Assembly (NCBI GenBank): GCA_001799735.1
Contig: MGUA01000032.1
Location: 1-60,467, forward strand
Direction: 5' to 3'
Length of the DNA: 60,467 nt
Source of the DNA: Elusimicrobia bacterium GWB2_63_22
Lineage (GTDB): Bacteria; Elusimicrobiota; Elusimicrobia; Elusimicrobiales; UBA9959
The notes beneath the pieces are model-generated. The model ran no database searches. It saw only the letters and a list, made by a program, of their open reading frames with translations, and was not told where the DNA came from. Shown here one piece after another: positions 1 to 60,467 of this stretch (its first letter is position 1; every line of letters starts with the position of its first letter). A program made the position numbers and the translations under genes.

Positions 1-731
1 ATGGTCTTGGCCAGCAGCTGGAACGGCTTCACGGAGGCGTCGTACGGGGCCGGGAAGCCGCCGCCGATGTCGAGCAGGTTCATCTTGTCGTAGCCGCGTT
101 CCTTGGCTTCCTTGAAGATGTCGGCGGCCAGGTTGATGGCCTGCACGTAGTTCTCGAAGTTGGTGGTCTGGCTGCCCACGTGGAAGCTGAGGCCCTCGAC
201 GCCGAGGCCCTGCCGCACGGCCTCGAGGATCAGGTCCACGGCCTCGCCGGGGGAAGCGCCGAACTTGGAGGACAGTTCCACCACCGCGCCGGTGTTGGGC
301 ACGCGGATGCGCAGGCACAGGCCGGCGTGGGGGGCGTGCTTCTTGATCTTGTGGATCTCTTCCAGGTTGTCGAAGGTGACGAGGGGCCGGTACTGGTCCA
401 GCTCTTTAAGCGTCTCGATCGGCTTTATCGGGTTAGCGTAGATGATCTTGTCCCAGATCCAGGCCAGCCGCTTCTTGTTCGGCATGTTCTTGATGTACTC
501 GTGCACGATCATGAACTCGGGCATGGAGGCCACGTCGAAACTGGCGCCCGCCTTGTAGAGCGTTTTCACTATCTCCGCCATCGGCTCGCATTTCACCGCG
601 TAGTAGGCCTGCACGCGCGGCAGGTATTTTTTGAACTGCGCGTAGTTCTTGCGAATTTCATCGTGGTCTACGATGAAAAGGGGCGTGCCGTGCTTCTTGG
701 CGAGGTCCTGCATCTGTTTCTTTGTGATCAT
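1..731 (-). CDS. Ornithine decarboxylase-like PLP enzyme (fold III), 3' end outside the window
   Basis: The first 243 residues of a group IV (alanine-racemase fold) decarboxylase, starting at the ATG at 731 and running off the left edge. The PLP-lysine motif AYYAVKC is seen near residue 44, then the HVGSQ motif and the glycine-rich LLDIGGGFPAPYD phosphate-binding loop, as in ornithine and diaminopimelate/carboxynorspermidine decarboxylases. The gene lies 56 bases after homospermidine synthase on the same strand; that enzyme uses putrescine, which an ornithine decarboxylase would supply, so ODC is the favoured reading. Expected role is cytoplasmic ornithine to putrescine plus CO2. A GGAGG lies about 18 bases before the ATG, a rather long spacing, so the start is slightly uncertain. 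Carboxynorspermidine decarboxylase cannot be excluded without the C-terminus. Confidence 0.82.
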   Translation of the reverse strand, partial: MITKKQMQDLAKKHGTPLFIVDHDEIRKNYAQFKKYLPRVQAYYAVKCEPMAEIVKTLYKAGASFDVASMPEFMIVHEYIKNMPNKKRLAWIWDKIIYANPIKPIETLKELDQYRPLVTFDNLEEIHKIKKHAPHAGLCLRIRVPNTGAVVELSSKFGASPGEAVDLILEAVRQGLGVEGLSFHVGSQTTNFENYVQAINLAADIFKEAKERGYDKMNLLDIGGGFPAPYDASVKPFQLLAKT

Positions 732-787
732 AGTTCTGGTCTACTGTTCCTCCGTTCCCGAGTTTTTAGTTTTTACCGCAAACCTTG

Positions 788-2245
788 TTAGTCCCCGTCC
801 GTGATCAGGAAGTTCTTGAACTGCCAGGGGTCCTTCTTGTCCACGTAAGGGTTGTTGAAGCCTTTGAAGGCGTTGGTGTAGTGCTTCAGCGGCGTCCAGT
901 CCGACGGAGCCGAATGCAGCTTGCCCAGCCAGGGCTTGGCGATACCGAGCACGTAGTCGTGCGGCAGGTCCTCGGGCACGCAGACGCCCTCCTCCGGGTT
1001 CTCCATCATCCACAGGGCCGCGGAGAGCACGCCGATGGCCACCTGGATGGTGGTGGCGTTCTGGTGCGGGATAAGTTTGCGGCTCTCGTGGATGTCGAGG
1101 ATGGTGCCGGTCCACCAGGCGTTATAGTCGTGGCCCATCAGCAGGGCGCCCAGGGTGTCGTAGCCGCTGGTGATCTCGTCGCCGAGGATGCGCACCTTGG
1201 GCTGCAGCGCGTAGTCGTAGCCGCGCAGCTCGTTGAGCGAGGCGATGGCGGAGTCGGACGGGCAGTAGGCGTAGTGCACCGTGGGGCGGTACACGGCTTT
1301 GCCGTTCTTCCAGACGGTCAGCTTGTCGCTGAGCGTGAAAGCCTCGCCGTGGCGCACCAGCATGCCGTGGATGCAGTAATCGGGCACCCAGGTGCTGATC
1401 CAGGTGTTCATGCCCATGCGGGCGATGCAGATCTGGTTCTTCGGGCCCGACTTGTGCTCGCAGGCGAAAGGCGGCAGGGTCTTCTCGTGCGTGCCCCAGC
1501 CCAGCTCGGCCGGCGCCACGCCTTCCTCGCGGAAGCCTTCCACGCTCCAGGTGTTGACGAATTCGTTGACCTGCTTGGGCTTGTTGGTGATCTGGGTGTC
1601 GCGTTCGCTGACGTGGATAACCTTCACGCCGACCTCTCTGGAGAGCTCGTTGAAGGTCTGGTCCTTCACCAGCTGGCGCAGCCGCTCGGCCCTGGCGCCT
1701 TTGGCTTTCTTGTCGGCCAGCAGCTTGTTGGCGATGTCGATGAGGCCCTTCTTGGCGAAATGGGAGATCAGGCCGGGGTTGGCGCCGTGCTCTATCACAG
1801 CCGTCGGGCCGACCGTCTTCCAGCCGGCGATCATCTTGCGCATGGCCATATGGCGCACGTACAGGGTGCGTTCGGTGGGGTGCTTGTCAACCGCGCCCTT
1901 GTAGGGGTCCCACAGTTCGGTGGAGGTGTTGATGTAGAGGATGCCCTTGTCGTGGCACCACTTCAGGATCTCGCAGGCGTCTATATTCCAGGCCAGGTCG
2001 ATAAGCATGTCTCCGGCCTTCAGGTACTTGCCGAGCAGCGTGCCCATGTTCTGTTTGGTGACCTGCGCGCGCACGTACTTCACGCCTTTGGCCAGCATCG
2101 GCTTGAGGGCCTCGCGCTTGTCCTCGAAATCCATCACGGTGATATTCCTGGCCGGCACCTTCAGCAGCTTAAAAAGCATCGGCAGGGCGCACTGCGCCAC
2201 GGAACCGTAGCCGATAAAGAGTATCTTGTTGTCGAATTTTTTCAT
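788..2245 (-). CDS. hss: Homospermidine synthase
   Basis: About 485 residues, the usual size for bacterial homospermidine synthase, a saccharopine-dehydrogenase-like NAD-dependent enzyme joining two putrescines (or putrescine and spermidine) into sym-homospermidine. The N-terminal Rossmann motif is FIGYGSVAQC; LIDLAWNIDACEIL and YINTSTELWDPY follow as in that family, and TAVIEHGANPGLISHFAKKG is a characteristic active-site region. A GTG four codons upstream (2257) is also in frame, but the GGCGG-like ribosome site fits the ATG at 2245 better. It is transcribed ahead of the ornithine decarboxylase-like gene, giving an ornithine to putrescine to homospermidine module. No spermidine-specific decarboxylase (speD) is seen in the window. 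Confidence 0.88.
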   Translation of the reverse strand: MKKFDNKILFIGYGSVAQCALPMLFKLLKVPARNITVMDFEDKREALKPMLAKGVKYVRAQVTKQNMGTLLGKYLKAGDMLIDLAWNIDACEILKWCHDKGILYINTSTELWDPYKGAVDKHPTERTLYVRHMAMRKMIAGWKTVGPTAVIEHGANPGLISHFAKKGLIDIANKLLADKKAKGARAERLRQLVKDQTFNELSREVGVKVIHVSERDTQITNKPKQVNEFVNTWSVEGFREEGVAPAELGWGTHEKTLPPFACEHKSGPKNQICIARMGMNTWISTWVPDYCIHGMLVRHGEAFTLSDKLTVWKNGKAVYRPTVHYAYCPSDSAIASLNELRGYDYALQPKVRILGDEITSGYDTLGALLMGHDYNAWWTGTILDIHESRKLIPHQNATTIQVAIGVLSAALWMMENPEEGVCVPEDLPHDYVLGIAKPWLGKLHSAPSDWTPLKHYTNAFKGFNNPYVDKKDPWQFKNFLITDGD

Positions 2246-2344
2246 TTTAAGTTTCACCGCCTTGTAGTATTAACGCCTGCTGTTTTCTCGCGCGTTTTTC
2301 TGCTTTAAGCGCGTGATAAATTATATACAAATATTTCCGAAAAT

Positions 2345-2383
2345 AAAAAAAACACGACGGGCGAATGCCGACGTGTTTTTTTG
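2345..2383 (-). terminator. Intrinsic terminator after the coiled-coil genes
   Basis: Interrupted hairpin ACACG/CGTGT extended by CGG/CCG, flanked by A- and T-runs on both sides. It can act in both directions and lies just after the stop of the 2404-5319 gene. Confidence 0.75.
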
Positions 2384-2403
2384 CGCGGGCCGGAGCGGGG
2401 AAA

Positions 2404-5319
2404 TTATCTGTTCCCGCCCTGTTCTTTCAGCTTGTCCTGGTAGTCTTTTTCCAGGCGCTCGCGGGCCTCTTTGAAGCGGCGTGCCAGCTCGGCCTCCCGC
2501 GCCGCGTAGCCTTCCTGCAGCGCGGCTTCGCGCTTCTGCAGGTCCGTCACCAGCTGCTGCTCCTGGTCGAGCACGGCCTTCAGTTTGGTGCGCTCGGCCT
2601 CCAGCTGGGAAGCGCGCATGCGCTGCGTGTCCTCCAGGTCCTTGCGGCGGGCCTCGAAATCGGAGCGCAGCCTGGCTTCCAGTTCGGCCAGGCGGGTGTT
2701 GTAGGAATTTATGGTTTCCTTGAGCTCGCTGTTCTTGGCTTCCAGCTCGTCCTTCATGCGGCCTACGCTCTCGGCCAGCTCGCGGTCCGTGTCTATCAGG
2801 GAGGATTTTTCCGAGAGCATGGCCTGGTAGCTGTTCTCCAGCTGCGCCTGGCGCGCGCCGAGCGCCCGCTCCTTGAGCTTGAAGGACTGTTCCATGGCCG
2901 CGGAAAGGTTCTTCTCGCGCTCCAGGTAGGCGGCCTCCATCGCTTTGGCCTGTTCGGCCAGCTGTGCGTTGAAATCGTCCTTCACGAACTGCAGCTTGCG
3001 GAAGTATTCGTCCTGGTCGGCCCGGCGGACCTCTTCCGAGCGCTTCGACAGGTCGGTCAGCTGGCCAAGGTAGTTCTGCTCTATGTCCTTGAGCTTGTCG
3101 AGGAACTCCTTCTCCAGGGTCTGGCGCAGGTCGCGGGCCTTGGTGAGGTTCTCCTGGATGAGCTTCTGTTTCTCGCGGGCGGCCTCTTCCAGGCGGGTGC
3201 TGAACAGCTCCAGCTCGTTCTTGGCGGTCGCGAGTTCGCGGGCGGTCGTTTCGCTCTCTCCCGACAGCTTGGCCAGGCTTTCCTCCAGGGCTTTTACCCT
3301 GCCGGCGACGGACTGTTCCTTGATGGCGAAATTCTCCGCCAGGTGGCGTTCGGCGGCCAGCGCGGCCTGGTCGGCGGAGGCGCGGTACTCTTTCTCCCGG
3401 GCCTCGTAAAAAGCTTTCAGCTCTGCCTCGCGGCGGGCCGCGGCTTCGCGCTCCAGCTCGCGCACTTTGCCCGTCTCGGCGTCCGCGGCCGCGGCCAGGG
3501 CGGCGCGCTCCTCTTCCCACGCGCGGCGGGCGGCCTCCGCCTGGGTCTTAAGGCTTTCGGAGTGGCGGAGGAAGTTGCCGGAGATCTCGCCTTCCCTTTC
3601 CTTGAGCGCCTGCATGAAGCGCTCCTGCGTCTCGGCGGAGCGCCGGTCCAGCTCCTCGCGCTCTTTTGCCAGGGCCTCTTCCTTTATCCGCAGCTGGGCG
3701 CCCAGCCTGGCGCTCTCGGCCTCTAGCTTTTCGGCGTAGGCGGCCTTTACGGCCCGCTCCCGCTCCGCGGCTTCGGCCTTGAATTTTTCTGTTTTAGCGC
3801 TGAACTCGGCCTCCAGCCTGTCGCGCTCCGCGGCCAGGCGCGCCCGTTCGGCCTCGGCGGCGCCCCTGGCGTCGGAGTCCAGCGCGGAGAGCGCGTCCTT
3901 AAGCCTGGCGTTCTCCTGCTGGGCGGCGGCGGCCCGGGCCAGGGCTTCGTCCTTCTGCGCCGCGAGGGAGGCGTAATGGCGGTCGATGTCCTCGTATTTC
4001 TTGGCGAGGCTCGCCTCCTTGATCTTGTAGGACTCCTCCAGCGACTGCATGGCCAGGGAGTTGCGCTCGGCGAAAGTCTTCTCCAGCTCCTGCTGTTTCT
4101 GGGCCAGCAGCGAGCCTATCTGGGCGCGCAGCGCGGCCAGCTCGCCGCGCTCGGCCCCGGCCTTGGCCTCCCGGGCCTCTATGGATTTAAGCCGGCGCTC
4201 GCTCTCCGCGGCGAAGTCCGCGAGGTTGGCGGCGTACTGGGCCTCGAGGCTTTTTTCCTTGTTGAGGAGCGCGTCCTTGCGGCGCGCGGCGTCCTCGCGG
4301 AGCGCGCGGGCGAGCTCCTCGTATTTGTCGGAAAGTTCCCGGTCACGGGTCAGGTGCTGCGCCTCCAGGCCGCGCCCGTGGGCTTCCAGGGCCGCCTCTT
4401 TCTCGGCGTAAGCGCGGCGCAGCTCGGCGTACTTTTCCTCCCAGGTCTTCTCCCGGGCGTCCAGCTCCTGGCGCGTCTTGGCCAGCGAGTCCTCCAGCCG
4501 GGCGGTCCTTTCCCGGTGCTCGGCCTCCACGGCCTCCGCGCGCCTGGCGTGTTTGTCCTCGATGAGCTTCTTGTTCTCCTCCAGCCAGGCGGCGTAATGG
4601 GCGTAGAGTTCCTGCTCGCGTTTGGAAAATTCGGAATTGAGGCGGTCGTTGAGCTCCCTGAGCTCCTCCACCCTCTCGCGGCGCATATGGCTGCGGATTT
4701 CTTCGGCGGAGATGGCCTCGCGGTTCTGGTAATCGGCTTCCTGCTGCAGCAGCTTCTGGCGCCAGAGCTCTTCCATCTGGCGGGCGCGCTCCAGGGCGTC
4801 TTTTTTGGCGGTCTCGCGGCCCAGCTTGAGCTCTTCTATGAAAGTCTCGCGCTCGTTCTTGAAATCGGCCTCGCGCTCGGCCTCCCATTTCTTGAAAAGG
4901 GCTTCCATCTCCAGCCGCAGGTTCTTCTTCTGGGCGGCCAGCTCGGTCTCTTTTTTATCGATATCGGCCTTCAGCAGTTCGCGTTCCGATTCAAAGTCCG
5001 CGCGCTGCCGGCTGACCGCGTCGTCGAGCATGGCCTGGTACTTCTGCCAGAGGGCGGATTCCTTCTCCACCAGCAGCCGCGCCAGCTCCTGCTCGCGCTT
5101 GGCGATGCGCTCCTCCTGGGCCCGCATCAGCGCCTCGAACTCGGCCTCCTTGGCCTTGTTGTTGCGCTGGATCTCCTCGAAGCTGCGCGAGCGCGTGGAG
5201 GCCACCTCCAACTCCTTGTCGTGCAGCTCGGAGGTGAGGCGCAGGATCATCTTGGCCGAGTCCAGCTCGGTCTCCTTGAGGATGTCCTCGAAATCGTGGG
5301 GGGGGATCCCGTTAGTCAT
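2404..5319 (-). CDS. Giant coiled-coil protein B (971 aa)
   Basis: No enzymatic domain is visible. After about 35 ordinary residues (MTNGIPPHDFEDILKETELD), the whole protein is a continuous run rich in Glu, Ala, Arg, Lys, Leu and Gln with heptad-like spacing and almost no Pro, i.e. a very long alpha-helical coiled coil. There is no signal peptide or membrane segment, so it is probably cytoplasmic. It starts 21 bases after the end of the similar protein A and has no clear Shine-Dalgarno, suggesting coupling. The C-terminus (AAREAELARRFKEARERLEK) resembles the end of protein A, so the two look like diverged paralogues. Roles by analogy could be a filament, scaffold or SMC/Rad50-like spacer, but no ATPase head is present. 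Similar composition is common to all coiled coils, so homology to named proteins should not be assumed. Confidence 0.85.
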   Translation of the reverse strand: MTNGIPPHDFEDILKETELDSAKMILRLTSELHDKELEVASTRSRSFEEIQRNNKAKEAEFEALMRAQEERIAKREQELARLLVEKESALWQKYQAMLDDAVSRQRADFESERELLKADIDKKETELAAQKKNLRLEMEALFKKWEAEREADFKNERETFIEELKLGRETAKKDALERARQMEELWRQKLLQQEADYQNREAISAEEIRSHMRRERVEELRELNDRLNSEFSKREQELYAHYAAWLEENKKLIEDKHARRAEAVEAEHRERTARLEDSLAKTRQELDAREKTWEEKYAELRRAYAEKEAALEAHGRGLEAQHLTRDRELSDKYEELARALREDAARRKDALLNKEKSLEAQYAANLADFAAESERRLKSIEAREAKAGAERGELAALRAQIGSLLAQKQQELEKTFAERNSLAMQSLEESYKIKEASLAKKYEDIDRHYASLAAQKDEALARAAAAQQENARLKDALSALDSDARGAAEAERARLAAERDRLEAEFSAKTEKFKAEAAERERAVKAAYAEKLEAESARLGAQLRIKEEALAKEREELDRRSAETQERFMQALKEREGEISGNFLRHSESLKTQAEAARRAWEEERAALAAAADAETGKVRELEREAAARREAELKAFYEAREKEYRASADQAALAAERHLAENFAIKEQSVAGRVKALEESLAKLSGESETTARELATAKNELELFSTRLEEAAREKQKLIQENLTKARDLRQTLEKEFLDKLKDIEQNYLGQLTDLSKRSEEVRRADQDEYFRKLQFVKDDFNAQLAEQAKAMEAAYLEREKNLSAAMEQSFKLKERALGARQAQLENSYQAMLSEKSSLIDTDRELAESVGRMKDELEAKNSELKETINSYNTRLAELEARLRSDFEARRKDLEDTQRMRASQLEAERTKLKAVLDQEQQLVTDLQKREAALQEGYAAREAELARRFKEARERLEKDYQDKLKEQGGNR

Positions 5320-5340
5320 AGAAGGCGCCGCGCGGGCGGC

Positions 5341-8300
5341 CTACCTGTTCTTGAACTTGGCCTCCAGGTGCCTGATCTTATCCGAGTAGTCTTTCTCCAG
5401 TTCCGCCTGCTTGTCCTCCCAGAGCTTCATCAGCTCCTTTTCCCGGGCCTGGTAGCGCTTGGCGTATTCTTCCTCTTTCTGCATCGTCCACATGGTAAGC
5501 CGGTTCTGCTCGCTTTCCAGCTCGGCGAAGCGGACCTGCAGCTGCGCGTCCTGTTCCTGCCTGACCTTCTCGGCGGCCGCGCGGCTGCGCTCCAGCTCGG
5601 CGTAATAGGCTTTTTCCAGCGCTTCTTTCTTGGCCGAGAGCTCTTCGTCCATGCGGGCTTTTTCCTGGCGGTCCTTCGCCATTTCCTCGTCGAATTTCTG
5701 TTCTATGAGGGCCTCTTTCTTTTCGAACTCGGCCCTGAGGGCCTGGCGGTCGGCGTTCAGCGCCGAAAGCTTCTGCGCTTCCCAGGAGGCCTTTTCGGAC
5801 CTGAACTGGGTGTTGAGCTTTTCCGATAATTCCGTATACTTCCTGTCCAGCTCTTTTTCGCGGCGGGCCAGCGTGTTCTCCATCTCCTGGCGGCGGCGCT
5901 CGGCGGCTTTTTCCTGGGCCGCGGCGGCGTTCTTTTCGCGTATGGCGGCTTCGGCCTCCATGCGGGCCTCTTTTTCCGAGAAGGCCGACAGCAGCGACTG
6001 CTCCCTGGCCTTCAGCTTGGCGTCCAGGTCGGCCTTGCGGCCCTCGAATTCCACGGCGAGCTTGTCGGTCTCGTCCTGCAGTCGCTGCTTGAGCGCGGCT
6101 TCCGCGGCTTTGATCTTCTCGTCGAAGCGCCCCTGCATCTCCTCCTCCTTCTGCATCAGGCCGGAGAGCCGGCCCTCGTGCTCCTTGTCGAGCACCTCGC
6201 GGTGGGCGTTGAGGGCCTTGTACATCTCCTCCTTGGCGGAGGCCAGCTTGCCGAACAGCTCGTGCTCCTTCTCCTGCAATTCGGCGTAAAGTTTCAGTTT
6301 CAGGTCGTTGTGCTGCTGTTCCAGCGTGATGCGCAGCTTGTCCAGCTCGGCCTCGCGGGACTTCATGTGCAGCTCGCGGGAATGGAAGGCTTCCTCGGCC
6401 TTGGCGCGCTCCTGGCGGGCGCGGTCCTCGGCGGCGGCCTCCAGCTGGCGCACCTTGGCGGCGTGCGCCTCCTCCAGGGCGGATTTTTCCTCCAGCACCT
6501 TGAGGCGTTCCTGCTCGGCGGCGGCGGCGCGCACCGAGAACTCCGAGGTCAGCCTGGCGCGCTCGGCGTCCAGGCGCGCGCTGAAGGCGGCTTCCGCCTC
6601 CTCCAGCCGGCGGCGCTGCCTGTCCTTAAGCTCTTCTTCCTGCCGGCGCAGGTTGTCCGCCATGGCCTTCACCGTCGCGTCGGCTTCCTGCCTGACTGCG
6701 TTCTCGCGGGCTTCCAGCTCGCGCTTGGCGAAAGAGACCTGGTCGCGCAGGCGCGACTTTTCGGCCTCGAGCTCTTTTTTCAGCTCCTCGGCGGCCGCGG
6801 CGATGGAGGCCTTGCGGGCGTTGTCCGCCTCGGCTTCCTTCTGCGCGAACTTGAGCTTCATCTCGTCTTCGAACTGCGAAAGTTTCTTGTGCAGGAGGGA
6901 GCGGTGGTCCTCGAACTCGGCCTTGAGCTTCTCCTTCTCCTCGTGCAGGACGGCTTCCTTCTCTATGCGCCACTCGTCCTCGCGGGCCAGCCACTCGGCC
7001 TTGATCTTGCGCTGCACGGAGGCCACCCTGGTCTCCAGCGCCTTTTCCTTCATGTGGTAGGCTTCTTCCAGCCCGGCCCGCAGGCTGTCGAGCCTGTCGG
7101 CGTGGCTGGCCTCCAGGGCGCGGCGGGTCTCGTCGGCGGCGGCCTGCTGGCGCACCGTCCAGGCGTTCTGTTCCTCCAGCATGGCGGCCCGGAGCGCTTC
7201 CTCCCTGCCCCGCAGTTCTTCCTCGGTCTTCCCTCGGAAGGCCTTCAGTTCCTCCTGCAGGCGGGCGCGCAGCTCTTCCTCCCGGCGCTTGAATTCGGCT
7301 TCGGCCCGCTCGGCCGCCTTAACGGCCTCGGCGTCGCGCGCGGCGCGGCTTTCGTTGGCGGCCTTCTCCCAGCGCAGGCGGGTCTCTTCGGCCGCCCGCT
7401 CGTAGCGGGCGCGGATCTCCTCCTCGCGCTTCTTGACCAGCTCCACCAGCTGGCCCTCCATGTCGAGGCGCAGGTCCACGTATTCCTGCTCGCGCTTGCC
7501 GGCGGCCTCCTGCGTGCGCACGCGCAGCGTCTCCAGCTCGCGCTGGGCGGCGCTCTTGAAGGCCGCTATCTCGGCGGTCTTTTCCTCTTCGGCGCGGGTG
7601 AGGCGCTCGGCGTAATCTCTTTCCAGGGCGGCCAGCCTGTTGTCGAAGGAGGCGCGGCGCTCCTGGCTGCGGGCCTCTTCTTCGGCGCGGGCCTTGGCCT
7701 GCTTTTCCTCCAACTCCTTCTCGAGGGAATCCTTGAGGGCGCGGTAGGAGCCTTCCAGCTCCAGGCGGCGGGCCTCCAGTTCCTTGGCGGCTTCGCCCTT
7801 TATGGCGCCGCTTTTTTCAAAATGTTCGTTCTCCAGGCGGGTGCGGAAGGCTTCCAGCTGCGCCTCTTTCTGTTCGTGCAGCTTGGAGAGCTCCTGCGCC
7901 TTTACCTCGTAGCGCTCGCGCAGCGACAGTTCTTCCTGTTCGGCGCGCAGGCGCTGGGCGGCCATCAGCTCGTGCTCCAGCCGCTCGTACTTCTCGCGCA
8001 GGGCGGCCTCGCGGGAGGCCAGGTTGTCCTGGTGTTTGGAAAGCAGGGAGGTGAGTTCCGCCTCTTTGACCTCGGAGGCCTTGCGGGACTCGTCTATCAT
8101 CGCCATCTTCACGCGGCCGATCTCGGTCTCGCGGGCGGCAAGCTCGTTCTTGAGAGCCACGATCTCTTTTTCCAGCTGCACCCGGGCGGCGCGCCAGTTG
8201 GTGCTCTCTTCGTTGAGGATCTGTTCGCGGAGCTTGGATTTGAGGTCCAGCTCCATGGCGGTCTGGGTCTTCCAGTTCTCTTCCCAGGTCTTTATGGTGC

Positions 8301-8505
8301 CCTGCCACTTCTTGAGGATCTCGGTTTTCTGCTCCACCTGTTCGGTCAGGGAGCGGTTGATGGAGGTCTTGGTGCGGTTGTCGTCGCGCAGGCGGCCAAG
8401 CTCTTCCTGCTGCCCGTGGATCTTCTCCACGGCCCAGCGCAGCGCCAGCTTGGCGGTTTCCACGTCGGTAATTGTCGACGGGTCCAGTTTAGGTTCCTGC
8501 TCCAT
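5341..8505 (-). CDS. Giant coiled-coil protein A (1054 aa)
   Basis: The first gene of the coiled-coil pair. A short N-terminal segment (MEQEPKLDPSTITDVETAKL) leads into about 1,000 residues of unbroken charged helix, Glu/Arg/Lys/Ala-rich and nearly Pro-free. Aromatic residues recur at intervals (for example WEENW, YEVKAQEL, YAERL), as in long structural coiled coils. No signal peptide, transmembrane segment or nucleotide-binding motif is seen. The start is set by a strong GGAGG nine bases before the ATG. The C-terminus (AREKELMKLWEDKQAELEKD) parallels that of protein B. A promoter-like TATAAT and an 11-bp inverted repeat lie upstream. Function is unknown; a cytoskeletal or organising role is inference only. 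Confidence 0.87.
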   Translation of the reverse strand: MEQEPKLDPSTITDVETAKLALRWAVEKIHGQQEELGRLRDDNRTKTSINRSLTEQVEQKTEILKKWQGTIKTWEENWKTQTAMELDLKSKLREQILNEESTNWRAARVQLEKEIVALKNELAARETEIGRVKMAMIDESRKASEVKEAELTSLLSKHQDNLASREAALREKYERLEHELMAAQRLRAEQEELSLRERYEVKAQELSKLHEQKEAQLEAFRTRLENEHFEKSGAIKGEAAKELEARRLELEGSYRALKDSLEKELEEKQAKARAEEEARSQERRASFDNRLAALERDYAERLTRAEEEKTAEIAAFKSAAQRELETLRVRTQEAAGKREQEYVDLRLDMEGQLVELVKKREEEIRARYERAAEETRLRWEKAANESRAARDAEAVKAAERAEAEFKRREEELRARLQEELKAFRGKTEEELRGREEALRAAMLEEQNAWTVRQQAAADETRRALEASHADRLDSLRAGLEEAYHMKEKALETRVASVQRKIKAEWLAREDEWRIEKEAVLHEEKEKLKAEFEDHRSLLHKKLSQFEDEMKLKFAQKEAEADNARKASIAAAAEELKKELEAEKSRLRDQVSFAKRELEARENAVRQEADATVKAMADNLRRQEEELKDRQRRRLEEAEAAFSARLDAERARLTSEFSVRAAAAEQERLKVLEEKSALEEAHAAKVRQLEAAAEDRARQERAKAEEAFHSRELHMKSREAELDKLRITLEQQHNDLKLKLYAELQEKEHELFGKLASAKEEMYKALNAHREVLDKEHEGRLSGLMQKEEEMQGRFDEKIKAAEAALKQRLQDETDKLAVEFEGRKADLDAKLKAREQSLLSAFSEKEARMEAEAAIREKNAAAAQEKAAERRRQEMENTLARREKELDRKYTELSEKLNTQFRSEKASWEAQKLSALNADRQALRAEFEKKEALIEQKFDEEMAKDRQEKARMDEELSAKKEALEKAYYAELERSRAAAEKVRQEQDAQLQVRFAELESEQNRLTMWTMQKEEEYAKRYQAREKELMKLWEDKQAELEKDYSDKIRHLEAKFKNR

Positions 8506-8550
8506 TTTTTAGTCCTCCGGGACCGGTACGCCCAAAATCGTGATAAAAGA

Positions 8551-8581
8551 TATAAAGGGATAAATATAGAATCCCTTTATA
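8551..8581. promoter_or_regulatory. Inverted repeat in the leader of coiled-coil gene A, possible operator
   Basis: Perfect 11-bp arms TATAAAGGGAT and ATCCCTTTATA around a 9-base AT-rich loop, between the promoter-like TATAAT and the start of the 8505 gene. It could be an operator for a dimeric regulator or an RNA hairpin. Confidence 0.4.
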
Positions 8582-8593
8582 AGATACAGGAAA

Positions 8594-8599
8594 ATTATA
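8594..8599 (-). promoter_or_regulatory. Candidate -10 element for the coiled-coil operon
   Basis: TATAAT on the minus strand, about 90 bases before the start of the coiled-coil gene A; I see no good -35 at standard spacing. Confidence 0.4.
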
Positions 8600-8625
8600 C
8601 AAAAGGGTTGTTTAGAAATTATTAA

Positions 8626-8713
8626 ATTCTTGTTTCCGGCTTTGGCGGGGCGTTGGCGGGGACAAATAAGTTCGGCCGCCCCGCGGGGGGCGGCCAGACC
8701 TGGAAACAAGAAT
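8626..8713. repeat. Nested inverted repeats between rpmB and the coiled-coil operon
   Basis: Outer perfect 12-bp arms (ATTCTTGTTTCC and GGAAACAAGAAT, 8626-8637 and 8702-8713) enclose an inner GC-rich palindrome GGCCGCCCC/GGGGCGGCC (8674-8695) and a direct repeat TTGGCGGGG. It lies just downstream of rpmB. It may serve as an rpmB terminator, but no clear T-run follows on the minus strand. Confidence 0.6.
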
Positions 8714-8731
8714 GGAGGGAGTGCGTCCGGC

Positions 8732-8926
8732 TTACTTAACCGGGCGTACCGCTTTGCCGCTCTTTATGCAGATGGTGCAGACATAGACCGACTGGGTCTT
8801 GCCCTTGAGCACCACTTTCTGTTTCTGAAGGTTGGGCTTGAAAAGCCGTTTGGTAGCCTTATTGGAATGGCTGTAAGAGTTACCGGAAACGGACTTTTTG
8901 CCGCAAAGTTCACATTTATAAGCCAT
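8732..8926 (-). CDS. rpmB: 50S ribosomal protein L28
   Basis: A 64-residue protein beginning [11 protein letters not shown] and containing [16 protein letters not shown], the standard L28 signature. Two CxxC pairs (CELC near residue 5 and CTIC near residue 50) mark the zinc-binding form of L28. The ATG at 8926 is preferred to the upstream in-frame ATG at 9001 because L28 proteins begin MA-K/R-C. No Shine-Dalgarno is present; instead an extended -10 (TGCTATAAT) ends only six bases before the ATG, which would place transcription initiation at or next to the start codon. It is divergent from yjbQ. Confidence 0.95.
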
Positions 8927-8932
8927 GTGTTT

Positions 8933-8961
8933 ATTATAGCAAATCATACCGCCGCGGATAA
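8933..8961 (-). promoter_or_regulatory. Extended -10 promoter of rpmB, probably giving a leaderless mRNA
   Basis: TGCTATAAT (TATAAT at 8933-8938) with a weak -35 TTATCC at 17-bp spacing (8956-8961). The predicted transcription start coincides with the rpmB start codon. Confidence 0.6.
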
Positions 8962-9010
8962 AGTTTGTAAAATAGTCCTTAGCCGCGGGCCGGGCCCGCA
9001 TGGGGAAAAA

Positions 9011-9427
9011 ATGAAATCACATACCGCCTATCTGAAGATGCACACTCCTGAACGCTGCGCCATAGTCAATATCACCGACCGGGTGGAGGCCGAGCTGGCC
9101 AGGAGCGGGATCAGGGAGGGGCTGTGCCTGGTGAATTCCATGCACATCACCTCCAGCGTCTTCATTAACGACAACGAGAGCGGCCTGCACCAGGACTTCC
9201 TGGCGTGGACCGAGCGGCTGGCCCCCTACGACGCGCACGGCTACAGGCACAACCTCTCCGGGGAGGACAACGGCGACGCCCACCTGAAGCGCACCCTCAT
9301 GGGCCGCGAGGTGGTGGTGGCCGTTACCGAAGGCGAGCTGGATTTCGGGCCGTGGGAGCGCATCTTCTACGGGGAATTCGACGGCCGGCGCGACAAGCGC
9401 CTGCTGGTAAAGATTATTGGGGAATAA
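9011..9427 (+). CDS. yjbQ: YjbQ/UPF0047 family protein
   Basis: 138 residues, the full length of the UPF0047 family, whose members can complement thiamine phosphate synthase defects but whose true reaction is unsettled. Seen here: [16 protein letters not shown] with the conserved His, then [13 protein letters not shown] and the C-terminal [13 protein letters not shown], all typical. The start at 9011 follows a GGGG stretch; the frame is open upstream but that part overlaps rpmB antisense and looks like chance. The stop overlaps the next ATG by one base (TAATG), so translation is probably coupled to the lipoprotein gene. Confidence 0.88.
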
Positions 9428-11706
9428 TGAAAAAGAACCTTTTTTTGGCCGCCCTGGCGGCTCTTTCCTTGGGCTGCTCCGGGGGTGTGCGCAAAGATAG
9501 AATCGAAAACGCCCTGCACCGGGACCCTTACGAGTTTCTGGCCGAAAGGTTATCCGCCGCGCATGACAGGATGGCCAACCGCAAGGTGGCCGTGCTGCCT
9601 TTTTCCTACACGGACAAGCGGGAGTCCGACGATGGCGTGGTGGTCTCGGAGCGGCTGCTGACGCGGGTCATACAGGAGGGCCGCCTGGAGGTAGTAGAGC
9701 GCAACCTGCTCGAGACGGTGATGTCCGAACTGAAGCTACAGTATTCCGGGATCGTGGACGAGAAGTCCATGAAAAGCCTCGGCAAGATCTTGGGCGTGGA
9801 GGCGGTGATAACCGGCACGCTTACCCGCAGGAACGGCGGCTCGCTGGAGATAAACGCCAGGCTTATCAGGGCCGAAACGGCGGTGGTGCTGGCCGCCGCC
9901 GCGGCGCAGGCGCCGTTGGACTGGGAAAGCTGGCAGCCCGGCCAGGTCACCGAGCCGGCTCCGGCCCCGGCCCCGGTGCCGCTCCAGGCGCAGGCGGCTA
10001 CCCCTGACGCGCCGCTGCTCTACCTGAAGTTCGACGAGGAGCGGGAAGGCCCCGGCCGCACGCTGGCTGACGCGGGCAGACTGGGTAAAGGCGCCGTAAT
10101 GGTCGGGGGGGCCTCGCTCGAGCCCGAAGGGGCGAGGGGAGGCGGCCTCAGGCTGGACGGGCGCTCCGGCTATCTGAACCTCGGCATGTCTCCCGACGCG
10201 GAGACCGGGGACTTTTCCTACGCGTTCTGGTTCAAGACCCGCAGCCAGCAGCCCGCCGCGCATATCTATTCCAACCGCTTTACCGAGTACGGGCGCGGCT
10301 ATATTGGCGACGGAAAACTGATACAGGTGGGGCTGGACGAAAAGGGCCACGCCGGCATAATCTATCTCTGCTGCGGCCCCAACCCGGGACCCGGCTGCAG
10401 CCGCGAAGCCAGGGCCATGAGCCTGCGCCCCGGGCTGAACGATGGGGCCTGGCATCATCTGGCCGCGGTAAAGGACCGGTACGGGCTGTACTCCTACATA
10501 GACGGCGATAAGACCCCCGGCCATTTCAGCGGGGACCTGGGGGACTGCTCCCGGGACGAGGCGGCCAAATCCGCGGGGATCTACAGCGACGGGCAAAACC
10601 CGCCGGTCTATTTCGACGGCAGCCTGGACGAGCTGATGGTGTTCGACCGCGCGTTGGGAGAAGCCGAGGTGAAGGGGCTTTACTCCGGCCGGGCCCCGGA
10701 CCCCGGCGCGGCCCTGCGCTTCCCGGAGGCCTGGGCCTACAGGGAGAACCTGCGCGTGGCTGAAAAGAGCCGGGTTTCGCTGGTGGATTACCAGGTGCTG
10801 GTAAAGTTCGACAGCGCGGGGCCGATAAAGAGGGGGCGCATGAAGGCGGATTGCTCCGACCTCCGGTTCGCTAATTCCGACGAAAAGACCGGCCTGTATT
10901 ACTGGCTTGAGGGCGGGTGCGGCACTTCCGAAACTCGGGCCTGGGTGCGCCTGCCTTTCCTGGCCAAGAATTCCGTCAAGAATATCTACCTGTACTACGG
11001 TAACCCGTCGGCGGCGAGCGAGAGCAGCGGCGAAAAGGTGTTTAAGTTTTTCGACGATTTCGGGAGCGCAAGCGTGGACCAGGCGAAATGGCGGATCCTG
11101 CCGGGGCAATGCGGCGTCGTGGCGTCCCACGGGCGCCTGGCTTTCCCTGGCTGCGGCTACGGCCACGAGACCAGCCGGTCGCTGCTGGTCACGCGGGGGT
11201 TCTTCCCGCCGCCCTACACGGTGGACCTGGAGGCCCGGGCCACGGCGGTGCAGCGCAACGGCCAGTACCACCAGTTCATTTTCCGCTGGGCCGGCCTGGC
11301 GGGCGGCAGCTACGGCAACCCCGAAAAGGCCGTGAGCGTTACCGCGTTCGATGGTTTCTCCGGCGGAGAGGCGAAGGAGTACCAGGTGCAGGAGGACCGG
11401 GAAGGGGGTGAGCGCAGGGAGCTTGCCCGCCCCGCCGCTTCCTACGCTCCCGGGGCCTTGAACCGCTACACCATAAAGGATTCCGGCAGCGCACTGAAAC
11501 TCTTCTGCAACGGTTCCCCCGAGGGAGAAGTCGCTGCCTCCTACGCTCCCGGGACCCAGCTGGGGATAGCCGGCCGCGAATACCCGCGGGGAGCCGAGGC
11601 CGTCTACACCGGCTACAGGATCAGGGGATACGCGGAGGTGGAGCCGGAAGTCAGCGTTTACAGGCCGGCCGGCTCCCGCGGCCGAAAATTTAAATTCATG
11701 AGGTGA
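9427..11706 (+). CDS. Lipoprotein with CsgG/FlgO-like, LamG-like and DUF2341 domains
   Basis: About 759 residues. The N-terminus [17 protein letters not shown] is a lipoprotein signal with Cys17 as the likely lipidated residue. Residues about 50-170 (VAVLPFSYTDKRESDDG, VVERNLLETVMSELKLQ, VEAVITGTLTRR) fit the CsgG/FlgO-like domain of envelope lipoproteins. A Pro/Ala linker follows. Residues about 200-420 form a LamG/concanavalin-like lectin domain (DGAWHHLAAVKD, DGSLDELMVFDRAL). Then comes a DUF2341 domain (LVDYQVLVKF, NIYLYYGNPSA, FFDDF) and a second beta-rich region. It is probably anchored in the outer membrane and could bind glycans or assemble a surface structure. The combination of a CsgG-like base with lectin domains is unusual. 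It overlaps yjbQ and precedes ybgC by three bases. Confidence 0.8.
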   Translation: MKKNLFLAALAALSLGCSGGVRKDRIENALHRDPYEFLAERLSAAHDRMANRKVAVLPFSYTDKRESDDGVVVSERLLTRVIQEGRLEVVERNLLETVMSELKLQYSGIVDEKSMKSLGKILGVEAVITGTLTRRNGGSLEINARLIRAETAVVLAAAAAQAPLDWESWQPGQVTEPAPAPAPVPLQAQAATPDAPLLYLKFDEEREGPGRTLADAGRLGKGAVMVGGASLEPEGARGGGLRLDGRSGYLNLGMSPDAETGDFSYAFWFKTRSQQPAAHIYSNRFTEYGRGYIGDGKLIQVGLDEKGHAGIIYLCCGPNPGPGCSREARAMSLRPGLNDGAWHHLAAVKDRYGLYSYIDGDKTPGHFSGDLGDCSRDEAAKSAGIYSDGQNPPVYFDGSLDELMVFDRALGEAEVKGLYSGRAPDPGAALRFPEAWAYRENLRVAEKSRVSLVDYQVLVKFDSAGPIKRGRMKADCSDLRFANSDEKTGLYYWLEGGCGTSETRAWVRLPFLAKNSVKNIYLYYGNPSAASESSGEKVFKFFDDFGSASVDQAKWRILPGQCGVVASHGRLAFPGCGYGHETSRSLLVTRGFFPPPYTVDLEARATAVQRNGQYHQFIFRWAGLAGGSYGNPEKAVSVTAFDGFSGGEAKEYQVQEDREGGERRELARPAASYAPGALNRYTIKDSGSALKLFCNGSPEGEVAASYAPGTQLGIAGREYPRGAEAVYTGYRIRGYAEVEPEVSVYRPAGSRGRKFKFMR

Positions 11707-11709
11707 GCG

Positions 11710-12102
11710 ATGAAACGGCGCATCTACTACTACGACACGGACACCAGCGGCGCGGTCTACCACGCCAATTATCTGAAGTACCTCGAGGAGGCCCGCTCGG
11801 AATACCTGGAGGAGCGCGGCTTCAGCGTGAAAGGGCTGCTGGAGCAAGGCGTGGGGTTCGCCGTGCGCGGCCTGCAGGTGGACTACAAGTTTCCGGCGCT
11901 CTACGCCGACACGCTGGAGATAAAGACCCGGGTGAAGGAGTTCACGCCCTACCGCATAGTTTTCGCCTACGAGGCGCACAACCAGGACGGCCGGCTGATA
12001 ATCAAGGCCGAGACCGACCTGGTCTGCGTCGGGCGCGACCTCAAACTTATCGAAGTGCCGGCCGGGATAAAGGTCGCGCTGGAGAAGGACAAGGCCGCCT
12101 GA
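11710..12102 (+). CDS. ybgC: Acyl-CoA thioesterase, YbgC family
   Basis: 130-residue single hotdog-fold protein. The catalytic motif YYDTDTSGAVYHANYLKYLE near the N-terminus contains the active-site Asp and the YHANY segment typical of YbgC/4-hydroxybenzoyl-CoA thioesterases. The family hydrolyses short acyl-CoA or acyl-ACP thioesters in the cytoplasm, and in proteobacteria accompanies tol-pal genes, which are absent here. The start has an AGGTGAG ribosome site directly upstream. It is last in a three-gene unit with yjbQ and the lipoprotein and is followed at once by a strong terminator. Confidence 0.9.
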   Translation: MKRRIYYYDTDTSGAVYHANYLKYLEEARSEYLEERGFSVKGLLEQGVGFAVRGLQVDYKFPALYADTLEIKTRVKEFTPYRIVFAYEAHNQDGRLIIKAETDLVCVGRDLKLIEVPAGIKVALEKDKAA

Positions 12103-12116
12103 ACCCCGTTCACGTA

Positions 12117-12154
12117 AAAAAGAAAAGGCCCCTTCCGGGGCCTTTCTTTTTTTT
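12117..12154 (+). terminator. Bidirectional terminator between ybgC and the M16 genes
   Basis: Hairpin AAAGGCCCC-TTCC-GGGGCCTTT followed by a T-run and preceded by an A-run, between convergent genes. Confidence 0.93.
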
Positions 12155-12165
12155 GAGCGGCGGGC

Positions 12166-13563
12166 TTAGTCTTCCTTCAGTTCCGTCACCGGGCCGAACT
12201 CGGAGAGCGGCTTGTCGAATTTCTTGGAGTTGCCGATCACGAACAGCATGGCCTCGTCGGGCTTGAACAGCCGCCGGGAGGCCGCCAGCACGGCCGCGGG
12301 GTCGGTCCTGGCGATGTTCTCCACGTAGTTGTCCAGGTAGTCCGCCTTGTAGCCGTAGTATTCAAAGGAGGCCCGTTCGCTCAGGAGCTCGAACGGCGTG
12401 GGGAACCTGAAGACGAAGGAATTCACTATCGAGTCGCGCGCGCGGGTGACCTCCTCGGCGGGCGCGGCCTCCTCCGTGATCAGCTTGAACTGGCGCAGCA
12501 TCTCGGAGAGCGCCTGCGAATAGGTCTCCGGCTTGGTGCCGCAGTAGGCCAGGGTGTAGCCGTAATCCGGCTTCTTGGCGGAATAGGCGTAGACGGTGTA
12601 GGCCAGGCCCTTGCGGGAGCGGATCTCGGCCGCCAGGCGCGACGAGAGGCCGCCGCCCAGCATCTCGGTGGTCACGCTGAGCGGGTATTCCACCGGGTCG
12701 TGCCGCTTTATGCCCTTCTGCAGCATCACGATATAGGCCTGGGAGCTGTCCTTCTCCACGTGGAAGATCTGCCGCCCGGCCTTGATCTCCACCGGGGGGA
12801 TAACGGGGAATTTAACCTCGCCGCGGGGCCAGGCGCCGAACTTCGCCTTGAGCTTGGCCAGCATCTCCTCCTCCGAGGCGAAGTCGCCGGCTACCGCGAG
12901 GATGACGTTGTTGGGCTTGTAGTAGTTGGCGTGGTACGCCTTCATGTCCTCAATAGTGACGGCGTTGACCGTGGCCTCTTCGCTGCGCCAGCCGTAGGGG
13001 TGGGCCGGGCCGTAGAAGGCGCGCAGGGCCTCGCGCACCACCGCGCGGCCGGGATCGTCGTTGCGGCGGCGGATGAGTTCCAGGGTCTCGTCGCGCTTGA
13101 GCTTTACCTTGTCCGTGGCGAAGGCGGGGTTCATCAGCACGTCGGCGTAGATGTCCAGCACCGCGTCCAGGTCCTTCTTAAGCGTGGTCATGTTGGCCCG
13201 CGCTTCTTCTATGCCCATGGAGGTTTCCACCGAGGCGGCCAGGAATTCCAGGGTCTTGTCTATCTCTTCCGGCTTGTACTTAAGCGTGCCGCCGTCCTTG
13301 AGCAGGCCGGCGGTCATCTCGCCCAGGCCGATCTTCTCCACGGGGTCGTTGAGCTTGCCGGTGCGGATGAAGGCTGTCATGTGGACCACCGGCAGGGTGT
13401 TGTCCTTCATGAGGTAGACGATCATGCCGTTGGGCAGCACGACGCGCGAGCCTTGCGGCGGTTTGAAGTCTACGCCGGCCAGCTTGGGCAGGGCGGGGGG
13501 AAGCGCGAAAGAGGCGGCGCTAAAGAGGGTCATCAGTACGGCTCCTGTTATCGATTTTTTCAT
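12166..13563 (-). CDS. M16 family peptidase, probable non-catalytic subunit
   Basis: 465 residues with a Sec signal peptide (MKKSITGAVLMTLFSAASFA). The fold is that of M16 (pitrilysin/processing-peptidase-like) proteins: LPNGMIVYLMKDNTLPVV at the N-terminus, YYKPNNVILAVAGDF in the middle and GGLSSRLAAEIRSRKGLAY in the C-terminal half. The inverted zinc motif HxxEH is absent; the matching position reads GLGEMTAGLLKDGG, so zinc catalysis is unlikely. It follows the HxxEH-containing partner by 11 bases, the usual arrangement of a periplasmic M16 heterodimer in which this subunit helps to bind substrate. Confidence 0.9.
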   Translation of the reverse strand: MKKSITGAVLMTLFSAASFALPPALPKLAGVDFKPPQGSRVVLPNGMIVYLMKDNTLPVVHMTAFIRTGKLNDPVEKIGLGEMTAGLLKDGGTLKYKPEEIDKTLEFLAASVETSMGIEEARANMTTLKKDLDAVLDIYADVLMNPAFATDKVKLKRDETLELIRRRNDDPGRAVVREALRAFYGPAHPYGWRSEEATVNAVTIEDMKAYHANYYKPNNVILAVAGDFASEEEMLAKLKAKFGAWPRGEVKFPVIPPVEIKAGRQIFHVEKDSSQAYIVMLQKGIKRHDPVEYPLSVTTEMLGGGLSSRLAAEIRSRKGLAYTVYAYSAKKPDYGYTLAYCGTKPETYSQALSEMLRQFKLITEEAAPAEEVTRARDSIVNSFVFRFPTPFELLSERASFEYYGYKADYLDNYVENIARTDPAAVLAASRRLFKPDEAMLFVIGNSKKFDKPLSEFGPVTELKED

Positions 13564-13574
13564 GTTTTTTCCCT

Positions 13575-15095
13575 TTATTTGAGCGGCTCTTTAAGGAAAA
13601 CTACAGTGCGGTTCTCGCGGGTGAGATACTTTGCCGCCGCGGCGGAGATCTGCTCCGGGGTCACCTTGCGCAGCTCCTCGCCTATCCGCCAGTCGTACTT
13701 CCAGTCGCCGAGGATCTGCTCGTTCTGGGCCAGGTTCATGCCCAGGCCGGAGTTGGACTCCAGCTGCTTTATCATCTCGGCTTCGTAGTTGTTGAGGATC
13801 TTGTCCAGCTCCCAGCGCGTCGGGGGCTCTTTCTTTAGCGTCTCCACCTCGGCCAGCAGGGCGGCGTCCAGCTCCTCCACCGTGTGCGGGGCCTTGGGGG
13901 CCGCGGCTATCACGGTGAGCGAGGGGTAGCGGTTGCCGGGGAAGGAGGGGTAGGCTTCGGCGTACAGCGCCAGTTCCTTGCCTTCCACCAGGGTCTTGTA
14001 GAAGCGCCCGGTCTTGCCGTTGGAGAGCACCTCGCAGGCCATGATCAGCGGGTAGATCTCGGGGTTGTCCATGCCGGGGTTGTGAAAGCCCATGCGCAGC
14101 GCGGGCTTGGCTTTAAAGAAGACGCTGACGACTTTTTCCGATTTCTGCGCGGGCTCTCTGGTGTAGGCGCGCGCGGGCAGCGGGCGGTTCTGCCAGCCGC
14201 CGAAGTATTTTTCGGCCAGCTTTATCACTTCGGTCGGCCGCACGTCGCCCACCACGGCCAGCGTGGCGTTATTGGGCACGTAGAAGGCCTTGAAGAAAGC
14301 CTCGGCGTCGGTGCGCGTGAGGCGCTTCAGGTCGTCCATCCAGCCGATGGTCGGGTTCTGGTAGGGGTGCGCCACGAAGGCGTTGGAAACCAGCGTTTCC
14401 CACATGGTCCTGTTGGGATCGGCCTCGCCCATGCGGCGCTCTTCCATCACCACGTTGCGCTCGCGGTAGAACTCGCGCAGCACCGGGTTCTTGAAGCGGT
14501 CGGATTCTATCACCATCCAGGCTTCCAGCCGGTTGGAGGGCAGCGAGACCACGTAGCCGGTATAGTCGGTGGAGGTCATCGCGTTCATGCCGGATTCGCC
14601 CAGCGTGTTGTAAAGCTTCCAGTATTCGTCCTTCACTATCAGGGCGTCGGCCTCTTTTTCGGCGGCGGCCAGGGCCTTGCGCAGCTCTTCCACCTTCTTC
14701 AGGTCGGGCGCGGCGGCGGACTCTTCGGCTATCATGGCCTGGGCGGCTTTCTCCACCTTCTCCAGGGCGATCTTTTCCTTGGCGTAATTGGCGGAGTTGA
14801 TGGTCTTGGTGCCTTTGAAGGCCATGTGCTCCATCAGGTGGGCCAGGCCGGTCTTGCCCTGCTGGCCGTCCACGTTGCCGGCCTTGAACATCAGGGTGAA
14901 GGAAACGGTGGGCACGAAGGTCTTCTCGAGGATGAGCAGCTTAAGCCCGTTCTTGAGCGTATAGGCGACTACGGGCGGGTATTTGGGGTCTTTCTCTATG
15001 GAGGCTCCCGGCGGGAGTTCGTCCTTCTGTCCGCCGGCCGCGTAGAGCGGCGCGCAGCAGAGCAGCAGCAGAGGCAGCAGCGCTAATGATTTCAT
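13575..15095 (-). CDS. M16 family zinc metallopeptidase, catalytic subunit
   Basis: 506 residues, exported (MKSLALLPLLLLCCAPLYA). The catalytic motif HLMEH is seen in KTGLAHLMEHMAFKGT, with the downstream Glu region NAMTSTDYTGYVVSLP expected for M16 enzymes, then YVPNNATLAVVGDV and KILNNYEAEMIKQL. An insertion of charged helix (EKVEKAAQAMIAEESAAAPD) follows the active site, common in periplasmic M16A/B enzymes. The start is decided by the ribosome site: the in-frame ATG at 15107 is itself part of the sequence GGAGG, while the ATG at 15095 lies six bases downstream. It probably degrades peptides in the periplasm together with the following inactive partner. Confidence 0.92.
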   Translation of the reverse strand: MKSLALLPLLLLCCAPLYAAGGQKDELPPGASIEKDPKYPPVVAYTLKNGLKLLILEKTFVPTVSFTLMFKAGNVDGQQGKTGLAHLMEHMAFKGTKTINSANYAKEKIALEKVEKAAQAMIAEESAAAPDLKKVEELRKALAAAEKEADALIVKDEYWKLYNTLGESGMNAMTSTDYTGYVVSLPSNRLEAWMVIESDRFKNPVLREFYRERNVVMEERRMGEADPNRTMWETLVSNAFVAHPYQNPTIGWMDDLKRLTRTDAEAFFKAFYVPNNATLAVVGDVRPTEVIKLAEKYFGGWQNRPLPARAYTREPAQKSEKVVSVFFKAKPALRMGFHNPGMDNPEIYPLIMACEVLSNGKTGRFYKTLVEGKELALYAEAYPSFPGNRYPSLTVIAAAPKAPHTVEELDAALLAEVETLKKEPPTRWELDKILNNYEAEMIKQLESNSGLGMNLAQNEQILGDWKYDWRIGEELRKVTPEQISAAAAKYLTRENRTVVFLKEPLK

Positions 15096-15158
15096 TGTTT
15101 CCTCCATAAGAATTCGCCACGGTTCGGGCGACCACTTATTATACTTATTAACCCGCGG

Positions 15159-15341
15159 TCAGGCGGTTCTCTCCAGCTGGCCCAGCAGTTTGGCTATCTC
15201 GGCGGCGGCCGAGTTCATCAAGGCCAGCATCTCCTTCTTCTCAGCGGGCGAGCAGTCCTTGTAAAGCTCGGCGGCGCTCTTGAGGCTGGAGCATTTGGAG
15301 CGCAGGTCGTGCAGCAGTTTGGAATTATCTATCCCGGTCAT
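15159..15341 (-). CDS. 60-residue stand-alone histidine-kinase phosphoacceptor-like protein
   Basis: A small gene whose ATG overlaps the TGA of the upstream sigma-54 activator (ATGA), so it is translationally coupled to it. The sequence [20 protein letters not shown] resembles the H-box of HisKA/DHp domains (HD-[IL]-R-S), as also present in the two kinases at 21.0 and 24.2 kb (AHDIRSPLAAL). The rest (KEMLALMNSAAAEIAKLLGQ) looks like the second helix of a DHp hairpin. No ATP-binding domain follows. It could act as a phosphotransfer protein or dimer partner for the activator's receiver domain. This is inferred from the short motif and coupling; an unrelated helical miniprotein is possible. Confidence 0.7.
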   Translation of the reverse strand: MTGIDNSKLLHDLRSKCSSLKSAAELYKDCSPAEKKEMLALMNSAAAEIAKLLGQLERTA

Positions 15342-16681
15342 TTCTTTCCCCCTTCGGTATCCAGCCCCAGTTTTTTGAGGGTGGCGTATAAAAGCCTTGT
15401 AGAGATCTTCAGGTCGGCCAGCGTTTTGGTGCGCACGCCGCCGTTCTCCCTGAGGTTGCGGCTGATGATATCCGCGGACACCTTTTCCAGGGCGGCGTCC
15501 AGGCCTCCGGCCAGGGCCGCGGCGTAGAGCGCGTCTTCCGCGGAGCCGGGCGCCGCGCACTGGCCCTTGAGATGGCGGCGGGCCGTCTCCAGGTCCACCC
15601 GGCCCTGCTGGCCGCCGGAGACCAGGTCCGTGAACTTCTTGAGCTCGCGGATATTGCCCGGCCAGGCGTAGTCCTGCATGAAGGCCTTGGCGTCCGGGCT
15701 GAACGAGAGCCGCCGGCCGCCCTTGGTGAAATGGTGTACCAGCGGGAAGATGTCCGCGCGGCGCCGCGCCAGCGGTTTGATGTTAATGGTGTAGCCGTGG
15801 ATGCGCTGGAACAGGTCGAAGCGCATCTTGCCCTGCGCGATAAGGGCCTGCGGGTCCTCCAGCGTGGCGCTGATGATGCGGAACTCGGAGCGCTCGGGCT
15901 TCTCGGAGCCGAGGGGATAAAAGGTCCTTTCCTCTATGGCCTTGAGCAGCTTCATCTGCATGTTGTGGCTCATCGTGCCGATCTCGTCGAGGAACAGGGT
16001 GCCGCGGTGGGCCTCCAGCAGGCGGCCCTTGCGGGCCTCGGCCGCGCCGGTAAAGGCGCCTTTCTTGTGGCCGAACAGCTCGGCCTCCAGCAGGTCGTCG
16101 GTATAGGCGGAGCAGTTGATGGAGACAAAGGCGCCCTCGCGGCCGGAATGCTCGTGCAGGATCTTGGCCAGCGAGGTCTTGCCGGTGCCGGAGGGGCCGA
16201 GTATCAGTATGGGCAGGTCGGTGGGCGCGTACTTAAGCGCTTCCGTGGCCGCCGCGCGCGTTTCCGCGTCCTCGGTGATGAAGGCGGAGGTGAAGATGTC
16301 GTCGGAGGCCGCGGCCCTGCGGTTCTGCAGGAACTTGCGCAGGATCTCACCCACATTAGCCTCTTCGTTGCCCTTGGCGTAGAAATCCGAAGCGCCCAGG
16401 GCGTAGGCCCGGTCTATCATCTCGTCCGAGTCCGAGCTGGAGACCACCACGCTGTAGATGCCTTTTTTTGCGGCCGCGGCTATGGCCTTAAGGCCGGAGT
16501 AGTCGTCGTTCACCCCCAGCATCAGGTCGAAGAAGCCGATGTCGTAGCGGCCGGCGTCCAGTTTTTTCAGGGCCGAGTCCAGGTCGGCCGCCATGTCCAC
16601 GTTGTGGGGGGCCAGGTGCGCGCCCATCACCTTCTGGGCCAACCTGTCGTCTTCCAGTACGAAAATGTTGAGTTTTTCCAT
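15338..16681 (-). CDS. Sigma-54-dependent response regulator (NtrC family)
   Basis: 447 residues in three parts. Residues 1-120 are a receiver domain with the acidic pair EDD near residue 11 and the phospho-Asp in FFDLMLG (about residue 52). Residues 135-370 are the AAA+ domain with Walker A GPSGTGKT (162-169), the sigma-54-contacting GAFTGA loop (208-213) and Walker B TLFLDEIG. The C-terminus ([19 protein letters not shown]) is a Fis-type helix-turn-helix. GAFTGA is intact, so it should activate sigma-54 polymerase. It is divergent from an RpoN-like gene and overlaps a phosphoacceptor-like miniprotein. A GGGGGAG precedes the ATG. No dedicated kinase is adjacent; the hybrid kinases 4-9 kb away are candidates. 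Confidence 0.94.
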
Positions 16682-16710
16682 GCTCCCCCTGGGGCCGTTT
16701 CGATTTTCAA

Positions 16711-16738
16711 ATGAGAATGACAGTTCTCGTATGAGAAT
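16711..16738. promoter_or_regulatory. Tandem ATGAGAAT repeats, candidate activator binding sites
   Basis: Two exact copies of ATGAGAAT start 20 bp apart (16711 and 16731), two helical turns, with an inverted half-site TTCTC (16724-16728) between them. They lie in the leader of the activator gene and about 100-120 bp upstream of the RpoN-like gene's predicted start, the usual distance of an enhancer site. Confidence 0.5.
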
Positions 16739-16754
16739 ACTTAACCCTATCTAT

Positions 16755-16760
16755 ATTATA
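16755..16760 (-). promoter_or_regulatory. Candidate -10 of the sigma-54 activator gene
   Basis: TATAAT on the minus strand about 75 bases before the activator ATG; the -35 is not recognisable. Confidence 0.4.
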
Positions 16761-16809
16761 CAAACTTCCGGCGCGAGGGGGCCGGGCCGGGGCCACCCGC
16801 TCGCAAGGC

Positions 16810-16849
16810 TGGCATTAAAATTGTTCTATTGTTGAATAACAGGTATAAT
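16810..16849 (+). promoter_or_regulatory. Promoter region of the RpoN-like gene: sigma-70 type overlapping a near sigma-54 site
   Basis: Sigma-70 elements TTGTTC (16821-16826) and TATAAT (16844-16849) are 17 bp apart. Overlapping the -35, TGGCA-6-TTGTT (16810-16825) matches the sigma-54 -24/-12 consensus except that the -12 GC reads GT. Ribosome site GAGGGAGA follows. Confidence 0.65.
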
Positions 16850-16869
16850 GTGCGCAGAGGGAGATTCTT

Positions 16870-17922
16870 ATGAAACACGGATTTAAACTGACCGCCTCCA
16901 CCGGGGCAAGAACTTCGGCGGCCCTGCTGGGCGCGCTTAAAATGGCCCAGATGGCCGAAATGCCCGAGGAAGAATTCGCGGACATGATAAAGGACCTGGA
17001 GGGCGGCCGCGTGTTCCAGCTGCTCAAGACCTCCGGCGCCATTAACCTGAGCGAGTTTCCCGCCGCCCGCTACGCCGCGCGCAAATACGCCGGCTACGGC
17101 CTCAACATGGCCAGCGCCGACCTGCCCGAGCTGGCCGACGGCACCGGCGACCTGGTGAAACTCATCCAGGGCATAGGCCAGGAAAAGTTCGAGGCCTGCT
17201 TCCTGCGCGACGCCGTGATGAGCGACATAGAGCGCGCCGAGGAATGCGACATTACCGTGCGTGACGCCGAGCGCCTGCGCGATTTCGTCAACCGGGCCTT
17301 CATCCAGGCCGAATTCGAGGCGAAGCCCGAGGCCCCCGCCGCCCGGGTGTTCAGCGCCGTGGCCGGCATAGAGATGGACGACGGAGAGCCGGTGCTGGCC
17401 TTCTTTCACCGCGAGATCTGGAAAGGCCGCTACAAGGTGGACGGCGACAAGCTGGCCACCCTGCTGCCCGGCCTGGACCCCGCCGAGCGCAAGCGCGTGG
17501 AGAAGCTGCTGAAAAAGATAGAGTTCGCCGACAAGCGAAAGACCACCCTTTACCGCGCGCTGGAGATCCTCATCAGCGTGCAGGCCGAGTACCTGGCCAC
17601 CGGCGACCCCAGCCGCCGCCGCCCCTTGTCCCAGAAGACGCTGGCCAAGAACCTGGAGGTGGACGCCAGCGTGCTCAACCGCCTGGTCTCCAACAAATCG
17701 ATACAGATGCCCTGGGGTATGGAGGCGCCCATGGAGGTGCTGCTGCCCAGCTCCAAGAAGGTCAACCTGGACCGCCTCTACTCCATAGCCGCCGAGCAGC
17801 CGCAGCTCAGCGACACCCGGCTCTGCGCGGAGCTGCGCGCCCGCCACGGCGTGGACCTGAGCCGCCGCTCCATCGCCCAGTACCGCAAGGACCTCAGCCT
17901 CGCCGCCGCGGGGGCGCGGTAG
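16870..17922 (+). CDS. Divergent RNA polymerase sigma-54 (RpoN)-like protein
   Basis: 350 residues, against about 450-500 for canonical RpoN. The C-terminal half matches RpoN order: YRALEILISVQAEYLATGD, then the helix-turn-helix RRPLSQKTLAKNLEVDASVL with NRLVSNKSIQMPWG (compare V-x-NKY-x-TP-x-G of RpoN), then LSDTRLCAELRARHGVDLSR and the RpoN-box-like SRRSIAQYRKDL (canonical ARRTVAKYRE). The N-terminal helix ALKMAQMAEMPEEEFADMIK resembles region I but without its Gln-richness. It is therefore a shortened, diverged sigma-54 or an RpoN-derived regulator. Divergent orientation to a GAFTGA activator supports a dedicated sigma/activator pair. I cannot tell whether a normal rpoN exists elsewhere. 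Confidence 0.78.
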   Translation: MKHGFKLTASTGARTSAALLGALKMAQMAEMPEEEFADMIKDLEGGRVFQLLKTSGAINLSEFPAARYAARKYAGYGLNMASADLPELADGTGDLVKLIQGIGQEKFEACFLRDAVMSDIERAEECDITVRDAERLRDFVNRAFIQAEFEAKPEAPAARVFSAVAGIEMDDGEPVLAFFHREIWKGRYKVDGDKLATLLPGLDPAERKRVEKLLKKIEFADKRKTTLYRALEILISVQAEYLATGDPSRRRPLSQKTLAKNLEVDASVLNRLVSNKSIQMPWGMEAPMEVLLPSSKKVNLDRLYSIAAEQPQLSDTRLCAELRARHGVDLSRRSIAQYRKDLSLAAAGAR

Positions 17923-17957
17923 CCAAAGGTCCCGGCACCGCGTAGGCCCTAGTGCCC

Positions 17958-17986
17958 TTACGCGCGCAAGACCCGTGATGTACACT
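17958..17986 (+). promoter_or_regulatory. Candidate promoter of the radical SAM/peptide locus
   Basis: TTACGC, 17 bp, TACACT. The -10 is the same hexamer as at 31307. It would give a leader of about 115 bases before the radical SAM gene. Confidence 0.4.
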
Positions 17987-18062
17987 ATCAGCGTAGTCTT
18001 CCTTGTAATTTGGGGGATTGGCCCCAGAGTATCCACGATCCGACCTTAATCGGATGTATCCA

Positions 18063-18099
18063 GGGAAAGCAAAAAGTCACTTTGCTTTCCCTTTTTTTA
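18063..18099 (+). terminator. Intrinsic terminator immediately upstream of the radical SAM gene
   Basis: Perfect hairpin with arms about 12 bp (GGGAAAGCAAA and TTTGCTTTCCC) and loop AAGTCAC, followed by seven Ts, ending nine bases before the ATG at 18109. It may terminate the RpoN-like gene or act as an attenuator if transcription starts at about 17993. A smaller hairpin (ATCCGA/TCGGAT) precedes it. Confidence 0.85.
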
Positions 18100-18108
18100 T
18101 CGGCAAAT

Positions 18109-19152
18109 ATGAGCACGAACTGGTTTGTGAAAAAAATTCTGGAGTTCACCGGGAGCCAAAAGTTCCTGAGCATCCAGATGGATATCACCAATGCCTGCAA
18201 CTTAAGGTGCGGTCATTGCTACCGGCCCGACAACGCGGCCCAGGACCTCCCTTTTTCGGATTGGAAGAAGATACTCGACCAGTACGGCCGCCTGACCGAG
18301 AAACTTGCGCTCAAGCCCTGCTTTGGTTTATGCGGAGGCGAGGCGACAATAAGCCCGTTGTTCATCCCCGTTCTTGGCGAGCTCAGGCGCAGGTGGCCGG
18401 ATGCGGTCATTAACGTGATAACTAACGGGACAACCATCTCCGCGAAGACCGCTGCCGAGCTCAGGTCCCATGGCGCCAACGTGCAGATATCCCTGGACGG
18501 CCCGGACGCGGAGCGCAACGATATGATCCGCGGCAGCGGGAGCTACTTAAAGGCGATGGCGGGGGTGGAGACGCTGCGTGCCGCCGGTATCCTGCCGTCG
18601 TTCCAGGCGGTCCTTTCTTTCCGGACAGGGCCATGGATCGGCGAGTTCTTCGAAGCTGCTGCCAGGCTGAAGGCGTCTGCGATGAATTTTACCAGGTTCG
18701 TCCCGCAGGGCAGGGGCAAGGAGTTGGTTTCAAATAATACGGACCGCGCGCTTGCCGGTTTGGAGTTGCGGGACGCATATGTTAAAATATTGAAAGAGTC
18801 GCGCAAAAGTGGTGTCGCGACTGGGACAAATTTACCGCTGTTCGTTCTGGTGGACCCGGCGCTTGGAGCGCATGGAAAAACCGGTTTCCAGGGGGTTGTA
18901 GTAGATTACCGGGGAAACCTTAAGCTGACAAGCCGGGCCGATTTCAGGTTGGGAAACATCCTGGAGGATGGCCTGGAAAATTTGTTCCTTAATCACCCGG
19001 TAATGAAAGATTTGCGGGCCGGCCGGATAGAAGTCTGCGGCGCCTGCGGTTACTATGACAAGTGCGGCGGCGACAGAAACGCCTCTTTTGTCGAGACCGG
19101 AAGCTTTTTAAAGAAAGACCCTGGCTGCTGGGTGCAGTTTGGGAACGTTTAG
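18109..19152 (+). CDS. Radical SAM/SPASM-type peptide- or cofactor-modifying enzyme
   Basis: 347 residues. The radical SAM motif CNLRCGHC (Cys30, 34, 37) binds the catalytic [4Fe-4S] cluster, GLCGGEATISP is the GGE-type SAM loop, and VQISLDGPDAERNDMIRG follows. The C-terminal SPASM-like region has VCGACGYYDKCGGDR with a last Cys in DPGCW, ligands for an auxiliary cluster. The family includes maturases of ribosomal peptides (AnSME, PqqE) and heme enzymes (NirJ/AhbD). The next gene, 13 bases on, encodes a 62-residue secreted peptide and no heme genes are near, so peptide modification is favoured. The ATG at 18109 lacks a Shine-Dalgarno; an in-frame extension to 18010 would run through the terminator hairpin and is rejected. 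Confidence 0.85.
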   Translation: MSTNWFVKKILEFTGSQKFLSIQMDITNACNLRCGHCYRPDNAAQDLPFSDWKKILDQYGRLTEKLALKPCFGLCGGEATISPLFIPVLGELRRRWPDAVINVITNGTTISAKTAAELRSHGANVQISLDGPDAERNDMIRGSGSYLKAMAGVETLRAAGILPSFQAVLSFRTGPWIGEFFEAAARLKASAMNFTRFVPQGRGKELVSNNTDRALAGLELRDAYVKILKESRKSGVATGTNLPLFVLVDPALGAHGKTGFQGVVVDYRGNLKLTSRADFRLGNILEDGLENLFLNHPVMKDLRAGRIEVCGACGYYDKCGGDRNASFVETGSFLKKDPGCWVQFGNV

Positions 19153-19165
19153 GGGGGAATATACC

Positions 19166-19354
19166 ATGTCAAAGAAGATAAAGAAGTGTTGCCTTGTGGT
19201 TCTGGCCATGTGCCCTATTATGGCTGTTTCTTTTGCCGCTCAATCATCGCTGAGCGTGGACCAGATCAGAAGGGGCAACGCCTCCGATGTGGCCCTGCAG
19301 GCCTCTACCACGTTGAGCCCCGCCGAAGGCGGCGGTCAGGAACTGGATAAGTAG
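19166..19354 (+). CDS. Small secreted peptide (62 aa), candidate substrate or signal
   Basis: Starts at an ATG with an AGGGGGGA ribosome site 13 bases after the radical SAM gene. MSKKIKKCCLVVLAMCPIMA continues to VSFAA, a clear Sec signal (positive n-region, hydrophobic core, AxA-like site), leaving about 37 residues: small, polar, with SVDQIRRGNASDVAL and a Gly-rich tail AEGGGQELDK. There is no lipobox Cys at the cleavage site. It is placed like a precursor peptide beside its modifying enzyme, or like a pheromone beside its sensors. A stable hairpin follows its stop. A function as a modified extracellular signal is inference; it could also be a small structural envelope peptide. Confidence 0.72.
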   Translation: MSKKIKKCCLVVLAMCPIMAVSFAAQSSLSVDQIRRGNASDVALQASTTLSPAEGGGQELDK

Positions 19355-19365
19355 GTTTCTCTTTC

Positions 19366-19391
19366 GGCCGGGGGGGCAACCCCCTCCGGCT
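19366..19391 (+). terminator. GC hairpin after the peptide gene, partial terminator or mRNA stabiliser
   Basis: GCCGGGGGGG-CAA-CCCCC-T-CCGGC, followed by a poor T-stretch (GTTGTTTT). It could set higher levels of peptide mRNA than of the downstream receptor genes. Confidence 0.55.
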
Positions 19392-19431
19392 GAAGTTGTT
19401 TTAATGGCCCGCTTTTTAATTAAACACGGCA

Positions 19432-20985
19432 GTGAATCTCAACAATAAATTAAGGGTAACCTTTTTCGCCTGCGCTGTTGCCGCTTTTGTAGCGGTAATT
19501 TTTTTTGCTTGGAACAAGATTATGACCGACCCAAATCAAACTTATAATTTCGGAATCGCAAGCTCCTGGGGGACCCTTACCCCGCCGCTGCAGCATCTTG
19601 CCGCGGGGGATGTGGTCATCAGCCACCAGTTCGAAAGCCTTATCGCCACCAGCGACAGGGGGATAGTGGAGCCTTTGGCCGCCAAATCCTGGGAGTTCAG
19701 CCCCGACAGACTGACCCTGCGCTTCAAGATAGATACTTCAAGGCGTTTTTCCGATGGTTCCTGCCTCCGCGCCGCGGATTTCAAGAAGGCCTGGGAAGGC
19801 GGCCTGGAAATGACCCCCATCTCCAGCAACAGCTCCCTGTCCGACGGGCTGGCGAACGTAAAAGGTTACGGTAAGTTCAAAGAGACGAAAGAGATAGAAG
19901 GCATAAAGGTTATCGGCGACGATATCCTTGAGATCGAGCTGGTTAAACCGGTGCGCATGTTCCTCGAATATCTTGCCGGCCAGCGCTTTGCGGTTTACAA
20001 ACTGGTCGACGGAGCGGTGATTGGTACCGGCCCCTACGTCATAAGCGAGAAAGACAAGGAATTGACCCTGATGCCCAACCCGTACTATATAGAGGGCGCG
20101 CCCAAGCTTAAGGCCGTTAAAATTACGGCCGTCACCCCGGCGGAAGCGTTCGGCAAGATGCAGGCCGGCGAGATAGACGCCCTGTTGATGGCGGAGATGG
20201 TGGATATTCCCGGCTGCGGGAAAGATTCGGGTGACGTTTCGTGCGCTCACGGCCAGGAGGGAAGGCATATCCTGGTGGATCTTAACGGCATGCCAGGCCG
20301 CTTCTTCTCCGATCCGAAACACCGCCTCGCTTTCCAGGCCATGGTCTTAAAGCATACCGACCAGGCCGCGGAGGCCTTCAGCGCGAGAAGCTTTATTGGC
20401 GACTCCCAGACTTTCCTCCGGTTCCAGGCAGGGCGTTTGCAAGAAGAAGAATCCGCCGCCATTATAGCGGAGGGGGAGAAATATATCAGCCGGTTTGTGG
20501 AAGCCAGCAAAAAACAGCCCCTGTTCTTTGCCGCCAACGCGAAGAGCTGGCAATGGCTCTATGAGCTGCTGATCTCGGCCGGGGTGAGCTTAACCAAAGA
20601 ATCCAAGTGGGAATTTTCAGGGCCGGGATTCTGGGATATGTATTACAAGACCTATACTCCCGATATCTTCCCGATGAGCATCTCCATTTCGGACGGGGAT
20701 CCGGACGGCTTGTACCATATCCTCGGCAAGCATGGCGCAGTAACTTCCCCGATGATACAGCGGGCCGGGGTTACCGCTGCGCTCGAAGAGGGGCGCCAGA
20801 TCATCGACGTCTCAAAGCTTCCCGGCCAATACCAGGTGGTCTCCAGGGCGGTCCTGCGGGAAGTCCCCTATATCCACCTTGGCTACCTATACAACAGGAT
20901 CGCCTACAACAAGAAGAAACTGCGGATAAACGACGCCTTGATCGCCAGACACAATAACAACGTGATGGCTTTCAGGCCTAAGTGA
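19432..20985 (+). CDS. Membrane-anchored family 5 solute (oligopeptide)-binding protein 1
   Basis: 517 residues. The N-terminus (VTFFACAVAAFVAVIFFAW) is an uncleaved-looking anchor or signal. The rest follows SBP_bac_5/OppA order: HQFESLIATSDRGIVEPLAA, AKSWEFSPDRLTLRFKI, FSDGSCLRAADFKKAWEGG, GTGPYVISEKDKELTLMPNP. Such proteins bind peptides or nickel complexes in the periplasm for ABC importers. Here no permease or ATPase is near; a hybrid kinase follows 13 bases on and a second SBP-kinase pair comes next, so a co-receptor role is likely. The start is a GTG at 19432 with weak ribosome binding; no better start exists in frame before the hydrophobic segment. Confidence 0.85.
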   Translation: MNLNNKLRVTFFACAVAAFVAVIFFAWNKIMTDPNQTYNFGIASSWGTLTPPLQHLAAGDVVISHQFESLIATSDRGIVEPLAAKSWEFSPDRLTLRFKIDTSRRFSDGSCLRAADFKKAWEGGLEMTPISSNSSLSDGLANVKGYGKFKETKEIEGIKVIGDDILEIELVKPVRMFLEYLAGQRFAVYKLVDGAVIGTGPYVISEKDKELTLMPNPYYIEGAPKLKAVKITAVTPAEAFGKMQAGEIDALLMAEMVDIPGCGKDSGDVSCAHGQEGRHILVDLNGMPGRFFSDPKHRLAFQAMVLKHTDQAAEAFSARSFIGDSQTFLRFQAGRLQEEESAAIIAEGEKYISRFVEASKKQPLFFAANAKSWQWLYELLISAGVSLTKESKWEFSGPGFWDMYYKTYTPDIFPMSISISDGDPDGLYHILGKHGAVTSPMIQRAGVTAALEEGRQIIDVSKLPGQYQVVSRAVLREVPYIHLGYLYNRIAYNKKKLRINDALIARHNNNVMAFRPK

Positions 20986-20998
20986 GAGCCTTGATCTT

Positions 20999-22597
20999 GT
21001 GACTGCCGAGACTTTTTCTGACTGGCTGCAGAAGCATGCAAAACGGCCCATCCTCAGGGTCGTTGCCCTGGCCTTAGCGATCCAGTCCGCCTACTTCTGT
21101 TTCCTGGCCTATAACAGGTATTCTGAACAGCTGGAAAAAATAGAGCTGTTGCGCGAGTCCGTAAGTATCGGCGTACAGCAATCCAACCGCCCGTTGATAG
21201 AGTCGGCGATACTGTCTTTCCTTTCAAACCCTGATGTTTCTGCGGTGCTTCTCTGCTCGGGGAACGCGCCGCAGATGGCTTATCCGCCGGATTCCCACGA
21301 TTACTGCAGGAATTCCGGTTCGAGCTTTAAAAAATGGGCGGTAAGGCGGGACCTGATCGGAGTGCAGGAGATAGCCTTGCTCGTCATCTTGAGCCCGGCT
21401 TCGGTCCTGCACCCGATGCTCTTCTGGATCGCCGTTTCAGTCTTAATGACCGGTTCCATTTTCTGGCTGCTGATGCGCGTGAAGCGGCGTTTTGAGGTGG
21501 AGATCCTCTATCCAATACTGGAAGGCCTGGATGCGGACATCCCGCTGGTGGTGAAGGAGCTGGAGGTGTTGCGCTCTAAAAATCTCGAAAGGCTCAGGCT
21601 GGTCCGGGAAAAAGCCGGGATGGAAGCTTTGGTTAATCTTTCAACGCAGGTGGCGCACGATATCAGGTCGCCGCTGGCGGCGCTGGGGGCGGCGGCTAAA
21701 GGGCTGGATCTCCCGCAGGAGCAGCGCAGCATGATAGACGGGGCGGTGGCGCGCATGCAGGGCATCGCCGACGACCTGCTGACCCGCTACCGCGCGCCTT
21801 CCGCCGGGCCGGCCAAACCTAAAACCTCGGTTCTCGTTCTTGCTGGTCTAGTCGAGCAGGTGGTCGCGGAGAAGCGCCTGCAGCACAAGGACAAGCCCGG
21901 AGTCAGTATAGATTTCGCCGCAGGCGCTGCGGAGATCAAAGCTTCCGTGGAGCCTACTGAGTTTCAGCGCCTGGTCTCCAACCTCATCAACAACTCGGTA
22001 GAAGCCTTCAGCGGGCCGGGTACCGTCTCGGTCGCCCTGTCCGCCCTGGACCATAAGGTGTTGCTGACCGTAAAGGACAATGGCAAAGGCATACCGCCGG
22101 AGATCCTGGCCAGGCTGGGACAGAAGGGCGAAACGCACGGCAAGGCCGGCGGCACCGGCCTGGGCGTTTACCACGCCCGCAAAACGGTGGAGAGTTGGGG
22201 CGGCAGCTTCAAGATAGAATCCGAATCTGGCAAAGGCACCGCCGTTACGCTGGAGCTGCCGGCGGCCGCTGCTAAAACCGTATCGGCGCGCGCGGTGCTG
22301 CTGGACGACGACCTGCTGGTGCATATGAACTGGCGGATGGCAGCCAAGGCGGCCGGCGTGGAGTTTAAGGCGTATAAAATCCCCGGAGAAATCATCGCAG
22401 ACGCCGAGGCCCTGCCCAAAGATACGCCGATCTATATAGACTCCGAGCTGGGCGGCGACGTTAAGGGCGAAGACACGGCCCAGGCCCTGCATGAGAAAGG
22501 CTTTACCGACCTCACCATGGCCACCGGCCACGGCCCCGAAAAATTCTCACACCTCCCCTGGCTTAAAGTAACCGGCAAAGAACCGCCTTGGAATTGA
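20999..22597 (+). CDS. Hybrid histidine kinase 1 with C-terminal receiver domain
   Basis: 532 residues. Transmembrane helices at about 19-38 and 138-158 enclose a periplasmic sensor of about 100 residues. The DHp domain has phospho-His220 in VAHDIRSPLAALGAAAK. The catalytic domain has the N-box LVSNLINNSVEAF, G1 DNGKGIPPEIL and G2 GGTGLGVYHA. Residues about 430-532 form a receiver domain with acidic LLDDDLL and probable phospho-Asp481 in IYIDSELGG, ending GHGPEKF...LKVTGKEPPW. No HAMP and no output domain are present, so signal must pass to another protein. It starts with GTG 13 bases after SBP1, suggesting that the binding protein presents its ligand to this kinase. Confidence 0.92.
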   Translation: MTAETFSDWLQKHAKRPILRVVALALAIQSAYFCFLAYNRYSEQLEKIELLRESVSIGVQQSNRPLIESAILSFLSNPDVSAVLLCSGNAPQMAYPPDSHDYCRNSGSSFKKWAVRRDLIGVQEIALLVILSPASVLHPMLFWIAVSVLMTGSIFWLLMRVKRRFEVEILYPILEGLDADIPLVVKELEVLRSKNLERLRLVREKAGMEALVNLSTQVAHDIRSPLAALGAAAKGLDLPQEQRSMIDGAVARMQGIADDLLTRYRAPSAGPAKPKTSVLVLAGLVEQVVAEKRLQHKDKPGVSIDFAAGAAEIKASVEPTEFQRLVSNLINNSVEAFSGPGTVSVALSALDHKVLLTVKDNGKGIPPEILARLGQKGETHGKAGGTGLGVYHARKTVESWGGSFKIESESGKGTAVTLELPAAAAKTVSARAVLLDDDLLVHMNWRMAAKAAGVEFKAYKIPGEIIADAEALPKDTPIYIDSELGGDVKGEDTAQALHEKGFTDLTMATGHGPEKFSHLPWLKVTGKEPPWN

Positions 22598-22670
22598 TCC
22601 TGTCCCGGATAGGGTTTTCCGCGGAGCGGCCAAATTGCGGGCGCTCGGCAAAAAAGGCACAATTATCTGG

Positions 22671-24182
22671 ATGAAACTCCGGATGATATTACCGGCCCTG
22701 CTTGCCGGGGCGGCGCTTTATTCGGCTTTTGCTATTTTAAAAGCCCCGTCCCGCGAGCTGAAGGTGCTGATGGATTCTTCCAACCCTCCTTCCGTCTATG
22801 ACCCGGTCTCGCTCGGTTACACGCGGGACTACTTTTTTTCGGAGAACCTCTTCAGCCCGCTGACGGGCTATTCTTCCGGCAATGAACTGGTTTCCGAGCT
22901 GGCCGAGAAGTTCGAATGGGCCGGGGGAGAGGCCGTCTTCACCATGCGACCCGGCCTCAAGACCGCCGGGGGCCGGTCGATAGACGCCTTCGACGCCGAG
23001 CAGAGCCTTAAAAGGGCCTTCGTCCTGGGCGGCACCAGCTACAGTTTCCTCGGCCGCATGCTGTGCGGGCGGGGCAGCCTGAAAAGCCTGCAGGACCCCT
23101 GCCCGGGCCTGGAGGTGCGCGACGGTGGCCGCCGGCTGGTGATGAAGTTCGACGGGCCCAAACCTTTTCTTTTCCACCTGCTCACCAATATCGCCTACGC
23201 CGTGGTCCCGCGCGGCTCCGTGGACCCGGCGACCCTGAAGATAACGGACTACCGCAACACGTCGGGGCCGTATTACCTGGACGCCGACCTGGGCCTGGGG
23301 GACATGGTGCTAAAGGGCAACCCCGCACATTACCGCTATTCCAAAAAAATGCCGCGGCAGGTCAGGATAGTCAGCCTGAAAAAATACAATACCAACGAGG
23401 AATCCCTGGCCACGCTTTCGAGCGGCACGGCGGATTACCTGACGATAGGCCTGGTGCTTAAGCCGGAGGACAAGGCGGACTTCGCCGCCGCCCACCCCGG
23501 CTACTCCGTGCATTTTACGCGGCCGGTAAGGATGATCTACATCGTGTTCACCGACCGCGGCCTGAAGCGCCTTTCCCGGGAGGAAAGGTTCTATATCGCC
23601 AGTAAGCTCCGCGCTCTTTATCCCAGCCGGCGGCGCATGAACGAGAGCCCGTACCAGCTGTTTGCCATGGAGGGCGCGCTGTCCAAGGCCCAGCTGGAGG
23701 ATATCCGCGCCCGGCTGACCGGCGGGCCTGACATGGTGATAAAGAAGAGGGTGGAGGCCAGGCGGCTCTACAGTTATTTCTGGCTGGACTTGGACGAGAT
23801 AAAAAAATGGCTGCCGGGCATAGCCTACGCCGACACCGCGCCGCTCAAGGACAGAAAAAATCCGCCTAAACCCGATTTCTTCCTTCTGGGCAGCGACATC
23901 GGCTACCAGGACGATATCGGGCTGGTACTGTATTACCTGGGCCTGGAGTTCTTCGATCTGAGCCCGGAGGGGAAAGAGAAATGGCTGGCCGCCTACGTGG
24001 CCTGCCCGGGCAAGAAAGAACGGATGGCCATGCTCCGGGAGCTGCATTATAAGACCCTGGCCGGGGCGCGCGCCATCCCCATAGGCCTTATGCCTTACGC
24101 CTCTATCGCGCGGGAGCCTTGGGAATTTAACTACCCGGCGGCTATCGCCGGCGACCATTTATGGCGGCTTAGGAGAAAGTGA
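22671..24182 (+). CDS. Membrane-anchored family 5 solute-binding protein 2
   Basis: About 503 residues, a second SBP_bac_5-type protein. MKLRMILPALLAGAALYSAF is a hydrophobic anchor or signal; FSENLFSPLTGYSSGNEL, FEWAGGEAVFTMRPGLKTAG and TSGPYYLDADLGLGDMVLKG follow the family pattern. It is clearly diverged from SBP1, so the ligands may differ. The ATG at 22671 is preferred over an in-frame TTG at 22635. Its stop overlaps the next kinase (GTGATG), showing translational coupling. As with SBP1, no ABC transporter subunits accompany it, which points to sensing rather than uptake. Confidence 0.83.
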   Translation: MKLRMILPALLAGAALYSAFAILKAPSRELKVLMDSSNPPSVYDPVSLGYTRDYFFSENLFSPLTGYSSGNELVSELAEKFEWAGGEAVFTMRPGLKTAGGRSIDAFDAEQSLKRAFVLGGTSYSFLGRMLCGRGSLKSLQDPCPGLEVRDGGRRLVMKFDGPKPFLFHLLTNIAYAVVPRGSVDPATLKITDYRNTSGPYYLDADLGLGDMVLKGNPAHYRYSKKMPRQVRIVSLKKYNTNEESLATLSSGTADYLTIGLVLKPEDKADFAAAHPGYSVHFTRPVRMIYIVFTDRGLKRLSREERFYIASKLRALYPSRRRMNESPYQLFAMEGALSKAQLEDIRARLTGGPDMVIKKRVEARRLYSYFWLDLDEIKKWLPGIAYADTAPLKDRKNPPKPDFFLLGSDIGYQDDIGLVLYYLGLEFFDLSPEGKEKWLAAYVACPGKKERMAMLRELHYKTLAGARAIPIGLMPYASIAREPWEFNYPAAIAGDHLWRLRRK

Positions 24183-25669
24183 TGGACCCTGAAATCAAAA
24201 GATCCGTGCGCCAGCTCTTCGTAAAGTTCCTGCTTTTCCAGGCGGTGATCTTTGTCGCGGCTGTGGCGCTGTCGCTGGTTTTTACCGGCTACTTCAAGGC
24301 CCGGCTGGGCCGGCAGCTGGCGGCCGCTTCCCGCGACTCGCTGCTGGCCGGGGACGCGCGCCACGTGATAACCACCATGCCTTCCTCCATGTCGCGCGAC
24401 TTTACCGGCATGGTCTGGCGGCCGGCAGGGCAGGAGAAAGGTTTCAGCGTGCCGGCCGGCGCCGAGAACAGCTCGGGGATGTTCTACACTTACTCCCGGA
24501 TGGGTGTTTGTTTCGACGAGGATAGAAAAGTTCCGGCCGGGGAACTGTTCTTCTACTACCCCCGCTGGACCCCCGTCAGCTGGGGCGTCCTGTCCTGGCT
24601 GGTAATAGCGCTGCTCTCGCTGCCGGTGGCGCTGCGGGAGCGGCGCAGGCTGATACGGGACTACACCCTGCTCCTGGACCTGCGCATAAAGGAATCCTAT
24701 TCCGCGCTGGCCGCCCAGGTGGCGCACGACATCAGGTCGCCGCTGGCCGCGCTGGACTCCGCGCTGGCGGACTTCTCCTCCGTGCCGGAGGACCGGCGGG
24801 AGCTGGCCCGCGGCGCGCTGGGGCGCATCGGCGAAATAGCCAGGGACCTGCTTGAAAATTACAGGGTGCCCGGGGCTCCCGCCCCGGCGGCGAAAGCCGT
24901 AGCCGCGCACGATCTTAAAGCCCTTGTCGCGCCGGTGATAGCGGAGAAGCGGGCCCAGTACTCTTCCAGGGCCGGCCTGGCGATAGAGTTTTCGGGAGAA
25001 GACGGCGTGCGGGCCAGGGTGCATCCCGCCGAACTGCGCCGCATGGTGTCCAACCTGGTCAATAACGCCGTCGAGGCTCTGGACGGCCCCGGGCGCGTGT
25101 CGGTGAGCCTGTCCCGGGGCGGGAGCGTGGTAACGCTTAAAATAAGCGACGACGGCAAAGGCATACCTCCGGAGATCTTGTCTAAGCTGGGGCAAAAGGG
25201 AGCGACGCACGGCAAAGCCGGCGGTACCGGACTCGGCCTTTATCATGCCCGCTCCTGCGCCGAGTCCTGGGGCGGAAGTTTAAATATAACCTCCCGGCCC
25301 GGAGCCGGGACCGAAGTAGCGATAGAATTGCCGGAGGCGGTACCGCAGGCCGCTCCGAAGAACGCGGTGCTTATCGACGACGACGCGCTGGTGCGCATAA
25401 ACTGGAAAACCGCCGCCCGCGTCCATGGCGTGGAGCTGCTGGTTTTCTCCGCCCCGGCCGACTTCCTGGCGGCGGCCGGCGGGGTGCCTAAAGACACGCC
25501 CGTGTACATAGATTCCAACCTTGGTAACGGCATCAGGGGAGAGGAGATCGCCGTACAGCTCAAGGAGCTGGGTTTTACCGACATCTGCCTGGAGACCGGG
25601 CATGCCCCGGAAAAATTCTCCGCGATAAACTGGCTTAAAGTTGCCGGCAAAGAGCCGCCCTGGGCTTAG
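24182..25669 (+). CDS. Hybrid histidine kinase 2 with C-terminal receiver domain
   Basis: About 495 residues and a close structural twin of kinase 1: transmembrane helices at about 14-35 and 132-150, DHp His182 in VAHDIRSPLAALDSAL, N-box MVSNLVNNAVEAL, G1 DDGKGIPPEIL, G2 GGTGLGLYHA, then a receiver with LIDDDAL and phospho-Asp in VYIDSNLGN, ending LKVAGKEPPW. The periplasmic part differs from kinase 1, consistent with different inputs. The ATG at 24182 has AGGAG six bases upstream; the adjacent GTG (24179) is too close to it. Both kinases lack a DNA-binding output, so a separate phosphotransfer protein or regulator is needed. Confidence 0.92.
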   Translation: MDPEIKRSVRQLFVKFLLFQAVIFVAAVALSLVFTGYFKARLGRQLAAASRDSLLAGDARHVITTMPSSMSRDFTGMVWRPAGQEKGFSVPAGAENSSGMFYTYSRMGVCFDEDRKVPAGELFFYYPRWTPVSWGVLSWLVIALLSLPVALRERRRLIRDYTLLLDLRIKESYSALAAQVAHDIRSPLAALDSALADFSSVPEDRRELARGALGRIGEIARDLLENYRVPGAPAPAAKAVAAHDLKALVAPVIAEKRAQYSSRAGLAIEFSGEDGVRARVHPAELRRMVSNLVNNAVEALDGPGRVSVSLSRGGSVVTLKISDDGKGIPPEILSKLGQKGATHGKAGGTGLGLYHARSCAESWGGSLNITSRPGAGTEVAIELPEAVPQAAPKNAVLIDDDALVRINWKTAARVHGVELLVFSAPADFLAAAGGVPKDTPVYIDSNLGNGIRGEEIAVQLKELGFTDICLETGHAPEKFSAINWLKVAGKEPPWA

Positions 25670-25776
25670 CGCCGGCCGGCTATGGGCCCAGGCGTCTCCT
25701 GGGTCCAAAAGCCCTGTTGCGGTCAGCCCGGGTATTGTAAGATAGTGTTACTGCGGGGATAGGGGAAACGATAAAA

Positions 25777-26763
25777 ATGAAAAAGACAATTCTGGCCGCT
25801 CTCGCGGCGATATTAATACTCGGCCTGGGCGCCAACGCTTTCGCCCGCGTAGTTTCATCCGGGACGGCTTATAGCGAGGCCGCCGATTCTATCCGTTCAG
25901 GCGGAATGGACGACGAGTCCCCCATTATCCCCGAACTCCCGCCCAACCCTGACCCTATTATCATCCCGGAGCCCGGTGACCCCAGCGAGGAGCCGACCGA
26001 CCCCGACCCGGTCGCGGTCCCGGCGGACGGGATCAGGACTTTTCCCGCGGCGGAGATAAGATCCATCCTCGCGACTACGGAGGTCGGGCCGATCACCGTG
26101 GCCGGCAGCGACGGGGACGTGACGGTGGAAGTATTCGGCGGCGACCCTGAAAAATGCAGGGTGACCATGGAATTGCGGGAGGACAAACTTCTCCTAAGGA
26201 CCGAGAGCAGCCGGAAAGTAAAAGAGAGGGTGCCTTTCGGCCGCGGCAAAAAATGGGCGGATTGCCCTGCCGGCCTCAAGGTGCGGGCCCCTTCGGGAGT
26301 CGATTTTAACGCCAAGTCGGGCGCAGGCAAGATAGGCGTCTCCGGGATAGCCGGCGCGGTTTCCGTTAAAAGCGGCAGCGGCGCCGTCGCCTTGTCGGCC
26401 CTGGCCGGCGAGGTGGAGGTGGAGGTCGGCATGGCCGATATTTTCGGGGAGCTCTGCGCTAAACAGCTGACCATCAGGGGCCGCGGCGCGAAGGTCGATC
26501 TGACGGGTCTCTGCGGGCCGGCGGATATAGATACCGGCGGCGGCAGCGTAGCCCTGGAATGGGCCACGGTCCCCGCCTCCGGAATGGCCAGCGTTAAGAC
26601 CAAGGTCGCTGATATCTTCCTGGTCTTCCCGCTGGACGCCTCTATCGGCGCCAATCTGAAGAGCTACACCGGCTCAATAACTAACGAGTTCGCCGAAGGC
26701 GGCGCCTTCAGCGTCCTCGCCAGGTCCCGTGCCGGGAACATCTCGGTACTGAAAGCTAAATAG
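25777..26763 (+). CDS. Secreted DUF4097-like beta-repeat protein with proline-rich linker
   Basis: 328 residues with a Sec signal (MKKTILAALAAILILGLGAN). An acidic, Pro-rich linker at about 48-85 (PEPGDPSEEPTDPDP) precedes a repetitive beta-rich domain: VDFNAKSGAGKIGVSG, AVSVKSGSGAVALSAL, SLKSYTGSITNEF-like strands. This is the pattern of DUF4097 beta-helix/adhesin-like proteins (G-x-hydrophobic-SG-G steps). It is probably periplasmic or surface-exposed. It follows kinase 2 by about 107 bases with its own AGGGGAAA ribosome site and could be a target of the preceding sensory block, though no regulatory site proves this. No catalytic residues are evident. Confidence 0.75.
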   Translation: MKKTILAALAAILILGLGANAFARVVSSGTAYSEAADSIRSGGMDDESPIIPELPPNPDPIIIPEPGDPSEEPTDPDPVAVPADGIRTFPAAEIRSILATTEVGPITVAGSDGDVTVEVFGGDPEKCRVTMELREDKLLLRTESSRKVKERVPFGRGKKWADCPAGLKVRAPSGVDFNAKSGAGKIGVSGIAGAVSVKSGSGAVALSALAGEVEVEVGMADIFGELCAKQLTIRGRGAKVDLTGLCGPADIDTGGGSVALEWATVPASGMASVKTKVADIFLVFPLDASIGANLKSYTGSITNEFAEGGAFSVLARSRAGNISVLKAK

Positions 26764-26775
26764 ATCGGCCAGTAC

Positions 26776-26815
26776 AAAAAATACGGCGCCGGGTGTTAAC
26801 CGGCGCCGTATTTTT
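26776..26815. terminator. Bidirectional terminator between convergent genes
   Basis: Perfect 16-bp stem (AAAATACGGCGCCGG and its complement) with loop GTGTTAA and flanking A/T runs. Confidence 0.95.
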
Positions 26816-26826
26816 ATTTTACGGGT

Positions 26827-28065
26827 TTACTTCTTGGCGCAGAGGTTCAGCGTGGTGATGGCGAACACCTTGGCGTCGCCCATCATGTGGTCTATCACGC
26901 AGGACTCGTTGGGCATGTGCGCAGTCTCGTTGAGGCGGGAGTACACCACCACCGGCAGGTGCAGGCGCCGGAAGAAAGCGGCCACCGTGCCGCCGCCTAT
27001 GCCGTAGGCCTTGGGCTCCACGTTGAGGACCTCTTTTATGGCCACCTTCAGCTCTTTTACTATGTCGGCGTTGGGGTCGGTAGGGGGCGCGGCCTGCGCT
27101 TCCTGCTGGGGCTCGAAGGAGATCTTCACGCCGTGCTTCTTCTCCACCTCGTCGGCCAGGCGGCGCATCTCTTCCTTCACCTCGGTCAACTGGTACACCG
27201 GCATCACGCGGCAGTCCATGTAGAACACGTCCTCGCCGGGCAGGGTGTTCACGTTGGGCACGTTGGCCTCTTTCTTGGTGGGCTCGAAGGTGCTGATCGG
27301 GGGCTCGTAGAGGGTGTCCTTGTGGGGGAACTTCTCGTAGAGGCTCTGGTACTTCACCACCAGCTCGCTGGCGGCCTTGAAGGCGTTGATGCCGAGCGAC
27401 GGGCGGCTGGCGTGGCACTGACGCCCCTTGGTGATAACCTTCATCCACATGATGGATTTCTCGGCCACCTCTATCAGCGAGCCGTCCTCGCAGCCGGAGT
27501 CGGGCACGAAGAACATGTCCTCTTTGCCGAAGATGTCGGGCCTGTTGTCGGAGATGTAGTCGGCGCCGTAGCCGGAGCCGGTCTCCTCGTCGGCGCAGAA
27601 CAGCAGCGCTATGTCGTATTCGGGCCGGTAGTCCAGCTCCATCATGGCTTTCACCACCATGATGCTCGACACTATGGCCTGCTGGTTGTCCTCCACGCCG
27701 CGGCCTATCAGGTTGCGGCCCTGCACTTCCATCTTATAGGGGTCGCTTTTCCAGAGCTTCGCCTCGCCGGGGGGAACTATGTCCAGGTGGGCCATGAACC
27801 AGATGGTCTTTTTGCTGCTCTTGCCCTTGTAGCGGGCGATGACATTGGGGCGGATGCCGTTCTTGGCTTCTTTCTGGGGGGCGTTGATCCATTCTATGGA
27901 GTCGAACTTCAGCTTCTTCAGCTCGCCTTCCAGCCAAAGGGCTTTGTCGTATTCTCCGTTGCCGCCGGAGGACGGGGCCAGCGCCGGTATGGCGGTGAGG
28001 CCGCGCTGCATCTCTATGGCGTAATTTTCGTAGGTCTCGATTTTTTTAAGTATCTGGTCTTTCAT
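26827..28065 (-). CDS. M20 family metallopeptidase (dipeptidase/deacylase)
   Basis: 412 residues. Zinc-site motifs of M20 enzymes are present: WFMAHLDIVPPG (His and general acid context), LIGRGVEDNQQAIVSS (Asp ligand), LLFCADEETGSGYG (catalytic Glu pair), FFVPDSGCEDG and the C-terminal SRLNETAHMPNE (His ligand). A dimerisation domain insert (MKVITKGRQCHASRPSLGIN) lies in the middle. Most likely a cytoplasmic M20 aminoacyl- or dipeptidase; exact substrate is not deducible. The ATG at 28065 has GGAG upstream, whereas the longer in-frame start at 28161 would overlap a neighbouring gene. It is monocistronic with a strong terminator. Confidence 0.9.
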   Translation of the reverse strand: MKDQILKKIETYENYAIEMQRGLTAIPALAPSSGGNGEYDKALWLEGELKKLKFDSIEWINAPQKEAKNGIRPNVIARYKGKSSKKTIWFMAHLDIVPPGEAKLWKSDPYKMEVQGRNLIGRGVEDNQQAIVSSIMVVKAMMELDYRPEYDIALLFCADEETGSGYGADYISDNRPDIFGKEDMFFVPDSGCEDGSLIEVAEKSIMWMKVITKGRQCHASRPSLGINAFKAASELVVKYQSLYEKFPHKDTLYEPPISTFEPTKKEANVPNVNTLPGEDVFYMDCRVMPVYQLTEVKEEMRRLADEVEKKHGVKISFEPQQEAQAAPPTDPNADIVKELKVAIKEVLNVEPKAYGIGGGTVAAFFRRLHLPVVVYSRLNETAHMPNESCVIDHMMGDAKVFAITTLNLCAKK

Positions 28066-28123
28066 GGTTTCTCCTCGGTGACCGCGTGTAAAAAGTATAC
28101 CTAAATAGGCGGCGCGGGTGGAA

Positions 28124-28468
28124 CTAGCGCCAAGTGTCGCCGCGGTTGGGATCGTCGCCAAAACCGCCGCGCGTGCCGAAGCCGCCGTAGGAATTGTACC
28201 GGCCCCAGCCCCTGCGCCGCGGCAGGCGGCGCCAGGAGTCGTAAACGTCCGCGGGGCCCATGATGAGGATGTAGAACGCGCCCATGACCACCGGCACGGC
28301 TACTATCAGCACCTTTTGGTAGCGTTTCAGGAAGCGCTGCGCCGCGGTTTCCTCCTGGTAGCGTTCCTCGCCCGGCCCGCCCAGCAGTATGGAGGCCGAG
28401 GCGGCGGGCAGGAAGGCCAGCCCCAGGGCCAGCCACGCCGCCATTACAAGTTCCCGGTGGCGCCTCAT
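28124..28468 (-). CDS. Small exported membrane protein with Gly/Arg-rich tail
   Basis: 114 residues, function unknown. The N-terminus (VMAAWLALGLAFLPAASA) is a signal peptide or first membrane helix, then a charged stretch EERYQEETAAQRFLKRYQ, a transmembrane segment VLIVAVPVVMGAFYILIM and a basic Gly/Tyr/Arg-rich tail (SYGGFGTRGGFGDDPNRG). Its start overlaps the stop of the nucleotidyltransferase-like gene by four bases (ATGA), so the two are coupled and may work together. I recognise no family. Confidence 0.72.
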   Translation of the reverse strand: MRRHRELVMAAWLALGLAFLPAASASILLGGPGEERYQEETAAQRFLKRYQKVLIVAVPVVMGAFYILIMGPADVYDSWRRLPRRRGWGRYNSYGGFGTRGGFGDDPNRGDTWR

Positions 28469-29169
28469 TTCGCCACATCCCAGCTGTCCACCGCCGCGGA
28501 GAGCCCGGCCGCCGCGCCCAGGAACCTGTCAAAAAGTATAGCTATCTCCTCCGCGGGCTTTTCGCCGCGGCGCAGCGCGTCGGCCGCCGCAAAGGCCTCC
28601 GCGTCGAAGGCGGCGTGCTTTTTCAGCTCGCGGGCGCACTCGAGCTTGGTGGCCGGGACCTTGCCGGCCTTCAGGCGCAGGGCCGCGCGGCACAGCACCA
28701 GCATCTCGGAGGAGAAGCCAGCCAGTACGGCCGTCAGCGTTTTTCTGTCGCCGCCGGCGCGCAGGCAGGCCTCGCGCAGGCGCAGCAGCTTGCCTTTAAG
28801 CTCTCGCTCCACGGCCAGGCGCAGTTCGTGCGGCTTTATTGTGATAGCGGGGAGTATGTCCTCGCCGTAAAGTACGCGGTGGAAATCCTTCATGTCGGCC
28901 AGCTCTATCGGGAAGGTGTCGGCGGAGGTTAACAGTTGCTCTCGCGAGAACATGACCGGCGCGGGGTTGCCGGACTTCAGCCAGCCCTTCAGGCCCGCGG
29001 CCGCTGCCTTCAGGTCGGCCGGTCCGCAGGTCTTCAGCACGGCCAGCGTGTTGGCGCCGGACTTGCCGGGTACCGCGTCGCCCGCCGCGGCCGAGCCGTA
29101 AAGCACCAAGCTGAGCAGGTTGTCGCCGCAGGCGGCCTTAAGATCGGAGGTAAATTGTTCCGGGGTCAT
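28465..29169 (-). CDS. Nucleotidyltransferase-fold protein with degenerate active site
   Basis: 234 residues. LVLYGSAAAGDAVPGKSGAN near residue 21 resembles the GS-x-A-x-GD helix of minimal nucleotidyltransferases, but the following position that usually holds DxD reads ANTLAVL, so the metal-binding Asp residues appear lost. The rest is helical (ELRLAVERELKGKLLRLREA), similar to the C-terminal helical region of such proteins. It may be a binding or regulatory relic rather than an active transferase. The start at 29169 follows AAGGAG; an upstream in-frame ATG at 29199 has no ribosome site. It is coupled to the small membrane protein. Confidence 0.72.
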   Translation of the reverse strand: MTPEQFTSDLKAACGDNLLSLVLYGSAAAGDAVPGKSGANTLAVLKTCGPADLKAAAAGLKGWLKSGNPAPVMFSREQLLTSADTFPIELADMKDFHRVLYGEDILPAITIKPHELRLAVERELKGKLLRLREACLRAGGDRKTLTAVLAGFSSEMLVLCRAALRLKAGKVPATKLECARELKKHAAFDAEAFAAADALRRGEKPAEEIAILFDRFLGAAAGLSAAVDSWDVAK

Positions 29170-29287
29170 GCGCTCTCCTTGTCCACCGTATTTATACAAA
29201 ATTTGGGCGCCGGGAGGAGTGCCTAGGGCAGATTTGACAGCCGGCGCTGTTTTTAAGATAATTTAAATAATAAGTTTGGGTAAGGGT

Positions 29288-29361
29288 CCGGGGCAACCGC
29301 CCCGGAGGCGTGGAATGGTTGGGCCGCCATTCCGGTTGAGATACCGGGGGCGGCTTTTCTT
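29288..29361 (+). promoter_or_regulatory. Structured leader with alternative hairpins upstream of the PorV-like gene
   Basis: Hairpins CCGGGGC-AACC-GCCCCGG (29288-29305), GGAATGG/CCATTCC and GGT/ACC follow one another. The right arm of the first (CCGCCCCGG) can also pair with CCGGGGGCGG at 29344-29353, which is followed by CTTTTCTTT. This is the arrangement of a terminator/antiterminator switch. No known riboswitch class recognised. Confidence 0.5.
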
Positions 29362-29417
29362 TGTCCTGGAGTCCCGATCCTGCAATTTTCAGCTTTTTGC
29401 TGTTCCCCGGAGGATCA

Positions 29418-30269
29418 ATGGGCGCTCTAAAAACATTCGACGGCCTGGCGCCCGGCAACTACGACCTGCGCGCCGTGGCCCTGGGCGGGGCCTACACCGC
29501 CCTGGCCGCCGACGCCAACGCGCTGCATTACAACCCGGCCGGGTTGGGCCTGGCGGCCGGCGGGCAGGCGACCTTCATGCATAACCAGTATTTCGAGGAT
29601 ATTTCCCAGGAATACTTCGCCTACGCCTCGCCGTGGGGCTGGGGCGCCGCGCTGAATTACCTGGACTTCGGCGGCGCGCAGCGCACCACCGTCTCCAACC
29701 CGACCGGCGCCGGTCTGGGCGAGGTCAACCTGACTTCCCTTGCGGCTGGCCTGGGCTACGGCAGGGAATTGCTGCCGGGCTTCTCGGCCGGAGCGGGACT
29801 TAAGTATATAAAAGAGGATGTCGCGGGCGAGACCGGGACCGGCTACGCGCTGGACTTCGGGCTGCTGTACTCCCCGGCCGCGGTAAAAGGGCTTTCACTG
29901 GGTTTCGCCGTGCAGAACATGGGCTCTTCGGTAAGGTTTTACGAGGATACCGAAAGCCTGCCGCTTAACCTGCGCGCCGGGGCGGCTTACGCCTTCAGCG
30001 TTAAAGGCCTGCCGGCCCTGGTGGCCGTGGACGCGGCCAAGCGGCTGCACGAGGACGCCTACGCCTGCGCCGGCGCCGAGGTAGTGGTTGCCGGCCGGTT
30101 CCCGCTGAGGCTGGGTTACAGCGGGCTGAACGACGACGGCAGCGGCCTCACCGCCGGCGGCGGCTACAGGGTCAGGGCGCTCAGCTTCGACTACGCCTTC
30201 GTGCCCTACAAAGAGCTGGGGGCGGCCCACCGCTTCAGTGTGACCTATATGTGGGGCAAGGGCGAGTAG
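29418..30269 (+). CDS. PorV/PorQ-like outer-membrane beta-barrel protein
   Basis: 283 residues. VALGGAYTALAADANALHYN followed by PAGLGLAAG is the hallmark of the PorV/UPF0164 and FadL-like family; repeated amphipathic strands follow (FSAGAGLKYIKED, LRLGYSGLNDDG, GLTAGGGYRVRAL) and it ends with an aromatic-containing strand. It is expected in the outer membrane. The start at 29418 has GGAGG directly upstream, but then no signal peptide precedes the family's conserved N-terminus; an upstream extension to 29361 adds only AIFSFLLFPGG, which is not convincing. This may be a misread or altered N-terminus. A structured leader precedes it. Confidence 0.8.
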   Translation: MGALKTFDGLAPGNYDLRAVALGGAYTALAADANALHYNPAGLGLAAGGQATFMHNQYFEDISQEYFAYASPWGWGAALNYLDFGGAQRTTVSNPTGAGLGEVNLTSLAAGLGYGRELLPGFSAGAGLKYIKEDVAGETGTGYALDFGLLYSPAAVKGLSLGFAVQNMGSSVRFYEDTESLPLNLRAGAAYAFSVKGLPALVAVDAAKRLHEDAYACAGAEVVVAGRFPLRLGYSGLNDDGSGLTAGGGYRVRALSFDYAFVPYKELGAAHRFSVTYMWGKGE

Positions 30270-30317
30270 CGTAAAGGACGCAGCGGGAAAGGCCCGGCCT
30301 GCGCGACCGGGAGTGTG

Positions 30318-31247
30318 ATGAACGATTACAGCGCTTTGATCCTTGGTGTCGTCTGCGCCGGTATAGGCGGAGAGCTTTTCGTGCGCGGCGCTGTCGGCCT
30401 TGCGTCCTGGGCGCGGATCTCTCCGGCTATTATCGGCGTAACGGTCGCCGCCTTCGCTACCTCAAGCCCGGAATTGTCGGTGGCAATAAGCGCCGCTGTG
30501 GCCGGGAAACCCCAGATCACTCTCGGCGACGCCCTGGGCAGTAATGTCGTGAATATCGCCCTGATCCTGGCCCTCGCGCTGGTGATTTCCGGGATACAAA
30601 CCCCCCGTGACAGTATAAAACGTGATTTCCCCGTGGCGCTGCTGATCCCGGTACTTACGGGCTTTCTGTGCCTGGACGGCGAACTTTCCCGGTTCGACGG
30701 CTTACTGATGCTGGGGATGTTCTGCGCCTGGCTGGCGGCGGTGATCAGGGAGGCGCGAAACCAGCGCAGCGTGGCCGCGCAGGTTCTTGGCGCGCAGCGC
30801 GGGTGGTTGACCGTTCTTTCCTGCGCGGCCGGCCTTGCTTTTCTTGGCGCCGCCGGCAGTCTGATAGTGGCGGGCGCAAGGGGGATAGCTCTTTCCTTCG
30901 GGCTGGGCGAGTTTATTATAGGGGCGACCGTTGTGGCGGTAGGCACCTCCATGCCTGAACTGGCGACAACGCTAATCGCCAAGTACCGCGGACATGATGA
31001 TGTCGGCCTGGGAACTATCCTGGGCAGCAACATCTACAACGGCATCTTTGTGATCGCTATCGCGGCCATTATCAGTCCTATCCCGGTCGTTTGGAATGAG
31101 GTGTCGCTGGCCTTGATGTTTGGCGTCGCGGCATTGCTGCTCGCCTACCCTGCGCACGATGGCTTTATCGGGCGCTGGCGCGGGGTCCTGTTGCTGGCGC
31201 TGTATGCCGTGTATCTGGCCCTTATCTATAGAACCCGCCCCGGCTGA
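30318..31247 (+). CDS. Calcium/sodium antiporter, CaCA family (YrbG-like)
   Basis: 309 residues, about ten transmembrane helices. The two alpha-repeats are clear: GVTVAAFATSSPELSVAISA with LGDALGSNVVNIALIL, and GATVVAVGTSMPELATTLIA with GLGTILGSNIYNGIF, holding the ion-binding Glu/Ser/Asn residues of Na+/Ca2+ exchangers. It extrudes Ca2+ across the cytoplasmic membrane in exchange for Na+ (or H+). The ATG at 30318 with GGGAG is favoured over the adjacent GTG at 30315. It follows the PorV-like gene by 48 bases, possibly co-transcribed, without obvious functional link. Confidence 0.93.
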   Translation: MNDYSALILGVVCAGIGGELFVRGAVGLASWARISPAIIGVTVAAFATSSPELSVAISAAVAGKPQITLGDALGSNVVNIALILALALVISGIQTPRDSIKRDFPVALLIPVLTGFLCLDGELSRFDGLLMLGMFCAWLAAVIREARNQRSVAAQVLGAQRGWLTVLSCAAGLAFLGAAGSLIVAGARGIALSFGLGEFIIGATVVAVGTSMPELATTLIAKYRGHDDVGLGTILGSNIYNGIFVIAIAAIISPIPVVWNEVSLALMFGVAALLLAYPAHDGFIGRWRGVLLLALYAVYLALIYRTRPG

Positions 31248-31283
31248 CCACCGGAATTACCCGCTGGTGGTGCCTAAGGTACC

Positions 31284-31312
31284 TTGACAATAGTCGTGGG
31301 AGACTCTACACT
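31284..31312 (+). promoter_or_regulatory. Sigma-70 promoter of the papain-like secreted protein
   Basis: Consensus -35 TTGACA (31284-31289), 17-bp spacer, -10 TACACT (31307-31312), only 14 bases before the ATG at 31327. Confidence 0.8.
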
Positions 31313-31326
31313 ATGATGAGGCTTTT

Positions 31327-32367
31327 ATGGAGAACAAGAGCGCGGCTGTTTTAGCTTTTTTTTGCGCCTCGGCCCTTTTTGCGGCCGGGGGGCCGGCGCT
31401 TTGTTCCCGCCCGTCCGATCTCAGGGACGCGCCCCGGGATTCGGGCTGGGCCTCCGGAATGGATGCCGTCTCCGTGGACGTCCCGGCCGTGCCTGCCGCC
31501 GCCGAAGCCGTGGCGGAGCGCGGTTCCAGCGAAGGGCTGGAATTCTCCCGCGCCCTGCGGGCGCGCTGGAACGTGGAGCAGGCCGAGCGTCTGTTGCGCA
31601 CGGTAGGGGAGCAGCACCTGCGGGCGCTGGGCCAAGACCTCGGTCCGGCCGAAGAAGATTTCGCCAGAAAGAAGCTGGCCGCCGTGCGGGACCTGCTGAC
31701 GCACGCCAAGGCGCATGCCCTTACCGGGGCCGACAGGAGCGCCGCCCAGATATATATGGAGCCCGGTTTCGCCGCCACGCTTTACCCGGAGCAGGAGAAG
31801 GGGACCGAAGAATTCTCCAGGGCTGCCAACACACGCAACTATAATAAAAGCCTCGCTTTGGACGGCCCGGACGATTCCCGCTTCGCTCCCCGCGGTTTTA
31901 CCGGCGGCGACATGGCCAGGATACGCGGGCTGGTGGACGCCGCCCGCGCCAAAAGGGATTCCGCCGGCCACGTGCACGGCTGGCAGGGCAACGCCCGGCA
32001 GGCTTTTAACCCTTTCCTCAGGCGCATCGGCGCCGACAGGGAGATTCCGGATTCCGGCTGCAGCAGCTGGGCCTTCGCCTCCGTAGAGGCGCTGCGCGCG
32101 GATAAGACCCTTGCCGCCAAATACGACACTGCGGCGATGTACGGTTGGAAACTGCTGCCGCATTTTGTGGCGCTGGTCTGGCCCCGGGGCACGGACCCGC
32201 TGCGCACGGCCATCTACGTGGACGCCTGGGCCGGCAAGACCGAAATAGCCACCCTGGGCGAATGGCGCCGCTTCTATTCTTTTATCAACGTGGTGCAGCC
32301 GGACGGCATGCGCGAATGCGACCTGGATGATTGGCATGGAGATTTCAACAGCGCTAAATGCTGGTAG
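31327..32367 (+). CDS. Secreted protein with papain-like Cys/His/Asp pattern
   Basis: 346 residues with a Sec signal (VLAFFCASALFAAGGPALC, possibly cleaved near residue 26). A helical middle region is followed by a C-terminal segment with DSGCSSWAFASVEAL, reminiscent of the papain active-site CGSCWAF, then about 55 residues on LPHFVALVWPRG and AIYVDAWAG, where His and Asp would complete a Cys-His-Asp triad as in papain-like and transglutaminase-like folds. This is inference from spacing and motifs, not a family match. It has its own strong promoter and a terminator, so it is a single-gene unit. It could be an extracellular protease, an amidase or an inactive relative. Confidence 0.7.
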   Translation: MENKSAAVLAFFCASALFAAGGPALCSRPSDLRDAPRDSGWASGMDAVSVDVPAVPAAAEAVAERGSSEGLEFSRALRARWNVEQAERLLRTVGEQHLRALGQDLGPAEEDFARKKLAAVRDLLTHAKAHALTGADRSAAQIYMEPGFAATLYPEQEKGTEEFSRAANTRNYNKSLALDGPDDSRFAPRGFTGGDMARIRGLVDAARAKRDSAGHVHGWQGNARQAFNPFLRRIGADREIPDSGCSSWAFASVEALRADKTLAAKYDTAAMYGWKLLPHFVALVWPRGTDPLRTAIYVDAWAGKTEIATLGEWRRFYSFINVVQPDGMRECDLDDWHGDFNSAKCW

Positions 32368-32380
32368 GGCGTAGCCGAAG

Positions 32381-32421
32381 TAAAAAAGAAACCCCGGGCC
32401 TGGACCCGGGGTTGTTTTTTT
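32381..32421 (+). terminator. Intrinsic terminator after the papain-like gene
   Basis: AACCCCGGG-CCTGGA-CCCGGGGTT followed by GTTTTTTT, preceded by an A-run. Confidence 0.93.
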
Positions 32422-32453
32422 AGGACAGTCGTATGGACAAACCCTAGCCGGGT

Positions 32454-32671
32454 TTATTTGCCGGCCGGTTTAATGTACTGAATGAAAACATGCCAAGAGT
32501 TGTTGGCCGAGTTGTGGACTCCCCACCCGCTATGCAGGATCACGTAGCCCGCCGCCTCAAGACTGCTGGCTATGTTGGGAACATCCGCCTGCGCGGCCTG
32601 GATGGAAGTGTATAAGGCGTCTCAAATCCCGGTGTCACGCTGTAGAACCCGCACTGGAATTCCGCATCGGG
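32454..32671 (-). pseudogene. Frameshifted gene remnant downstream of the TPR gene
   Basis: Just after the TPR gene stop, the same frame reads PDAEFQCGFYSVTPGFETP; near 32615 a one-base shift is needed to continue YTSIQAAQADVPNIASSLEA, then GYVILHSGWGVHNS, WHVFIQYIKPAGK and a stop at 32454. No start codon precedes either part. The protein-like composition suggests the C-terminal end of a decayed gene; no family recognised. Confidence 0.45.
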
Positions 32672-33730
32672 TCATCGCCCGTTGCGTTTTAAAAATTCCT
32701 TGAATTTGGGCTCGCTTCTGAACTTGGCGAAGGAGGAATCGGTAGCCGGGTTCGGCAGATACGGCTTCCGCTTAGGATTATTGGCGTAGGCCTTTTCCAG
32801 CTCGGCCAGGGCATTGTCCAGCTCGCCCGCTTCACCGTAGGCGCAGGCCTTGTTGTAGTTAAGCTGCGTGTGCGTGGGGAAAAGTGAAATGCCGTAGTCC
32901 AGCGTTTCATGGGCTTTCTTGAAATCGCCCAGGCGGCCGTATGATTCTCCCAGGTTGTCTACAAGGGGGATGAGCATTCTGTCGCTGAGCGTTCTGTTCG
33001 TTTTCTCGCTTTCCAATACTTGCCCCATATTAGCCGCGGCTTTCCTGTAATCACCGCCCATGTAGGCCGTTATTCCGGCCTGCAGCATATTCTGCAGCGG
33101 GGCCCCGGAGTCCCCGGCCTGGGGGGTGGAATCCGCCGCCTGTGGTTCAGCCTCCGCTGCCGGCGGACGGTAGTCCTTTACCAGGCGGATCCTGTTGAGG
33201 AACTTGTTGAGCAGGGGTGCGTCACCGGGCTGATATTCGCTTTTGGAGATATGGAGATCTGCGCAGTAGCCGGGGTGGAATAGGTAAGCGTGGACGGACC
33301 TCTGCTCAAAGACCCCATCATCCTTTACCTGTTCATAGTCGGCCTGCAGGAGCGACATGTCGCGATACTGCATTCTTTTTATGTTTTGGGCGGGGATGGG
33401 AAAGTTTTTTAGTTTTTCCCAGTACAGGTTCCTGCATCCTACGTTGCTCTTTATCTTGTCAGCCTGGGCGGCTGTCAGGCGCTCTATGAAAGCGGACACC
33501 ATTAGGCCGTCGGCGCTCATGTCGGTCTTCATCCTCTGGTTGGCGCCGTTGCCGTACGCTACGTTTTCCATGGGTTCGAGGCCGAACAACTCCGTGTTGA
33601 AAGCCAGCGCCCAGTCGGCGCCCTTCACCGCCAGGTAATACAACCCCTCGGCGTTCCCCGTCTGTGCTTGCGCGGCCGGCAGCAGGCCGAAAAGCATCAC
33701 GGCAAATCCTGTTAAAGTGTTTTTATTCAT
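32672..33730 (-). CDS. Secreted tetratricopeptide-repeat protein
   Basis: 352 residues with a Sec signal (FAVMLFGLLPAAQAQ). The first half is an uncharacterised domain (WALAFNTELFGLEPMENVAY, HAYLFHPGYCADLHISKSEY) with several Cys. After an Ala/Pro/Gln linker near 190-210, the second half has TPR-like helices: LQAGITAYMGGDYRKAAANM, LGESYGRLGDFKKAHETLDY, NKACAYGEAGELDNALAELE. Such repeats mediate protein contacts, here in the periplasm or outside. The remnant directly downstream in the same strand may be the relic of a partner gene. AT-rich promoter-like DNA lies upstream (33780-33800). Confidence 0.8.
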   Translation of the reverse strand: MNKNTLTGFAVMLFGLLPAAQAQTGNAEGLYYLAVKGADWALAFNTELFGLEPMENVAYGNGANQRMKTDMSADGLMVSAFIERLTAAQADKIKSNVGCRNLYWEKLKNFPIPAQNIKRMQYRDMSLLQADYEQVKDDGVFEQRSVHAYLFHPGYCADLHISKSEYQPGDAPLLNKFLNRIRLVKDYRPPAAEAEPQAADSTPQAGDSGAPLQNMLQAGITAYMGGDYRKAAANMGQVLESEKTNRTLSDRMLIPLVDNLGESYGRLGDFKKAHETLDYGISLFPTHTQLNYNKACAYGEAGELDNALAELEKAYANNPKRKPYLPNPATDSSFAKFRSEPKFKEFLKRNGR

Positions 33731-33808
33731 AACCCCGTGTTCCCCCGACTTCTCCCGGCAAAACCCCTATATACGCTCATAATATAAAATATCGTGAATT
33801 CCGTGAAT

Positions 33809-33858
33809 TCCGGGGACACAATACTTAATTCAACAGAATTAAGTATTGTGTCCCCGGA
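33809..33858. repeat. Perfect 23-bp palindrome, copy 1
   Basis: Arms TCCGGGGACACAATACTTAA+TTC with loop AACA. An identical element with the reverse-complement loop TGTT occurs at 34949-35004, so the two copies are in opposite orientation, flanking the REC-PAS gene. It resembles REP-type or miniature mobile palindromes. Confidence 0.93.
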
Positions 33859-33868
33859 TTCCAGCCGC

Positions 33869-33907
33869 AAAAAATAAGCCCCGGGGAGGCCCGGGGTTTA
33901 TTTTTTT
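33869..33907. terminator. Bidirectional terminator after the REC-PAS gene
   Basis: CCCCGGG-GAGG-CCCGGGG with A- and T-runs on both sides. The remaining bases up to 33999 show nothing I can name. Confidence 0.9.
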
Positions 33908-33999
33908 ATCCTGTGACCTTTCAGGGCCGCGACGGGCGTAACGCCGTTGATGAGTTCGGGGATGCGCGATAAGGAGGGTGCCGCCGGAACCGGGCTGTA

Positions 34000-34830
34000 T
34001 TATTCGTACGTAAGCCGGGGGGTGAAGCGCGAAAGGTCAAAAGGAAAGACCCGGCCCCGCATGTCCGCGGGTTCGGGCTGAGCCGGCACAAAAATGCCCT
34101 GCAGGTAAACGACTTCCCCGTTTATTTTTCTGGGGTGGAAAGAGCCCTTCACTGTCAGCCGTGTTCCCTGCGCGGAGACGAAGACTATCTCCGAGTCTGG
34201 AGCTTCCTTACCCTTCAGAGCCGTCACCATGTCCAGCATAAAGCCGTGGCGGGCCTCTTCCGCGGGCAGCAGAGCCGCGACGAAAGCAGGTGCGTCGCTG
34301 AAACCGCGGCCTGTGGCCGCCTTGAAGGCGGGGTTGGCTTCTATTATCCAGCCGTCCGGGGAAACCAGGAAGATCAGGTCGGAAGAGGCCATGAATAATT
34401 CCCTGTAGCGGGCCTCGCTTTCCGCCAGGCCCCGGACGGCCTCCTTCAGGTCCAGTTCCTTTTCATGTTCGTTGATGGCCGCGGCGAGTGCGGCCGGCAG
34501 CCGCGCCACCCTGTCCTTTAAAATATAATCCTCGGCCCCCATTTTCAGCAGGTCCACGGCCGTATCGTCGCTGAGCACGCCCGTGAGCAGTATCAGCGGC
34601 AGTCCCGGGGCCAGCCGCGCGCGGGCCCTCAGCACATCCCTGGCGTTGAAGCCTTCCAGGTTGAAGTCGGAAAGGATGATATCGAACGGTTCTTCTTTAA
34701 GAAGGCGCTCTATTTCGGCAAGGCTGGCCGTGACGGTCACTTCGTATTGGGGCGCGGCCCTCTGCAGGGTCTTGATGATGACAGCCGCGTAATCGCGGGA
34801 GTCCTCTACATAGAGTATCCTTTTAGGCAT
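34000..34830 (-). CDS. Receiver-PAS response regulator without output domain
   Basis: 276 residues. Residues 1-120 form a receiver domain: ILYVEDSRDY (acidic pair), IILSDFNLEGFN (phospho-Asp), LILLTG and EDYILKDR (conserved Lys). A helical linker NEHEKELDLKEAVRGL leads to a PAS domain from about 140 (ARYRELFMASSDLIFLVSPD, GWIIEANPAFKAATG). The protein stops after the PAS domain (RFTPRLTYE) with no kinase, GGDEF or DNA-binding part, so it probably acts by protein contact. It lies between two inverted copies of the same palindrome and stands alone, which suggests it may have moved as a unit. Confidence 0.92.
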   Translation of the reverse strand: MPKRILYVEDSRDYAAVIIKTLQRAAPQYEVTVTASLAEIERLLKEEPFDIILSDFNLEGFNARDVLRARARLAPGLPLILLTGVLSDDTAVDLLKMGAEDYILKDRVARLPAALAAAINEHEKELDLKEAVRGLAESEARYRELFMASSDLIFLVSPDGWIIEANPAFKAATGRGFSDAPAFVAALLPAEEARHGFMLDMVTALKGKEAPDSEIVFVSAQGTRLTVKGSFHPRKINGEVVYLQGIFVPAQPEPADMRGRVFPFDLSRFTPRLTYE

Positions 34831-34948
34831 ATGGCTCGCATTCCCGTCCCCGGCTGGCCGTCCAGGTTTTAGTCTTACGCATAGTATATTAGTGCAGGGT
34901 AACGGATAGTTCAGGTCAAGTTCAGATTATCCTCAAATCTGGCGCATG

Positions 34949-35004
34949 AATTCCGGGGACACAATACTTAATTCTGTTGAATTAAGTATTGTGTCCCCGG
35001 AATT
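34949..35004. repeat. Perfect 26-bp palindrome, copy 2 (inverted relative to copy 1)
   Basis: Left arm 34949-34974, loop TGTT, right arm 34979-35004; the core GGGGACACAATACTTAATTC is shared with copy 1. Its stem extends three bases further (AAT/ATT). Confidence 0.93.
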
Positions 35005-35038
35005 AAAAAACCCCGGGGAGGCCCGGGGTTCTTTTTTT
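35005..35038. terminator. Terminator after aclA
   Basis: CCCCGGG-GAGG-CCCGGGG flanked by A6 and T7, directly adjoining palindrome copy 2. The hairpin core is identical to that at 33879-33896. Confidence 0.9.
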
Positions 35039-35052
35039 GCTGCGGGGGACGG

Positions 35053-36882
35053 TTACAGGTCCGTCATGTAGGCTATCTCGTCGTACGGGGTGCGGTACAG
35101 GGGCTGCTTCAGGCGCTTCTGGTCGAAGATGTGGCCGAAGATGCCGATGGAGCGGCCCACCACGAACAGGGCGTTGAGGCAGCCCATGTTGACGATGTTG
35201 TCTATCTCGTCCTTGGTGAACGAGCCGGCGCTGGTGAGCATGTCCACGAAGCAGATGCCGATGCAGCCGTCCACGTTGAGGATGAGGTTGCCCTTCTTGG
35301 CGGTGGTCAGCTGCTCAACTTCCAGCGCGTAGTCCAGCAGCGCGGTCTTCTTGAAGTTCTTCTTGCAGAAGGCCTTCAGCTGGGTCACGCGCATGTCGGG
35401 GTTGGTGAGGCTTTTTACCTTGTGGCCGATGCCGGGGATGTTGATGCCCTTGGCCTTCATGTCCTTAATGAACTGCTCGGGCGTAAGGCCGGCGTCGTAG
35501 GCGCGCTTGAAGTGCTGCGCCGCGCCGTCTATGGCGCCGCCGAAGCGCGGGCCGATGGTGAGCAGGCCCGAAGCCAGCGACGAGATGATGTCCTTGCCGG
35601 CGCGGGCCGCCACTATGGCGTTATGCGCGCCGCTCACTGCGGGGCCGTGGTCGGCGGTCAGCATCAGCGCGGTCTCCAGGAACTTCCGACCGTAATCCGG
35701 CAGGTCGCGGCGGAACCAGAGCAGGCCTATCACGCCGCCGATGCCCATATTGCTCTCGAGCACTTTGGAGATCGGGATGTTCAGGTATTCCAGCTCTTCC
35801 TTCTTCTCGTTGGAGATGGTGTTGATGAAGGTGGTGGCCTTGCGGATCTTCCCTTCTTTCATGGCCTGGGCGAAGTCCATCGGCAGCGCCGGGGCAGCTA
35901 CTTCGGCCGCGGGCTTGATGGCGCCTTTCTTCACCAGCTTTTCATACGTCTCGTTGATCTTCACGCCGTAGTCGTCGAAAGAATCCGGCACAACCGCGCC
36001 GGCGGCTTTCAGCGCGGCGTTCTTGGCGTCGGCGGTCTCCAGGTCGGAGCCGGCCTTGGCGCCGGCGTGGCCGAACTGCACGCCCGCGGGGAACATCTTG
36101 GAGCAGGTGCCGGTCACCCAGATGACCAGCGGCTTCTTTATCTGTTTGGCCTTGAGGGCCTCCACTATGCGCAGCTCCTCAGTGCCGCCTATCTCGCCCA
36201 GCGCCACTATCATCTTAACGGCCGGGATGGCTTCGTAGCGCAGGATGTGTTCCAGCAGGGTGGAGCCGGGGTAGGCGTCGCCGCCTATGGCGATGCCCTC
36301 GTAGAGGCCGTCGGTGTTGCGGGCTATGATGTTGTAGCACTCGTTGGACAGGCCGCCGGACTTGGACACGAACCCGACGGAGCCGGGCCGGTGCAGCTTG
36401 GATTCCACTATGTTCTCGTAGGTGCCGGCGGTGTTGGCTATTTTAAAGCAGCCGGCCTTGATGCCGCCCACGGTGGCCGGCCCGATGACCATTTTGTCGA
36501 GCTTCTTGGCGGTGGCGGCCAGGATGCGCGCGCGGCGCTCCGGCACGCCCTCGGCGATCACGCACACGGTGCGGATGTTGGGGTTGTTGAGCGCCTCCAT
36601 GGAACTGTCGAAGGCGGAGCGGTACGAGGCGAAGTTAACCACTACGTCGGCCTTGGGGTGCCGCGTGGAGGCGGCGGCGAGGCTCTTGTACATCGGCAGC
36701 AGGATCTCGCCCTTGCCGAAGAAGACCTTATGCACGCCTTCGCTGCCGGGGTTAACGATGGCCGCCACCGACGGGACCTTGCGGCCGGCCGCGTAGTCGA
36801 AGTCCAGCATGCGCTGGATGGCGTTAACGTGGTAGCCGTAAACTATAGAGGTGGTATCTTTGGTGAAAAGCTCGGGTTTCAT
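35053..36882 (-). CDS. aclA: ATP-citrate lyase, large subunit (AclA type)
   Basis: 609 residues, matching the 608-residue AclA of green sulfur bacteria. The N-terminal half is succinyl-CoA-synthetase-alpha-like with GSVGFVSKSGGLSNE and the phosphorylated His in AGVQFGHAGAKAGSD. The C-terminal half is citrate-synthase-like with GPAVSGAHNAIV, GPRFGGAIDGAA, IPGIGHKVKSLTNPD and NVDGCIG, which hold the catalytic His and Asp of citryl-CoA lyase. With AclB it converts citrate, ATP and CoA to acetyl-CoA, oxaloacetate, ADP and phosphate. Its ATG overlaps the aclB stop (TAATG). In bacteria this enzyme is the hallmark of the reductive TCA cycle. Confidence 0.95.
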   Translation of the reverse strand: MKPELFTKDTTSIVYGYHVNAIQRMLDFDYAAGRKVPSVAAIVNPGSEGVHKVFFGKGEILLPMYKSLAAASTRHPKADVVVNFASYRSAFDSSMEALNNPNIRTVCVIAEGVPERRARILAATAKKLDKMVIGPATVGGIKAGCFKIANTAGTYENIVESKLHRPGSVGFVSKSGGLSNECYNIIARNTDGLYEGIAIGGDAYPGSTLLEHILRYEAIPAVKMIVALGEIGGTEELRIVEALKAKQIKKPLVIWVTGTCSKMFPAGVQFGHAGAKAGSDLETADAKNAALKAAGAVVPDSFDDYGVKINETYEKLVKKGAIKPAAEVAAPALPMDFAQAMKEGKIRKATTFINTISNEKKEELEYLNIPISKVLESNMGIGGVIGLLWFRRDLPDYGRKFLETALMLTADHGPAVSGAHNAIVAARAGKDIISSLASGLLTIGPRFGGAIDGAAQHFKRAYDAGLTPEQFIKDMKAKGINIPGIGHKVKSLTNPDMRVTQLKAFCKKNFKKTALLDYALEVEQLTTAKKGNLILNVDGCIGICFVDMLTSAGSFTKDEIDNIVNMGCLNALFVVGRSIGIFGHIFDQKRLKQPLYRTPYDEIAYMTDL

Positions 36883-38189
36883 TATTTTTTGCCTCCTACG
36901 CGCTGCGGTCTGCAGGTATTGGCGGGTTCGGGCTTGAGCGCCATGGAAACCACGGCGGTCATGTGGGTCTCGGGGCCGTACACTTCTATCGGCACGCCCA
37001 GGGTTTCTCCCAGTTTGCGCATGTTGGCCAGGCCTTCCTTGTAGTTGGGGCCGCCGCGGCGCACGTAGATCTTAACTTTGCCTTCCACCAGCTTGGCCTT
37101 GTACTCGGTTAGGGCCTTGATAATGCCCTTAAAGGTTTTGGCCACGTCGGTGAAGTTGGCGATGCCGCCGCCGATGATGAGTACCTTGCCCTTCGGGTCC
37201 TTCTTGCGGGTCATCAGGTCCAGGATGGTCCTGGCGTACTGGTAGGTGTCCTGGGCGGACGGGTCGCCGGAGTATTCGCCGTAGTTGGCCAGGTCCTTGG
37301 AGAAGCCCAGGTCGCAGACGGTATCGGCGTAGATCACCGAAGCGCCGCCGCCGGCCACCATGTTCCACACGCGGCCCTCGGGATTAAGCATGGTGAGCTT
37401 AAGGCTGGCGCCGGTGCCTTCGTCCACGGTGCGGATGAATTCCTCTTCCTTGGTGAGGTGCTGGCCGAACGAGGAGGGGAACTCCAGGTCGCCCCAGACC
37501 TTGGTGCATTCAAAGGCCGCGGTGTCGTCCACGCGGGCCACCAGGTCCAGCGGCACTATCTCGTCGCCGAGGAAGGTGAACGGGTTGATCTCGAGATACG
37601 TGAAGTGGCCCTCGGCGTACACTTTGTACAGCGCGCGCACGAACTGCTCTATCTGCGCCTTACGCTTGCCGAACTCGGGCATGTTGAGCTTTACGTCGTC
37701 GATGGAGGAGAGCACCGGGATCTGGGTCTCTTTTACTTTCTCCCAGTTCTCTTCCACGTAGATGCCGCCCTTGTTGGAGAGATACACCGTGTCGTAGTCG
37801 CGGTAGGCGCGGATGGCCACGTAGCACTCTTCGGCGTCCTCTTTATGCGGGGTGAACGGCTCTATCATGAAGGTGTTCAGCTCGCCGGTGGTCTTGCCCA
37901 CGGTGACGGTCTTGTTCATCCGGTCGGCGATCCACTTTGAAGCTGTTTTCCAGTCGGCGTTCAGGCACAGCAGGCCGTGCTTGCCGCGCTTGCCGAACAG
38001 CTGGTCGGGCTTGGCCACCAGTCTCTCCTTGAGCAGCCAGGGGTGGTCCTTTACCAGCTGCTTCAAGTCGGTGTCCGGCTGCACCAGCGCCAGCTTGGCC
38101 GACTTGCCCTTGAAGGACGGGATGGACTTGGCCAGCCCGTCGAAAAGTATCTTCTTGCCTTCGTATTCCCTTATGCCTCGTTGTGCCAT
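36882..38189 (-). CDS. aclB: ATP-citrate lyase, small ATP-grasp subunit (AclB type)
   Basis: 435 residues. MAQRGIREYEGKKIL begins as in AclB/ACLY N-termini; LVAKPDQLFGKRGKHGLLCL is the ATP-grasp nucleotide region, TYLEINPFTF the metal-binding Glu/Asn segment and VWNMVAGGGASVIYADT the citrate-binding region typical of the family. The C-terminal domain (VLIIGGGIANFTDVAKTFKG, VYVRRGGPNYKEGL-like) is the succinyl-CoA-synthetase-like lobe. The start is the ATG at 38189; longer reading upstream would overlap aconitase. It lies 11 bases after acn and overlaps aclA by one base, a clear operon. Confidence 0.94.
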   Translation of the reverse strand: MAQRGIREYEGKKILFDGLAKSIPSFKGKSAKLALVQPDTDLKQLVKDHPWLLKERLVAKPDQLFGKRGKHGLLCLNADWKTASKWIADRMNKTVTVGKTTGELNTFMIEPFTPHKEDAEECYVAIRAYRDYDTVYLSNKGGIYVEENWEKVKETQIPVLSSIDDVKLNMPEFGKRKAQIEQFVRALYKVYAEGHFTYLEINPFTFLGDEIVPLDLVARVDDTAAFECTKVWGDLEFPSSFGQHLTKEEEFIRTVDEGTGASLKLTMLNPEGRVWNMVAGGGASVIYADTVCDLGFSKDLANYGEYSGDPSAQDTYQYARTILDLMTRKKDPKGKVLIIGGGIANFTDVAKTFKGIIKALTEYKAKLVEGKVKIYVRRGGPNYKEGLANMRKLGETLGVPIEVYGPETHMTAVVSMALKPEPANTCRPQRVGGKK

Positions 38190-38200
38190 GGTGTTTTCCT

Positions 38201-40135
38201 TTATTTGCCGGTAGTGTGGTTCAGCAGGCCGCCCGCCGTGAGGATGGCCCTCTGGCGCCCGGACAGGGCGCAGACGCATTCTATGGAGGCGCCGGTGCGC
38301 TCGTTCTTCAGGATGACGGGCCGGCCCTCGGCTATGGCTCCGCGCCAGTCGCCGCAGGAGAGCTTGTCTCCGGCCTTGATCGTCTCGTAGTCCGCCAGGT
38401 TCTTGAACGTCAGCGGGGCTATGCCGAAGTTTATCAGGTTGGCCGCGTGGATGCGCTCGAAAGACTTGGCCGCCACGGCTTTCACGCCGAGATACATGGG
38501 GCACATGGCCGCATGCTCGCGGCTGGAACCCTGGCCGTAGGAGTCGCCGGCCACAATGATGTTGTGGCTGCCGGCGGCTTTGCTGTCCATGCAGCGCTGG
38601 TAGAACGCGGGGTCCACGTTCTCGAACACGTACTTGGCGTAAGCCGGCACGTTGGAGCGGTACTTCAGCCGCGCGCCGGCGGGCATGATGTGGTCGGTGG
38701 TGATCTTGTCGCCCACGTGTATCATCACCGCGCCCTTAAGGGCCTCGGGCATCCGGTCGTTCTTGGGCGGCTCGCCGATGTTGGGGCCGCGGAAAACTTC
38801 CGTGCCCTTAAGCTCGGCCGACGGCTTTATGAACATAGAATCGTCCAGCAGGAAGGCGGCCGGTTCTTTTACGGCGGGGAACGGTATGCCGGCTTTGCGG
38901 GGGTCGGTGAACTTGCCGGTAACGGCGGCCACCGCTGCCACCTCGGGGCTCACCAGGTACACCTGCGCGTCCTTGGTGCCGCTGCGGGCCTCGAAGTTGC
39001 GGTTGGAGGTGCGCAGGGAGACGCCGCCGCTCTTGGGGGAGAAGTGGTTGCCTATGCAGAAGCCGCAGGCGCTCTCCAGGATGCGGGCGCCGGCGTCGAG
39101 CAGGCTGGTGAGGCCGCCTTTGCGGGACATCATCTGCAGCACCTGGCGGGAGCCGGGCGCTACGCCCAGGCTCACCGTCGGGACCACCTTGCGGCCCTTA
39201 AGGATCCCGGCCACAGTCATCATGTCGCGGAAGGAGGAGTTGGTGCAGGAGCCGATGCAGACCTGGTCCACGGCCAGGCCTTCCAGCTCGGAGATCTTCT
39301 TAACAATGCCGGGGCTGTGCGGGCAGGCGGCCATGGGCTCTACCGTAGAGAGGTCGAGGTCTATCACGCGGTCGTACCGGGCGCCGCGGTCGGCCTTCAG
39401 TTCGCTCCAGTCGGCCTCGCGGCCCTGGGCCTTCATGAATTTTTTGGTGATAGTGTCGGAGGGGAACACCGAACAGGTGACGCCCATCTCGGCGCCCATG
39501 TTGGCGATGGTGGCGCGCTGCGGCACGGAAAGCTTCTTCACGCCGGGGCCGCCGTATTCCAGCATCACGCCCACGTTGCCCTTGGTGGTGAGCAGCTCCA
39601 GCATCTTCAGCACTACGTCCTTGGCGGTGGCCCAGGGCTGCAGTTCGCCGGAGAGTTTTACGAGGTAAACCTTGGGGGCTGCGGTGTAGAACAGGCCGCC
39701 GCCCATGGCCACGGCCACGTCCAGGCCGCCGGCGCCGATAGCCACCTGGCCTATGCCGCCGCCGGTGGGGGTGTGGGAGTCGGAACCCAGCAGCGTGGTG
39801 CCGGGCTTGCCGAAGCGCTCCAGGTGCACCTGGTGGCAGATGCCGTTGCCGGGGCGGGAGTACACCACGCCGTACCGGGCGGCCACGGTGGCCAGGTATT
39901 TATGGTCGTCGGAATTTTCAAAGCCGACCTGCACGGTGTTGTGGTCGACGTAGGAGACCGAGAGGTCGGTCTTTATTTCTTTCAGGCCCATCGCCTCGAA
40001 CTGCAGGTAGGCCATAGTGCCCGTCGCGTCCTGCGTGAGGGTCTGGTCTATGCGGATGCCGATTTCCTGACCTTTTACGAATTCGCCTTCTTTGAGGTGT
40101 GAAGTGAGGATCTTTTCAACGATGTTTTGCGCCAT
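38201..40135 (-). CDS. acnA: Aconitate hydratase, Aquifex-type
   Basis: 644 residues, shorter than the 890-residue AcnA of proteobacteria and like the aconitases of Aquifex and many anaerobes. LLGSDSHTPTGGGIGQ, VCIGSCTNSSF and ESACGFCIGN supply the three Cys ligands of the [4Fe-4S] cluster; GDSYGQGSSREHAAM in the swivel domain holds the catalytic Ser/Arg. It interconverts citrate and isocitrate. The ATG at 40135 has AAGGAG upstream; an in-frame ATG at 40162 lacks one. It is first in the acn-aclB-aclA operon, so in the reductive direction its product citrate is the substrate of the lyase. Confidence 0.95.
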   Translation of the reverse strand: MAQNIVEKILTSHLKEGEFVKGQEIGIRIDQTLTQDATGTMAYLQFEAMGLKEIKTDLSVSYVDHNTVQVGFENSDDHKYLATVAARYGVVYSRPGNGICHQVHLERFGKPGTTLLGSDSHTPTGGGIGQVAIGAGGLDVAVAMGGGLFYTAAPKVYLVKLSGELQPWATAKDVVLKMLELLTTKGNVGVMLEYGGPGVKKLSVPQRATIANMGAEMGVTCSVFPSDTITKKFMKAQGREADWSELKADRGARYDRVIDLDLSTVEPMAACPHSPGIVKKISELEGLAVDQVCIGSCTNSSFRDMMTVAGILKGRKVVPTVSLGVAPGSRQVLQMMSRKGGLTSLLDAGARILESACGFCIGNHFSPKSGGVSLRTSNRNFEARSGTKDAQVYLVSPEVAAVAAVTGKFTDPRKAGIPFPAVKEPAAFLLDDSMFIKPSAELKGTEVFRGPNIGEPPKNDRMPEALKGAVMIHVGDKITTDHIMPAGARLKYRSNVPAYAKYVFENVDPAFYQRCMDSKAAGSHNIIVAGDSYGQGSSREHAAMCPMYLGVKAVAAKSFERIHAANLINFGIAPLTFKNLADYETIKAGDKLSCGDWRGAIAEGRPVILKNERTGASIECVCALSGRQRAILTAGGLLNHTTGK

Positions 40136-40220
40136 GGTCACGCTCCTTGGAAGTCTTTGCAAAAGCCGTTAGGGGCCCGGCCGGTGTATATATTCTCTCA
40201 TAATTAAAAGATATTTGCAC

Positions 40221-40249
40221 TTGACGGCTGTCAGTATCGCCGTTAATAC
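40221..40249 (+). promoter_or_regulatory. Sigma-70-like promoter upstream of the EamA gene
   Basis: TTGACG, 17 bp, TAATAC. A second TATAAT at 40292-40297 lies only six bases before the ATG and could start a leaderless transcript. Confidence 0.6.
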
Positions 40250-40303
40250 TTAACGCCGCGCGCCCCGGGCCGGTTTTTAGCGCCTTTAAGGTATAATTTC
40301 AGC

Positions 40304-41203
40304 ATGGACAAGCGTACCCCGCGCGCCAAGCTCTGGTCCGACATCGGGCTCTTCTATTGCGCCGCCATCTGGGGGTCCACTTTCATAGTCACCAAGGGCG
40401 CGCTGGACTCCGTGGACCCGGTGGTGATGGTCGGCATCCGTTTTATCATCTCGGCCGCCCTGCTGCTGCCCTGGGTGCTCAAGCGCCGGGACAAGACCCT
40501 GCACATGCGGGAGGGTTTCTACCTGTCCCTGTTCCTGGCCACGCTTTATATTACCCAGACCGTGGGCCTGGTCTACACCTCGGCCTCCAATTCCGGCTTC
40601 ATCACCGGCCTGTTCATCATCTTCATCCCGGTCTTCATGTACCTGTTCCGGCGGCAGAAGCCTACCCGGCTGCAGGGCGCGTCGGCCGCGCTGGCCATAG
40701 CCGGCATGTGGCTGCTCACCGGCGGCGTCAGCGGCTTCAACGTGGGCGACGCGCTCACGCTGGTGGCGGCGGCCGCCTATTCCGCCCACCTTATCTTCAC
40801 CGACAAGTACGTCAAGGCGGAGGCCGACCCGGTGCTGCTGGTCTTCCACCAGTTCTGGATGGTCGCGGCCGTCTCCTTCGCCCTCGCCCTGCTGCGCGGC
40901 TCGTCGCTGGCGGTGGCCGGGGTCAACGCCTGGGGCGTCATCATCTTCCTGGCCGTCTTCCCCACGCTCACGGCCTTCTTTATACAGATGCTGGCGCAGC
41001 GGCACTCGGAGCCTTTTAAGGTTGGTATAATCTTTACGTTGGAGCCCGTGTTCGCGGCGCTGTTCGCGTGGACCTGGGGCGGGGAGGAGTTCGTCCCCGT
41101 AAAGGCCGCCGGCGGCCTGCTGATAGTCTCCGGCATGATCATAGGCGAGCTTTCCAAGCTTAATTTCAGAAGGGCGGCGAAGAAAGAAGTGCTGCCGGTT
41201 TAG
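40304..41203 (+). CDS. EamA/DMT family transporter
   Basis: 299 residues with about ten transmembrane helices in two EamA repeats. The first begins YCAAIWGSTFIVTKGALDSV, the second GDALTLVAAAAYSAHLIFTD; LYITQTVGLVYTSASNSGFI and PTLTAFFIQMLAQRHSEP are the usual DMT signatures. The family exports amino acids or other metabolites; the substrate cannot be told from sequence. No good Shine-Dalgarno precedes the ATG. It is eight bases from the PLD-family gene and may be co-transcribed with it. Confidence 0.92.
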   Translation: MDKRTPRAKLWSDIGLFYCAAIWGSTFIVTKGALDSVDPVVMVGIRFIISAALLLPWVLKRRDKTLHMREGFYLSLFLATLYITQTVGLVYTSASNSGFITGLFIIFIPVFMYLFRRQKPTRLQGASAALAIAGMWLLTGGVSGFNVGDALTLVAAAAYSAHLIFTDKYVKAEADPVLLVFHQFWMVAAVSFALALLRGSSLAVAGVNAWGVIIFLAVFPTLTAFFIQMLAQRHSEPFKVGIIFTLEPVFAALFAWTWGGEEFVPVKAAGGLLIVSGMIIGELSKLNFRRAAKKEVLPV

Positions 41204-41211
41204 GGGGAAAA

Positions 41212-42414
41212 ATGAAAAAGATATTCTTAGGCCTTGCGTTCGTCCTGGCGGCCCTGCCCGCCGCCGCCGCCGAGCTGACGCTGGTGGAAAGCGTGCCGGA
41301 CGGCACGGTGTACGGCTCTACCCACACCGCTCGCCCGCAGGCCGTGTGGCTGGAGATGATAGGCTCGGCCAAAAAGACGCTGGACCTGGAGCAATTCTAC
41401 ATCGCCGACCAGGCCGGCGAAGTGCTGGAGCCGATGCTCGCCGCGGTCAAGGACGCGGTCAAGCGCGGCGTAAAGGTGCGGTTCATAGTGGACAAGGTCA
41501 TGCTCAAAGAGAGCGAGCGCTCCCTGCCCGCCCTTAAAGCGGCCGGCGTGCAGACCCGGGTCATAGATTTCAAGAAGGCCGGCGGCGGCGTGCAGCACGC
41601 CAAGTTCTTCGTCGTGGACGGCGCCGAGGTTTACACCGGCAGCCAGAATTTCGACTGGCGCTCGCTCCGGCACATCCACGAGCTGGGTCTGCGCATAAAG
41701 AGCGCCGGGGCCGCGGCCGACTTCGCCCTGGTCTTCGAGGGCGACTGGGCGCTGGCCGGCGGCGCCGAGCCTAAAAAAATGTTCCCCAGGAAAGGCAAGG
41801 CCGGGATCGTCGCCTCCAAACCCGAGAAGGCCCTGCTCAACGGCGCCGAGGTCTCCTACAGCCTAGCCTTCAGCCCCGTGGGCTTTGTGCCCAAGGGCGC
41901 CGATACCGAGATCAGCGAGCTGGTGCGGCTGCTCGACAAGGCCAAGCACACCGTGCGCGGCCAGGTGATGACCTACGCTCTCACGGAGCACGGCTCCAAG
42001 CGCTGGGCCGACCTGGACACCGCTTTCCGGAAGGCCGCCGCGCGCGGCGTTAAAGTAGAGCTGGTTCTGGCCGACTGGGCCATGGGCAACAAGGCCGACC
42101 GCGACATCAAGGCCCTGTCCAAGACCGACAATATCCATATCAAGATCTCTTCCCTGCCGCAGCACGCCTCCGGCTTCATCCCGTATTCGCGCGTGGAGCA
42201 CCTCAAGTACCTGGTGGTGGACGGCGAGACCGGCTTTGTGACCACCTCCAACTGGGGCCCCGGCTACTTCCTCACGTCGCGCGGCACCGCCGTGATCCTG
42301 CGCGGCCACGCCGCCGGCCAGGCGCTGGAGGACATCTTCGCCAGGGCCTGGAACGGCCCCTACGCGCAGCCCGTAGACCCGCTCAAAGAATACCAGCCGG
42401 TCAAACGTAACTGA
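41212..42414 (+). CDS. Exported phospholipase D-superfamily protein (PLD3/K4-like)
   Basis: 400 residues with a Sec signal (MKKIFLGLAFVLAALPAAAA). Two complete HKD motifs are seen: HAKFFVVDGAEVYTGSQNFD and HLKYLVVDGETGFVTTSNWG. The segments around them (DWRSLRHIHELGLRI, GPGYFLTSRGTAVIL) resemble animal PLD3/PLD4 and poxvirus K4 more than bacterial cardiolipin synthases. PLD3/4 are 5'-3' exonucleases and lipid transphosphatidylases, so either nucleic acid or lipid could be the substrate in the periplasm. A GGGGG ribosome site precedes the ATG. Confidence 0.88.
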   Translation: MKKIFLGLAFVLAALPAAAAELTLVESVPDGTVYGSTHTARPQAVWLEMIGSAKKTLDLEQFYIADQAGEVLEPMLAAVKDAVKRGVKVRFIVDKVMLKESERSLPALKAAGVQTRVIDFKKAGGGVQHAKFFVVDGAEVYTGSQNFDWRSLRHIHELGLRIKSAGAAADFALVFEGDWALAGGAEPKKMFPRKGKAGIVASKPEKALLNGAEVSYSLAFSPVGFVPKGADTEISELVRLLDKAKHTVRGQVMTYALTEHGSKRWADLDTAFRKAAARGVKVELVLADWAMGNKADRDIKALSKTDNIHIKISSLPQHASGFIPYSRVEHLKYLVVDGETGFVTTSNWGPGYFLTSRGTAVILRGHAAGQALEDIFARAWNGPYAQPVDPLKEYQPVKRN

Positions 42415-42506
42415 TTTATTGGTTTGAAGGCGTTTTGTGGCTTAGAAGCGGAGGGGATGACCGGGGCTATGCCTCGTGAACCCTTTGGGGAAAGGGGGGC
42501 AGACAC
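42415..42506 (+). promoter_or_regulatory. Leader of iorAB
   Basis: 92 G-rich bases with a strong GGGGGG ribosome site. Possible hairpins (CCGGGGC, CCTTTGGGG) but no recognised riboswitch or terminator. Confidence 0.3.
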
Positions 42507-44369
42507 ATGCGTTCACTGGCTGAGATGATGACGGAGAAGGAAGGGTTCAGCGAGTTGGTGATGGGCAATCACGCGCTGGCGCGGGCCATGGCCGAGGCCG
42601 GCACCGCCGTGGTGACCAGCTATCCCGGCTCGCCCACGCCGGAGATAGCCGAAGCCCTCCTCGCCCCCGCCGAAAAAGACCGCCCCTGCCATTTTGAATT
42701 CGCCGTCAACGAGAAAGTCGCCCTCGAGTTCGCCGCCGGCGCCTCCCTCAACGGCCACCCTTCCGCGGTCTTCTTCAAGTCCGTCGGCCTCAACGTCGCC
42801 GCCGACTCCATGGTGCAGCTGGCCCTGATGGAGCTCCTAGGCGGCATGGTGGTCATCCTCGGCGACGACCCCGGCGCCAACTCCTCCCAGAACGAACAGG
42901 ACAACCGCTGGTTCGCCCGCATGGCCTACCTCCCCGTCTTCGAACCCGCCTCCCCCGCCGAAGTCTACGTCATGTACAGGGCGGCCGCCGCCCTCGCCCT
43001 GGAGCGCCGCGCGCCCGTCATCCTGCGCCTCACCACCCATGTCTGTCACGCGCGGGAGACCGTTAAGTTCGGGGACCTGCCCGCGCGGCACGACTGGACC
43101 CCGCGCTTCGACGTCAAGAACGGCCCCTACGTGCCCATCACCACCTCCGTGTTCCCGCTCAAAAAAAAGGCGCTGGAGAAACTCGCCTCCTGGGCCGAAG
43201 CGGGGGAGAAGAGCCCGCTCAACGCCGTGTATAAGGCTTCAGCCCCGGGCCGGCGCCGGCTGGGCGCCATCTCGGCGGGCCTGCCCGCGCTGTGCCTGCT
43301 GGAAACCCTGCGCAACAGCGGCGCCCCGGTGGACCTGCTCAAACTGGGCCTTACCTACCCGCTGCCGGAAAAACTGGTGACGGATTTTCTCTCCTCCCAC
43401 GACGAGGTCTACATCTTCGAGGAGCTGGACCGCGTGATGGAGACCGAGATCAAGGCGCTGGCCTACGACAAGGGCCTCGCCTGCCGCCTGCACGCCCGCC
43501 GCGGCAACGCCGCCCTGATGGGCGAGATGACCCCGGAGCGCGCCCGCGCCGCGCTGGCCGACGTCTGGCCCGAGCCGTTCCCGGCCCCCGAGCGCCGCGT
43601 TTTCGAGGCGCCCGCCCCGCGCCTGCCGCAGATGTGCCCGGGCTGCGGCCACCGGTCCGCCTTCCATGCCATAAAAAAAGCCCTGCCGCCCGGCGCCATA
43701 ACCGTGGGCGACATCGGCTGCCATTCGCTGGGCTTCCTGCCCCCGTACAACATGGGCGAGGTGCTCTTCTCCATGGGCCATTCCGTCTCCACCGCCTCGG
43801 GCCTGGCCCTCAACAACGGCCTGCGCAAGGTGGTGGCCTTCGTCGGGGACTCCACCTTCTTCCACGCCGGCCTGCCCGGCCTGGCCAACGCCGCCTGGCG
43901 CGACAGCGACGTGACGCTGGTGCTGCTGGATAACGGCACCACCGCCATGACCGGCCACCAGCCGCGGCCCGGCAACGGCGAGATCGGCGAGCGCCTTAAC
44001 CTGGCGGACATCCTGACGAGCCTCGGCGTAAAATTCCTGCGCGAGTGCGACGCCTACGACCAGGCCAAGCTCGCCGCGCACCTCAAGGAGGCGATGGACC
44101 ACAAGGGCCTGGCCGTGGTGATAGCCCGGCATCCCTGCATGCTCAAGTTCATGCGCGAGCGGCGCCGGGCCAACCCCGGCCTTAAGCCGCAGCACGTGGC
44201 GGTAGACCAGGCTAAATGCGCGCGCCATTACACCTGCGCGGCAGACTTCGCCTGCCCGTCGTTCATAAGGCACGCCGACGGCTCGGTGACGGTGAACCCC
44301 GAGCTGTGCATCGGCGACGGCTCTTGCATACAGACCTGCCCGGCGGCCGCCATAGGGAGGGAAAAATAA
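42507..44369 (+). CDS. iorA: Indolepyruvate:ferredoxin oxidoreductase, alpha subunit
   Basis: 620 residues, the usual IorA length. The pyrimidine-binding domain (MGNHALARAMAEAGTAVVTS, YPGSPTPEIAE) comes first and the thiamine-diphosphate domain later (CPGCGHRSAFHAIK, GDIGCHSLG, VAFVGDSTFFHAG, LDNGTTAMTGHQPRPG). It oxidatively decarboxylates aryl-pyruvates to aryl-acetyl-CoA with ferredoxin. The C-terminal two-cluster ferredoxin domain is odd: the first reads CARHYTCAADFACP and the second CIGDGSCIQTCP, so in each the second canonical Cys is replaced, by His and Asp. These could be ligated differently from standard [4Fe-4S] clusters. It overlaps iorB by one base. Confidence 0.93.
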   Translation: MRSLAEMMTEKEGFSELVMGNHALARAMAEAGTAVVTSYPGSPTPEIAEALLAPAEKDRPCHFEFAVNEKVALEFAAGASLNGHPSAVFFKSVGLNVAADSMVQLALMELLGGMVVILGDDPGANSSQNEQDNRWFARMAYLPVFEPASPAEVYVMYRAAAALALERRAPVILRLTTHVCHARETVKFGDLPARHDWTPRFDVKNGPYVPITTSVFPLKKKALEKLASWAEAGEKSPLNAVYKASAPGRRRLGAISAGLPALCLLETLRNSGAPVDLLKLGLTYPLPEKLVTDFLSSHDEVYIFEELDRVMETEIKALAYDKGLACRLHARRGNAALMGEMTPERARAALADVWPEPFPAPERRVFEAPAPRLPQMCPGCGHRSAFHAIKKALPPGAITVGDIGCHSLGFLPPYNMGEVLFSMGHSVSTASGLALNNGLRKVVAFVGDSTFFHAGLPGLANAAWRDSDVTLVLLDNGTTAMTGHQPRPGNGEIGERLNLADILTSLGVKFLRECDAYDQAKLAAHLKEAMDHKGLAVVIARHPCMLKFMRERRRANPGLKPQHVAVDQAKCARHYTCAADFACPSFIRHADGSVTVNPELCIGDGSCIQTCPAAAIGREK

Positions 44370-44938
44370 TGGCTTTCAATATTTATCTCTGCGGCGTGGG
44401 CGGGCAGGGCATAGGCGTGCTGGCGGCGGCGCTGGCGCAGGCGGCCTCGCGGGCCGGCCTCGAGGTTATCGCCTGCGACACCCACGGCCTGGCCCAGCGC
44501 GGCGGCGTGGTGTCCTCCCATATCCGCATAGGCGCCGACGCGCTCACCCCGCTGGTGCCGGAAGGCGGGGCCGACCTGGTGATAGCGCTGGAGCGCCTGG
44601 AGGCCCTGCGCGGCGCGGCGCAGTACCTTAAAAAAGGCGGGAAAGTGCTTTATTACAACACGGCCTACCAGCCGGTCGGCGTGCGGCGCGGCGAGGGGGC
44701 GTATCCCTCCGAAGAAGAAGTGCGCCTGGCCGTGCAGGGTTTCGGCGGGGAAGCTTTAAACGTGAATTACCCGGACATGGCGGATCCGCGCATGCAGAAT
44801 TCGGCGCTGCTGGGGCTGGTGGCCTCTCTCGGGGCCGTGCCCGGCCTGAGGGCGGAAATTATAGAGGAAGTGCTTAAGGAAATAGTGCCGCCCGCAGTAC
44901 TGGACGAGAACCTGCGCATCTTCCGCGCGGCCGTCTGA
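44369..44938 (+). CDS. iorB: Indolepyruvate:ferredoxin oxidoreductase, beta (gamma-domain) subunit
   Basis: 189 residues, as expected for IorB. MAFNIYLCGVGGQGIGVLAA is the conserved GVGGQG start; THGLAQRGGVVSSHIRIG follows as in all 2-oxoacid:acceptor oxidoreductase gamma domains, which contact CoA and the partner subunit. Its ATG overlaps the iorA stop (TAATG), so expression is coupled. A strong terminator follows at once. With IorA it would link aromatic amino acid breakdown (or the reverse synthesis) to ferredoxin. Confidence 0.94.
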   Translation: MAFNIYLCGVGGQGIGVLAAALAQAASRAGLEVIACDTHGLAQRGGVVSSHIRIGADALTPLVPEGGADLVIALERLEALRGAAQYLKKGGKVLYYNTAYQPVGVRRGEGAYPSEEEVRLAVQGFGGEALNVNYPDMADPRMQNSALLGLVASLGAVPGLRAEIIEEVLKEIVPPAVLDENLRIFRAAV

Positions 44939-44947
44939 CGGCCCCGC

Positions 44948-44988
44948 GCTAAAAAAACACCCTCCGGCGGCGGAGGGTGTTTTTTTTG
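44948..44988. terminator. Bidirectional terminator between iorB and the B12-radical SAM gene
   Basis: AAACACCCTCCG-GCGG-CGGAGGGTGTTT with A7 and T8 flanks. Confidence 0.95.
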
Positions 44989-44989
44989 C

Positions 44990-46372
44990 TTACATTATTA
45001 TCCAGTGGTAGAAGCGCTTGGCCAGGTAGCCGAAATGCGTCAGGGAGCGGATCTTCGCCAGGTTGCGCAGCATGACGCCGGGCCTGAAGTAGAAGCGCAG
45101 GAAAGCCTCGCGCTGCAGGTTGCGCAGCTGCTCGCGCGTAACGCCCCTGGGCGCGTAGGGCACCTTCTGGAAGATCAGCCCGTCCACGTCCATGTGGCCG
45201 ATCTCGCCGGTCTCTATGAGCTTCAGCGTGACCGGCGTCATGGGCAGCGGCAGGAAGGTGAAGAAATTGGCGCGCAGCAGCGGCAGCTCGAGCGATAATT
45301 TTATGGTCTCGCGCATCTCGGCCACGGTCTCGTCGGGGAAACCGAGGATGAAGAAGGCGGCCAGGTCTATGCCTTTGCTCTTTATCAGCGCCACCTTCTC
45401 GCGGATCAGGGCCACGCTGAGCTGCTTGTCCATGCGCTTGAGCGTCCTGTCGGAGCCGGACTCTATGCCCACCGAGATCAGGTAGACCCCGGCCTGCTTC
45501 ATCAGGTCCAGCAGCTCGTCGTCCAGGGTGCCCAGCCGCACGCCGTTGGGGAAGGCCAGCGAGATGGGCAGGCCGCTGGCGATGATCCTCTTCAGGATGG
45601 AGACCGCGTGCGCCTTGTCCAGCGTAAAATTGTCGTCTACGATGTGGATCTCGCGGATGCCGAACTTGTGGTAGAGCAGCTCTATCTCGGCCATCACGGT
45701 GTCGGCGCTGCGCTTGCGCATGTGGCGGCCGCTCAGGATGGGCGCCGTGCAGAAGCCGCAGGCGAAGGGGCAGCCGCGGGTGGTGATGATGGGCGCGATG
45801 GGGAACTTGTCGAAGAAAGCCCCGTGCTGGGCCGGCGGGTATTCCTGCGGGTTTATGAGGTCCCAGGACGGCTGCGGCAGGGCGTTGATGTCGGCGATGG
45901 GGCGCATGTCGTTCACGCGCACGCCGCCGTTCTCGGCCCAGACCAGGCCGGGGACCGCCTCCGGGGAGCCTTTGCCGCCGAGCAGGTCCAGGAACAGGGG
46001 AAAACTTTCTTCGGTCTCGCCGCGCAGCAGGTAGGCCGCTTCGGGGGAGAGCTTCCTGAAGGTCTCTTCGGGGCAGAGGGTGGGGTGGGGCCCGCCGGCG
46101 ACTATTACCGCGCCCGGCAGCCTGTCGCGCACCAGGGCGGAAAGCCGCTTTACCTCGCCGATCTCGGGGGAGTAGCACTGGAAGCCCACCACCTCGGGGT
46201 TGAACTCCCTGAGCGCGCCGGCGAACAGGTCGTCGCGCCGGTCCATTTTGCCGAAGTCCAGCACCCGCACCTCGTGCTTGTCGCGGAGGCGGCTGGCCAG
46301 GTAGGCTATGCCGAGAGGCGGCTGGATATGGTCTCCCAGCGCGATGCCGGGCTTAACTAGCAGGACTTTCAT
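44990..46372 (-). CDS. Cobalamin-binding-type radical SAM protein
   Basis: 460 residues. The N-terminal B12-binding-like domain (MKVLLVKPGIALGDHIQPPL, VVGFQCYSPEIGEV, VIVAGGPHPTLCPEE) is followed by the radical SAM core with TTRGCPFACGFCTAPIL, the cluster motif CxxxCxxC, and HIVDDNFTLDKAHA. GIESGSDRTLKRMDK and FILGFPDETVAEMRETIK are typical of the BchE/P-methylase-like class. Members catalyse methylations, cyclisations or ring modifications of lipids, cofactors and antibiotics; the substrate is not deducible here. GGGGAGAG sets the start. An extended -10 (TGCTATAAT) lies inside the end of the upstream gene. Confidence 0.9.
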   Translation of the reverse strand: MKVLLVKPGIALGDHIQPPLGIAYLASRLRDKHEVRVLDFGKMDRRDDLFAGALREFNPEVVGFQCYSPEIGEVKRLSALVRDRLPGAVIVAGGPHPTLCPEETFRKLSPEAAYLLRGETEESFPLFLDLLGGKGSPEAVPGLVWAENGGVRVNDMRPIADINALPQPSWDLINPQEYPPAQHGAFFDKFPIAPIITTRGCPFACGFCTAPILSGRHMRKRSADTVMAEIELLYHKFGIREIHIVDDNFTLDKAHAVSILKRIIASGLPISLAFPNGVRLGTLDDELLDLMKQAGVYLISVGIESGSDRTLKRMDKQLSVALIREKVALIKSKGIDLAAFFILGFPDETVAEMRETIKLSLELPLLRANFFTFLPLPMTPVTLKLIETGEIGHMDVDGLIFQKVPYAPRGVTREQLRNLQREAFLRFYFRPGVMLRNLAKIRSLTHFGYLAKRFYHWIIM

Positions 46373-46398
46373 TCTCTCCCCAGGCTGAAATTCAAAAT

Positions 46399-46407
46399 AT
46401 TATAGCA
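46399..46407 (-). promoter_or_regulatory. Extended -10 of the B12-radical SAM gene
   Basis: TGCTATAAT, the same nonamer as at rpmB, about 26 bases before the ATG, overlapping the stop codon of the upstream flavoprotein gene. Confidence 0.55.
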
Positions 46408-47680
46408 CACTCTCCGCGGCGGCCTGGCCGGCGAGGTAGCCGGTGGAAAAGGCCTCCTGCAGGTTGTAGCCGCCGGTAAGGCCGTCCAGGTCCAGCACCT
46501 CGCCGCAGAAATAAAGGCCGGGCACCAGGCGCGACTCCATGGTCTGCGGGTCCACCTCTTTAAGGTTCACGCCGCCCCGGGTGACGGTGGCTTCCCGCAG
46601 CGGGCGCGGCCTGGTGAGGTTTATCCTGAAGCTCCCCAGCAGCTCCGCTATCCGGCGGCGCTCGGCGCCGGTTATGGAGGCGCACTGCCGGGTGCGGTCT
46701 ATGCCGGCCAGGCGCTCGAACACCGGGGCCAGCGAATGCGGCACGGACGCTTTAACGTAGCTGGCGAACTGCTTGGCGCCGTTGGCGGCGAAATAAGTTT
46801 GAATGTCCCCCGCCAGCCCGGCGGCGCTGCGGTCCGGGGCCAGGTTCAGGGAGAGCTCCGCCTTGGCGCCCGCGGCCAGGGCGTCCACGGCGTGGCCGCT
46901 CAGGATGAGCAGCTTGGGGCCCGAGACGCCGAAATGGGTGAACAGCAGGTCGCCTCTTTCCGCGGCCGCCTCCTTGCCGTCTATGAAAACCGAAATTTTA
47001 ATGTCCTGCAGGGTCAGGCCCTGCAGGTCCTTGATGAACGGCTCGTCGGATTCCAGGGCCGTCAGGCCGGGCCGGAGCGGGGTTACGGTATGCCCGCATT
47101 CTTTGGCCAGGGCATAGCCGTCGCCGGTGGAGCCGGTGCCCGGGTAGGACAGGCCGCCGGCGGCGATGATCACCTTCCGGCAGCGCACCACGCCGCCGTC
47201 GGCCAGCTTTACGCCCACTATGCCGGCCGCGCCGCTGCGCAGGAGGCCCGCCGCCTGCGCGCCGAAAAAGGTGCGGGCCTTGCCGCGGCTGACGTAGCAG
47301 TTCAGCGCGTCCAGCACGCTCTGCGACTGGTCGTCGGCGGGGAAGACTTTGCCGTCGGGGTCCGTGCGCACGGGCACGCCGAAGGATTTAAGAAAGCCTA
47401 TAAGGTTCTCGGGGGAGAAAACGCTGAAGGCCCGGTAGAGGAATTTGCCGTTCCGGCCGAAGGCCGCGATGAATTCTTTCAGGCCGGCGCTGTTTGTGAC
47501 GTTGCAGCGGCCGCCGCCGGTGATGAGCAGCTTCCTGCCCGGCCGCGTATTTTTTTCTATCAGCGTCACCTGCGCGCCCAGTTCCCCGGCGCGGCCGGCG
47601 GCCATCAGGCCGGCCGGGCCGCCGCCGATGACCGCTATGGCGGGGGCGCTGCCGGCGGGGTTGGGAGTGTTTGCGTTCAT
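46400..47680 (-). CDS. HI0933/YhiN-type FAD-dependent oxidoreductase
   Basis: 426 residues. The FAD-binding Rossmann motif AVIGGGPAGLMAAGRAGELG is at residues 15-34, followed by NTRPGRKLLITGGGRCNVTN, the signature of the HI0933 (YhiN/BaiN) family. KVIIAAGGLSYPGTGSTGDG, LLFTHFGVSGPKLL and FCGEVLDLDGLTGGYNLQEA complete the fold. BaiN-like members act in bile-acid reduction; other functions are unknown. It starts 12 bases after prfC ends on the same strand and is likely co-transcribed. Confidence 0.92.
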   Translation of the reverse strand: MNANTPNPAGSAPAIAVIGGGPAGLMAAGRAGELGAQVTLIEKNTRPGRKLLITGGGRCNVTNSAGLKEFIAAFGRNGKFLYRAFSVFSPENLIGFLKSFGVPVRTDPDGKVFPADDQSQSVLDALNCYVSRGKARTFFGAQAAGLLRSGAAGIVGVKLADGGVVRCRKVIIAAGGLSYPGTGSTGDGYALAKECGHTVTPLRPGLTALESDEPFIKDLQGLTLQDIKISVFIDGKEAAAERGDLLFTHFGVSGPKLLILSGHAVDALAAGAKAELSLNLAPDRSAAGLAGDIQTYFAANGAKQFASYVKASVPHSLAPVFERLAGIDRTRQCASITGAERRRIAELLGSFRINLTRPRPLREATVTRGGVNLKEVDPQTMESRLVPGLYFCGEVLDLDGLTGGYNLQEAFSTGYLAGQAAAESVL

Positions 47681-47692
47681 GGCTCGCGGCGC

Positions 47693-49291
47693 TCAGGCCG
47701 CCTGGGGCCGGAGCGGGAGTTCGGAGAGGTTTATTTTCTTGTTGGTGTCGCTGAAGTATTTCATCGCCCAGGGGGTGGGGAAGAAGATCACCGGGTTGCC
47801 TTCGGAGTCCGAGCCCAGGCGCACGTTGTCGCCCAGGTGCACGGCGCCCGAGGCCAGCTGCGCGACACTGTCGGCGTCCAGCCAGCGCACGAACTGCCAC
47901 GGCGCCGGCTCTATCACGGATTTAACGCCGTACTCGGCCTCCAGCCGGTACTGGGTCACCTCGAACTGCAGCGGGCCTACGGCCGCCAGCAGCGGGGTGG
48001 AGCTCGGCGCGTCCTTTACCTGGAACTGCTGCACCACGCCCTCGAGGATCAGCTGCTCCAGGCCGGTCCGGAACGGCTTGAACTTGGACGGCACCGGGTT
48101 GGAGAGGTAGGTGAAGCATTCCGGCGGGAAGCGGGGGATCTCGTTGAACACTATGCCCGGGTTTTCGGTCAGCGTGTCGCCGATCTTGAAATCCTGGTGG
48201 CCCACCAGGCCCACGATGTCGCCCGGGTACGCCTCGTCCACGGTCTCGCGGTCCTGGCCGAAAAGCTTGTTGGAGTTGGACAGCCGCACCATGCGGCCGT
48301 CGCCCATGTGGTGCACGTTCATGTCGCGCGTGAACTTGCCCGAGCAGACCCGCACGAAGGCCACCTTGTCGCGGTGGCGCGGGTTCATGTTGCCCTGGAT
48401 CTTGAAGATGAAGCCCGAAAAGTCCTTGGTGGCGGGGGCGATAGAGCCCCTGGTGGCGTCGCGGGGGCCGGGCGGGGCCGAGTGCTCCACAAAGCCGTCG
48501 AGCATGAGCTGGATGCCGAAATTGTTGACCGCGCTGCCGAAGAACACGGGCGTAGTCTCGCCGGAGAGCACGGCCTCCTGGTCGTAGGCTGTGCCGGCCA
48601 ACTCGAGCATGCCCACTTCCTCAATAAAATTCCTGTAGCTGACGGCGTCCAGCTTTTCTTTTATGTGGGGGTCTTCCAGGCCGGCCGTCTCCACGCCGGC
48701 CTTGTAGGCGCCGCCCGGCGTGCGCTCGAACAGGTGGGCCTGCCGCGTCATGCGGTCGTAGACGCCCTTGAAATCCTTGCCGTTGCCCATGGGCCAGTTG
48801 ACCGGGAACGGTTTGAGGCCGAGCACCTTCTCCAGCTCGTCTATCAGCTCCAGCGGCTCGCGGGAGGGGCGGTCCATCTTGTTGATGAACGTGAAAATGG
48901 GGATGTGGCGGCGGCGGCAGACCTCGAAGAGCTTGAGCGTCTGGGCCTCTATGCCTTTGCCGCCGTCTATCACCATCACGGCGGCGTCCACGGCGGTGAG
49001 CACGCGGTAGGTGTCCTCGGAGAAATCGCGGTGGCCGGGGGTGTCGAGCAGGTTGATCTTGTAGCCGGCGTAGTCGAACTGCAGCACCGTGGAGCTGATG
49101 GAAATGCCGCGCTTCTTCTCCAGCTCCATCCAGTCGGAGGCGGTGGCGCGCTGGTTCTTGCGGGCGGTCACGGTGCCGGCCAGGTGCAGGGCGCCGCCGT
49201 AAAGCAGCATTTTCTCCGTCAGCGTGGTCTTGCCCGCGTCAGGGTGGGAGATGATGGCGAAAGTGCGGCGGCGTTCAATTTCATTAAGCAT
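47693..49291 (-). CDS. prfC: Peptide chain release factor 3
   Basis: 532 residues, the normal RF3 length. GTPase motifs: G1 SHPDAGKTTLTEKM, G2 region RGISISSTVLQF, G3 LLDTPGHRDFSEDT, G4 FINKMDRPSREP. Between G1 and G2, KNQRATASDWMELEKKRG is diagnostic of RF3 rather than EF-G. The C-terminal region (FEVTQYRLEAEYGVK) also fits. It recycles RF1/RF2 from the ribosome after termination. There is no Shine-Dalgarno; a TATAAT ends 11 bases before the ATG (49303-49308), so the leader would be only a few bases long. Confidence 0.96.
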   Translation of the reverse strand: MLNEIERRRTFAIISHPDAGKTTLTEKMLLYGGALHLAGTVTARKNQRATASDWMELEKKRGISISSTVLQFDYAGYKINLLDTPGHRDFSEDTYRVLTAVDAAVMVIDGGKGIEAQTLKLFEVCRRRHIPIFTFINKMDRPSREPLELIDELEKVLGLKPFPVNWPMGNGKDFKGVYDRMTRQAHLFERTPGGAYKAGVETAGLEDPHIKEKLDAVSYRNFIEEVGMLELAGTAYDQEAVLSGETTPVFFGSAVNNFGIQLMLDGFVEHSAPPGPRDATRGSIAPATKDFSGFIFKIQGNMNPRHRDKVAFVRVCSGKFTRDMNVHHMGDGRMVRLSNSNKLFGQDRETVDEAYPGDIVGLVGHQDFKIGDTLTENPGIVFNEIPRFPPECFTYLSNPVPSKFKPFRTGLEQLILEGVVQQFQVKDAPSSTPLLAAVGPLQFEVTQYRLEAEYGVKSVIEPAPWQFVRWLDADSVAQLASGAVHLGDNVRLGSDSEGNPVIFFPTPWAMKYFSDTNKKINLSELPLRPQAA

Positions 49292-49302
49292 GGCGTAGGT
49301 AT

Positions 49303-49308
49303 ATTATA
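49303..49308 (-). promoter_or_regulatory. -10 element of prfC with very short leader
   Basis: TATAAT on the minus strand, 11 bases before the start codon; expected transcript leader about 4 bases. Confidence 0.5.
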
Positions 49309-49374
49309 GGAAATAGCGCGCAGGCCGCGCGCGAGCGCAGGCCCGGCCCGCTTTTTGTTATTATGGAATAGGAA

Positions 49375-50448
49375 ATGAAAAAACTGGAAGATCTGCGCCC
49401 GGGCGACTGGGTGCGCTGGAATTCCCGGGACTGGGAAGTTACGGACCGGGACGTCTATAAAGGCTCCTCCGACTACAGCGAGATCCAGTGGGAGCTTTCC
49501 GCCGACGGCGGCGGGGAGCGCTACCTGCTGCTGTCCCGCGAGAATAAGGAAGGCCGGACCGAAGAGGCCTGGATCTGCACCGAGCAGACCTCCGTCGGCA
49601 GCGTGGAGTACGCCGCCGGCGCCGGGGACTGGCGCGCTTTCCAGGATCAGGATTCGCTGCCCGAGGCCCCGGCCGCCGTGCGCCTGGGCGGGGTGGATTT
49701 TACTTTCGACGGAGAGAGCCGGGGCCCCGCCGAGGACGACGAGGGGAACACCGTAGTAAAACTTACCTGGGACTATTACGACAAGTCCCGCCGCCGCAAC
49801 CTGGCCATAGAGATCTGGAAAGAGCCGGACGCCGATTATTACGAGGCCTACGACGGCCTGGTGGTCCGGCCGGCCGAATTTAATTTCCTGCCGCCGCGGC
49901 CGCGCCGGGGCGCTAAACTGAGCGAGGTGGCCGGCCACCTGGTGGCCATCGCCTTCGCCAGCCTGTTCATAATACCGATAGCGGGCGGCGTGCTGAACGT
50001 TTTTGACGTGGGGGCCGAGTACCTGCTGGCCGCCATGATCCCCGGCCTGCTGATCTATATAGCCTACATGCGCGGGGCGCACCCCGGCCTGCTGGCTACG
50101 GCCCTGCCGGCGGCCTGCGCCGCCGGCGTGCTGGCGGTGAAGTTCAGGGGCCTGGGCGGCCCCTACTGGGAATACGCGCTCTACGGCCTGCTGGCCGGCC
50201 CGGCCCTGGCCGAGGCGGCCTCCCGGTTCTTCCCCGCGTCGCGCTGGTCCGACAAGCCCGCGGCCGCCGGCGGCGCTACGCTGCTTTTTCTTAACATCAT
50301 AAGCTTCTCGCATTACGCGGGGTACGCGCCGCACCCGCATAACATGAGCGGGTTGCTGGCCGCCTGCGCGCTGCCGCTGCTGCCGGCGCTGGCGGTCTAT
50401 CTTTTCTACAGGTTAAAAGGGGACCCCGATGGGAACGCACAGGCTTGA
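49375..50448 (+). CDS. DUF4178-like protein with C-terminal membrane domain
   Basis: 357 residues. The soluble N-terminal half (LRPGDWVRWNSRDWEVTDRD, YSEIQWELSADGGGERYLLL, WDYYDKSRRRNLAIEIWK) fits the DUF4178 fold of small beta-barrels found in polyamine/phage-shock-like clusters. From about residue 180 there are five or six hydrophobic helices (LVAIAFASLFIIPIAGGVL, LLAAMIPGLLIYIAYM, LLAACALPLLPALAVYLF). It is the first gene of a coupled four-gene operon and overlaps the SpeE-like gene by 20 bases. AGGA precedes the ATG. Function unknown; membrane-associated partner of the aminopropyltransferase-like enzyme is the best inference. Confidence 0.78.
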   Translation: MKKLEDLRPGDWVRWNSRDWEVTDRDVYKGSSDYSEIQWELSADGGGERYLLLSRENKEGRTEEAWICTEQTSVGSVEYAAGAGDWRAFQDQDSLPEAPAAVRLGGVDFTFDGESRGPAEDDEGNTVVKLTWDYYDKSRRRNLAIEIWKEPDADYYEAYDGLVVRPAEFNFLPPRPRRGAKLSEVAGHLVAIAFASLFIIPIAGGVLNVFDVGAEYLLAAMIPGLLIYIAYMRGAHPGLLATALPAACAAGVLAVKFRGLGGPYWEYALYGLLAGPALAEAASRFFPASRWSDKPAAAGGATLLFLNIISFSHYAGYAPHPHNMSGLLAACALPLLPALAVYLFYRLKGDPDGNAQA

Positions 50449-52465
50449 GGTCCGGGAAGTGCCGGGCGGCCGGGCTTTCTACATAGACGGCAGCCTGCAG
50501 TTCGACAGCCGCGACGAGGCGGTCTACCACGAGGCGCTGGCCCTGCCGGCGCTGGAGCTCGCCCGCGCGCGCTGCGGGCGGAGCCTGGACGCGCTGGTGC
50601 TGGGCGGCGGCGACGGGCTGGCGCTGAAGCGGCTGCTGGCCGGGCCGGTGCGCCGGGCGGAGCTGGTGGACTACGATCCGGACGTGCTCGGGCTGGCGCG
50701 CGGGGAGTTCCGGGACTTCAACGGCGGCTCGCTGGACGACCCGCGGGTGAAAGTGCTGGCGCGCGACGCCCGCCTGCACCTGGCCGGTTCCACGGACTCT
50801 TTCGACCTGGCGCTGGCCGACTTCACTTTCCCCGAGGACCTGGAAGGCTGCTCGCTTTTTACGCGCTCGTTCTTTTCCGGCCTGCGCGCCCGGCTGCGCC
50901 CCGGCGGGCTTTTTGCCATGAACGCCGTCTCGCCGGACCGCTTCCCCGCCGCCTTCTGGGCCATCTACCGCACGCTGGCCTCCGCCCGCCTCTACCCGCG
51001 GCCGCTGCGCGTCTCCATCCCTTCTTTCTCCGCGCACGGCTACGGCGACTGGGGCATGTTCCTGGCCTCGCCGCGCCCGCTGAAGGACGCGGAGCTGGGA
51101 GCGCTGACCCTCGGGGCCGGCGCCCGGCTGGGCCGGGAGGCTTTCGGCGCCGCGCTGCGGCTGCGCGTTTCCAGCCTGGAGCGCGGCCTGCCGCTCAGCG
51201 TGGTGATAAAAAAACCCGGCGACCTGCTCTGCCTGATCAACATGCAGGAACCCGGCCGCCCCGGCGGCAGCGCCATGGCCGACTTCGCCGATTCCGCGGC
51301 GGCCCGGCGGCTTCTGTCCGGCGTCCCCGGCGCTGAAAATCTTGTCTGGCCGCAGCTTTCCTCCGAATGGGAAGTGCGGCTGATGGGCAGCCTGCGGGAC
51401 ATGGACTGGGAACTGTTCCTGGCGGAGCTGGAAAAAAGCGCCGCCGCCCTGCCCGGCCTGGCGCTCGAGGAGATACGGCTGCTCCGGCAGAGGCTGCCGG
51501 AACTGCTGGCGGGCGCCGTGCCGCGCGCGGACCGCGCCTGGCAGGTCTTCGCCATGCTCATGACCGTGCTGGTCTTTGTGAACATGGCCTACCCGGACAA
51601 CGCCTACGCCAAGGGCGGCTACCACAGCAGCCGCCACAGCTCCGGCGGCAGCGAGATGGATTTTAACCTGTTCATACAGACCACCCGCTCGCCTTTCCAC
51701 GACAAGGTGTTCCAGGGCGCCGCCATCCTGGATACGCTGCATTCCGGAGGCCGGGTGCGGCCGGCGCAGTTCGTGCGCTACAAGGCCCCGGACACCCCCG
51801 CCGGGTCGGGTGAGGTAAAAGAGGACCGGCTTTATTTCGCCCTCAGCGACGACTCGTTCGTCTCCAAGGCCGGCGAGCTGTTCCTGGCGCCGGGGCAGCA
51901 GGGCTGGCTGATCAACGCCAGGCCGGACAGGTTCTCGCTGCTGGAAAAATTCCGGCCGGAGCCGCTGTTTGACTTCTACCCCGAGCAGACCGCCATCCAG
52001 TCGGCCCTCGGCGCCATTGAGATGCACCTCAAGGCCGCCGACAAGGCGCTGGCGGCCTACAACAGGTGGCTGGCCTGGGCCAAGCCCGCGGCGCCGGCCT
52101 TTGCGGAGGTCCGCGCCAACGTGAACGAGGCCAGGAACATAGAGAACCTGCGCGGTTCGCTGGACCTCGCCTCCGCCCGCCTGCAGGTGGCGAGCGCGGT
52201 GCCGGCCGCCCCGGAAATACCGGCCGGCTGGCTGCGCCTGTCGCCGGGGCTGTACCTGGCGGAGAATTCCGGGATAGTGCTGGTCAACAGGCACGGCGTG
52301 CTGTTCTCCTATCCTTACCGGGAGGGGGCCGCCGCTGTTTACGAGCAGATACCCGCCAACGACTGGCTGGACAGCTTTGTGACGGCCATGCTGCGCGCCA
52401 AGAGCGCCCAGACCAGCCCGGCCGACCCGATGAAGGCCGTGCTCGAAGGGATGCTGGACCGCTGA
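50429..52465 (+). CDS. Membrane-tethered spermidine-synthase-like protein
   Basis: 678 residues. The first 300 follow spermidine synthase: AFYIDGSLQFDSRDEAVYHE (compare LNG-x-LQF-x-SRDE-x-YHE), ALVLGGGDGLALKRLL (SAM-type loop), ELVDYDPDV, DPRVKVLARDARLHL and DLALADFTFPED with the catalytic-type Asp. Then come a helical region, one transmembrane segment near 370 (WQVFAMLMTVLVFVNMAY), a His/Ser-rich patch (GGYHSSRHSSGGSEMD) and an extracytoplasmic C-terminal domain without recognised fold. The natural substrate may not be putrescine. It overlaps the DUF4178 gene by 20 bases and the FemAB-like gene by one, so all three are translationally coupled. No AdoMet decarboxylase accompanies it. Confidence 0.85.
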   Translation: MGTHRLEVREVPGGRAFYIDGSLQFDSRDEAVYHEALALPALELARARCGRSLDALVLGGGDGLALKRLLAGPVRRAELVDYDPDVLGLARGEFRDFNGGSLDDPRVKVLARDARLHLAGSTDSFDLALADFTFPEDLEGCSLFTRSFFSGLRARLRPGGLFAMNAVSPDRFPAAFWAIYRTLASARLYPRPLRVSIPSFSAHGYGDWGMFLASPRPLKDAELGALTLGAGARLGREAFGAALRLRVSSLERGLPLSVVIKKPGDLLCLINMQEPGRPGGSAMADFADSAAARRLLSGVPGAENLVWPQLSSEWEVRLMGSLRDMDWELFLAELEKSAAALPGLALEEIRLLRQRLPELLAGAVPRADRAWQVFAMLMTVLVFVNMAYPDNAYAKGGYHSSRHSSGGSEMDFNLFIQTTRSPFHDKVFQGAAILDTLHSGGRVRPAQFVRYKAPDTPAGSGEVKEDRLYFALSDDSFVSKAGELFLAPGQQGWLINARPDRFSLLEKFRPEPLFDFYPEQTAIQSALGAIEMHLKAADKALAAYNRWLAWAKPAAPAFAEVRANVNEARNIENLRGSLDLASARLQVASAVPAAPEIPAGWLRLSPGLYLAENSGIVLVNRHGVLFSYPYREGAAAVYEQIPANDWLDSFVTAMLRAKSAQTSPADPMKAVLEGMLDR

Positions 52466-53487
52466 TGAAGATCGCGCCGCTCAAAAAAGAACATTTCAAG
52501 GTCTGGAACGACCTGGTGCGCGCAACCGGCGGCTCCGGCTTCATGCAGAGCTGGGAGTGGGGCGACTTAAAGGAAGCCGAGGGCGCCAAGGTGGAGCGGC
52601 TCGGGATCTTCGACGGGGGGGAGCTGGCGGCGGGGACGCTGGCCTACCGGGTGGAGACCACGCTGGGCGTGTCGCCGCTGGCCATGCCGCACGGCCCGGT
52701 GCTGCCCTGGCACGACCCGTTTAAAGCCGCGGCCTGTTTTGCGCTGCTGCGTGAGCGCCTGGGCGCCATAGCCGCCCGCACCGGCGCGCCGCTGGCCAGG
52801 CTCGAGCCGTTTATCGGCGTGAAGCCGGAATTTTTCGGCGGGCTGCTGCGCGCGCCGCTGGACCTGGTGCCCACGCCCACGCTGCTGGTGGACCTCGGCG
52901 CCGACGACGCCGGCCTGCTGGCCCGCATGACGCAGAAAGGCCGCTACAACGTGCGCCTGGCCGAGCGCAAGGGCGTGCAGGTGGTCTCCACGCCCGGCGA
53001 CGACCTGACCGGGGACTTTCACGAGCTGTTCGAACTCACCTGCGCGCGCCACAAATTTTCCGGAGAGCCGGTGGTTTTTTTCAGGCGGCTCATGGCCGCG
53101 CTGGGGCCCGCGGGCCTGGCGCGGATCTACCTGGCCACCTACCAGGGCATGCCGGCCGCCGCCGCGGTGGCGGTGTTCTTCGGCGGCAGGGCCACCTACC
53201 TTTACGGCGGCACGTCGCCTTTTCTGCGGGGGACCATGGCCAGCTACGCCATGCACTGGCGCATCATGCGCGACGCGCGCGACAAGGGCTGCGGCTGCTA
53301 CGACCTTTACGGCGCGGCGCCCACGGACCAGCCGCACCACCCCTACGCCAAATTCTCGGCTTTCAAGGCGCGGTTCGGCGGGGCGCTGTTCACCCCCGTC
53401 GGGGCGCATGACCTGTACTTCTACCCGCAGCTGGCCAAGACGCTGGTGTCGCGGCTCGGCGCGCGGTCACAAGGAGCGGCTGTATGA
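52465..53487 (+). CDS. FemAB-like aminoacyltransferase (GNAT fold)
   Basis: 340 residues. SGFMQSWEWGDLKEAEGAK near the start, MTQKGRYNVRLAERKGVQV in the middle and YDLYGAAPTDQPHHPYAKFS with KARFGG near the end are the signatures of FemABX/peptidoglycan-bridge transferases, which use aminoacyl-tRNA to add residues to lipid-linked or other amines. The ATG overlaps the stop of the SpeE-like gene (TGATG) and its own stop overlaps the DUF350 gene by four bases. In this operon it may couple an amino acid to a polyamine-like or membrane substrate; a conventional peptidoglycan role is the alternative. Confidence 0.87.
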   Translation: MKIAPLKKEHFKVWNDLVRATGGSGFMQSWEWGDLKEAEGAKVERLGIFDGGELAAGTLAYRVETTLGVSPLAMPHGPVLPWHDPFKAAACFALLRERLGAIAARTGAPLARLEPFIGVKPEFFGGLLRAPLDLVPTPTLLVDLGADDAGLLARMTQKGRYNVRLAERKGVQVVSTPGDDLTGDFHELFELTCARHKFSGEPVVFFRRLMAALGPAGLARIYLATYQGMPAAAAVAVFFGGRATYLYGGTSPFLRGTMASYAMHWRIMRDARDKGCGCYDLYGAAPTDQPHHPYAKFSAFKARFGGALFTPVGAHDLYFYPQLAKTLVSRLGARSQGAAV

Positions 53488-54332
53488 CTGAAACTTTAAT
53501 CGACATCCTGAGATCGCTGGGCTACGGCCTGGCCGCCCTGGCGCTGTGCTGGCTGGCGCGCCTGGTTTACGCGCTGAACCCGGCCGCAAAAAAGTCCGGT
53601 GCCGCGCCGCTGGCCGCCGGGAGCCCGGCGGAGGCCGCGGGCGCCGGCGGCTATTTCCTGGCGGTAATACTTTCGCTGGGCGGGCCCATCTCCTGGGCGT
53701 CCGACTCCTTCCTCGAGGGCGCGGCCGTGGCGCTGGGTTTCGGGGCGCTGGCCGTGGTGCTGCTCAACGCCTCTATCTGGGCGGCCGATAAAACCTACCT
53801 CGGGCGGCTGCGGCTGGAGAAGAGGGTGGCCGGGGGCTCGCTGGGCGCGGGGCTGCTGCGCGCGGCGCACGAGACGGCGCTGGGTCTGGTGATACTGGGC
53901 GCCTCCTGGGGCGACAACGGCGGGGTAATGGTAATGCTCTCTTTCTGGCTGCTCGGGCAGCTGCTGCTGGGCGCCGCGGTGACGGTCTATTTTAAAGCCT
54001 CCGGGTTCGACCTGGGCGGGGAGCTGGATAAAGGCAATACCGCGGCGGCGTTGAGCGCGGCCGGCATGATCGCCGGGTTCGGGCTCATCGCCTGGTCGGC
54101 CCTCTCGGGGCCTTTTCTCGGCTGGGGCCGCAGCGTGGTAGATACGGCCGCCTATTACGCGGCCGGGGCGCTGGGCATAACGGTTTTTCGCGCGGCGGCG
54201 GACTTTGTGCTGCTGCCGGGCGCCACGTTCCGCGGCGAGATCTTAAAGGGTAACGGCAACGTGGCCGCCGGCGTGCTGGACGCCTCCCTCACCGTCGGCA
54301 TGGCCATCCTCCTGACCTGGTGCCTGATGTAG
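53484..54332 (+). CDS. DUF350 membrane protein (two repeats, YjfL-like)
   Basis: 282 residues, about eight hydrophobic helices. Two DUF350-type motifs are seen: ELDKGNTAAALSAAGMIAGF in the middle and EILKGNGNVAAGVLDASLTV near the end, with the characteristic D/E-x-K-GN. YjfL-like proteins occur with PspA, DUF4178 and polyamine-ligase genes in envelope-stress type clusters. It ends the coupled operon DUF4178-SpeE-FemAB-DUF350 and lies convergent, five bases from the beta-lactamase-fold gene. Transport or membrane sensing of the operon product is inference. Confidence 0.85.
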   Translation: MTETLIDILRSLGYGLAALALCWLARLVYALNPAAKKSGAAPLAAGSPAEAAGAGGYFLAVILSLGGPISWASDSFLEGAAVALGFGALAVVLLNASIWAADKTYLGRLRLEKRVAGGSLGAGLLRAAHETALGLVILGASWGDNGGVMVMLSFWLLGQLLLGAAVTVYFKASGFDLGGELDKGNTAAALSAAGMIAGFGLIAWSALSGPFLGWGRSVVDTAAYYAAGALGITVFRAAADFVLLPGATFRGEILKGNGNVAAGVLDASLTVGMAILLTWCLM

Positions 54333-54337
54333 CCAAT

Positions 54338-55159
54338 TCAGTTCTTCCTGAAATACTCGTCCACAGCCCTCGTTACGGACTGTATCAGCGGCCGGCCCTG
54401 CGGGGCGGGCAGCTGCGTATAGACCACCAGCACATATTCGCGGCCCGGGCCGCGCACTATGGCGGCGTCGTTGCGGGCGGAGGAAAGTTTTCCGGTCTTG
54501 CCGGCGTAGGCCGCGTCGCCCGGCAGGGCCCCGGCTATCAGCTCGCGGTCCAGCTGGCCGGCCAGCAGGTCGTACATGGCCTGCGAGGCTTCGGGGCTGA
54601 CCAGGCGGCCCCGCGCCACCAGCGCCAGCAGCGTGGCCGCGTCGCGCGCCGGCATCTGGTTGTAGCCGGTATTTTCCGGATCGTCCACGTCGCTGCCGCT
54701 GGAGAGCTTGTGGCGCACGTGGGTATTGGCCAGGCCCGCGCCCTGCACGAAATCCGTCACGTTCTTGCGGCCCAGGAAATCTATCAGCGTGTTGGTGGCC
54801 ACATTGTCGCTGCGGCGGATCATCACTTCCGTCAGCTTCTCCAGCGTCCAGGTCTCGCCCACCTTTAGGGGCGGGTTGGGGTCCTTTATCCCGTCGTGCT
54901 GCGGGTCCCAGGTGCCGGTCCAGTTATTCTGTTTTATCTGTATCTCCGACGAGAACGGCACGCCGCTGGCGGCGGCCTGCCAGGCGCCGGCCATCAGGGC
55001 GAGCTTTATAACGCTGGCGGCGGGTTTTATCTCCGTATCGCGCCAGCCGCTCCGCTGCGGCTCGGCGCTCCGCAGGTCTACTATGGAGACACAGGCCTTG
55101 GACAGGTCCAGCTGCCCGGAGAGTTCTTTTAAAAAAGCGTCAAGGCCGCCGCCGTTCAT
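54338..55159 (-). CDS. Class A beta-lactamase-fold serine hydrolase without signal peptide
   Basis: 273 residues. Catalytic motifs: SxxK in PAASVIKLALMAGAW, SDN in MIRRSDNVATNTLID and KTG in YAGKTGKLSSARND; an omega-loop-like stretch DDPENTGYNQMPARDAATLL contains a candidate Glu. The sequence begins MNGGGLDAFLKELSGQLDLS with no signal peptide, unlike true beta-lactamases, so it may act in the cytoplasm or be a DD-peptidase/esterase relative. Its ATG overlaps the stop of the acetate transporter gene (ATGA). Antibiotic resistance should not be assumed. Confidence 0.87.
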   Translation of the reverse strand: MNGGGLDAFLKELSGQLDLSKACVSIVDLRSAEPQRSGWRDTEIKPAASVIKLALMAGAWQAAASGVPFSSEIQIKQNNWTGTWDPQHDGIKDPNPPLKVGETWTLEKLTEVMIRRSDNVATNTLIDFLGRKNVTDFVQGAGLANTHVRHKLSSGSDVDDPENTGYNQMPARDAATLLALVARGRLVSPEASQAMYDLLAGQLDRELIAGALPGDAAYAGKTGKLSSARNDAAIVRGPGREYVLVVYTQLPAPQGRPLIQSVTRAVDEYFRKN

Positions 55160-55767
55160 TTGGGCTGGGGCAGCGCGGCGCGGAACACCGGGCCGGGGAA
55201 CCAGAACAGCCGGCGCCCGGCCACCGGGTTGAGCAGCAGTGCGAACGCTATCCACAGGGCCAGCAGGCCGAGGACGACCGTGAGCACCGCTATGGGCAGG
55301 CCCAGCGCCGCCGTGCCGGTTAGGGCGGCGATGATCTTGAAGGCGTACATCAGGTCTATCACCAGCAGAAAAGCGAACAGCAGCCCGCTGAAGAAGCCGA
55401 AGCCGTAGGTCATGGCCAGGAAGATCAGCAGGAAGCAGGCGTCCGTCGCCAGCAGCACCGAGTGGTCCGGCATAACGCCCCCGGCGATAGAGGTGAGCAG
55501 CCACCAGTTCATGACCCAGTTGAAGGCGAAGGCGGTGAACAGCGTGCCGCCGTAGAGGTTCTTGTTGGCCAGGCTCATTACGCCGGCGAGGAACTGGCAG
55601 CCGCCGCCGAAGAGCAGGCACAGCATGGCGGCCGTCTTTAGCGCCGCGGGCGTAAGCGTTACGCCGAAGGCGATAGGCGTCAGGGCGGCGCAGCCCACCG
55701 CCAGGCCTATGAGGCCCATGGGGGTGGGTTCTGCGAAGAGCATGACCGGGTGCTGGGGTTCGTTCAT
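55156..55767 (-). CDS. Acetate/succinate transporter, GPR1/FUN34/YaaH family
   Basis: 203 residues with six transmembrane helices. The family signature at the N-terminus (AEPTPMGLIGLAVGCAALTP, compare NPAPLGL) is followed by FGGGCQFLAGVMSLANKNLY with the second signature region, and FTAFAFNWVMNWWLL. SatP-like members carry acetate and other short monocarboxylates with protons. It lies between an NlpC/P60 gene and the beta-lactamase-fold gene in one unit, an odd combination. The protein could supply acetate for acetyl-CoA metabolism, but this is not shown. Confidence 0.88.
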   Translation of the reverse strand: MNEPQHPVMLFAEPTPMGLIGLAVGCAALTPIAFGVTLTPAALKTAAMLCLLFGGGCQFLAGVMSLANKNLYGGTLFTAFAFNWVMNWWLLTSIAGGVMPDHSVLLATDACFLLIFLAMTYGFGFFSGLLFAFLLVIDLMYAFKIIAALTGTAALGLPIAVLTVVLGLLALWIAFALLLNPVAGRRLFWFPGPVFRAALPQPK

Positions 55768-55789
55768 CTTGTTCTCCTGTCCGTCCTGA

Positions 55790-56254
55790 TCAAAAACCGC
55801 GGTACTTGCGCAGGCTGACCAGCCGCGCGTAATAATACGGGTTGGCCACCGAGTCTATGTGCACGCCGTTGCTGAACGAGGCGTGCACGAAGAAGCCCTT
55901 GCCCACGTAGATGCCGACATGGTCCACCTTGGCCGTGCCGGGGCGTTTCATGGCGAAAAAAATAAGGTCGCCGGGCTGCACGGCGGAGGGGGCGAGGTAG
56001 AGGCTCTGCGCGTACTGCTCTCCCGAAACCCGGGGCAGGCGCAGGCCGGCCTTGGCGTAGACCAGTCGGGCGAAAGCGGAGCAGTCCATGCCGGTGTCGG
56101 GGTGCATGCCGCCCCACAGGTACGGGGTGTTGAGAAAAGTGAGCGTCTCTTTTACCACGGCCGCCCGGGCGTCCGCTATGGCCACGGCCCCGGCCGGGCC
56201 CGGCAGCAGCGCCGGGGCCAGCAGCGCCGCCAGTAGGAGTGTTTTTGCGGTCAT
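55790..56254 (-). CDS. NlpC/P60 cell-wall endopeptidase
   Basis: 154 residues with a Sec signal (LLLAALLAPALLPGPAGAVA). The C40 motifs are clear: TPYLWGGMHPDTGMDCSAFA with the catalytic Cys, AVQPGDLIFFAMK, VDHVGIYVGKGFFVHAS with the catalytic His and the third polar residue. It would cleave D-Glu to diaminopimelate bonds in peptidoglycan peptides. There is no binding domain beyond the catalytic one. It precedes the acetate transporter by 22 bases and is divergent from the outer-membrane barrel gene. Confidence 0.93.
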   Translation of the reverse strand: MTAKTLLLAALLAPALLPGPAGAVAIADARAAVVKETLTFLNTPYLWGGMHPDTGMDCSAFARLVYAKAGLRLPRVSGEQYAQSLYLAPSAVQPGDLIFFAMKRPGTAKVDHVGIYVGKGFFVHASFSNGVHIDSVANPYYYARLVSLRKYRGF

Positions 56255-56291
56255 TTTGCGATTAAGGTATTATATAAAAGGCTTAAACACG

Positions 56292-57005
56292 ATGAGAAAG
56301 ACATTATTCACTTTTCTGCTGCTGGCCGGCCTTGCCGCCAACGGGGTCTGCGCCGGACTGCCGGACCTGCGCCGGCAGGCCGCCTGGGGCGACAAAGAAA
56401 AAAAAGAATTCCTCAACTTCATAAGGTCGGACCAGCCCGCCCCGCAGGGCGGCCAGGTAAAGTACGTGCCCGACGGCAACGGCGCGCGCCGGCCGCGCAA
56501 GGCACGCTACGCCGCGCTGGCGCTGGTGAGTGACACCATGATAATTGACACCGGGGGCGGGCGGACCAAGACCGAGACTACCACCCTCGGTCCCAAGCTG
56601 CTCGTCGGCGGCCACCTGTTCTCCTGGGTGCGCTATTACGCCGGCGTTAAATACAACAGGATCGGCCAGGACCGGCTGGACGGCACCCGCGCGCATTTCT
56701 CCCACCTCGAGATCCCCGCCGGCATAGAACTTGCCCTGATCCCCTTAGGTACGCCGCATACGCGCTACGTGCTGCTGCGGAGCGGGGTCTCGTCGCATTT
56801 GTTCTCCGGTCCCGGGGACAAGTCCGATTTTAACGCCCCGCTGAAAGGCTGGCACCCGGCCTGGAACCTGGGCCTTGGCTATGAGTGGCAGTTCGCCAAT
56901 TCCAACTGGCGCTTTCACTCCCTGGCCGAGGGCTACAGGTCCATGGGCGGCGGGCTGCGGTTTTACGGCACCGGCCTGACGGCCGGCTTTGTGTATACCT
57001 TCTAG
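56292..57005 (+). CDS. Outer-membrane beta-barrel protein
   Basis: 237 residues with a Sec signal (MRKTLFTFLLLAGLAANGVC). A charged N-terminal segment (DKEKKEFLNFIRSDQPAPQG) precedes alternating beta strands with aromatic ends: GGHLFSWVRYYAGVKYNRIG, FSHLEIPAGIELALIPLG, YVLLRSGVSSHLF, NLGLGYEWQFANSNW, and the C-terminal LTAGFVYTF ends in Phe as outer-membrane proteins do. Size fits an eight-stranded barrel; no family recognised. The TAG stop is at the junction with a Tn3-derived insertion, which duplicates TTCTA; the gene itself is left intact. Confidence 0.82.
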   Translation: MRKTLFTFLLLAGLAANGVCAGLPDLRRQAAWGDKEKKEFLNFIRSDQPAPQGGQVKYVPDGNGARRPRKARYAALALVSDTMIIDTGGGRTKTETTTLGPKLLVGGHLFSWVRYYAGVKYNRIGQDRLDGTRAHFSHLEIPAGIELALIPLGTPHTRYVLLRSGVSSHLFSGPGDKSDFNAPLKGWHPAWNLGLGYEWQFANSNWRFHSLAEGYRSMGGGLRFYGTGLTAGFVYTF

Positions 57006-57209
57006 GGGTCCCCTCAGAAAACGGGAAAAAGCGTACGCACAGCTGCAAATCAAGGTTCTGGTCCAGTGTTGAACCCCGTGCATGGCCGATTTTCATCGTA
57101 ATCCTTTTATTCTCTCGCAAAAGTCCATGCAGAAGGATATAGCTTTGCGAAAGACTTTTGGAAACGGGCTCCCACTCGGAATGCGCCTGTTTGGCCGAGT
57201 GTCGCATAA

Positions 57210-57395
57210 CTAAGGAGTTTTGAGAATTGAGGCCGCTAAGAAGCCTTGATGCACGATTTGTTGTGTTTTTAAAAGCGGCCCCTGAGCACCCGTTAAACCC
57301 CTTAGCCGTTCTATCATTTCGTTTGCTGATGGGGTACGACTGAAAGCACCTTGACGATAGTCTATTTTTTCAATATTGTCACTATTGGTAAGCAT
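57210..57395 (-). CDS. Small passenger gene inside the Tn3-derived element
   Basis: 61 residues starting [20 protein letters not shown], with a good GGAGG seven bases before the ATG. The remainder ([20 protein letters not shown]) is a plain soluble sequence without signal peptide or known motif. It may be a truncated passenger of the original transposon or a small regulator. Function unknown. Confidence 0.45.
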
Positions 57396-57525
57396 GGGTA
57401 TCCTCCGTAGTCTTTCTGCTCGATACATTAAGTCTACTAGATGCCCATGCTTCCTTCAATTTACACCCGAAATCTTAACACAACCCAACGAACGCGCTAC
57501 GAATACGCTACACGACCGTGCACGG

Positions 57526-57666
57526 CCGATTGATGCTACGCTGCTGCAGTATCTGTCACCGCTGGGCTGGGAGCACATCAGCTTGACCGACGACTACCTC
57601 TGGCGCAGCAGCGCCAGGGGCGGTGCAGGGAAATTCAGGCCGCTGCGGCCGTTAGTTCGCCCTTAG
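57526..57666 (+). pseudogene. C-terminal fragment of a Tn3-family transposase
   Basis: [20 protein letters not shown] followed by TDDYLWRSS and GKFRPLRPL, the typical C-terminus of TnpA ([20 protein letters not shown]), ending 33 bases before the right inverted-repeat end as in intact Tn3 elements. The rest of the transposase is missing; codons upstream of 57526 do not look homologous. Confidence 0.88.
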
Positions 57667-57717
57667 CGTAATATTCTTTTCGTTTTATGAGGGGACCCCT
57701 TCTAGCTCCGCCGCTGC

Positions 57718-57762
57718 AAAATAAGAACGCCCGGGACCTCCCGGGCGTTCTTGTTTTTTTGC
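57718..57762. terminator. Terminator after the POT transporter gene
   Basis: AAGAACGCCCGGG-ACCT-CCCGGGCGTTCTT with T7 on the plus side and an AT-rich flank on the other; works in both directions. Confidence 0.92.
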
Positions 57763-57771
57763 TTCCCGGCG

Positions 57772-59223
57772 TCAGTGCACGCCGTGCATCCACTTGCGGA
57801 TCTTCGGGGTCATGAGCAGCAGCAGGGCCGCGGCGCCCAGGCCGGTGGCCGTGGGGATCATGTAGAAGGTCATGTGGTTGACGGTGTCGTAGTTGCCGGC
57901 GAAGAAGCCGCCCACAAAGCCGGCCGCCACGCTGGACAGGAACCAGACGCCCATCATGAGCGAGCCGAACTGCGCCGGCGCCAGCTTGGTCACCAGCGAC
58001 AGCCCGACGGGGGACAGGCACAGTTCGCCCAGGGTGTGGAAGAAGTACGCGCCCACCAGCCACAGCATGCTGACCGGGCCGTACTTCTGGTACGAGGCCG
58101 CGGCGGCGATCATCACCACGAAGCCGATGGCCAGCAGGCCCAGGCCGATGGCGAACTTTATGGGGCTCGACGGCTCGCGGCCGGTCTCGCCGAGGCTGAT
58201 CCACATCTTGGAGAAGAACGGGGCCAGCAGCACGATGAAGAACGGGTTGAGGGACTGGAACCAGCCGGCGGGCACCCTGAATTCACGTCCGAACATGTGG
58301 ATGGCGCGGTTGGTCTCGGCGTCGGCGAACAGCGTCAGCGAGGAGCCGGCCTGCTCGAAGGCGGACCAGAAGAAGATGGAGAAGAACACCATGATGAAGA
58401 TCACGGCCAGGCGCTGCTTCTCCACCTGCGTGAGCGTGGACTTGGAGGGCTTGTTGGCGTAGGCGTAGGCCATGCCGATAAGGACCAGCACGGCGGCCAG
58501 GCCGTAGACCCAGTTGGGGACCAGGCCGGTGATATTGTAGCCGTTCATCTGCAGGGCGCTCCCGACGAGAAAGGCCACCATGGCGGTGACCATGGCTATA
58601 GGCACCCAGTAGTTGGTCTGCGGGGTGGAGGGCTTCATCATCTTGTCGCCGAGCAGGGCCTTGTTGCCCCACAGGTACATGGCCAGGCCCAGCACCATGC
58701 CCACGCCGGCGGCGCCGAAGCCGTAATGCCAGCCCACTTTCTCGCCCAGCGTGCTGCAGATGAGCGGGGAGAACATGGCGCCGAGGTTGATGCCCATGTA
58801 GAAGATGGTGAACCCGGCGTCGCGGCGGGGGTCGTTCTCCTCGTAAAGGGAGCCGACTACCGTCGAGATGTTAGGTTTGAAGAAGCCGTTGCCCATGATG
58901 AGCAGGATCATGGCGCCGAAGAAGAACGGCAGCGGGGGGAAGGCCATGGCGAAATGGCCGAGGGCCATCAGCGTGCCGCCAATTACGATCGCCCGACGTT
59001 GGCCGAGGTAGCGGTCGGCGATGTAGCCGCCGAGCAGGGGGGTGAGGTAGACCAGGCCGGTGTACCAGCCGTAGACCTGGGCTGATTTCTCGGTGGAGAA
59101 CATGAGGTACTTGACCATGTAGAGCATGAGCAGGGCGCGCATGCCGTAGTAGGAAAAGCGTTCCCACATCTCTACGAAGAACAGCAGGAACAGGCCCTTG
59201 GGATGGTTATGGTGTATGCTCAT
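57772..59223 (-). CDS. Proton-dependent oligopeptide transporter (POT/PTR2 family)
   Basis: 483 residues, about 12-14 transmembrane helices. The proton-coupling motif EMWERFSYYGMRALL (ExxERFxYYG) lies in helix 1, followed by PLLGGYIADRYLGQRR and GNGFFKPNISTVVGSLYEEN, the PTR2 signatures, and GAYFFHTLGELCLSPVGLSL near the end. It imports di- and tripeptides with protons. The ATG at 59223 has GGAGG upstream; an in-frame ATG at 59265 does not. It lies next to the rRNA operon, facing away from it. Confidence 0.94.
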   Translation of the reverse strand: MSIHHNHPKGLFLLFFVEMWERFSYYGMRALLMLYMVKYLMFSTEKSAQVYGWYTGLVYLTPLLGGYIADRYLGQRRAIVIGGTLMALGHFAMAFPPLPFFFGAMILLIMGNGFFKPNISTVVGSLYEENDPRRDAGFTIFYMGINLGAMFSPLICSTLGEKVGWHYGFGAAGVGMVLGLAMYLWGNKALLGDKMMKPSTPQTNYWVPIAMVTAMVAFLVGSALQMNGYNITGLVPNWVYGLAAVLVLIGMAYAYANKPSKSTLTQVEKQRLAVIFIMVFFSIFFWSAFEQAGSSLTLFADAETNRAIHMFGREFRVPAGWFQSLNPFFIVLLAPFFSKMWISLGETGREPSSPIKFAIGLGLLAIGFVVMIAAAASYQKYGPVSMLWLVGAYFFHTLGELCLSPVGLSLVTKLAPAQFGSLMMGVWFLSSVAAGFVGGFFAGNYDTVNHMTFYMIPTATGLGAAALLLLMTPKIRKWMHGVH

Positions 59224-59256
59224 ATGCCTCCGGCTAGCTTTATAATACTGTTTTGG

Positions 59257-59262
59257 ATTATA
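59257..59262 (-). promoter_or_regulatory. Candidate -10 of the POT transporter gene
   Basis: TATAAT on the minus strand about 34 bases before the start codon; -35 weak. Confidence 0.4.
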
Positions 59263-59401
59263 CATAATTTGCCGTTATTTCCACCAAAAACACCCTCTTT
59301 TTGATGAAATCTAGTATTACATATAATTATATTTATAAATATAAATATATATTCCACAAAAAAGCCAGGAAGGACTGGTTAGGCTCTTTGCCCGGGCGCC
59401 A

Positions 59402-59539
59402 GGGCTTGAGCCAGGGGTGTGGGCCCGCCAGGCACGGCGTCGCGCACACCGTGCGCGCGCCTCGTCTCTCGGCCTCGTCGCTTACGCAAGCCTCGGCCTC
59501 CGAGACGACCTGTCGAACCCACACCCCTGTCTCAAGCCC
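59402..59539. repeat. GC-rich imperfect inverted repeat island (possible structured RNA)
   Basis: 22-base arms (59402-59423 GGGCTTGAGCCAGGGGTGTG+GG; 59518-59539) pair with one mismatch and enclose further hairpins (CACGG/CCGTG, TCGTCTC/GAGACGA). It is an isolated GC-rich island in AT-rich DNA between the POT gene and the rRNA promoters. No promoter or T-run clearly belongs to it; no known RNA family recognised. Confidence 0.6.
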
Positions 59540-59621
59540 CTCGGTATTGCGTGAGTAAAAATAATTATATAAGATATTTCTCGTCGTGCTGCGGTTGTTT
59601 CTCCGTCGTGAAAAATAATTG

Positions 59622-59651
59622 TTGACAGGATTTTTTTATTTGTGCTATACT
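59622..59651 (+). promoter_or_regulatory. rRNA operon promoter P1
   Basis: TTGACA (59622-59627), 18 bp, TATACT (59646-59651), in AT-rich upstream DNA. Confidence 0.82.
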
Positions 59652-59802
59652 AATCATGTTGTCGGAAACAGCCCCCCACAAAGGGCGCGAACCAAACCCA
59701 GCAACAACGATCTTTAAAAGCAATAAACAACAGTGCGAAACAAAAAAGTTTTTTGAAAAGCAACATCTCAAAAAACAAGTTCTCCGACGTAAAATAAAAT
59801 AG

Positions 59803-59832
59803 TTGACATGGTTCGCAGTTTTGTGATAAGAT
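59803..59832 (+). promoter_or_regulatory. rRNA operon promoter P2
   Basis: TTGACA (59803-59808), 18 bp, TAAGAT (59827-59832), about 180 bp after P1. Confidence 0.8.
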
Positions 59833-59917
59833 TTACTTACGGTAGCGAACACAAGCCGCGACCGTAACAAACGACCTTCTACCTGTGGAGTGCAATCCAC
59901 GAAACGGGAATAAGGTT

Positions 59918-59927
59918 TGCTCTCTAA
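59918..59927 (+). promoter_or_regulatory. boxA-like antitermination site of the rRNA leader
   Basis: TGCTCTCTAA, close to the boxA consensus TGCTCTTTA, between P2 and 16S. The rest of the leader to 60176 holds only small AT-rich hairpins (for example GTAAAC/GTTTAC). Confidence 0.55.
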
Positions 59928-60176
59928 AAAATTATGTATGAATGGGCACCCTGAACGTGCGAAACGGGGAAAGCCAGAAGAGGCCAGGCCTTAAAACCTG
60001 TCTGAACTTTTGGCGGAACCTGCGGAACATGTTGATGGTGTAATGAACACAAAGCAATTACCTAAGGTGTGATAACCAAGTTGGTTAGAACAATAGTAAT
60101 AGAGCTAATTAGAACTTCTCCGTAAATGCTAATAGTAAATGGTAAACAGAAATGTTTACTATGAGCTGTTACGGAT

Positions 60177-60467
<291 letters not shown>

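Follow-up and report, generated by a model that had tools for sequence, protein, structure and literature searches.

Does a bacterium make, modify and secrete a small peptide only to sense it again through its own solute-binding proteins (SBPs) and histidine kinases? This question is raised by a gene cluster in a 60,467-nucleotide stretch of DNA from Elusimicrobia bacterium GWB2_63_22 (hereafter the window, meaning the whole stretch analysed), for which a sequence-only reading had proposed that a radical SAM-modified secreted peptide is sensed by two pairs of an oligopeptide-binding protein and a hybrid kinase. LuxP-LuxQ, ChvE-VirA and TorT-TorS are SBP/kinase co-receptor systems, and agr, ComCDE and SHP/Rgg are peptide signalling systems. 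A link of RaS-RiPPs to peptide signalling has also been reported (PMC13361665). The gene content and positions given by the sequence-only reading were confirmed in full, the cluster comprising six genes, all on the plus strand (cassette types are defined further below):

18109..19152, plus strand: radical SAM/SPASM enzyme, the type A peptide modifier (PF04055, Radical_SAM, 2e-16)
19166..19354, plus strand: 62-residue secreted peptide precursor (MSKK..VSFAA, then QSSLSVDQIRRGNASDVALQ..), of a family kept in eight other type A loci
19432..20985, plus strand: SBP1, family 5 solute-binding protein with an N-terminal membrane anchor (SBP_bac_5, PF00496, 4e-29; OppA/DppA/NikA-type fold)
20999..22597, plus strand: HK1, hybrid histidine kinase with a C-terminal receiver-like domain (HATPase_c, 9e-24)
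22671..24182, plus strand: SBP2, receptor of type E (peptide-SBP-kinase), own peptide absent (52-60% identity to the SBPs of loci L187, L190, L194 and L196)
24182..25669, plus strand: HK2, type E hybrid histidine kinase (HATPase_c, 3e-24; 52-60% identity to the kinases of the same four loci)

The enzyme, which is 53-74% identical to its counterparts in other type A cassettes, displays a CNLRCGHC motif and what read as SPASM-type cysteines at its C-terminus. The peptide gene starts 13 bases past its stop codon and encodes a hydrophobic signal sequence with an AxA-like end (VSFAA, followed by QSS). A radical SAM domain with an adjoining precursor gene is the arrangement of RiPP maturases of the radical SAM/SPASM type, and modification of the peptide is predicted. 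SBP2 is divergent (SBP_bac_5 1e-5, under the Pfam cut-off), and the start of HK2 overlaps its stop codon. Both kinases end in a receiver-like (REC) domain, in which the acidic pocket and D residues align; this region is kept across cassette types, and the C-terminal strand/helix order in the HK1 model is REC-like. The AlphaFold run on HK1 gave no confident model of its sensor region and no usable sensor domain. Among the named genomes, the kinases have their nearest relatives mostly in Elusimicrobia metagenome assemblies, of which many come from groundwater.

An oligopeptide-binding protein might simply serve an importer, and the AlphaFold model of SBP1 (pLDDT 78) is indeed alike in fold to OppA/DppA/NikA-type SBPs (Z about 30). 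The cluster itself has no gene for an ABC permease or ATPase, as the sequence-only reading had noted, and the OppB/DppB-type permease family PF19300, the one family searched, gave no match at E 0.001 in the whole source genome (3.06 Mb, 95% complete), a search that detected it in 11 of 14 control genomes. The importer reading was rejected on this count. Because no Opp/Dpp-type permease was found in the genome, sensing is favoured over import, and the cassette SBPs are probably sensors, as had been supposed. An SBP adjoining a sensor kinase, in a genome with no detectable permease of this type, is the configuration of SBP/kinase co-receptors, in which SBP1 would contact HK1.

To place the cluster among its relatives we used a sample of 84 riboswitch sites from the family with their downstream DNA and 40 further kinase-anchored stretches, together with sites from other families and from named genomes. 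This recovered about 50 SBP/kinase cassettes in related Elusimicrobiota, falling into five types. Type A, that of the window, has the order radical SAM/SPASM-peptide-SBP-kinase; type B has peptide-YydG-like radical SAM-SBP-kinase, with some members adding a beta-lactamase-family protein (PF00144); type C has peptide-SBP-YcaO-kinase; type D has peptide-YcaO-SBP-kinase; and type E has peptide-SBP-kinase with no modifier. The source genome itself contains, on contig C1, a paralogous complete type A cassette behind a 2'-deoxyguanosine-II (2'-dG-II) riboswitch, and the second type A cassette of locus L057 is reordered to peptide-SBP-radical SAM-kinase with all four parts retained. The modifier thus comes from either of two radical SAM families or either of two YcaO families, or is missing. 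The idea that a radical SAM enzyme defines the cassette was rejected, since YcaO or nothing takes its place in other types.

These comparisons alter the earlier proposal in two respects. That a peptide accompanies the SBP/kinase pairs stands, but its modification by a radical SAM enzyme is not a fixed feature, the modifier elsewhere being YydG-like, a YcaO protein or absent. The idea that one peptide is sensed by both pairs is not supported, in that SBP2/HK2 belong to a different type, whose members elsewhere (L187, L190, L194, L196) come with an unrelated peptide of their own and lack a modifier; judged by these relatives, the SBP2/HK2 pair of the window is an orphan receptor, a type E cassette that lost its own peptide. 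Outside Elusimicrobiota, an Oligoflexia bacterium (L298) encodes a 56-aa secreted-looking peptide, an SBP and a related hybrid kinase in one run.

Is the peptide a real and constant part of these loci? A dedicated small secreted peptide gene accompanies the receptor, as it would in a pheromone system, in 47 of the 50 loci counted, namely those with SBP and kinase present (some kinases being cut by the contig end) and with upstream sequence available; at one of the 47, L188, it lies on the opposite strand. Such a peptide may activate the receptor beside which it is encoded. The sequence-only reading had asked for a peptide gene that is always present and co-varies with the SBP, and had held that homologous loci lacking it would count against the idea. 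Peptide-less loci are rare (L115, L213 and SBP2/HK2 of the window), so that the gene is nearly but not strictly constant, and co-divergence with the SBP was observed in type B. A secreted small ORF lies within 350 nt at 28 of 29 cassette riboswitch sites where the peptide is expected to come first, versus 1 of 50 sites without a cassette (p 4e-19); among random stretches the share is 0.4%. In the within-type peptide pairs computed, pS is far above pN (for the window versus G034, 0.82 and 0.22). Because the family recurs in eight other loci and pS well exceeds pN in the computed pairs, the window peptide gene is, on these sequence grounds, not a chance ORF. Secretion is predicted from a hydrophobic stretch, together with an A-x-A-like ending in types A and B. 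The peptides of types C, D and E share no obvious sequence with those of type A, and hence their common role is proposed from position. Separately, small ORFs 3' of the cassette kinases in L115 and L134 share a leader-like LNMTxGExLTLEKAxDRxEFEALP and look like further RiPP precursors; the one in L115 has a Cys-rich tail and sits before a radical SAM gene.

The co-divergence was analysed by Mantel distance correlation in 18-19 type B cassettes, in which the mature peptides average 26% identity, the SBPs 39%, the radical SAM enzymes 42% and the kinases 68-73%. The Pearson form gave r of 0.39-0.66 for peptide and SBP, 0.49-0.65 for peptide and enzyme and 0.71-0.80 for enzyme and SBP (p 0.0005 or below), with the rank form being weaker for peptide and SBP (r 0.29, p 0.012). 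Neither half of the kinase showed a significant correlation with any of the three in this set. The pattern fits a scheme in which the SBP would be the specificity element and the output is shared. As the co-diverging genes adjoin one another, shared inheritance combined with kinase gene conversion could mimic such specificity, the correlations being computed without a species tree.

What governs the expression of the cluster is suggested by a set of elements immediately upstream of it:

17943..17959, plus strand: candidate promoter-proximal palindromic operator TAGGCCCTAGTGCCCTT, with an upstream half-site near 17926-17936
17958..17986, plus strand: promoter-like sequence from sequence reading, -35 TTACGC, 17 bp, -10 TACACT, with the predicted start just before the aptamer
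17998..18068, plus strand: 2'-dG-II riboswitch aptamer, full length (RF03165, 85 bits against a gathering threshold of 60, E 2.9e-23)
18062..18098, plus strand: intrinsic terminator that uses the 3' strand of P1 as its 5' arm (hairpin of -16.9 kcal/mol, then a U run)

The class is reportedly one defined in a 2017 paper. By covariance score the window element belongs to it, covering model positions 1-71 with one non-standard pair, and binding of 2'-dG is predicted. The terminator is linked to the aptamer as an expression platform by its use of the P1 3' strand, with predicted folds at -35.5 for the terminated form versus -27.5 for the aptamer form. Because the two share this strand, the ligand should prevent termination, and 2'-dG is predicted from this layout to switch the operon on. 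Within the family, 53 of 59 genomes contain an RF03165 riboswitch; across the phylum the figure is 97 of 341. At least 46 of 84 riboswitch sites show a terminator, a lower bound in that many of the sites counted as lacking one were cut off at a T run within the loop of the hairpin; sites showing no T run mostly precede genes for ComEC-type metallo-beta-lactamase-fold (MBL) proteins. Cassettes of all five types, A to E, are preceded by the riboswitch. It was not recognisable at L181, L190, L194, L213, L055, L056 and the first cassette of L057, and a strict requirement for it was rejected, as it is absent, degraded or interrupted in some cassettes (L179, L181, L190, L194, L196). At L196 (G018:C228, oriented bases about 3690-3790) there is a 2'-dG-II-like aptamer under the Rfam threshold with a hairpin-sized J2-3 insertion, possibly a variant riboswitch.

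The strict form of the operator occurs upstream of 38 of 82 of the riboswitches versus 0.4% of random window stretches. Within the window alone the pattern is no more frequent than in shuffles, and in the source genome it is in modest excess over the reversed control (7 versus 2); its enrichment holds upstream of riboswitches. At the non-cassette riboswitch sites, 14 of 49 first genes encode MBL proteins, one representative of which has the ComEC nuclease domain as its best NCBIfam match, two others having been run against Pfam only. The source genome has an MBL gene behind a riboswitch, and the operator scan of the same genome recovered genes for endonuclease I and a secreted clostripain-like protease, with no riboswitch seen by eye between operator and gene at either. 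The 2'-dG-II targets listed in PMC8872408 include ComEC, endonuclease I, phospholipase D and a signal receiver domain. The aptamer of the window is a full-length hit to this class, and the listed targets overlap with the regulon seen here. Peptide/SBP/kinase cassettes do not figure in that gene list, and the class is placed there in Bacteroidetes, in contrast to the many copies per Elusimicrobiota genome seen here. At L096, L137, L155, L158, L162, L165 and L175 the riboswitch is followed by a gene for a secreted protein family of about 300 aa, with no Pfam match in the one member tested; at L096 this gene lies ahead of what by eye are FtsX- and EnvC-like genes.

On the other side of the control region are three genes, the first two of them candidates for the output of the kinases:

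15162..15341, minus strand: mini-DHp, 60 aa, candidate phosphotransfer protein with a HisKA-like pair of phosphoacceptor helices but no ATPase (weak HisKA match, E 0.0097, below the Pfam cut-off)
15338..16681, minus strand: NtrC-type sigma54 activator with a receiver domain, candidate output regulator (Response_reg, Sigma54_activat)
16870..17922, plus strand: sigma54-like protein, of which the DNA-binding domain alone was recognised (Sigma54_DBD, 3e-15)

The mini-DHp and the NtrC-type activator lie beside the window cassette and are convergent with the kinase in several other cassettes. Homologues of the activator adjoin a mini-DHp and a kinase in L023, L119, L121, L144 and L205, and the mini-DHp is present in 30 of 34 kinase-positive genomes of the family versus 5 of 25 others. 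Together the two are likely the kinase output, with an order of relay that would run from one to the other. Relatives of the sigma54-like protein occur near the type A cassette of L054 and just upstream of the type B cassette of L110. The riboswitch with its terminator, the promoter, the shared operator and the proteins that probably form the output were absent from the sequence-only reading; the riboswitch, the operator and the output proteins link the peptide system to DNA breakdown.

Taken with the receptor evidence, the reading that we regard as fairly probable is that self-made peptides are read by SBP/kinase receptors and that this is gated by DNA breakdown. Intracellular 2'-deoxyguanosine would bind the 5' aptamer and stabilise P1, preventing the overlapping terminator from forming and so turning on the operon. 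Its radical SAM/SPASM enzyme would modify the small precursor, which would be exported via Sec, bound outside the inner membrane by the membrane-anchored SBP1 and presented by it, as a co-receptor, to HK1. The signal may then pass from HK1 to its own receiver domain, the mini-DHp protein and the NtrC-type activator. In cassettes of types A to E, different peptide/modifier/SBP modules would be plugged into related kinase outputs, and the peptide-less SBP2/HK2 may hear a peptide made elsewhere or be decaying. We infer the response to 2'-dG in vivo, the modification, the peptide as ligand and the order of the phosphorelay.

The resemblance of the type B enzymes to the peptide epimerase YydG, the closest among NCBIfam models (4e-16), suggests another use for the peptide. 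It might be an epipeptide- or bacteriocin-like killing factor that lyses kin or neighbours for their DNA, with the SBP/kinase pair sensing toxin or envelope damage for self-protection and the 2'-dG switch creating a feed-forward loop in which lysis would lead to more toxin and nuclease. YydF/EpeX is described as a toxin in Bacillus subtilis cannibalism (PMC7026026, PMC12871923), and the regulon includes secreted nuclease-like proteins. However, the type B enzyme scores 59 bits against TIGR04078 (YydG), far under the curated equivalog cut-off of 300, no immunity or export gene was recognised within the cassettes, type E lacks a modifier, and the mature peptides are by eye neither strongly cationic nor strongly hydrophobic. 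We consider this explanation, the main rival, rather unlikely.

There are two further accounts. The SBP/kinase pairs could be chemosensors of dead cells that detect foreign peptides or breakdown products, the small peptide being an accessory such as an SBP plug, chaperone or lure rather than a signal. Family 5 SBPs have many ligands, and the operator also precedes the protease and endonuclease I genes; nevertheless, such nutrient sensing would not explain why there are dedicated modifying enzymes or why peptide, modifier and SBP diverge together, and we judge it improbable. More improbable still is that the secreted peptide acts as a chelator or carries a cofactor and is detected by the SBP once loaded: the close fold matches of SBP1 include NikA and CntA, and many type B peptide tails contain Cys, but the mature window peptide and several others have neither Cys nor His, and metal genes were not seen in the cassettes.

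The cassettes have partial counterparts among known systems. With LuxP-LuxQ, ChvE-VirA and TorT-TorS they share an SBP, without a permease found, that adjoins a hybrid or membrane kinase, but here the SBP is of family 5, shares its locus with genes for a small secreted peptide and a modifier, and occurs in at least five co-diversified types. As in agr, ComCDE and SHP/Rgg, an exported small peptide, a modifying enzyme and a sensor are found in one locus, the peptide being variable and the output conserved; unlike in those systems, the SBP rather than the kinase appears to carry specificity, export would be by Sec, a nucleoside riboswitch stands ahead and the host is presumably diderm. The type B cassettes share with YydFG/EpeXE of B. 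subtilis a peptide gene directly upstream of a radical SAM gene nearest YydG, but have an SBP/kinase pair where no EpeP-, EpeA- or EpeB-like genes were seen. A description of the gene layout of the window cassette was not found in the literature searched, which comprised open-licence papers. Each component is known, and their combination and multiplication into types is new to that literature; pending biochemical proof, we regard it as a variant of peptide signalling.

Tentatively, and with less than even confidence, we extend this to a family of peptide communication systems that spans the phylum and is gated by riboswitches, in which swappable peptide, RiPP enzyme and SBP modules would feed related hybrid-kinase/mini-DHp/NtrC outputs and, production needing 2'-deoxyguanosine, cells would talk only while surrounding DNA breaks down. 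The 2'-dG-II riboswitch would thereby be placed in a physiological context, namely a regulon of secreted DNA-scavenging functions that includes peptide cassettes, and a radical SAM- or YcaO-modified peptide would be read by an SBP/kinase co-receptor. The cassettes would also provide a large natural set of variants in which peptide, enzyme and receptor changed together, making specificity directly testable, and would bring peptide sensing to a phylum with almost no experimental microbiology. In these little-studied groundwater bacteria they look like an undescribed system of communication (or of self-killing) with ties to DNA scavenging.

Two further features lie downstream of the cluster. A second operator-like pair and a promoter-like sequence (25680-25777, no Rfam match reported) precede the gene at 25777, which encodes a secreted-looking protein of 328 aa, and positions 29284-29332 on the plus strand match the nhaA-I RNA motif with 39 bits (gathering threshold 37).
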